This document shows, in pieces, positions 1 through 29,206 of a DNA stretch of 29,206 nucleotides. Where the stretch lies: the IMG/VR virus record IMGVR_UViG_3300042542_001082, positions 1 through 29,206 of that record; one strand, 5' to 3'. The stretch is from a virus. The notes under the pieces are model-generated. The model searched no databases. It was not told where the DNA came from and saw only the letters and a program-made list of their open reading frames with translations. The position numbers and the translations under genes were made by a program. Numbering within the stretch: position 1 is the first letter of the stretch; each line of letters begins with the position of its first letter.

Positions 1-90
1 TCAGACCTTGGCGGGTCTCAGGAAGTAACAATCAAAAAATCAAAGTGGAACGGTTCTTTCCTCGGTTCCGTAACAGAATTAATTAAATAA
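1..90 (+). CDS. C-terminal end of an unidentified protein upstream of the capsid gene (partial)
   Basis: The frame starting at base 1 is open for 29 codons and ends in TAA at 88-90, only 17 bases before the capsid start. The visible tail is basic and ends in VTELIK. In siphophages this position is usually held by a scaffold, maturation protease or decoration protein, but the fragment is too short to choose between them. That it codes is supported by the tight spacing to the next ribosome binding site and by the open frame reaching the window edge; its function is not known. Confidence 0.55.
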   Translation, partial: SDLGGSQEVTIKKSKWNGSFLGSVTELIK

Positions 91-107
91 GGTAGGTGAA
101 ATATAAT

Positions 108-1157
108 ATGAGTAATGAAACATTAGAGAAGGCAATCGCAGCAGGAACAACTGCAACAGCGACATTTGCCTCAGCTACTGGCGCTTCAGGAGTACACGTA
201 GCTGGCGAAGCTGGTAACGGTGGACTTCTAAACGCAGAACAATCAGCCCGCTTTTTAGATTATATGTTCGACGCAACCGTAATTGGAAAAGTCGCACGTA
301 CAGTCAGAATGAGAAGCGATACAGCAGAGATTGATCGTATGTCCGTTGGTGAGAAGCTTATGACTCTCGCAACAGAAGGAGATACAACTGGCTCAAACGC
401 AGCAGTTACTTTCTCAAAGATCTCTCTTCAAACAAAGAAACTTCGCTTGAACTGGGAGCTTTCAACTGAGTCTCTAGAAGACAATATTGAAGGTCCAGAT
501 CTAGAAGATCATATTGCCCGTTTGATGGCAACACAAGCAGGTAACGATATTGAAGACGTAATCCTTAACGGAAACGTATCTTTGACTTCTGATGACCTAT
601 ACAAGTCATTTGATGGCGTTGTAAAGAAGGCAAAGGCTAGCGGACACGTTGTAGCTGGTGCAGGCGCAGGAGTATCTCGTGAGCTTTTCAACAAGGCTCT
701 AAAGGCACTTCCACGTAAGTACAAGCAACGTCGTGGCGACCTTCGCTTCTTGGTAGGTTCAAACCTAATCCAAGATTTCCTATATGCTAACAGCATTGGA
801 ACAAACCAGACAATCCCACAAGATATCGCATCAAGCGTTATCCGTGGCGCAACTCCAGGACTTGGTGGTCCAGCAGGATATGTAGCACCATTCGCATTTG
901 GTATTCCAATTGTTGAAGTTCCTATGCTAAAAGAAGCACAGGATGGTTCATATTCAGGCGAGACTGGCGATCACGGAGATATCCACTTGACATTCCCAAA
1001 TAACGTAGTTATTGGTATCAAGCGTGATGTAACCGTCTATCGTTTCTTCCAGCCACGTAAGGACTCTATCGAGTACACAATGTATACTCGTGTAGGCGTT
1101 CAAATCGAGCAGGCAGACGCATGGGTAGTTGTTAAAGACGTTAAGATTGCTTCCTAA
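108..1157 (+). CDS. Major capsid protein, HK97 fold
   Basis: This is the main shell protein of the head, about 349 residues, a normal length for HK97-fold capsid proteins. After an Ala/Gly-rich N-terminal arm comes a segment around residues 40-60 (LLNAEQSARFLDYMF), then a helix-rich stretch near 115-155 ending in EDVILNGN, which resembles the spine-helix region of phage capsid proteins. The C-terminal part reads as mixed beta strands. I chose ATG 108 over the GTG at 96 because AGGTG at 94-98 makes a good ribosome binding site nine bases before 108. Fifteen of its 17 arginine codons are CGT or CGC, unlike the AGA-rich connector genes, as expected for a very highly expressed gene. A strong terminator follows. 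The capsid call is firm from length, position and sequence character; the subfamily is not determined. Confidence 0.88.
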   Translation: MSNETLEKAIAAGTTATATFASATGASGVHVAGEAGNGGLLNAEQSARFLDYMFDATVIGKVARTVRMRSDTAEIDRMSVGEKLMTLATEGDTTGSNAAVTFSKISLQTKKLRLNWELSTESLEDNIEGPDLEDHIARLMATQAGNDIEDVILNGNVSLTSDDLYKSFDGVVKKAKASGHVVAGAGAGVSRELFNKALKALPRKYKQRRGDLRFLVGSNLIQDFLYANSIGTNQTIPQDIASSVIRGATPGLGGPAGYVAPFAFGIPIVEVPMLKEAQDGSYSGETGDHGDIHLTFPNNVVIGIKRDVTVYRFFQPRKDSIEYTMYTRVGVQIEQADAWVVVKDVKIAS

Positions 1158-1178
1158 TTAATAGGATTTAGATCTGCT

Positions 1179-1212
1179 AAAAGCCCCCTAAATTAATTTT
1201 TGGGGGGCTTTT
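1179..1212 (+). terminator. Rho-independent terminator after the capsid gene
   Basis: AAAAGCCCCC at 1179-1188 pairs perfectly with GGGGGCTTTT at 1203-1212 around a 14-base AT-rich loop, and more T residues follow. It ends the capsid transcript and separates it from the connector genes, which have their own promoter just downstream. Because the A-tract and T-tract are symmetric it could work in both directions. Confidence 0.88.
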
Positions 1213-1237
1213 CATTTTAATTTAGTAATGCTATAAT
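1209..1237 (+). promoter_or_regulatory. Extended -10 sigma70-like promoter for the connector genes
   Basis: TGCTATAAT at 1229-1237 is a perfect extended -10 element. A weak -35 (TTTTCA, 1209-1214) lies 17 bases upstream and overlaps the terminator's T-tract. The predicted start near 1244 gives a leader of about 21 bases that contains AGGAGAT before ATG 1265. Confidence 0.6.
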
Positions 1238-1264
1238 TGTTTAGAGTAGAAATAGGAGATATAT

Positions 1265-1660
1265 ATGTCATTTGAGACATTAAAAGTATCTGAGATAAAA
1301 AAGATTGCAGAAGATTTTGCAGTTGATACAGATGGTCTAAAGAGTAAGGCCGATATCATTGCCGCCCTCGCAGAAGAAGGCGTAACTTGGTCTGTATATA
1401 ACAAGACCATGGACAAGATGGAAGAAGAAGATATGACCGTAGAAATCCTGCCTAAGTTTGATCCAAAGGCGGAACAGCCAGAAAACACAGTATTAGTAAG
1501 AATGACTAGAGATAACTTTAGATATGATATTATGGGATTTACGTTCACAAAAGAACACCCATTTATTGCAATGAGTAATGAAGCAGCGCAAGCAATTTTT
1601 GATAAGGAGGAGGGCTTTAGATTAGCAACTCCAAGGGAAGTCCAGGAGTATTACAACTAG
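1265..1660 (+). CDS. Head protein with N-terminal SAP/Rho-N-like domain
   Basis: A protein of 131 residues directly after the capsid gene. Residues about 6-40 (LKVSEIKKIAEDF through IIAALAEEG) have the two-helix pattern of SAP / Rho N-terminal / HeH-LEM domains, which often begin small phage head or head-tail proteins and may touch DNA or the portal. The rest is a compact mixed domain ending in ATPREVQEYYN. It starts at ATG 1265 with AGGAGAT at 1254-1260. It is the first gene of the unit starting at the promoter near 1237 and is followed after 14 bases by the head-tail adaptor. The domain is seen in the sequence; the role in head completion or decoration is inferred from position. Confidence 0.6.
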   Translation: MSFETLKVSEIKKIAEDFAVDTDGLKSKADIIAALAEEGVTWSVYNKTMDKMEEEDMTVEILPKFDPKAEQPENTVLVRMTRDNFRYDIMGFTFTKEHPFIAMSNEAAQAIFDKEEGFRLATPREVQEYYN

Positions 1661-1674
1661 TCTAAGTCTACATT

Positions 1675-2649
1675 ATGGAAATTTATGTAGGATCAACTAA
1701 CCCAGTAAAACACAAAGTGTTTTGGAGGGGCGAACCAACAGACGCAAGTTCTAATCCAACAGTTACAATTTACGATGTAACTAATGATCCAGAAACGACC
1801 ATAAATCCAAATACTGCATTATATTTAAATTTAGCTACTGAGAAATCAGAAACCGATATTGGTGTTTATCTTTTAAACATGCCAATAAATGCAACATACA
1901 AGTCTAGAGAGCTAAAGCTCGTATGGTCTTACAATGTTGAAGGAAATGCTCAGTCTAAAGAGCATAAGCTTTTTGTTGTTCAGCCATATGTTGATTATGC
2001 TCAAGCATGCGAGTGCTTGCGTATTGGAAATGATCCTTCGGATCCAAATTATAAAACATACAATGAAATAATGGCGGCTGAAAGATATGCCCGTAAGGTA
2101 ATAGAAAACTATACAGGACAAGAGTTTTATAATTATTTAGAAACCTGCTCTGTCTATGGAATAGACTCAGATGTTCTTCTTCTGCCCGCTAGAATAGAAA
2201 CTTTATACAAATTGTATTCAAATGACATATTACTAGAAGATAATATTAACAATGTTGACAACTGGAATTACAAAGTAGACATTACAGAAAGCGGATTTGG
2301 CTTGCGTATAAATAGGGCCGACATGTTAGACAATACAGTTTATACTGCAAACGGCATGGTTCCGCCTTCTATTCACGACTCCCCTGGAATATTTAGAAGG
2401 GGTGTAAGATACACGGTATTTGGAAAATTTGGGTGGTCTTATGTTCCAGACGAGGTAGAGCTTGCAGCAATAGAATTAATGAAAGACTATTTTTCTAAAG
2501 ATAATTTATGGAGAAACAAGTATATTAACAAGATCTCAACATTTGACTGGGATTTTGAATACGGAAGCGGGTCAACTTCAGGAACTGGAAATCTGTATGC
2601 AGATCAATTGCTTTCAGAATACGTAGTTTCTAAAGTTATACTTATATAA
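1675..2649 (+). CDS. Head-tail adaptor (connector) with N-terminal beta-sandwich domain
   Basis: A protein of 324 residues. Residues 1 to about 100 alternate in a beta-strand pattern (VTIYDV, YLNLAT, ELKLVW) like the Ig-like N-terminal domains of baseplate and connector proteins. From about residue 102 (VQPYVDYAQACECLRIG) the protein turns helical, with AERYARKVIENYTGQEF and ELAAIELMKDYF, the pattern of HK97 gp6 / SPP1 gp15-type adaptors that bind under the portal ring. Such adaptors are usually nearer 100-200 residues, so the extra N-terminal domain is unusual. No clear ribosome binding site precedes ATG 1675; translation may depend on coupling to the gene 14 bases upstream. It overlaps the next gene by one base (TAATG). 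Connector role is likely from position and helix pattern; the N-terminal domain's job is unknown. Confidence 0.62.
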   Translation: MEIYVGSTNPVKHKVFWRGEPTDASSNPTVTIYDVTNDPETTINPNTALYLNLATEKSETDIGVYLLNMPINATYKSRELKLVWSYNVEGNAQSKEHKLFVVQPYVDYAQACECLRIGNDPSDPNYKTYNEIMAAERYARKVIENYTGQEFYNYLETCSVYGIDSDVLLLPARIETLYKLYSNDILLEDNINNVDNWNYKVDITESGFGLRINRADMLDNTVYTANGMVPPSIHDSPGIFRRGVRYTVFGKFGWSYVPDEVELAAIELMKDYFSKDNLWRNKYINKISTFDWDFEYGSGSTSGTGNLYADQLLSEYVVSKVILI

Positions 2650-3077
2650 TGAACGGAATTATAGATTCAGTTCTGGCTATGAATTTAGATGTTTATAAAC
2701 AGTTTGAAATTCAAGATCCAGATACAGGGGCAATTGTTAGAGAGTGGAACTATTATAAAACCGTAGCCTGCCACGTTAAAGGAGTTATCAGTAACTCCGC
2801 TACTACAAGATCTAGCGACAAGCAAATATTTTCTAATAAATACCTAAATGATCAAGTTGTTCAAGTAAGAACAATAGAAAAATTAACCATTAGAGAAAAG
2901 GTTACAAACATAAGGGACTCTCAAGGTAACACCATTTGGAGCGAAATAAATTATCCTAATGAAACCCCAACAGTTTTTGAGGTAATGGGTACTACTCCAG
3001 TTACCGACCCTTTCGGTAGAGTAATAGGATACAACTCATCCATGAAGAGATCGGAGAATCAGCAAATTGGACAATAG
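2649..3077 (+). CDS. Probable head-closure (stopper) protein
   Basis: A protein of 142 residues in the position where siphophages encode the head-tail stopper that seals the DNA-filled head and joins it to the tail. The sequence is mostly beta (DPDTGAIVREWNYYKTVACHVKG, in pieces) with a short N-terminal helix, consistent with the small beta-barrel of SPP1 gp16-type proteins. The central region contains a lysine/isoleucine-rich strand set (VQVRTIEKLTIREKVT), and PTVFEVMGTTPVTDPFGRVIGY near the end resembles the C-terminal strands of stopper proteins. ATG 2649 overlaps the preceding TAA. Assigned mainly by gene order and secondary structure pattern. Confidence 0.5.
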   Translation: MNGIIDSVLAMNLDVYKQFEIQDPDTGAIVREWNYYKTVACHVKGVISNSATTRSSDKQIFSNKYLNDQVVQVRTIEKLTIREKVTNIRDSQGNTIWSEINYPNETPTVFEVMGTTPVTDPFGRVIGYNSSMKRSENQQIGQ

Positions 3078-3849
3078 CACAATGTTGATTCAGGCGGCAA
3101 GCGGACTTGAAAGAATGATGTACGCAAATCAAAGCGGACCTTTAAAAGATAGCACAGTAGCTCAGGTATCGGCATATGTGTATTATGAAGCAGCAGTATT
3201 GTCCAAGCTTACAACGAATGCTCAATTCAAGGCATTGTTTACAAAAACAATATTTGATCAGATAAACTTAGACTTTGGAAATTATATAGATGCCTTGGCA
3301 AGGTCAAAACCTAAATCCTTGCATCATGTTTATGAATGGAAAAAAACTGGAAATAAGACCGCAAGACTTTTTAAATTAAATAAAATATCAGAAGACGGAT
3401 TATCATTTAGACTAAACTACGAGTTTTTGCCATCAAGATCTATGGTTCCTGGTGCAAGTGGAAAACGTAGACATATGTTTGCAAACAAGGCTTCAGTTAT
3501 GGAAGCAGGAAAACCTTTGGTTATTAGACCTAAAAATGCAGAGCGTCTAGTCTTTGAAATAGATGGAGAAACAGTGTTTATGCCTAAAGGCAAATCTGTA
3601 ACGGTTAGACGACCTGGCGGGTCTGGCTCAACTAATCAATTTACTTTGGCTCACTCAAGATTTTTTAGCAGTAACTTAGTTAATGCTTCAATTAAAAACT
3701 CTGGGTTTCAAAGAATATTTAATTCAAGCATTAGCAAGGCGCTTAGAGTTCCTTCTAATATTAAAAAAGTTCAGTATTCTTTTTCACCAAATTTAATTAG
3801 ATCTCAAGCAGATGCCGCATTGTCGGCTTCATTTGGAGGTGCAATGTGA
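3067..3849 (+). CDS. Neck / tail-completion protein (HK97 gp10-like position)
   Basis: A protein of 260 residues between the stopper-like gene and the tail terminator, where a gp10-type minor tail or neck protein is usual. The first third is helical (SGLERMMYANQ, VSAYVYYEAAVLSKL); the middle carries strands including RLVFEIDGETVFM, and the C-terminal part is rich in Ser, Asn and basic residues. Two starts are possible. TTG 3067 has GGAGA at 3053-3057 nine bases before it and overlaps the previous gene by 11 bases. ATG 3082 is the first ATG but lacks a site at good distance. I keep TTG 3067. At 260 residues it is longer than typical gp10 homologues. The exact function is not certain. Confidence 0.5.
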   Translation: MDNSTMLIQAASGLERMMYANQSGPLKDSTVAQVSAYVYYEAAVLSKLTTNAQFKALFTKTIFDQINLDFGNYIDALARSKPKSLHHVYEWKKTGNKTARLFKLNKISEDGLSFRLNYEFLPSRSMVPGASGKRRHMFANKASVMEAGKPLVIRPKNAERLVFEIDGETVFMPKGKSVTVRRPGGSGSTNQFTLAHSRFFSSNLVNASIKNSGFQRIFNSSISKALRVPSNIKKVQYSFSPNLIRSQADAALSASFGGAM

Positions 3850-4376
3850 CGGCTAACTATAAGCTAGATGCAATGCTAGAACTTCGTAAGTATCTATGGA
3901 AAGAACTTTATACACGTAATATATTTGACGAAGAGGACTATTGGTCAGACAATCTAAATGAGAATATTGTCCCAATTATCCCAGTTCAACAAGCAGCTGA
4001 AATGAATCAGTTCTTGAGCGGCAAAAAGCATATAGTCTACGACAAGATAGGTATGTCTTACGAGGACAACTGGCTAATTTGCTGTGAGCAGATACTATTC
4101 ACCATATACTCAACGTCTGTATCAGATATAAACGAGATTAGAAACTATATGACAGATGAATTTAGGAGAATGGACGAGTCTGCTAGGGATATAAATAAAT
4201 GGACAGGCTTATCAGATAAATTTAAATTTCATAGCGTTTGGATAGCAGATATCTCTCCAACTGCCCCTTCAGAGGAACTCCAAGGGTTCTTTTCTGCAGA
4301 AGTAGTGCTTGAGATAAAATATTCTAGAATTACCGATTCAGTAGGAGATAGCCCTACCGCAGGCAGGTTCCTTTAG
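3846..4376 (+). CDS. Tail terminator protein
   Basis: A protein of 176 residues directly before the major tail protein, the usual place of the tail terminator that caps the growing tube and binds the neck. It begins with a helix (LDAMLELRKYLWKELY), followed by strands such as NWLICCEQILFTIYS, a long helix near residues 95-120 (INEIRNYMTDEFRRM), and a final strand EVVLEIKYSRI, an alpha/beta pattern like lambda gpU / SPP1 gp17 proteins. The GTG start at 3846 overlaps the preceding TGA by four bases (GTGA). Gene order is the strongest evidence. Confidence 0.58.
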   Translation: MTANYKLDAMLELRKYLWKELYTRNIFDEEDYWSDNLNENIVPIIPVQQAAEMNQFLSGKKHIVYDKIGMSYEDNWLICCEQILFTIYSTSVSDINEIRNYMTDEFRRMDESARDINKWTGLSDKFKFHSVWIADISPTAPSEELQGFFSAEVVLEIKYSRITDSVGDSPTAGRFL

Positions 4377-4456
4377 AGTTTGCCTTTTTACCTATTATGG
4401 AATAAACTTATCCTAAGAGGAAAGAAGCCTAGCCAGCTTTAATTTAAGATTTTAAC

Positions 4457-4470
4457 ATATATATATATAT
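4457..4470 (+). repeat. (AT)7 dinucleotide tract in the leader of the major tail protein gene
   Basis: The 118-base gap 4377-4494 between the tail terminator and the major tail protein holds no open reading frame, clear hairpin terminator or consensus promoter. Its only marked structure is this run of seven AT repeats, eight bases before the AGGAGG ribosome binding site at 4479-4484. It could be a weak AT-rich promoter or an unstructured leader that keeps the ribosome site open. Confidence 0.7.
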
Positions 4471-4494
4471 TGAAATATAGGAGGTAAGAAAACT

Positions 4495-5205
4495 ATGGCA
4501 CAATCCGTAGGTAATGCTAAAAATATTCTCGTCGGTGCATCTCCGTTGTTCTTGTCAACAATTGACGTTAACGACGCAGATTACATCCCAAACGCAGAAG
4601 CAGGCGTAGCAATTGCATCAGGCTCAGGAACAGTAGGAGTCCCAGCATTTGCATCAGGCGTATCATATACAACTACACTAAATAACGTAAACCAGACAGC
4701 AGGACTATTTGGATACCGTAACGTTGGTTTTACTAACAATGGTCTTCAAATTACATACAACCCAACATATGATTCAGTAACTGTAGATCAGTTGCTTGAT
4801 ACAGCTAAGTTGTTCAAGTCTGCGATGGAAGTTATGATCGCAACAGAAATGTCAGAAGGTACTCTCGAGAACATCGCAGCAGTATTCGGACAGGCAGCAT
4901 CGACTCTTTCAGACAATGGTTTGACTGGAGCAGCAAATAAGAAGGAACTCGGTCTAGAGGCAGGTGCACTTGGTGCAGCTCCAACAGAGCGTCAGTTAAT
5001 TGCAGTTGGACAGGCTCCAACAGCAACCTCAACAACATCTGAGCGTGTATATTATGCACGTCGTGTATTGTCAGTACAACAGTCACAATTCTCACTTGCT
5101 CGTACAACTCCAACCACATTCCCAGTAACATTCCGTCTTCTACCAGATGCTGCTTATGCAGGATCTGAATACGGTAAGATTATTGACCGTGTCTTGGTAG
5201 CATAA
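4495..5205 (+). CDS. Major tail protein (tail tube subunit)
   Basis: A protein of 236 residues that would form the hexameric rings of the tail tube. The sequence is Ala/Gly/Thr-rich and mostly beta, with one helical stretch around residues 100-130 (VDQLLDTAKLFKSAMEV), the pattern of siphophage tube proteins. It lies between the tail terminator and the tail assembly chaperones, the canonical place. AGGAGG at 4479-4484 stands ten bases before ATG 4495. All eight arginine codons are CGT, like the capsid gene and unlike the fibre and connector genes, which fits very high expression. A terminator follows 24 bases after the stop. Confidence 0.82.
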   Translation: MAQSVGNAKNILVGASPLFLSTIDVNDADYIPNAEAGVAIASGSGTVGVPAFASGVSYTTTLNNVNQTAGLFGYRNVGFTNNGLQITYNPTYDSVTVDQLLDTAKLFKSAMEVMIATEMSEGTLENIAAVFGQAASTLSDNGLTGAANKKELGLEAGALGAAPTERQLIAVGQAPTATSTTSERVYYARRVLSVQQSQFSLARTTPTTFPVTFRLLPDAAYAGSEYGKIIDRVLVA

Positions 5206-5229
5206 TAGATTTAATTTATTAGCTATTCT

Positions 5230-5259
5230 GTAAAACCCCCAATTTATTGGGGGTTTTAC
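5230..5259 (+). terminator. Rho-independent terminator after the major tail protein gene
   Basis: GTAAAACCCCC at 5230-5240 pairs perfectly with GGGGGTTTTAC at 5249-5259 around an eight-base loop. The architecture (A-tract, C5, short AT loop, G5, T-tract) copies the terminator after the capsid gene. Confidence 0.87.
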
Positions 5260-5261
5260 GT

Positions 5262-5290
5262 TTGTATTAGTATATTCTTTTTAGTATAAT
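5262..5290 (+). promoter_or_regulatory. Sigma70-like promoter for the chaperone-tape measure unit
   Basis: TATAAT at 5285-5290 lies 17 bases after TTGTAT at 5262-5267. The predicted start near 5297 gives a leader of about 24 bases containing AGGAGG at 5308-5313. It lies three bases past the terminator hairpin, so the upstream unit ends and the downstream unit begins in the same gap. Confidence 0.5.
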
Positions 5291-5320
5291 GATTATGAAT
5301 AGATCCTAGGAGGACCTAAA

Positions 5321-5653
5321 TTGGCAACAACAGTATATGACGTAGAAGAGGTACAGCTACAAAACGGACAGACCGTAAAGCTTAAGCCCCTTTCAATTAA
5401 AGAACTTCGTAAGTTCATGATCGCAATTAAAAAGACTAGTGAGTCTGAGACAGAAGATGAAACCCTAAACATCCTAATTGATGCTTGTGCAATTGCACTA
5501 GAAAAACAATTACCAGATTTGGTAGCAGACAGAGAAGCATTTGAAGATGCAATCGATGTTCCAACAATGAATCGCATTCTTGAAGTTTGCGGAGGAATTA
5601 AACTTGACGACCCAAACCTTCTAGCGGCAGCGGTTCTGGCTGGTCAGAACTAG
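5321..5653 (+). CDS. Tail assembly chaperone, short form (G)
   Basis: A protein of 110 residues that works as the short tail assembly chaperone, helping tube subunits polymerise around the tape measure; it is not normally kept in the virion. The opening (VEEVQLQNGQTVKLKPLSIK) and the following helix ELRKFMIAIKK match the style of actinophage G proteins. TTG 5321 is the start because AGGAGG at 5308-5313 lies seven bases upstream and no ATG lies near. It sits directly before the T-frame and the tape measure, the canonical order. A slippery site in its last codons lets a share of ribosomes continue into the T frame. Confidence 0.82.
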   Translation: MATTVYDVEEVQLQNGQTVKLKPLSIKELRKFMIAIKKTSESETEDETLNILIDACAIALEKQLPDLVADREAFEDAIDVPTMNRILEVCGGIKLDDPNLLAAAVLAGQN

Positions 5654-5985
5654 ATTTAGCCGCATTAGAAGGAGAGCTTTTTCTTTTAGGACATTGGAGA
5701 AATTACGATGAACTTGAAGAAAATCTATCAATGCCAGAACTTATAGCTACTCTTAAAGCTTTAAAGAAAAGGGAACACGGAGAAAGAAAGTTCCTAGCAT
5801 CTTTAAAGGGAGTAGATTTAGGTGAGTATGAAGATGATAGCAAGGAAGGTTCTAGTTTTGAAGAAATAGAATTGAGAGCGGCAGGAATACATGCTAATCC
5901 CAATGACGTTGTTTCACTACAAGGAAGATTCGCAGCACAAGCTGGTTTTGGAATTGGTGAAGGACTAGGATACACTAAGGAGTAG
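5321..5985 (+). CDS. Tail assembly chaperone, frameshifted long form (G-T fusion)
   Basis: Ribosomes slipping back one base at CCCAAAC (5611-5617) read 99 codons of G, then continue from 5617 to TAA 5985 in the second frame, giving about 221 residues. The T part reads SELDLAALEGELFLLGHW, then MPELIATLKALKKRE and ends GRFAAQAGFGIGEGLGY, a pattern I recognise from T-domains of actinophage chaperones. The T frame is open back to 5608 but its first ATG is at 5731, inside the conserved T sequence and without a good ribosome site, so it should be made only by frameshifting. By analogy with lambda gpGT, the T part would bind the tube protein while G binds the tape measure. Confidence 0.8.
5611..5617 (+). 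promoter_or_regulatory. -1 frameshift slippery heptamer CCCAAAC
   Basis: In the G frame the codons read GAC CCA AAC, so the heptamer is C CCA AAC, a perfect X XXY YYZ site. After slippage the two tRNAs re-pair on CCC and AAA. It falls inside the only stretch where both frames are open (5608-5653). Confidence 0.82.
5633..5650 (+). promoter_or_regulatory. Hairpin downstream of the frameshift site
   Basis: GTTCTG at 5633-5638 pairs with CAGAAC at 5645-5650 around a six-base loop. It starts 15 bases after the slippery heptamer, farther than the usual 5-9, and could be the stimulatory structure or part of a larger fold. Confidence 0.45.
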
Positions 5986-5995
5986 AATATAGTAA

Positions 5996-8900
5996 ATGGC
6001 TGAAGAAACAATTAGTACACGAATAGTCGCTAATGCCGACTTCTCAGCCCTTATTGCCGATGTGCATAGGGTTACTTCTAGCCTATCTAAATTACAAGAG
6101 CAGTTAGCCAACTCAAACAAGATGTTGGCAAATCAAATTGCTGTAATGAACCGTTCATTTTCAGACACACTAAGAAGCACAGGACAATACTCTACACACT
6201 TTGTAAGTCTACAATCAGATGTTGAAAAATTTGGTAAAAATCTTGATGGTGGCAAACTTAAATTAAATCAATATTTTAATACCTTTAGACAGCATGCACA
6301 GCAATCTGGTGGACTTATAAGGGATTTAGCAAAGCAACAAGTAGCCCTACAAAACTCAATATTACAACCGCTAGGCAGAAACGCACAAGGACTTATGCAG
6401 TTCAACGTGCACGTTCCACGAGGGCTTGATGAAATAAAAAATAAAACCGCCATAGCAAGACAAGAACTACAGATCATGAATAAGGTAATCCAGGATGGCG
6501 CTGGACAACTTATTAACTGGGGTAAAAATACTCAGTGGGCAGGCCGTCAGTTAACAGTTGGTTTAACAGTCCCTCTCGTAGCATTTGGAGCACAGGCTGC
6601 TAAAGCATTTAGAGAAGCAGATCAAGAATTAGTTCGTTTAACTAAGGTATACGGAGATGTTGCAGGAACTTCAGCAGCAGAACTGGGCAGAGTTAGAGAC
6701 GATGTATCAAAAACAGCAAAAGAAATATCTTCAGCTATGGGTGTTTCGTTTAAAGAAACAATTGGTCTTGCAGCGGATATTGCAGCAACTGGTAAAACTG
6801 GAGATGAGCTACTAGGATCAATTAAAGAAACTACCAGACTTGCAGTGCTTGGTGAAGTAGATAGACAAGAAGCCATGAAGGCAACACTTGCAATTCAGTC
6901 AGCATTTAAGCAAAACACAGATGAACTTTCACAATCAATTAACTTCCTTAACGCAGTTGAAAACCAAACATCTACAACTCTTAACGACTTAGTAGAAGCA
7001 ATTCCAAAAGCTGGTCCAGTAATCCAAGGTCTGGGTGGAAGCGTACAAGACCTTGCACTATATCTAACTGCCATGCGTGAAGGTGGTATTAACGCATCAG
7101 AAGGTGCCAACGCATTAAAGTCAGCATTAGCTTCTTTGATTAACCCAACAGATGTTGCGGTAGGAAAATTTCAAACTTTAGGAATAGATTTACTTTCAAT
7201 AGTAAACGATAATGCTGGAAATTTAACTGGCACATTAATGGAATTGCAAGGCGCACTAGATAGATTAAATCCACTACAAAAACAACAGGCCATAGAGCAG
7301 TTATTTGGCAAGTTCCAGTTTTCAAGACTGAACGCCTTGTTTGAAAACTTAGGAAGAGAAGGAAGCCAAACTCTACAGGTATTAGATCTTATGAAAGCAT
7401 CTACTGGAGAACTAGCTTCTGTAGCAGATCGAGAATTAGCAGCCGTAACCGAATCTGCATCTGGTAAGTATCGCAGGGCAATTGAAAGCTTAAGAGCTTC
7501 CCTTGCTGAAGTTGGAGAACAGTTCTTACAGATCAATACAGTTTTAATTAAAGTAATTGATAAAGTTGTTCAGTTTGCTAATAATTTACCAGGACCAGTA
7601 AAGCAAGTCTTAGCATTAGCAGGCGGATTTACTGCAGTTATTGGACCAGTAATTATGTTAACTGGTGTGCTCGCCAACTTCTTTGGATATATTCTAAAGG
7701 GAATTTTCCACATGAAGGCGTTCTTTAAAGGCGGAGAGGGCTGGAAGTATTTAACACCAGAAATGCTTGCTGCAGAAAAAGCAGGAAGATTAGTTGAACA
7801 ATCATTTTATAGTGATGCAAAAGCAGCAGCAGTATTAAAACAAGCTTTAGGAAATTTGATTGATGAATTTTCAATACTAGAAGCAAAAGCAAAGTCTGGA
7901 GCAATGAGTGTTAATCCAGCAGTTTCAACAATGGCTGGAAATCTTGTTATGGCGGCTGGAGGATCGAGAGTGGTAGATCCAAATCACCCATTAGCAGGAA
8001 CAATGGGAACTAGAGCAAGTTCACACATGGTTCCAAGATCTGGAATGACTGACCAACAAAGAATGCAACAAACTATGTTTGGCATGGTTCCAGGGTCAAT
8101 TCCTGTAAATCAAAAAATTGGTCAAAATCCACAAATTTATATGAACGAGCAATTGCCAAATGTTCCTGGACTTACAACAGTAGGCGGAGTATCAACAGGT
8201 ATTGTTTCTGGAGAAGCAGCTAGATGGCATGCAATGATGGCTACTTTAGGAATGCAGTCAAAAACAGAAATTGAAAATCTAAAGAGAACAATTGCAGCAA
8301 CTGGAACCGTAAGTAAAGAATTTATGATGCAGTTTGATGATATTCTTCCAGCAGTTAATGTTTTAACAAATAATGCCGCAAAAGAATCTGCTCTTATTGT
8401 TGCAGAGCTTCGTGCAGGTAAGATGAATTTAGATGCTGCAAGAGCAAAAATTATTGCATTAAATTTAGAAACAGAAAGATTAATAGCTGCTACAGTTCAA
8501 GCACAGGCGACTGCTATGGGTAGAACAATTAATCCAACAATGGTTCCTACTTTAAATCAGCCAGTAGTTGACCCAACTGGTAAATCTAATATGAGAGAGT
8601 TATTTAAGAAGGGCAAGACAAGAGACTTTATTAATAAGATCGCTGGAACACTTGGGGTAAGAACCTCTGGTGCTGGCTACAATGTTGAAACAACAATACC
8701 AAAGAAGTTTGCTATGGGTGGAGTCGTATATAGACAAAATGGTAGCGATGGTCCAGAGTTTGCGCCAATGGGTACAGATACTGTACCAGCAATGCTTACT
8801 CCTGGAGAATATGTTATCAATGCTAAGGCAGCTAAAAACTTCGGAGGGCTTTTAGAAGCAATAAATAATGGAGCGTCTCCAGATGCCGTTATAGAAGATA

Positions 8901-11900
8901 TTGTTTCTAAATACCCAAAGCCAGTAGATCGTTCACAATTTGAAGGCGCACACGCAAGTGGTTTTGATTTTGAAGGAAATAAATTACCTTCTCAAACAGG
9001 ATCTCAAGTAAGTTCGTCAGGAGTTTCTCTAGATCCTAGAACTAGAGTTTTAACACAAGCTTTTCCTAATGACGCTATATTTCAAACTAAAGATAAAAAC
9101 ATTTTAAGAATTAGTAAAATAATAAATCAATTAATGAAAGAGGGTCAACAAGGATCTACTAAGGGAGCCCTTCTTCAGGCAATAAAGCAAGCAATGAGAA
9201 CTGGAGTTCTTTTTGAAGATTTGCCAGTAACAAATAATCAAGTAAGACGATCATTGTATAAAGCAATGTTGTCTTCTATAAAACAACTTCCTTCTGGAAA
9301 TAGAATAGATGATGCAGTTTTTGCAAATGTTTATAGATCTGCAATTGAAAGAGTTTCAGGAACTTTAAGTCCAGCAGATGGAGTCCTACTTAGAAAATCC
9401 ATAGGTATTGCAAGTTTGCCTCAAGATATAAGGATTGATTCAAAAGCATTTAGAGCAATGGCTCCAGAAAATCTTCCAGTGATGACAATAGATGAAGCAC
9501 GAGCAGCCACCGAAGTTGGAGGAAAAACTTGGTACAACACAGGAAAAACAAAAAGCGGTAAGACTGGTAAAACAGCAGTACATATTAGGCCAAGTGAAAG
9601 TTTCTCTATGAGTGCTAGAAGCGGAGATACATTTTTACAAAAACCAAGAGACACTAAAACAATGATGATGAGTGCTGCAAATAAAATTAATAGCGCTCTT
9701 AGGTTTGTTCAAAGAGGAAGAAAAGTATATACGCCTGATCAAAGATCAGTTGACCTTAATAAAAAATGGGCTAAGGGAATGTCTATGGGCGGACCAGTTT
9801 ACATGGCTAACGGAGGAATGGTTCCAAAGGTTCAATATTTCCAGGATGGAAGCGATGGTGCAGTAAAGCCATCTATGATGGGCAGCGGAATGGCTTCCTC
9901 ATTTGGCGGCATGGGGTTAATGGCTGCAGGATCAATGGTTGGCGGCGGAGCTGGACAAGTAATGAGCAGTGCTGGTATGGCAATGACATTTATGCCAATG
10001 CTTCAGATGATTCCTAAAGTCAATAAATTGATGGATTTAATGAAGGTTAGAATGGGAGCGCTAAGTGTCGGATCAACAAAATTAAGCGGTGCTTTGACCA
10101 AAAAGGCAGACGGTCTGACTGGACTATCAAAAGGATTTGGTCCAGTATTAAGAGGACTTGGATTTTTAGCTAAAGGGTTTGGCCCAGTTGGTCTTGCAAT
10201 TACTGCAACTATCCTTGCAGTAAAAGGACTAACTAAATTATATAAGGACCATCAAGAAGAACTTCGTGTTAATAGATTAGAATATGGAATGTCTTCTGAA
10301 GCAATTAAAAAAGCTGGTTACTCAATGACAGACTATAATGCCAATATAAAAAATGCTATAGAAGATGCCAAGGCGTTGCAAGAAAGAAATAAGATGCTTT
10401 ATGAAAGCATGTTCCAAGCAAATATTCCTATTAAAATGACAATTGCTGAATATAAAAAGCTTCGTGAAGAAACAAAGAAAAAGATGCCAGACCTTATTGA
10501 ATTATTTAATCAACAAGGTAATTCAGAGGTTGCAACAGTTGCTACAAGATTAAAAGCACAGTTCATGTCCTTGGGGGACAATGTTGAAACAGCTACAGCT
10601 AAGGTTTATGCACTTATGGCTCAATCTAATAAAGCTCAGCTAGCCGCAGGAGCAATTGGAACAAAGGGGTTTGGATCAATAAAAACAGCAGTTGATGCAG
10701 CAGTAGTTTCGGCAGGAAGTTTTGACGATGCAATGGCAAGCGGAGACTCTAAAGCAGCTGCAGATTCACTTATGATTGCTTTTGAAGGAATTGGTAATGC
10801 AATAAAAGATAATGCAAAAACAAACAAATTAGAGTTTGGCGATTCAATGGATCAAGTATTAAAAAAGATGGCTACAACTGGCAAAGGCCAAGTAACAATT
10901 AATCAATCCGTTTTAAATGAATTAAAGAAACAAAACCCAGAGCTTGCTAAAATATTAAATTCTACAGATACTGCTACATCGGCATGGGCTAAGTACCAGC
11001 TCGCATTACAGGGAGTAAATTTAGACTTACAAACTCTTTCTGGAGAAGCTGCAAACGCTGCATTAAAACTTCAATCATTAGTTGTTGCCAATACCACAGC
11101 TACTCTTAAAAACACTGCTGGTGTTAAAGAGCAATATGCAAAGTATGAAGGACTACAAAAGAAAATTAAAGATTTGCAAAAAGCTTCTCAAGGTCAATCT
11201 GCTAAGCAGCAAATTGATAGCCGAAAAGTAATAGAAGGCCTTAATGAGCAGATTAAAAAAATTAAGGATGCTGCTGATGCTAAGATTAAAGCACTTCGTG
11301 CTCAAAGCCAAGCAGAAAACGACAACTTAGAATTACAAAAATTACAATTAGAGTATCAAGAAGCAATTGCTCGTGGAGATCAAGATGCTGCAGCTAGATC
11401 TCAAATTGCTATTCAGCAACTTACAAATCAAGTTCAATCTAAAAAAGCAGAAGACTCAATTATTGCTAAGGCGGAATTGGAAATTAAGCCTCTGCAGGAT
11501 CAAATTGATAAACTAGGCAAAAAGAATCAAGATCTGGCAGACAAAGCGGCCCTTGCAGGAGAAAGTTTATCTAAGCTACAGGGACAAGCATCGACATTAA
11601 AAGAAAAATTAGATGGTTTAGAAAAATCAGTAAGTGCAGCAGCATTCAATAAACTACTCTATAAAGCTCTTGGATTAGAGTATACAGGTAGTTCTCAGGA
11701 AAAAACAGACCTTGCAGGAGTAGAATCTTTTAACACTGAACTTGGCGGTCCAAAGTCTGTTGAAAAGGTAGTACCAAAGGGTGCAAAGGCAAGACACCGA
11801 GCTCTAGAAACATTTTCTGATGTTAAGGGTGGCGCAAAAGATTTAGTGGATTCAATTTCAAATGGATTACAAAATGGTGTAAATGCAAAAGAGGTTAATA

Positions 11901-12478
11901 TCTATACAGATAAGTTAGCTGGTGCTGGGGGAACATCAACGGGCGGAAGAACAAAAGATGCCCCATTAATGGTTGCTAATAATTCGGCATATGTACTTAA
12001 ACCAGACGGAGAACTTTCTGATACTGCTGAAAAACAGATCATTAGTCACAATAAATTAGAAAAAGGACAGTTCTTTAAATATAATGGAATTACCTATGAA
12101 GTCTTAAAGACTGGATGGGGATTTGGAGATAGGGCAAAGCCAGTGGGTAGATCGCTTGGCGGACCAGTTACCCCTGGACGAAAGTATTTAGTAAATGATA
12201 GAATAAATTCATTAGGTAAGCAGCAAGAAGTCTTTATGCCTACCATGCCAGGAATGATCAAGCCTAATATTGATACAGCATTTAATATTCCATCTCAACA
12301 AAATGTTAAGATGCCAGGTATTTCAAATAGCCCAAATAGCAACAACACATACAACATTGATATTGAGTTAAATGGTACAAGTATTACAGTGGACGACGTC
12401 ATGAAGTCCATGGAAGCAAAAATGAAATTAGTTGGTGCTACACTAGGTAGACCAGTAAACGTAGGAGGTAAGTACTAA
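5996..12478 (+). CDS. Tail tape measure protein (TP901 type)
   Basis: A protein of 2160 residues, the largest gene here, which sets tail length and is likely ejected into the cell with the DNA. Residues about 200-470 form the TP901-type tape measure core (FREADQELVRLTKVYGD, EAIPKAGPVIQGLGGSVQDL, EGANALKSAL). Hydrophobic segments lie near 531-570 and 1390-1412, with a Met/Gly-rich stretch near 1290-1330, candidates for membrane insertion. A long coiled coil covers about 1711-1880. A Gly-rich module recurs near 905 (MGGVVYRQNG, then DTVPAMLTPGEYVINAKAAK), 1263 (MGGPVYMANG) and 2053 (LGGPVTPGRKYLVND). No peptidase or lysozyme motif was recognised. If helical throughout, 2160 residues at 0.15 nm would span about 324 nm, an upper bound. 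ATG 5996 has AAGGAG 13 bases upstream, a long spacing. Confidence 0.92.
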   Translation: MAEETISTRIVANADFSALIADVHRVTSSLSKLQEQLANSNKMLANQIAVMNRSFSDTLRSTGQYSTHFVSLQSDVEKFGKNLDGGKLKLNQYFNTFRQHAQQSGGLIRDLAKQQVALQNSILQPLGRNAQGLMQFNVHVPRGLDEIKNKTAIARQELQIMNKVIQDGAGQLINWGKNTQWAGRQLTVGLTVPLVAFGAQAAKAFREADQELVRLTKVYGDVAGTSAAELGRVRDDVSKTAKEISSAMGVSFKETIGLAADIAATGKTGDELLGSIKETTRLAVLGEVDRQEAMKATLAIQSAFKQNTDELSQSINFLNAVENQTSTTLNDLVEAIPKAGPVIQGLGGSVQDLALYLTAMREGGINASEGANALKSALASLINPTDVAVGKFQTLGIDLLSIVNDNAGNLTGTLMELQGALDRLNPLQKQQAIEQLFGKFQFSRLNALFENLGREGSQTLQVLDLMKASTGELASVADRELAAVTESASGKYRRAIESLRASLAEVGEQFLQINTVLIKVIDKVVQFANNLPGPVKQVLALAGGFTAVIGPVIMLTGVLANFFGYILKGIFHMKAFFKGGEGWKYLTPEMLAAEKAGRLVEQSFYSDAKAAAVLKQALGNLIDEFSILEAKAKSGAMSVNPAVSTMAGNLVMAAGGSRVVDPNHPLAGTMGTRASSHMVPRSGMTDQQRMQQTMFGMVPGSIPVNQKIGQNPQIYMNEQLPNVPGLTTVGGVSTGIVSGEAARWHAMMATLGMQSKTEIENLKRTIAATGTVSKEFMMQFDDILPAVNVLTNNAAKESALIVAELRAGKMNLDAARAKIIALNLETERLIAATVQAQATAMGRTINPTMVPTLNQPVVDPTGKSNMRELFKKGKTRDFINKIAGTLGVRTSGAGYNVETTIPKKFAMGGVVYRQNGSDGPEFAPMGTDTVPAMLTPGEYVINAKAAKNFGGLLEAINNGASPDAVIEDIVSKYPKPVDRSQFEGAHASGFDFEGNKLPSQTGSQVSSSGVSLDPRTRVLTQAFPNDAIFQTKDKNILRISKIINQLMKEGQQGSTKGALLQAIKQAMRTGVLFEDLPVTNNQVRRSLYKAMLSSIKQLPSGNRIDDAVFANVYRSAIERVSGTLSPADGVLLRKSIGIASLPQDIRIDSKAFRAMAPENLPVMTIDEARAATEVGGKTWYNTGKTKSGKTGKTAVHIRPSESFSMSARSGDTFLQKPRDTKTMMMSAANKINSALRFVQRGRKVYTPDQRSVDLNKKWAKGMSMGGPVYMANGGMVPKVQYFQDGSDGAVKPSMMGSGMASSFGGMGLMAAGSMVGGGAGQVMSSAGMAMTFMPMLQMIPKVNKLMDLMKVRMGALSVGSTKLSGALTKKADGLTGLSKGFGPVLRGLGFLAKGFGPVGLAITATILAVKGLTKLYKDHQEELRVNRLEYGMSSEAIKKAGYSMTDYNANIKNAIEDAKALQERNKMLYESMFQANIPIKMTIAEYKKLREETKKKMPDLIELFNQQGNSEVATVATRLKAQFMSLGDNVETATAKVYALMAQSNKAQLAAGAIGTKGFGSIKTAVDAAVVSAGSFDDAMASGDSKAAADSLMIAFEGIGNAIKDNAKTNKLEFGDSMDQVLKKMATTGKGQVTINQSVLNELKKQNPELAKILNSTDTATSAWAKYQLALQGVNLDLQTLSGEAANAALKLQSLVVANTTATLKNTAGVKEQYAKYEGLQKKIKDLQKASQGQSAKQQIDSRKVIEGLNEQIKKIKDAADAKIKALRAQSQAENDNLELQKLQLEYQEAIARGDQDAAARSQIAIQQLTNQVQSKKAEDSIIAKAELEIKPLQDQIDKLGKKNQDLADKAALAGESLSKLQGQASTLKEKLDGLEKSVSAAAFNKLLYKALGLEYTGSSQEKTDLAGVESFNTELGGPKSVEKVVPKGAKARHRALETFSDVKGGAKDLVDSISNGLQNGVNAKEVNIYTDKLAGAGGTSTGGRTKDAPLMVANNSAYVLKPDGELSDTAEKQIISHNKLEKGQFFKYNGITYEVLKTGWGFGDRAKPVGRSLGGPVTPGRKYLVNDRINSLGKQQEVFMPTMPGMIKPNIDTAFNIPSQQNVKMPGISNSPNSNNTYNIDIELNGTSITVDDVMKSMEAKMKLVGATLGRPVNVGGKY

Positions 12479-12951
12479 TGCCAGCTTTATCTTTACCTAG
12501 AGGCTCCGTACTTTGGATAGAAGCCAAGGACCTCCTTGCTACAACACCTGGAACTACTAAAACCTGGAACAAGGTTAGCGAACACAATAGAAGCCCATTA
12601 GAAATAAACGTTGAAAGAATTGAAGCCATAACTAGAACATCTAACGGAACACTTAGAAAAAATCATATTGCCGATAAAAGGAGTTTTTCTATGTCATGGG
12701 AAATGCTTCCTTCATATAGAGATCTTACAGTAGATGGCGGTTGGGGGGCAGAAGATTTAAGACAATTCTACCTTAGTGATGATGGAAAGAAAACATTTAA
12801 TATTAGAATTAATTTAGCGAAGACTGGATCAGATCAGTCTTCTTCAGGATACGAATCATATACAGTTTCATTTAGTAACTGTAGTTTTAGTGTATTAAAA
12901 AGAGGACTACAGCCACACTGGAGCGTTTCTTTGACAATGGATGAGGTCTAA
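12478..12951 (+). CDS. Distal tail-type minor tail protein
   Basis: A protein of 157 residues directly after the tape measure, where siphophages encode the distal tail protein that forms the ring at the tube end. It is a compact mostly beta protein; the segment RSFSMSWEMLPSY and the closing SVLKRGLQPHWSVSLTMDEV pattern (central region and last strand) resemble the tube-like domain of Dit/gp-M-type minor tail proteins. ATG 12478 overlaps the tape measure TAA, and AGGAGGT at 12463-12469 gives an excellent ribosome site. The assignment to the tail tip is good; exact identity as Dit is inferred from order. Confidence 0.6.
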   Translation: MPALSLPRGSVLWIEAKDLLATTPGTTKTWNKVSEHNRSPLEINVERIEAITRTSNGTLRKNHIADKRSFSMSWEMLPSYRDLTVDGGWGAEDLRQFYLSDDGKKTFNIRINLAKTGSDQSSSGYESYTVSFSNCSFSVLKRGLQPHWSVSLTMDEV

Positions 12952-15080
12952 TGATAACCGCCTCAACTGAGCTTAAAGCTTTACTAGATCAACAGTCAAC
13001 AATTATAATAAATGCAGGCTGTACAGTAGAATACAACATGAATACCTTGGTAGACGGAATTGTTGTTACTGGCGCAGATATAAGTAGAACAGATTCAGCA
13101 GGAAATGTATATTACCCATTTAAAAAACTATTTCCCGTAGATACAGTTGTTAAACAAAATAGACCAATAAAGGCTGGCGTAAAGTATGCTATTGTGGGAG
13201 ATGTAGGAGCAAATACATATAGAAATCCTAAAAGTGGTGAGTATGCAGTAGACTACAGAACATATTATCCTGGGGCAGAAACTGCTTATAAATATTATGT
13301 TTCCGATAAAGGTGTTGGCTTAGATGTAACTGCTACTTATCCAAAAACAATATTAACAAATAAAATAGTTATAAGATTTGAATTAGGACACTCTACTCCT
13401 TCTACATGGACTGTGTATAGCGGGTCTACACAATTAGCTACAGGTACAAGTTCTGATATAAAAGCTTTTGGAAATCCAGATGCTGGAACAGTAACAATTT
13501 ATTATAACGGAACATCTTGGGTAAAAACAGAACCAGCATCTATATCAAATCCAATTAACATGACAAGCCTTAGAGTAACCACAGGAGCGGTGACTGGAAA
13601 ATATATTGGGCTTATCGAAATGTCACCTAGATGGATAAAAGATGTTACAGACAGAGTGGTAGATTTTGAAATCACAAAAGAAACTTCTAGCGGATCAGAT
13701 GACATTTTACCAGTTGGATCAGTAACAGCAAACTCTCTTTCTCTTTCAATGGTATCCTATGAAGATACCAGGGAAGTTGTATCATTTGATAAAACTATGA
13801 CTTTTGATTCTACAAAAACTTATATGTATAAGGCCATAGAGGTTGCTCCGTATTTTAAGATATATCATTCTAGCGGGGCTATAACAGATTCTTCTGGAAC
13901 TTATGATAAAGTCAAGCAAGGAATATTTTATGTGGATAGCTGGTCTATAGAAGAATTTGGAAATGTTTCTGTAACTGCTTTAGATGGAGCAAGAATATTG
14001 CAACAACTAATTGCTCCAAGCATTGTGTGCAAAGACTATACAACAATAGCAATTGTAAGAACTCTACTAGACAACATAGGCTTTACTAATTATAAATTTA
14101 ACACCACATCCTCCGATACATCTATATTTTCACCTAGGTACTGGTGGACAGACGATGGCGGGTCCGTATGGGATTCTATTCAAAGACTATGCAGAGATTC
14201 CCAGATGGTAGCAGTCTTTGACGAGAGCAACGTTTTACAATTTTATACCAGAGAGTATTTATTTAGCACTGTTGGTAAAACACCATTAGAGTTTAGATAT
14301 GCCGCAAACGGAAGCAGCCTTCCAAATATTTTATCATTTAATAAACAAGATTTGCCTTCAGCTAATCAAGTAAAAGTTCTTTGGAAAAGTGTTACTACAA
14401 ATAATTATACTGGAAACTCTCAGCCATTATGGGCATCTGGAGAAAGAAACCTAGGGGCCTTATCTCTAGAAGGAGACATGGCAGCAATTTCTGGTCAAAC
14501 AGTTGGACCATATAATGTATCTGGAACCAACTCTTACGTAAAATTAAATTTAGTAGTTGCAAACGATGCTCTTAAAAGTAACGTTTTAAATGAGTACAGT
14601 GGCTATCTCGTGATTGATTCAGAAATTATAGAGTATGATGCAATACAATATGAGTATAAAGATCTATCTGATGTGATGCAAACTAAAGATATTACAAGTG
14701 GTTCAGAAGCACTCAAGTACCTTGGATTAAGTAAGCCAGGAGCAAGCAATTACCAGCCAAATGGAAAGTATAGAATAAAAACAAGAGGCGCATTTGGAAC
14801 AAAAATAGTTGCACATTATAAACAAGAAAATATATTAAATTCTTGGGCAGGCTATGATACGGTTTGGAGTGAGTCTAGTGGTTCTACTCCAACACTAACA
14901 AATGTTGCAAGCATTACTGCTACGGTTTCTACAACTCAAGTTCCAACAGATTCTCCATATGATTGGGATGCATACATAAAGAGTTTAACTTCTCAGGGTT
15001 GGTCTCAGGCAAATGCTGCCTCATCAGCTAGATATGCAGCACAGGCACAAGCCTGGTTTGACAGATATGGAGGTCAATAA
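12951..15080 (+). CDS. Minor tail protein, N-terminal part of tail hub (Tal/gp27-like)
   Basis: A protein of 709 residues likely forming the tail hub below the distal tail ring. The first ~220 residues form a beta-rich region that may be a galactose-binding-like sandwich (ITNKI-type strands, STWTVYSGSTQLATG). From about residue 225 (WIKDVTDRVVDFEITK) comes a hub-like region with KQGIFYVDSWSIEEFGNVSV, TALDGARILQQL, TIAIVRTLLDNIGF and VWDSIQRLCRDSQMVAVFDE, the strand/helix order of gp27/gp44-type hub domains. The C-terminus is a helical tail (WDAYIKSLTSQGW, then an Ala-rich stretch). The hub-closing domain seems to lie in the next gene. TAATG overlap upstream; GAGGT four bases before the start. 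Confidence 0.58.
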   Translation: MITASTELKALLDQQSTIIINAGCTVEYNMNTLVDGIVVTGADISRTDSAGNVYYPFKKLFPVDTVVKQNRPIKAGVKYAIVGDVGANTYRNPKSGEYAVDYRTYYPGAETAYKYYVSDKGVGLDVTATYPKTILTNKIVIRFELGHSTPSTWTVYSGSTQLATGTSSDIKAFGNPDAGTVTIYYNGTSWVKTEPASISNPINMTSLRVTTGAVTGKYIGLIEMSPRWIKDVTDRVVDFEITKETSSGSDDILPVGSVTANSLSLSMVSYEDTREVVSFDKTMTFDSTKTYMYKAIEVAPYFKIYHSSGAITDSSGTYDKVKQGIFYVDSWSIEEFGNVSVTALDGARILQQLIAPSIVCKDYTTIAIVRTLLDNIGFTNYKFNTTSSDTSIFSPRYWWTDDGGSVWDSIQRLCRDSQMVAVFDESNVLQFYTREYLFSTVGKTPLEFRYAANGSSLPNILSFNKQDLPSANQVKVLWKSVTTNNYTGNSQPLWASGERNLGALSLEGDMAAISGQTVGPYNVSGTNSYVKLNLVVANDALKSNVLNEYSGYLVIDSEIIEYDAIQYEYKDLSDVMQTKDITSGSEALKYLGLSKPGASNYQPNGKYRIKTRGAFGTKIVAHYKQENILNSWAGYDTVWSESSGSTPTLTNVASITATVSTTQVPTDSPYDWDAYIKSLTSQGWSQANAASSARYAAQAQAWFDRYGGQ

Positions 15081-16315
15081 TGGCCAATCAAAGATCAATT
15101 CAAACTTCTTTATTTTCTTTAACAAATAATAGCACTAACCCAAATCAACACTCCGTTGCAATTAAAGATTCTGAAATATCAACTTCATATTCCCATTATG
15201 CTTTTGGAACAGCAATGTTTTTTCCAGGCACAGTCAATGACGTTGTCAGCTCTGGAGGTCTAGGCTTCTTTACTAGCTCAAATGGCAATACGGGCTACTA
15301 TGTATCAGTTCAAACCACTACTCACTTATCAGATACAGCAGATAAAGAAATAAAAATTTATAAAGTTGTTAATGGGAAAAAGACAATTTTGGCAGATAGC
15401 CAGCAGACTCCTTCAAAAACATTGACTGGAGTTTTAGCTGGAACAGTATACAAGCTTGACGTTAATGTGGTTGTTGAATCTTCTTCGGTTAAAATAGATG
15501 CTTATGTAAATAGTTATAAAATAACTGCTACAGACAGTTCTTCCCCTTTAAGTAAAACAAGAAACGTTGCAATGTTTGCAAACAGCGGAAAAGTTAATTA
15601 CGATTATATATATGCTGCACCAATAACTGAAGATCAGTATAAAGGCGGAATTATGCAAAATGTATACGAAGGAAAATACGGTCCAAAGACTCTTAGCTTT
15701 TTATATGGAGATAAGCTTATTGAAAATAAAAATATATCTTCTGGTCAGTCGGCATGGCTTGAAGAATTTGGAACAACCGCTAGAGAGTTAAAACAAATAA
15801 AGATTAAATATCAAGATAGACCATCAGAGCCATTATTTTCTACAGTAGGTATAAATAAGCTAGCAAAAATTTTAGGACAAAGATTGACCTCGTTCGGAGC
15901 CGAAGTTTTTGTTTTAAATAACTCTGGAATGATGATTCCTTTAGCAGACGGAAACCTGTACTCATTTGCAGTAGTTGGAAACGCCATAACAATTTCTGGA
16001 GAGCATGAATATAATTCCAATACATTAAGTGAGACAACAACTCCAGAGCCAGTGGTTTTTGAAACGGCATGGATTCAAAGAGAAGATGATGCTAAAAATT
16101 TAGCAACATGGATACAAACTCAATGGTCAAAACAACAAAGGGTAATTGAAATGGAAATATTTAGCAATCCTCTAATATCGGTTGGAGATATTATAACCAT
16201 TAATTATCCAAAGAACGATTTAGACGGTACCCAGAAATTTGTAGTAACCAGAGTAAGTAATTCTTTTAGAGAGGGGCTTAATACCAGCATATCAGCACGT
16301 TCTATTTATAGTTGA
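15080..16315 (+). CDS. Minor tail protein: lectin-like domain joined to a hub-closing domain
   Basis: A protein of 411 residues with two parts. Residues about 10-190 have the strand pattern of a LamG/concanavalin-like jelly roll (YSHYAFGTAMFFPG, GNTGYYVSVQTTTHL, KTILADSQQTP, VKIDAYVNSYKITATD), suggesting glycan binding. Residues about 245-411 look like the last hub domain: DDAKNLATWIQTQWSKQQ, then VIEMEIFSNPLISVGDIIT and KFVVTRVSNSF, a pattern common at the end of siphophage Tal-type hubs. It starts at ATG 15080, overlapping the upstream stop by one base, with GGAGGT at 15069-15074. It probably completes the hub begun by the preceding gene while exposing a sugar-binding domain. Confidence 0.58.
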   Translation: MANQRSIQTSLFSLTNNSTNPNQHSVAIKDSEISTSYSHYAFGTAMFFPGTVNDVVSSGGLGFFTSSNGNTGYYVSVQTTTHLSDTADKEIKIYKVVNGKKTILADSQQTPSKTLTGVLAGTVYKLDVNVVVESSSVKIDAYVNSYKITATDSSSPLSKTRNVAMFANSGKVNYDYIYAAPITEDQYKGGIMQNVYEGKYGPKTLSFLYGDKLIENKNISSGQSAWLEEFGTTARELKQIKIKYQDRPSEPLFSTVGINKLAKILGQRLTSFGAEVFVLNNSGMMIPLADGNLYSFAVVGNAITISGEHEYNSNTLSETTTPEPVVFETAWIQREDDAKNLATWIQTQWSKQQRVIEMEIFSNPLISVGDIITINYPKNDLDGTQKFVVTRVSNSFREGLNTSISARSIYS

Positions 16316-16330
16316 TAAATGGTATAATAA
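16316..16330 (+). promoter_or_regulatory. Extended -10 promoter placed for leaderless transcription
   Basis: TAAATGGTATAATAA contains the extended -10 TGGTATAAT (16320-16328). The expected transcription start, seven bases after the hexamer, is 16335, the A of the next ATG. No good -35 is visible. The same 15 bases occur at 23943-23957. Confidence 0.55.
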
Positions 16331-16334
16331 AAAT

Positions 16335-16703
16335 ATGGCATCAAATAAAGAATCAACTACCTCCGTTGGAGTAGTCGCACCGTTAACAGACTATGCTGAC
16401 GGAATTACCACGTATTATTTAGCCCCACACTTTGGAAGAAACTATCCAGTAAGAAGAGATGGAGATTTAATCTCTGTATCCCTAGAAGACGAATCTTTTG
16501 TTGTAGAAGGAGAAGATGAAGAAGAGGGTCCAGAAAAGCCAGGACTTTCTAGAAAATCTCCAACACTTATGGACATAGAATTAATTTCTAACGAAGTTGT
16601 TTATGATGCTGCAAATAATCCAACAGCAAAAGTTACTTTTAAAGTTAGAAATTCAAGTGGCGAGATGGTAAAAGCAGTGAATGTGTTGGTGCAAAAAAGA
16701 TGA
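16335..16703 (+). CDS. Small tail protein, unknown function
   Basis: A protein of 122 residues between the hub genes and the fibre genes. The N-terminal half contains TTYYLAPHFGRNYPVRRDGD; an acidic stretch follows near 57-66 (EGEDEEEGPE); the last third is a beta-rich Ig-like segment (AKVTFKVRNSSGEMVKAV). No ribosome binding site precedes ATG 16335, but an extended -10 promoter is placed so that transcription would begin at the ATG, which suggests a leaderless message. It overlaps the next gene by four bases (ATGA). Its place suggests a tail-tip or fibre-attachment protein; I do not recognise the family. Confidence 0.6.
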   Translation: MASNKESTTSVGVVAPLTDYADGITTYYLAPHFGRNYPVRRDGDLISVSLEDESFVVEGEDEEEGPEKPGLSRKSPTLMDIELISNEVVYDAANNPTAKVTFKVRNSSGEMVKAVNVLVQKR

Positions 16704-17602
16704 TAACTAAATTTGGTAAAAGATTTCTCATAGATTTTATTGCTGGAAATTCAAACTTTGATTCTAAAGATTTGGCAATCGGTATCGCTACTGGAACACA
16801 ACTGTCTGAAGCAGACACGAATACGAGACTTGGCTTTGAAATTTATAGAATGCCAGTAACCCTATCATCTATTAATATTGAGAGTGATGGATCTGGAGGA
16901 TTTAACTATTATTCAATATTTAAAGCTACAATACCTCAAGATATCTCTGGAGTAATAACAGAGATTGGACTATATCCTGGACTTAGAAAGTCTATTAATT
17001 TTTATGATAGCAAGTTTATAACAGCGTTTGAAAATAATATTTTATGGGCAGACTCCAGCGGGAATAGCCCAGCACTTGAATCAAATTCAACAGATGGAAC
17101 AACATTTGTTTCTAAAATAGGCGAAAACATGGTTAGATTTAATGTTACTCAATCTACATCAAAAGAATATAAGAATACGATTGCCCTACTAGATTTGTCT
17201 GGATATAGCGTAAATGATAGTCTTACCCTTGCGTATAAAAAAGCAGATAACAATACTTCAAAAATTAGAGTTAAGTTTTATAGTTCTAGTTCTGCATACT
17301 ACTATGCCGATTTTACTCCATCTGGATCAAATGAAGATAAGGTTCAATCTGTTTCAATGTCTAATCTTTTTAGTAATATTGTGGGTTCACCAGATTTAAC
17401 AAATATTACAAGCATAGGAATTGAGGTTACTGCGGGATCTGGTGGGAACACGGTAGTATACTTTGACGGACTTAGGGTTAATGACGAAGACACATTTGAC
17501 CCACAATATGGCTTAATAGCAAGACATGTTCTAACAACCCCACTTCAGAAACCATCGGGTCGTCCAGTAGACATAGAATATAAATTGCAGCTGGAGTTTT
17601 AA
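16700..17602 (+). CDS. Tail fibre-type protein with carbohydrate-binding-like module
   Basis: A protein of 300 residues. The N-terminal ~100 residues include FGKRFLIDFIAG, a strand-rich middle, and GVITEIGLYPG, a motif style seen near the start of tail-collar and fibre proteins. Residues about 110-255 form a jelly-roll-like module (MVRFNVTQSTSKEYKNTIAL, SLTLAYKKADNNTSKIRVKF, NITSIGIEVTAG, VVYFDGLRVND), typical of carbohydrate-binding modules that end in a ...YFDGLRV strand. The C-terminus HVLTTPLQKPSGRPVDIEYK completes the fold begun at the N-terminus, so the module looks inserted. Start ATG 16700 overlaps the previous TGA. Probable role: binding surface sugars of the host; not proven. Confidence 0.55.
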   Translation: MITKFGKRFLIDFIAGNSNFDSKDLAIGIATGTQLSEADTNTRLGFEIYRMPVTLSSINIESDGSGGFNYYSIFKATIPQDISGVITEIGLYPGLRKSINFYDSKFITAFENNILWADSSGNSPALESNSTDGTTFVSKIGENMVRFNVTQSTSKEYKNTIALLDLSGYSVNDSLTLAYKKADNNTSKIRVKFYSSSSAYYYADFTPSGSNEDKVQSVSMSNLFSNIVGSPDLTNITSIGIEVTAGSGGNTVVYFDGLRVNDEDTFDPQYGLIARHVLTTPLQKPSGRPVDIEYKLQLEF

Positions 17603-20461
17603 ATGTCATCATTAGATGCAGCTAACTTTGAAAAGTATTATCCTAAAGATTTAATTATAAACCCCACCTCAGAAATTTTAGCAGCAAACACTGCAACGGA
17701 CAAAAATAATTTTACAGTTGTTGTACCAAATTTAAAAATAGGTTCAGGTTATGCATTTCAATTTCAATATGTTTTTGAAGATGGTGTAAAAAGTGATTGG
17801 TCTAATAGTTATACGCTAACAACTGCTGGCTATGTCACAAAATTAACCACACCAACAATTACGGTGACTCCCGCAACCTTGGGGTATATAGTTTCTTATA
17901 CAGCTCAAACCGATTCCAACTTTGCATATGCTATTATTGAAGAATCAGTATCTACTTCAAATACCGCTCCGACAAGCGGCTACCAGCAGGTTGGAGTAAC
18001 TTCTTCTAATCCAATTACAATAACCGTTGGTAATGTTTTAAAAAGATGGGTTCGAGTAAAGCTTACAGACAAAATTTCTGGTGGCACCACTTACTCTAAT
18101 GTAGTAGCAGTAACTCCCGTAGACCCAGTTGCAGAAGCAACAGACTCAGTTGCACCAGATCCAATACAATCAGCAACAGCAACCCCTAGCGCAGACTCTA
18201 GCGATTCATCTGGAATATCAGGAATTATTAATTTATCAATAGTTAATGCAGTAGCCACCGCCCCATCTGATTTTAATGCCTACATTGTAAAAATAGTAAG
18301 ACAGTCGGACAGCCGAGAATGGACTCAGCCATTTTATAGCAAGACATATTTGAATACGCTGTCCGTAAAACTAGGAATTGTAGTAGGTCAGTCATACTCG
18401 TTATCTGTAGCAACTACAGACGGCAGAAATCAATCGGCTTTTGTAAACGTTACTGGTAATCCAATAGCGGTATCTGACACAAGATCAAATACATCTGTAG
18501 CAACAGCCTTTGTAGCTTCAGCAACAGATTCTATTTTAAATATAAGCTGGACTGCGTCAGCAGATGCAAGCGTTCAGTCATATAGGGTTCAATTAACAAC
18601 CAATGCCGACACTAGTTTTAGTTCCCCGCTTCAAGAGGTATATGCAAATTCTAATACGGTGTCATTTGGAGGCCTATCTCCAAACACCACATATAGAATT
18701 CGTATTACCGCAAAATATGGAACTGGTCTTTTAAGTACAAATCATCTTATTGGAACTGCAACTCTTAATGCATCTGGATCAATAAGTGACGGTCAAGCTC
18801 CTACTACTAACCCCTCTATAACAACTAGTAACATAAAATCTTTGTTTGGTGCTTTTGCAATTACATTTCCAGAGGTTGTAAATAATGATGCGGTAGTTTA
18901 TGAAGTTTTTATAAAAACTACAAATGCCACTGGAATTGTAGATCCTCAGTACAAGGTGTTAGAAGTCGGCGGCACATTTGCAGTAGTAAAAACTTTAGCA
19001 GATAAAACCACAGCTTTGTCTTATGGAACAAATTATTTTATTGCCATTAGAGCAAAAGACAATGATGGAGTTTCTACTGGAACAGTAACAGCAGTAGGTC
19101 CAGTTCAAACAACTCAGGTGGCAAATGCTGATTTAGCAGCAGATTCTGTATTTGCAAATAATATCAAAGCTGGAGAAATTGATGCAAGTAAGATGGTTAC
19201 CGACCTCCTGTTTGCTGAAAAAACAATAAACGTTGGAGAGACTACATCTTTAAATAGAGTTAGGCTAGATGGAACGACTGTAACTTTAAATGATTTTCCT
19301 ACTGGAACATTTTCTGCAAAAGGAAGAATTTTTATAGGGGCTGGAAATTATTATAGTAGTGGTACGTCATTCTATGCAGATAATACTGGAAGATTTTCAA
19401 TTGGAGACAAGCTAAGATTTAATGGTACAGACCTTACAATAAATGGTAGCGGTACATTTACTGGTTTATTAACTACTGGTTCTGGAAGCAATGTAATTAA
19501 AGTTGGAACTGGAGCTAATGGAGCAAACAATGGTATATATATAGGAGCAAGCGCAGACTATATTTATACTGACGGTACGTTTAGCCTTGGAGCAGGAGCC
19601 ATAACTGGCTCTTCAACATCTTTAAGTGTTAAGGGAGAATTAGAAGTAAAGGGCACAAGTAAGGTCATAGGAGATTTACAGATAGATCCTAGTGGTAGCG
19701 GTGTTTTTTATGTAGGTGCAAACAAAACAATAGGTGGAACTGGCGACAAGATTATAATAAACTCATCAGGAATTGCAGCATATCCAAGCAATACTGCATC
19801 TCCAACATTTTCATTAGCAAAAGATGGGACTGGAAAAATTGGTGGGTGGCAAATCAATGCCACATCTTTGTCTGCTGTTTCTGGAACAATGACATTAAAC
19901 GCTGCCGATCAAACAATTACATTTAAAAATGGTTTTATTATGGATAACGATATCATATCTGTTCCAGTAGTTTCTTCAACATCTTCAAGTGGTTCAAGCT
20001 CTACAGAAATAGATACGCCAGAATCAGAGTATTCTTCATTTGCCTCTGGATCAAATTCTTCAGCTTCCAGTACGTTTGCTATTAAGCTTCCCACTCAAAA
20101 TACTACAAATAGCCCAAAGTTTGTTATGACAAATGATGCTACAAGTGGATCATCTATTCTTTTATCAAACTATGGAAACAGTAGCTTCTCTTCAATACAG
20201 CTTGCAAATGGTGGGGTAGACATTAACTTAGGTAGAACTGGAGCTATAACCTTAAGAGGATTTACAGCTAAATATCACTATACATACAACTATAGTGTTG
20301 CATCAGCAATGCTTATGATTAAGCCAGACGGTACTGTGTCCAGCGGTAGATCTATATTTAAATCTGGTGCAGCTGAAACATCCATTGTTCCATCCAGCGG
20401 AACATCTAGTCACTCACACGTTGGTTTGATTGGCGACTTAATGTTTAGTACGGCGGATTAA
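17603..20461 (+). CDS. Long tail fibre with fibronectin III-like domains
   Basis: A protein of 952 residues. The first ~505 residues read as about five fibronectin III/Ig-like repeats; the clearest runs near 295-390 (ILNISWTASADASVQSYRVQ, then NTTYRIRITAKYG). A short helical segment near 506-545 (ADLAADSVFANNIKAGEIDA, SKMVTDLLFAEK) resembles the trimerising region after FnIII domains in lambda gpJ-like hub/fibre proteins. Residues 545-780 are Gly/Thr/Ser-rich short strands (FSIGDKLRFNGTDLTINGSG), likely a trimeric beta structure. A Ser-rich linker lies at about 786-826, and the C-terminus ends SHSHVGLIGDLMFSTAD. ATG 17603 follows the previous stop at once, with GGAG six bases upstream. Arginine codons are mainly AGA. 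Probable role: side or central fibre that reaches the cell wall. Confidence 0.68.
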   Translation: MSSLDAANFEKYYPKDLIINPTSEILAANTATDKNNFTVVVPNLKIGSGYAFQFQYVFEDGVKSDWSNSYTLTTAGYVTKLTTPTITVTPATLGYIVSYTAQTDSNFAYAIIEESVSTSNTAPTSGYQQVGVTSSNPITITVGNVLKRWVRVKLTDKISGGTTYSNVVAVTPVDPVAEATDSVAPDPIQSATATPSADSSDSSGISGIINLSIVNAVATAPSDFNAYIVKIVRQSDSREWTQPFYSKTYLNTLSVKLGIVVGQSYSLSVATTDGRNQSAFVNVTGNPIAVSDTRSNTSVATAFVASATDSILNISWTASADASVQSYRVQLTTNADTSFSSPLQEVYANSNTVSFGGLSPNTTYRIRITAKYGTGLLSTNHLIGTATLNASGSISDGQAPTTNPSITTSNIKSLFGAFAITFPEVVNNDAVVYEVFIKTTNATGIVDPQYKVLEVGGTFAVVKTLADKTTALSYGTNYFIAIRAKDNDGVSTGTVTAVGPVQTTQVANADLAADSVFANNIKAGEIDASKMVTDLLFAEKTINVGETTSLNRVRLDGTTVTLNDFPTGTFSAKGRIFIGAGNYYSSGTSFYADNTGRFSIGDKLRFNGTDLTINGSGTFTGLLTTGSGSNVIKVGTGANGANNGIYIGASADYIYTDGTFSLGAGAITGSSTSLSVKGELEVKGTSKVIGDLQIDPSGSGVFYVGANKTIGGTGDKIIINSSGIAAYPSNTASPTFSLAKDGTGKIGGWQINATSLSAVSGTMTLNAADQTITFKNGFIMDNDIISVPVVSSTSSSGSSSTEIDTPESEYSSFASGSNSSASSTFAIKLPTQNTTNSPKFVMTNDATSGSSILLSNYGNSSFSSIQLANGGVDINLGRTGAITLRGFTAKYHYTYNYSVASAMLMIKPDGTVSSGRSIFKSGAAETSIVPSSGTSSHSHVGLIGDLMFSTAD

Positions 20462-20463
20462 AA

Positions 20464-23400
20464 ATGGCTGGGAAGACATATATAAAAACATCAGATACTA
20501 CATGGGCTAAAATAAAAAAGATTTACTTGAAGACTGGCGGGCAAACATGGACTGCTGTAAGAAAAGCTTATATAAAAACTGGAACAGGTACTTGGAGAAA
20601 AGTATATGATACTGCAAGCAATAAACCATTTTTAAGAAATAATGACTTCCCAAGAATAAGACTTAATTCATTTAGAAGTGCTGGGTATATAGAAGCTCCT
20701 CCAGTCCAAATGATGGGGCCATCAACTGGATCTGCCAATGGTTGGCCTTTAGGAGCAATAGGAACCTACTTATATGGGGCTAATGCAGACGATTTATCTA
20801 ATTATGTTTCTGGAAACGGAAGTAGCATTACTTACACCTACAATTGGTACTGGAACGAAACTGGAAATCAAAACGATGACCAAGAATGGACTGGCGACGT
20901 AAATTCTGGATCAGATAGAGATTTATTTCAAAATAACTCTACATACTTAGGAGCATCTGACGGCGACTACTTTGATAAAAATTTTCTTACATTTAAAGTC
21001 AATGCAACCAATTCAGCAGGAACTCTTTCAGCTAGCAGCCCACAAGTTTATATTGTAAGGCAAAGACCTAGCGGAACAATTAATTTAATAAATACTAGCG
21101 TTGATGTTCCAGAAACATTATCTGCAAGTTTTACTTATCAAAATGAGTGGTATAGAAAACCAGACTTAGCTAATTCATACATAGAATGGTTTGCAATAGA
21201 TTCTGCTGGAGAAGCATTAACAACAAGCAACAGAGTAGCAATAGAATATTTAAATTCTGTAGTTACAACTGGCACAACAACAAAATCTGGAACGGTATAT
21301 CATAATGCCACATTAGCAAATAAAATATATACAGTGCGTATTACTTTGAATAACTCAAACACTCAATCTGCAGTAATTCCTATATCTGGATTTATCCCAA
21401 CTTCTCCAGTTACTCAAGAAGATTCAACGGATCCAGGATCAGAAATTTCTGTTACCACATTAAACATTTTAGATTATTATAATCAAAAAGGTACTGACAA
21501 CAGAGGATATATTCCAGTTGCAGGACTTTTTAAAATTCAATCTAATGTAACTGGTGTTAATTCAAGCACAACATATAGAATTAGATACAGAATATTTAAT
21601 TGGCAAAACCTTAGCTACTATGGAATGGATGGAACAAATTATGGATCTGCCGCTAGTAGTGCATGGACTACAAGAACTGGATCTAATTCGAGTTTTGGCT
21701 TTGGCGGAACATTAATTAATAACATTACCGTATCAGGAACAACTGCTACATTAACTCACAATGAAAGCATCAGCTCATCTTCGTTTGGATCAACTACCTT
21801 TGCCCCTGGAGGCCAAGATAGATGGCAAATTGAAATAGAAGTTAGTGCTTTAAAGAATTCAGTAAGAAAATATTATGCAGATGTGGTTGGCGGAATTCCG
21901 TATTATGTTTCTAGAGCAGCAACCTCAACACTTTCTGCATCTCCTTCTAATGCTCAAGTAAATGAGAATGTAACCCTTTCTGGCTCATTTGGAGGCCTAG
22001 GAGGAGGCAGTTCTTATCCAAGACAATACAGGATTTATTATGGAGATGGAACCGACAGCGGATACTTGCCAATTGGAGAATACTCCTTTGGAACTGCCAA
22101 TCCAAGTTTTTCAGTAACAAAACAGTATACTGCCACTGGAGAATATTTTCCATATATTATAACAATGCCAGACTACCAAACCACTAGTACATCTCTTGTG
22201 GTTGCTGCAGCATTAACTGCACCGACAAGTACATCTATTGTTTCTATGTCTAGACTTAATGATACTACAGTTAGAGCAGTTATTGGTTCCTCTGGCGGAA
22301 GCGGACCTTATTATCAACTATACTGGACAAGTGGGGTTGCTCCAACAACAGCATCATATGACGCTGCAGGCACAACAAGTACCGTAACAGAAGATTTTAG
22401 TTTTTCAAATGGAATCACATATTATTTTTACATGAGATCTTCTAATCAAAACTTAGGGGACACAATAGTTAATGGAACTGCAACAGCTGGAACTTATAGT
22501 GCGTATGGAGGATCAGCCTCGTATACTTTTGCTCAGCCATCTGGAACTATGAGCGTTTCTCCGTCATCTGGTACAGCTGGATCTACACAATTTACTGCAA
22601 CTCCTTCTATAAGTTCTGCTCCTAATGCACAAATATCATATCAGTGGCAGTATTTTGAAGGCGGGTCTTTTGGATGGGTTGCACTAAGTGGAGCTACATC
22701 TTCAACATATACGCCACCTTCAAACTATGTTTCTATATACGGATCTAATTTAAGATGCCAAATAACTGCAAATAATGGAGTTGGAAATACTCTTACACTA
22801 TCTGCGAATGCAACTGTTGCAGCAGCAGCATCAAAACTATCGACTCCAAGTAATGTTGCAGCAACAGATAATCTTTCAACTGGTATTAGAGTTTCTTGGA
22901 CAAATGTATCAAATGCGGCAACTTACGGAGTTTGGTGGGGAGGACAACCAGGATATGATAGTAGCCCAGACTTTGGAGGACCAAATAATAATGGCGGGAA
23001 AACAATTACAGGTACCCCATTTTTGGACGATGGCGTTGCAACTGGAACTACTAGAGATTACTATGTCCAAGCATTTCCTGCTTCTGGCTCTACCTCATTT
23101 TTAAAATCAGATTGGTCACTAGGAGATTCTGGAACAAGAGTGGCAGCAGCCACTGCTCCAACTGGTGGATCTGTATCGGTAAATCCAACAACTGGAACAG
23201 CTGGATCTACAACATATACCGCATCAACATCTGGTTGGACAGGATCAGGAACCATAACCTATTCCTACTCCTGGCAAAGATTTACAAACGGTGTATTTTC
23301 ATATCAAGAGATAGCAACTGGATCAACATTTTCACCTACAGTAAGTCAAAATTCTAGCGCATTAGCTTGGCTATTAGTTGTTACAGCTTCTAATGGAGTG

Positions 23401-23745
23401 TCTCCAAATGGTACAGCATCTACATCATTTACAGTAAATAATCCAGTAGCATCTACTCCATCAACTCCTGGAACTCCGACTTTGACATACGTTCCTGCAA
23501 ATAATACTTCTACTACTTGGGGATATAGCGCAACTTGGGGTGCATCTACTGGAACAGGAACAATTCAGTATCAGATAGACGGTCTAGGCTCATCTGGAGG
23601 ATCAGCAACACTAGGTCTTTATGGCACAAACTCTGCAAGTTTTAATTTGTCTAGAAACGATAACCTCTGGCAAATAAGGGTACGAGCTACAAACAATGGC
23701 GGATCAACTTGGTCTAGCTATTCAGGATACTCAAACTCAGCATAG
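20464..23745 (+). CDS. Large fibre protein: N-terminal 15-residue repeats plus Ig/FnIII-like domains
   Basis: A protein of 1093 residues. Residues 4-48 are three perfect-length 15-residue repeats, KTYIKTSDTTWAKIK, KIYLKTGGQTWTAVR and KAYIKTGTGTWRKVY, likely a basic beta attachment module. The rest is beta-rich: an Ig-like domain about 72-195 (TYTYNWYWNETG), middle domains with a PKD-like feel near 495-580 (RIYYGDGTDSGY), an Ig-like domain near 690-785 (ISYQWQYFEGG), a FnIII-like domain near 794-890 (PSNVAATDNLSTGIRVSWT), a second Ig-like copy near 900-995 (ITYSYSWQRFTNG) and a final domain to the end. Two domains start with related phrases, MSVSPSSGTAGSTQFTA and VSVNPTTGTAGSTTYTA. No enzyme motif was recognised. 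Likely an adhesive fibre. The next gene's ribosome site overlaps its stop codon. Confidence 0.65.
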   Translation: MAGKTYIKTSDTTWAKIKKIYLKTGGQTWTAVRKAYIKTGTGTWRKVYDTASNKPFLRNNDFPRIRLNSFRSAGYIEAPPVQMMGPSTGSANGWPLGAIGTYLYGANADDLSNYVSGNGSSITYTYNWYWNETGNQNDDQEWTGDVNSGSDRDLFQNNSTYLGASDGDYFDKNFLTFKVNATNSAGTLSASSPQVYIVRQRPSGTINLINTSVDVPETLSASFTYQNEWYRKPDLANSYIEWFAIDSAGEALTTSNRVAIEYLNSVVTTGTTTKSGTVYHNATLANKIYTVRITLNNSNTQSAVIPISGFIPTSPVTQEDSTDPGSEISVTTLNILDYYNQKGTDNRGYIPVAGLFKIQSNVTGVNSSTTYRIRYRIFNWQNLSYYGMDGTNYGSAASSAWTTRTGSNSSFGFGGTLINNITVSGTTATLTHNESISSSSFGSTTFAPGGQDRWQIEIEVSALKNSVRKYYADVVGGIPYYVSRAATSTLSASPSNAQVNENVTLSGSFGGLGGGSSYPRQYRIYYGDGTDSGYLPIGEYSFGTANPSFSVTKQYTATGEYFPYIITMPDYQTTSTSLVVAAALTAPTSTSIVSMSRLNDTTVRAVIGSSGGSGPYYQLYWTSGVAPTTASYDAAGTTSTVTEDFSFSNGITYYFYMRSSNQNLGDTIVNGTATAGTYSAYGGSASYTFAQPSGTMSVSPSSGTAGSTQFTATPSISSAPNAQISYQWQYFEGGSFGWVALSGATSSTYTPPSNYVSIYGSNLRCQITANNGVGNTLTLSANATVAAAASKLSTPSNVAATDNLSTGIRVSWTNVSNAATYGVWWGGQPGYDSSPDFGGPNNNGGKTITGTPFLDDGVATGTTRDYYVQAFPASGSTSFLKSDWSLGDSGTRVAAATAPTGGSVSVNPTTGTAGSTTYTASTSGWTGSGTITYSYSWQRFTNGVFSYQEIATGSTFSPTVSQNSSALAWLLVVTASNGVSPNGTASTSFTVNNPVASTPSTPGTPTLTYVPANNTSTTWGYSATWGASTGTGTIQYQIDGLGSSGGSATLGLYGTNSASFNLSRNDNLWQIRVRATNNGGSTWSSYSGYSNSA

Positions 23746-23752
23746 GAGTCAT

Positions 23753-23941
23753 ATGAATATAGAAGAAAAAAGAAATATAATTTTACAAAGAATATCTCAA
23801 TTAGATGAACGTATTCAAATACTTCAATCTAATATAGATGGCGGGTACCAAAATAAAGAAGGATTACCAAGCTTTGAGTCTTTAATTCAAGATTCAATAA
23901 GGGCAAAAAATGCTCTTATTGCCGCTATTGACGATTTATAG
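23753..23941 (+). CDS. Small helical-hairpin protein, unknown function
   Basis: A protein of 62 residues. AGGAGT at 23744-23749 and ATG 23753 fix the start; the frame is open farther upstream inside the fibre gene, but that part is a shadow. Two predicted helices (EEKRNIILQRISQLDERIQI and FESLIQDSIRAKNALIAAID) flank a polar loop with GGYQNKEGLP. The heptad spacing of I and L suggests a coiled-coil hairpin. No membrane segment, so not a holin. It follows the fibre gene with seven bases between stop and start and carries the -35 element of the next promoter in its last codons. It may be a fibre-associated or trimerising partner; I do not recognise the family. Confidence 0.62.
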   Translation: MNIEEKRNIILQRISQLDERIQILQSNIDGGYQNKEGLPSFESLIQDSIRAKNALIAAIDDL

Positions 23942-23957
23942 TTAAATGGTATAATAA
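23928..23957 (+). promoter_or_regulatory. Strong sigma70-like promoter with extended -10
   Basis: TTGACG at 23928-23933 and TGGTATAAT at 23947-23955 are separated so that the hexamers lie 16 bases apart. The -35 lies inside the last codons of the preceding gene. The expected start near 23962 leaves an 11-base leader that is little more than the ribosome site AGGAGG. Confidence 0.68.
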
Positions 23958-23972
23958 TGAAAGGAGGCAAAA

Positions 23973-24188
23973 ATGACATTGTTAACAAATGCAGATAAGT
24001 TAAACCTTGTAAATCAGCACATGAAAAGTATTGATTTCCAGATGTATAATTTTCAGCTAGATCTAATTGAAGCAAATTCTGAATCTCCAGTAAATTCAGA
24101 AACTGTTTCAAATATTACTGGTAAAATTAACGTTTTAACCGCAAAGAGAACTGCTCTGGAATCAGAAGCAGAAGGATTAGAGGAATAG
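23973..24188 (+). CDS. Small helical-hairpin protein, related in plan to its upstream neighbour
   Basis: A protein of 71 residues, with AAGGAGG at 23961-23967 five bases before ATG 23973. Helix one (KLNLVNQHMKSIDFQMYNFQ, continuing to LDLIEA) and helix two (VSNITGKINVLTAKRTALES) flank a loop SESPVNSE. It has the same helix-loop-helix plan and similar size as the 62-residue protein before it. Small coiled-coil proteins of this style occur near tail-fibre genes in actinophages by my recollection; none has a known job. It has its own strong promoter, so it can be made apart from the fibres. Confidence 0.62.
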   Translation: MTLLTNADKLNLVNQHMKSIDFQMYNFQLDLIEANSESPVNSETVSNITGKINVLTAKRTALESEAEGLEE

Positions 24189-24196
24189 GAATATAA

Positions 24197-24382
24197 ATGG
24201 CAGAAAAAGCGGAATTAGTTATTACCGCCCTACAGCAACGCATAGGAGAGATTGTATCTAATTATGAAACTCAAATTGCATTTTTACGGGCAGAAATTAC
24301 TAAGCTTATGGAAGAAAGGGATGCAAAGGTTGAAGCTGTTAAAGACTACGAAGAACACCTTAGCGATCTCACAGCCGACTAA
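24197..24382 (+). CDS. Small coiled-coil protein
   Basis: A protein of 61 residues that is almost one continuous helix with heptad character (ELVITALQQRIGEIVSNYET, FLRAEITKLMEERDAKVEAV). AGGA at 24187-24190 precedes ATG 24197 by six bases, and the preceding stop is eight bases upstream. Such a rod could trimerise the domain encoded just downstream in another frame (start near 24321, clear protein sequence only from about 24366). The two may be separate chains or one protein made by a frameshift; see the findings. Confidence 0.58.
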   Translation: MAEKAELVITALQQRIGEIVSNYETQIAFLRAEITKLMEERDAKVEAVKDYEEHLSDLTAD

Positions 24383-24728
24383 TTTTCCTTCAGGTATCGC
24401 TGTAAAAACAGATAAAGATACGTATTGGATTAAAGATGGTAAAAGATATAAATTGATTTCCGATAGGGCCGCCCAGTCTTGGTGCTTTACTACCGTATTG
24501 GCAACTGAGGCGGCATTATCAGGGATTAAGCTTGTAGGTAAGCTAGGATTTAGAGACGGCACCTTGATCAAGAACGTCGCAGATGGTAAAATGTATCTAG
24601 TATCACAGAATAAACTAAGACACATTGTAGACCCAGATTCATTTAATCGATACGGTCTCGATAGGTCAAAAATGATTGAGGTTTCTGAAAAAGAAATTTC
24701 AGCACACGATTTAGGAGAAAATTTATAA
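24321..24728 (+). CDS. Virion surface protein with two short WIKDGKRY-type beta repeats
   Basis: The frame is open from 24252, but everything before about 24366 is the shadow of the coiled-coil gene in another frame. I give ATG 24321, preceded by GGAAG at 24310-24314, for a 135-residue product, with low certainty about the start. The credible part begins SQPTNFPSGIAVKTDKDTYW. It carries two related units, TYWIKDGKRYKLIS near 34-47 followed by a hydrophobic stretch, and MYLVSQNKLRHIVDPDSF near 91-108. This pattern (aromatic-hydrophobic strand, Gly/Asn turn, basic R/K, then a helix ending F..xG) occurs in repeat domains of secreted bacterial surface proteins. A cell-wall-facing, possibly fibre-tip role is inferred. 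It overlaps the next ATG (TAATG). Confidence 0.5.
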   Translation: MQRLKLLKTTKNTLAISQPTNFPSGIAVKTDKDTYWIKDGKRYKLISDRAAQSWCFTTVLATEAALSGIKLVGKLGFRDGTLIKNVADGKMYLVSQNKLRHIVDPDSFNRYGLDRSKMIEVSEKEISAHDLGENL

Positions 24729-25150
24729 TGGCAGCATTTGATGATGGAACCCCTTTAGACGCAGCCGCTCTACAGGATTTAGACAGAAGGCTTGTTGAAT
24801 TAAAAGCAAGCATACCTGATGTTGGATCTCCTAACAAAGCAAATACCCCTGGAAGTTTAGAAAATCTAACGGTTAACGCAAAACAAATAATCGGTGGTAT
24901 TAGTGATGCTGTAAAACTTAAGCCAGGAGCAGCAGTTCCTTTTACAATTAATTTTAAAACAACATTAGCATCAAATCCAAAAGCAGTAATTCTTACTCCA
25001 ATAAGAACTGCAAACATTCCAAGCGTATTTAGTTTTGCAGTAGACAGTAAGACCCTTGGGCCAGATAAGGTTTCAGGAAATGCTTATTTAAACTCAGCAG
25101 CAAAAGAAGGCTACACAATTCATTTCTATTGGATGGCAATTTGCCACTAG
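24728..25150 (+). CDS. Probable receptor-binding protein with lectin-like C-terminal domain
   Basis: A protein of 140 residues. An N-terminal helix (AAALQDLDRRLVELKASIP) is followed by a Gly/Pro linker and by GSLENLTVNAKQIIGGISDA. From about residue 60 the pattern is beta: AVPFTINFKTTLASNPKAVI, LTPIRT, VFSFAVDS and the closing YTIHFYWMAICH. A strand phrase of the form P-K-A-V-I-L-T-P and an ending I-H-F-x-W-M-A-I resemble H-type-lectin-like domains found at the C-termini of phage fibres. It is the last gene of the structural region, the usual place for an adsorption protein. The fold is judged from pattern only. ATG 24728 overlaps the preceding TAA. Confidence 0.5.
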   Translation: MAAFDDGTPLDAAALQDLDRRLVELKASIPDVGSPNKANTPGSLENLTVNAKQIIGGISDAVKLKPGAAVPFTINFKTTLASNPKAVILTPIRTANIPSVFSFAVDSKTLGPDKVSGNAYLNSAAKEGYTIHFYWMAICH

Positions 25151-25154
25151 CCTA

Positions 25155-25182
25155 TTGACAGGCTGCTTAAATATGCTACAAT
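25155..25182 (+). promoter_or_regulatory. Strong promoter for the replication genes
   Basis: TTGACA at 25155-25160 is a perfect -35, 16 bases before TACAAT at 25177-25182, which is extended by TGC. The expected start near 25189 lies eight bases before a perfect hairpin. It is the only promoter seen for the metallophosphoesterase-helicase-primase block. Confidence 0.7.
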
Positions 25183-25196
25183 TTATATAATATCAA

Positions 25197-25221
25197 GGTC
25201 ACGACTCCGTGACCCTTTTTT
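25197..25221 (+). terminator. Hairpin with T-tract between promoter and replication genes
   Basis: GGTCACG at 25197-25203 pairs perfectly with CGTGACC at 25208-25214 around ACTC, and six T residues follow (25216-25221). It would end the tail-fibre transcripts, but it also lies within the first 35 bases of transcripts from the promoter at 25155-25182, so it may be an attenuator or an 18-base operator palindrome. Confidence 0.6.
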
Positions 25222-25236
25222 ACGCAGGGAAGTTAA

Positions 25237-26037
25237 ATGACAAACGATTTAAAATGGATGTTGTCATCCGATCAGCAGTTCCCTTATCAAGACGATAAGA
25301 TGATTGCGCTATGGTTTAAGGTTATGAAATGGTTTAAACCAGATGTAGTAGATTATCTAGGGGACACAGACGATCAAGCTTGCTACAGTAAATATACAGA
25401 GGGAAGATCTGCAGAATTTCTTCAGCTTCATAAAGATGATAGCCGTGACTTAATTGTTCCTATGATGAGACATGAAGCAAAAGGTGCAAGAGACTTTTAT
25501 GCTAAGACTCGTGAGATGCTTCCAGATGCACAATTGTTTTCAGCATTAGGAAACCATGACATACGTATCTTTGATTATATAGACAAGAAGCTTCCAGATT
25601 ATGCAAAGGATGTTACTCCAGAATCCTTATGGTCTTTAGACTCATTAGGATATGAATATATTTATTATGACTCATTGCCTAAGCGCCGTTTTGGAGATGT
25701 TCACGTACACCACGGAATTTCTATTGCAGCAACTGGTTCTGTTCGTAAAGACATGGAAGACCTACAGGTATCTTTAATTAGAGGACATTCTCATAGAATT
25801 GCTTCGCATATGGTAACATATGAACTTAGAAACGGTGGCGAAGGAGAAACTCTTCGTGGATATGAAATTGGTCACATGTGTGATGAAAAGGGGCCAGGAA
25901 TGAAATATACTCAACACCACGATTGGCAAAAAGGGTTTGCAATTGCACATATTGTAAACGATTACCCACACATTCAAATGATCCATATTGCTCCAGACTA
26001 CTCATGCGTCGTGGACGGAAAGACATTCTCTCTATGA
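25237..26037 (+). CDS. Calcineurin-like metallophosphoesterase
   Basis: A protein of 266 residues with the metal-binding motifs of the calcineurin-like phosphoesterase family in order: SSDQQFP near 10-16 (position of the usual DxH; the His appears replaced by Gln), GDTDD at 42-46, GNHD at 105-108, HVHHG at 156-160 and GHSH at 183-186. It would hydrolyse phosphoesters, probably of DNA or nucleotides, using two metal ions, in the cytoplasm. AGGGA at 25226-25230 lies six bases before ATG 25237. It is first in the replication block and overlaps the zinc-ribbon gene by four bases, so a job in DNA replication or repair is inferred. Loss of the first His is tolerated in several family branches but is worth checking. 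Confidence 0.85.
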   Translation: MTNDLKWMLSSDQQFPYQDDKMIALWFKVMKWFKPDVVDYLGDTDDQACYSKYTEGRSAEFLQLHKDDSRDLIVPMMRHEAKGARDFYAKTREMLPDAQLFSALGNHDIRIFDYIDKKLPDYAKDVTPESLWSLDSLGYEYIYYDSLPKRRFGDVHVHHGISIAATGSVRKDMEDLQVSLIRGHSHRIASHMVTYELRNGGEGETLRGYEIGHMCDEKGPGMKYTQHHDWQKGFAIAHIVNDYPHIQMIHIAPDYSCVVDGKTFSL

Positions 26038-26222
26038 TGAAATGTCAAAAGTGTAATGGTAGAGTATTTGTTGATAGAGTATTCTCTCAAAAATTACATA
26101 CCGAATTATTTTGCATCCTTTGCGGTAAGCGATGGATGATTAACAAGGAAACAAGTGCGTTTGGTAAATGGCTAGAGAAAACAGACAAAGATTACGCAAA
26201 AAGTTCGTCTATTTCTTCTTAA
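26034..26222 (+). CDS. Small zinc-ribbon protein
   Basis: A protein of 62 residues with two CxxC pairs, C4/C7 and C27/C30 (KCQKCNGRVFVDRVFS and ELFCILCGKRWM), the spacing of a zinc ribbon. The C-terminus is polar (FGKWLEKTDKDYAK). ATG 26034 overlaps the phosphoesterase stop (ATGA); the longer upstream frame is a shadow. Similar small zinc proteins, in my recollection, sit before an HTH gene in many actinophages. It may bind nucleic acid or RNA polymerase; its function is unknown. Confidence 0.75.
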   Translation: MMKCQKCNGRVFVDRVFSQKLHTELFCILCGKRWMINKETSAFGKWLEKTDKDYAKSSSISS

Positions 26223-26650
26223 ACGGTAAAGTACATAAAGTACTTAGACTATCAAGAGCTAAAGACGAGGTTGTCGCTTGGTCCTATTTAGACAATAAAA
26301 GAGTTATGTATTCATATGCTCAAGTAGATAAGCATATGGAGCGGGCTTATGGAATTGTAGAAGTAAGCAAAATTATAGGCAGACATAGGGTAACTATAGA
26401 AGAATATATTTTGCAGGGTAAGGTAAAGCAACCTCAAAAAGTATATCCAATTAGTAATCCAGACAGCAGTTGGTCTAAGTATATGTTTAGCGAATCGGAC
26501 ATATTGGACATTCATCAATTTATTATTGATGCTGGACATATCAGAGACTTACCTTCAAGATCAGAATTGCAGGCTATTCTCAAACACAACTTAATATTGT
26601 ATACTAAGACCGATGACGGTAAATTTGTACCTGTATGGAAGGCGGAGTAA
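26168..26650 (+). CDS. Helix-turn-helix DNA-binding protein (MerR-like)
   Basis: A protein of 160 residues. The N-terminal part is basic (RENRQRLRKKFVYFFLNGKV) and followed by HKVLRLSRAKDEVVAWSYLD, a strand-rich domain. Residues about 62-95 (GIVEVSKIIGRHRVTIEEYI, then LQGKVKQP) form a MerR/excisionase-type HTH, where the second helix ends and a wing begins. FSESDILDIHQFI and LPSRSELQAILKHN follow, and the end is KTDDGKFVPVWK. No start other than ATG 26168 lies before the conserved part, so the 55-base out-of-phase overlap with the zinc-ribbon gene is real. It is a good candidate for a regulator or replication-related DNA-binding protein; target unknown. Confidence 0.75.
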   Translation: MARENRQRLRKKFVYFFLNGKVHKVLRLSRAKDEVVAWSYLDNKRVMYSYAQVDKHMERAYGIVEVSKIIGRHRVTIEEYILQGKVKQPQKVYPISNPDSSWSKYMFSESDILDIHQFIIDAGHIRDLPSRSELQAILKHNLILYTKTDDGKFVPVWKAE

Positions 26651-26856
26651 TGGCAGAAACAAGAGTTAAGGTAGACCTATCTTTTACACGTAACCTAGGA
26701 AATTACGAAAGCATTAGAATTAATGTTGGTGTTGAAGACGATGTTCGTAAAGGTGAAAATGTAGAGACGGCTACCGAAAGAGTATACGCCTTTGTAGAGA
26801 ACAAGCTTATTGAAAAGACTCGTGAGGTTGAAAAGGAATTGAACAGTGGCAAATGA
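26650..26856 (+). CDS. Small conserved phage protein, unknown function
   Basis: A protein of 68 residues. I chose ATG 26650, which overlaps the previous stop (TAATG) and has GGAAGG at 26637-26642, over the ATG at 26635. An alpha/beta plan is visible: strand KVDLSFTRNLGNYESIRINV, a short acidic turn (GVEDDVRKGE), then a helix with TERVYAFVENKLIEKTREVE. The NYES...INVGVE phrase occurs, as I recall, in small proteins of many actinophages and some larger phages, always without known role. It lies between the HTH protein and the pre-helicase protein, so a link with replication is inferred. Confidence 0.66.
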   Translation: MAETRVKVDLSFTRNLGNYESIRINVGVEDDVRKGENVETATERVYAFVENKLIEKTREVEKELNSGK

Positions 26857-27166
26857 GAAACAGCCATATGTCCTTATCGGATTATACGAATTACTTTACT
26901 CAGAGAAGTATGGCAAAAAGCCAAGGCTTAACAAGTTTCGTGAAAAGTGGGCTATGCAGGACGTTATAGATAGCGTTGGATTTGATAGAGCCAAAGATCT
27001 TTTGGTATATTATTTTAAAACCAATAAGTCTGGTCACCCACTTAGTTTCTTTTTCTATAACTTTGACAAGATTGATTACCTAAAATCAGAGCGTGAGAAA
27101 GATGAAAAGCATCGTCGATTGCTATTGCAAGCAACGAAAGAATTAGTAGAAGGCGAAAGCGAATGA
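26846..27166 (+). CDS. Protein encoded just before the helicase, possible loader or partner
   Basis: A protein of 106 residues starting at GTG 26846, with AAGGAA at 26833-26838 seven bases upstream; it overlaps the previous gene by 11 bases and the helicase by four (ATGA). The N-terminus (YVLIGLYELLYSEKYGKKPR) and the middle (KWAMQDVIDSVGFDRAKDLL) look like two small helical units, then PLSFFFYNFDKIDYL and a charged C-terminal helix. Its place immediately before a DnaB-type helicase suggests a loader or helicase-binding protein. No Walker motif is seen, so it is not a DnaC-type ATPase. Function not proven. Confidence 0.65.
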   Translation: MANEKQPYVLIGLYELLYSEKYGKKPRLNKFREKWAMQDVIDSVGFDRAKDLLVYYFKTNKSGHPLSFFFYNFDKIDYLKSEREKDEKHRRLLLQATKELVEGESE

Positions 27167-28407
27167 ATACAGAAGCAGAGTTGCTATCAGCAGTATGCAA
27201 GAATAAAGATATAAGCACACTACTGGCAGATAATGTAGATGAGATTTTTACATCACATAAAGATATCTGGGATTCGCTTAAGGCATATTATTATAAGTTT
27301 AAAGCTGTTCCAGAGGCTGGAATTCTTATGGAGCGTTTTAAAGACTTTGAGCCAGTTGAAACAAAGGCTGAGACTGGATACTATTTAGATAAGTTAAAGA
27401 ATGAATACCTAACTAGTAGATTAAAGAATATTATTCTTCAAAGCGGATCTGCTTTAAAAGAAGATGCTGCAACCAGAGTACTCGGAGACCTGCAAGCAAA
27501 GCTTTCACAATTGTCTAAGTTTACAAATCATGTTCGTGACGTGGACATTACAGATATTGAATTAGCAGAGAAGCACTTTTTAGCGGTTAAAGAGCGCTCA
27601 TCTCTTATGGGTGGAGCCCCAGGAATTCTAACAGGGTTTGATGCTATTGATAAAGCATACCCTACAGGAATGGCTCCAGGACACCTCATCGTGGCTATTG
27701 GTTGGCCAGGACGTGGTAAGACATGGTTCACATCTTATCTTGCTTGTAAGGCTTGGGAGCAAGGCTTTAAACCTATGATTGTATCTCTTGAAATGTCTCC
27801 AGAGAATATGCGTGATCGTATCTATACAATGATGGGCTCTGGTCTATTCCGTGCATCTGATTTTGCAAGAGGCGATGTTAACGTTGACACATTTAGATCT
27901 TGGGGTCAAAAAAGATTTGAAAATAAGAATGGTTTTATTTTAGTATCTAACGAAGGTATGGGTGAAGTTAATGCTAATACAGTTCAGGCTAAGATAGACC
28001 AGCATAAACCAGATTTAGTTATTCTAGATTATCATCAACTATTTTCAGATAACAAGAGAAGCACTGGTGCAACTGAGCGTAATATGAACGTGTCTCGTGA
28101 ATTTAAAATGCTTGCTATGACAAACAATATTCCAGTAATTGATATTACTGCAGCAACTATGGATGATATTACAGACCAAGATGCCCCTCCTATGCTATCT
28201 CAGGTAGCGTGGTCAAAGGCTATTGAATATGATGCAGACATGGCTATTGCTATTCATAAGTACACGGACACAAATATGATTGAAGTTGTTAGCAGAAAGA
28301 ATCGTCATGGACAGGAGTTCAACGTATTCTTAGATTGGGATATCAACAGGGGTATCATCAAAGAGATTTATGAGAACCCTTTTGCGAATGACGCATCGAA
28401 AAATTAA
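27163..28407 (+). CDS. DnaB-like replicative DNA helicase
   Basis: A protein of 414 residues, a little shorter than cellular DnaB (about 450-470). Residues 1-110 form the helical N-terminal domain (EAELLSAVCKNKDISTLLAD); the RecA-like core follows: LTGFDAIDKAYPTGMAPGHL, Walker A GWPGRGKT at 180-187, SLEMSPENMRDRI, Walker B LVILD at 285-289 followed by YHQL, and a late motif IEVVSRKNRHGQE. It would unwind DNA at the phage replication fork using ATP, working with the primase encoded just downstream. ATG 27163 overlaps the previous stop. The call is firm; the gene symbol is left empty because phage versions are named differently. Confidence 0.92.
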   Translation: MNTEAELLSAVCKNKDISTLLADNVDEIFTSHKDIWDSLKAYYYKFKAVPEAGILMERFKDFEPVETKAETGYYLDKLKNEYLTSRLKNIILQSGSALKEDAATRVLGDLQAKLSQLSKFTNHVRDVDITDIELAEKHFLAVKERSSLMGGAPGILTGFDAIDKAYPTGMAPGHLIVAIGWPGRGKTWFTSYLACKAWEQGFKPMIVSLEMSPENMRDRIYTMMGSGLFRASDFARGDVNVDTFRSWGQKRFENKNGFILVSNEGMGEVNANTVQAKIDQHKPDLVILDYHQLFSDNKRSTGATERNMNVSREFKMLAMTNNIPVIDITAATMDDITDQDAPPMLSQVAWSKAIEYDADMAIAIHKYTDTNMIEVVSRKNRHGQEFNVFLDWDINRGIIKEIYENPFANDASKN

Positions 28408-28690
28408 AAGATTCCAGATAGATGTTGAGTTTCAGGATAATGCACAGCTTATTAGCTTGAGACCACAGTATGAAAATTTGTTAATTCAAGACATGAGGGG
28501 TAAGGGATACGTCAGAGTACTTGACATAGACCCAGCCTTTTCGGTAGAATTTACAGGCGAGACATGGAAGTTCTTAATGAGCATTCATGGTGTTTATGTG
28601 GGAAAGAAGAAGGCATGGCAATTAGAGGGTATAACGCAAGGGAAGTCGATACCACGCACTACACGCCGAACCATATCAAGTCGATCATAA
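28388..28690 (+). CDS. Small conserved protein between helicase and primase genes
   Basis: A protein of 100 residues starting at ATG 28388, inside the end of the helicase gene (20-base overlap). It begins basic (THRKIKRFQIDVEFQDNAQL), has a middle phrase LLIQDMRGKGYVRVLDIDP and a strand FLMSIHGVYVGKKKAWQLEG, then a Ser/Thr/Arg-rich end. The order helicase - this protein - primase is, as I recall, common in actinophages. No catalytic motif is seen. It overlaps the primase by 76 bases in another frame. Function unknown; a helicase-primase bridging role is only inferred from place. Confidence 0.66.
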   Translation: MTHRKIKRFQIDVEFQDNAQLISLRPQYENLLIQDMRGKGYVRVLDIDPAFSVEFTGETWKFLMSIHGVYVGKKKAWQLEGITQGKSIPRTTRRTISSRS

Positions 28691-29206
28691 AATCTATAGG
28701 ACTTGAAATAGTTGGCGAAACTGGTAATGACTTTCTATGCTACTGCCCATTTCATTCCAATAGACATACATCAAGCTTTAGCGTAAGCCGTGAGAAGGGT
28801 GCATTTATATGCTTTAATCCTTCATGTGGAGAAGCTGGAACCCTACAGGAATTAGTAAAGCGTGTTATGCATAAGAATGACTTTGAGGCCATGAGGTTTA
28901 TTGCAACAAAAGAAACCGAGTCGTTAGAAAACTTTGACGACCTGTTATCAGAAGCAATGAATGAAAAGCCTGTCTTTGAAGAGTTCTCTCAAGATACTTT
29001 AGATAAACTACATAATGGATTGATTAAAAGCGATAAAGCTAAAACATATTTTAAATCTCGTGGAATTGAAATTCAAGCACTTAAAGATTTTTCTTTAGGG
29101 TATTCTGAAAATATGGATATGGTCACAGTTCCTGTTCATAGTCCAGATGGTCTACCAATTGGAATTGTTGGCAGATCTGTTGAAGGAAAGTCTTTTAAAA
29201 ATAGCA
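28615..29206 (+). CDS. DnaG-type DNA primase, N-terminal part (runs off the window)
   Basis: The frame from ATG 28615 stays open to the window end (197 complete codons). The CHC2 zinc domain is clear: C44-P-F-H47 in CYCPFHSNRHTSSFSV, and C66...C71 in ICFNPSCGEAGTLQELV. This domain finds the priming site on single-stranded DNA. From about residue 140 comes the start of the polymerase core: TYFKSRGIEIQALKDFSLGY and VTVPVHSPDGLPIGIVGRS. The toprim metal site would lie beyond the window. It would make RNA primers for lagging-strand synthesis and follows the helicase directly. GGAAAG at 28601-28606 lies eight bases before the start; an overlap of 76 bases with the preceding gene remains. Confidence 0.88.
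   Translation, partial: MAIRGYNAREVDTTHYTPNHIKSIIKSIGLEIVGETGNDFLCYCPFHSNRHTSSFSVSREKGAFICFNPSCGEAGTLQELVKRVMHKNDFEAMRFIATKETESLENFDDLLSEAMNEKPVFEEFSQDTLDKLHNGLIKSDKAKTYFKSRGIEIQALKDFSLGYSENMDMVTVPVHSPDGLPIGIVGRSVEGKSFKNS

Follow-up and report, generated by a model that had tools for sequence, protein, structure and literature searches.

The five small genes that follow the giant fibre genes of the window, a 29.2-kb IMG/VR virus contig, resolve into a fibre tip joined with the first gene (g1), a promoter, a more constant g2-g3-g4 group, and g5. We propose, as the reading we favour with moderate confidence, that they form a separately recombining host-recognition end of the tail-gene cluster, in which g1 and g2 would act as helpers and g5 as a lectin-type receptor-binding protein.

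All five genes lie consecutively on the + strand between positions 23753 and 25150 and encode proteins of 62 (g1), 71 (g2), 61 (g3), 132 (g4) and 140 (g5) amino acids. Comparison with relatives gave pN/pS values of 0.13-0.55, indicating purifying selection on every one of them. The preliminary description of this region was accurate about its inventory: no membrane helix is present in the five proteins, because the highest Kyte-Doolittle 19-residue mean is only 1.31, and its two helix-loop-helix proteins, straight coiled coil, WIKDGKRY-type protein and lectin-like protein correspond to g1 and g2, g3, g4 and g5, with no enzyme match. The helical and coiled-coil character of g1-g3 rests on sequence, and predicted structures cover g4 and g5. 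Its view of the region as one of host recognition or fibre assembly was right in outline, but not its proposal of a single exchangeable unit, and it mentioned neither a promoter inside the end of g1 nor a promoter with a hairpin just after g5.

In its major capsid protein the window shares 60% identity with Streptomyces phage Jada and the relatives of that phage, and the genes at this place follow the order of the Stanwilliamsviridae, namely minor tail protein, g3, g4, g5, (HNH), metallophosphoesterase, small genes and DnaB-like helicase; BillNye, Karimac and Tomas share the succession of minor tail protein, g3, g4, g5 position, HNH, phosphoesterase and helicase. Unlike the window, these Streptomyces phages carry no g1 or g2, and their g5 is one conserved family rather than a hypervariable one. 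Judging from such relatives, the window phage may be a freshwater relative of the Stanwilliamsviridae with an actinobacterial host. We found little literature on the tails of phages of this type. The comparison drew on roughly 70 related loci from IMG/VR and on 127 phages of Streptomyces (Stanwilliamsviridae).

The fibre tip and g1 are inherited together. The tip segment comprises the C-terminal ~120 residues of the fibre, which is 1093 aa long (23383..23742 for the tip, + strand), and g1 (23753..23941, +) encodes a 62-aa helix-loop-helix protein, a putative tip chaperone or cap. When the last 120 fibre residues and g1 were clustered by single linkage in the 32 distinct loci having both g1 and g2, the two clusterings agreed with an adjusted Rand index (ARI) of 0.92-0.97 (p=2e-4) and had six multi-member groups in common. 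Median g1 similarity was 0.57 between loci with similar tips and 0.11 otherwise, or 0.50 against 0.11 when pairs sharing g5 were excluded. Agreement with the tip clusters was 0.78 for fibre residues -120 to -60 and 0.32 for residues -180 to -120, and linkage to the tip dropped again at the g1/g2 border, from a Jaccard value of 0.72 to about 0.1. The tip and g1 type of the window recur in L016 and L020, and L016 is placed elsewhere in the g3+g4 tree. New contigs were also sought by the window tip and the L042 tip alone. In all five new loci (L082, L083, L084, L090 and L091) the adjacent g1 was closest to the expected type, with similarities of 0.32-0.73. Two exceptions were seen, L061, which has the common ...YSAW.PS.TTY tip and no g1, and L063, in which a known tip type is paired with a discordant g1.

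This co-inheritance could come about through adjacency and recombination at the borders of domains, and not through a physical pairing. One rival reading is that g1 would hitch-hike, being carried because it sits between the fibre tip and a recombination-prone promoter. Such an account draws on the tight physical linkage and on the loci in which g1 is missing or replaced, but g1 is under purifying selection, the pairing persists at only 51-75% tip identity, and the stretch of fibre directly upstream of the tip, at no greater distance from it than g1, is much less linked (Jaccard 0.26 vs 0.72 for g1). We consider hitch-hiking improbable. In the favoured model, the tip of the large fibre and g1 would make up one cartridge, and g1 is probably a helical chaperone or cap specific to its fibre, which would trimerise the tip or protect it.

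Several loci have other genes or domains at these positions. A GlcNAc-type glycosyltransferase gene takes the place of g1 in L023, L035, L044 and L046 (in L044, for example, at L044:4776-5675, matching PF11397 with E=2.9e-36) and perhaps glycosylates tail proteins, and two other small genes stand there in L025, L036 and L055. In L067 (L067:4766-5665) a PDFTPTP repeat of the fibre is followed by what seems to be a terminal domain of the Hint (intein/hedgehog-like) type (PT-HINT, E=0.004, under the curated cut-off), and in L059 (L059:4740-5639) the fibre ends in a FFPPFFPPFFPP repeat and then a cysteine-containing tail.

A putative promoter, TTGACG-16-TATAAT with TG before the -10 element, overlaps the end of g1 (23928..23955, +) and is followed by AAAGGAGG at 23960-23967. 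Its consensus among relatives is TTGAC[TG]-16-TATAAT with the TG extension, located 21-26 bases 5' of the g2 ATG. Across 42 distinct loci, TATAAT is found in 39, the TG extension in 38, and a -35 element with at least five of six matches in 32, and the promoter is kept whatever gene precedes it. The window holds three extended -10 sites of this type, against 0.5 expected. The LTNQG end of many g1 proteins was rejected as a protein motif, since the promoter's TTGACTAATCAGGG, read as codons, gives these residues. From the conserved promoter between the two genes it follows that g1 probably belongs transcriptionally with the fibre and that g2-g5 would be under their own putative promoter.

The second gene, g2 (23973..24188, +), encodes a 71-aa helix-loop-helix protein that appears to be a paralogue of g1. 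Homology between the two, which the preliminary description had seen as a common plan, was recovered at the profile level (hhalign 98.1%, E=8.5e-14), where helical proteins can inflate such scores. Unlike g1, g2 is a single family in all loci that have it, unlinked to tip type; its matrix correlation with the fibre middle is r=0.28. We suppose that g2 could be the common version of the g1 helper, made from its own strong promoter.

A functional hint for both genes comes from the relatives that do not carry them. In all eight distinct loci of one group (L048-L053, L056 and L057), g1 and g2 are absent and the fibre ends in a Peptidase_S74 (endosialidase) intramolecular chaperone domain (PF13884), which was found in none of 34 fibres from other loci and is not present in the window. 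In the S74 loci a site similar to the promoter lies 5' of g3, where the fibre gene's end runs into it. In the g3+g4 tree L047, a locus with g1 and g2, is the well-supported sister of the S74 locus L057 within the S74 group, so that a switch between S74 and g1/g2 took place at least once on the same backbone; the exclusion may rest on only one to three evolutionary events. That S74-bearing fibres lack both genes points to g1 and g2 as fibre-assembly chaperones or caps, a role also suggested by the tip pairing and the literature. As a separate protein, g1 would then do the job that the S74 domain does while fused to the fibre.

Alternatively, g1 and also g2 could be permanent virion parts that sit at the tip of the fibre as a helical collar or plug rather than acting as chaperones. 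The same tip-g1 co-inheritance would be expected of such parts, and the proteins are small helical hairpins with no enzyme or membrane features. However, the loci with a chaperone-ended fibre have neither gene, for which help in assembly is the better fit, and L061 has the same tip type without g1. We regard a permanent place in the virion as rather unlikely, while still a serious candidate.

Cognate chaperone modules associated with a fibre and encoded downstream of it include Tfa of Mu and lambda and gp57A and gp38 of T4, among which gp57A is a helical fibre chaperone. No membership in these families (Tfa, gp38, gp57A) was found for g1 or g2: neither window protein has a Pfam match, the window g1 has no PHROG family, and the PHROG matches of relatives are not consistent. 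The scattered Pfam and PHROG identities that did appear for g1 and g2 were at chance level and were rejected. Genes for fibre chaperones are often found immediately after the gene of the fibre itself (PMC6363177), and in modules such as gp26/gp27 of Alteromonas phage V22 and gp8/gp9 of A5 a small gene right after the fibre is swapped with the tip (PMC10579305, PMC6363177). The same holds for g1 but not for g2. In contrast to the known chaperones, to which no sequence relation was detected, g1 and g2 are helical hairpins of 60-75 aa. They occur as two paralogues, of which the first is specific to the tip and the second common, and a promoter separates them. It is tempting to see in g1 and g2 a new class of helper, in which paralogous helical hairpins, one for each tip type and one universal, are interchangeable with a fused S74 domain and a fixed promoter marks the border at which cartridges are exchanged between distant actinobacterial phages. 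This we put forward tentatively, as a possibility somewhat short of an even chance.

The third gene, g3 (24197..24382, +), encodes the straight coiled coil of the preliminary description. It is a 61-aa coiled-coil-like protein of phrog_10610 with a near-invariant N-terminus, ALQQRIGE..SNYETQIA.LRA, and has a counterpart in the Stanwilliamsviridae. In our model it would be a constant coiled-coil connector or an assembly protein. The next gene, g4 (24330..24728, +), likely starts within g3. No ATG lies near the g4 domain, and the likely start is TTG 24330, which gives a 53-nt overlap and a 132-aa protein. In the codon alignment of g3, the column of this start holds ATG, TTG or GTG in 41 of 55 loci, and the loci without NTG there have a start codon nearby. 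The third base of g3 at this column is T in 45/45 Y-ending codons, although the g3 residue varies (V/D/F/I/S/N/R), and third positions of g3 are T-rich and become C-rich only past the column, indicating dual coding well before the g3 stop. One further reading, first considered on account of the missing ATG, would have g3 and g4 made as one fused protein by +1 ribosomal frameshifting. The g4 frame is open into g3 and no conserved ATG stands next to the g4 domain, which speaks for such a fusion. In many relatives the frame is closed a short way upstream. Against the fusion stand the interchange of ATG, TTG and GTG at a single site with the third base of g3 fixed as T, the shift in third-base composition only after that site, and L090, a more distant relative found through its fibre tip, which has its own ATG directly at the g4 domain. 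The conserved internal NTG and the dual-coding pattern led us to reject frameshifting, which we consider very improbable, in favour of a g4 that begins inside g3.

The function of g4 can be narrowed down less closely. Its two WIKDGKRY/MYLVSQNKLRHI-type segments, which include the motif singled out in the preliminary description, do not amount to a significant internal repeat, and the protein matches phrog_9616 with E=2e-35. Searches with g4 returned 67 related IMG/VR loci and 134 phage records (127 Streptomyces, 7 Rhodococcus), and the phage records among the matches listed are all annotated as hypothetical; no bacterial homologue was confirmed in GTDB genomes. Beyond its own orthologues, the viral matches include several endolysin and wall-hydrolase proteins. 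Structure prediction gave a weak model, with one of five predictions reaching a pLDDT of 72.7 and the other four 51-56. When compared with the PDB by Foldseek, this model matched best the EccB proteins of ESX (type VII secretion) systems (EccB1, E=6.5e-3), with PlyCB further down, and EccB (PF05108) was also the Pfam family matched sub-threshold by most members (5/46; E=0.036), a likeness that is not significant by sequence. PDB matches of g4 to designed 'Cake' propellers were rejected, as they sum 2 bits per repeat over the repeats. The repeat of EccB1 resembles PlyCB, a phage wall-binding protein (Wagner et al., PMC4769845).

As a lead, g4 could be a constant accessory protein, translated from within g3 and possibly wall-binding. 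Of the two adhesin-like proteins of the preliminary description, g5 is lectin-like as claimed, while for g4 the adhesin label stays weak, its sole structural hints being these of EccB, PlyCB and endolysin wall-binding repeats. The same hints, including the likeness of EccB1 to PlyCB, could mean that g4 serves host lysis or wall handling and not the tail tip, the more so as an annotated holin is encoded a few genes downstream in the Streptomyces relatives. We find this unlikely, since g4 has no catalytic domain and lies between the tail genes and the receptor-binding g5, and the match to the PDB is modest with four of five predictions poor. In L091 (L091:3850-4120) g4 is cleanly missing and the g3 stop runs into the g5 start, which means that g3 and g5 can be joined without g4 and that g4 is dispensable in this phage.

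The last gene, g5 (24728..25150, +), encodes a putative receptor-binding protein of 140 aa, characterised by alignment, a model, Foldseek and profiles. It consists of a peg and helix (residues 1-29), a flexible linker, and a predicted beta-sandwich of the H-type-lectin/pyocin-foot type at residues ~52-140 (24881-25147, +). The aligned positional homologues begin with [FV][ND][DEA]G[DET]P[LI]D..., followed by the helix and linker, and M1, F4, D6, G7, P9, D11 and L18 are invariant in 36 sequences. The ~90 residues at the C-terminus are hypervariable, and in most of the proteins their last four are [YFW][ILMV][AV][IVL]. Identity in this domain falls to ~20% while the neighbouring g4 stays 68-98% identical, and nearly identical g4 proteins adjoin unrelated g5 C-domains. 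The model has a helix at residues 12-28, a disordered linker and mostly beta structure at 54-138, with a pLDDT of 74.5 overall and ~88 in the beta domain. Its top Foldseek matches in the PDB are the LKA1 gp49 tailspike, the R1 pyocin fibre foot, AP22 gp54/gp53 and Helix pomatia agglutinin (E 8e-4 to 2e-2, probability ~1), and the last was also matched by the sequence profile (E=5e-4), independently of the model. Pfam H_lectin (PF09458) was found in 13 of 36 g5 relatives (best 1.3e-6) and gp53-like (PF21882) in 3; the window's own g5 has no individual Pfam match. Searching phage records with the g5 sequence itself gave nothing, leaving positional counterparts only. Those of the Streptomyces phages make up a single conserved family, which falls into two groups with 78-99% and 36-39% identity to BillNye, and the BillNye protein has a KLN-type N-terminal helix and an ...NWIAMGY end.

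The foot of R-pyocins is a receptor-binding domain of lectin fold (PMC6363177). Like this foot, AP22 gp53, the C-terminal domain of LKA1 and the H-type lectins, g5 would end in a hypervariable lectin-fold beta-sandwich (PMC6363177), but here it is a distinct protein of ~140 aa, equipped with a peg, that carries the domain, instead of the end of a long fibre, and identity is only 12-18%. By its predicted fold and its swapping, g5 is a candidate short receptor-binding protein that is exchanged separately. The N-terminal peg would anchor it to the tail, and the hypervariable domain, exchanged alone, may contact surface sugars, as fold and literature suggest.

These patterns bear directly on the idea that all five genes make up a single exchangeable tip for host recognition and are swapped as a unit. 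In favour of it, the five are neighbours, and g3-g4-g5 occur together in nearly all g4-bearing loci and in the Streptomyces phages. However, the type of g5 shows no relation to that of the fibre or of g1 (ARI 0.05), g2 is linked to neither, g1 is often absent, and L082 and L083, found by their tips, have g1 and g3 while g4 and g5 are wholly absent. In short, g1 follows the fibre tip, g5 moves alone, g2 goes with neither and g3-g4 stay put, and the conserved promoter splits g1 from g2-g5. Exchange as one unit is almost certainly not what happens here.

Just beyond g5 lies a second putative promoter, TTGACA-16-TACAAT with TG before the -10 (25155..25182, +), for the next operon. It is followed at once by a terminator-like hairpin and then a run of T (25195..25216, +), both within the leader of the metallophosphoesterase gene. 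The stem differs among relatives, with changes matched on both sides (GTCACG/CGTGAC, GGCCACA/TGTGGCC, AACTGC/GCAGTT). This arrangement (25155-25216) suggests attenuation ahead of the metallophosphoesterase gene. After that gene, a small ORF (25923-26222) encodes a CxxC...CxxC protein at the place where the Streptomyces relatives have the annotated holin.

For these uncultured environmental phages, the model would mean that host recognition changes by the independent exchange of two parts, a fibre tip with its helper and a lectin protein, while the backbone stays constant. From the model one can predict which of the small uncharacterised proteins each fibre tip would need to be co-expressed with, and it suggests functions for proteins that bear no annotation beyond 'hypothetical' in more than 100 Streptomyces phages. 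Fibre chaperones that are fused (S74) and those that are separate may also be compared here in a natural setting.
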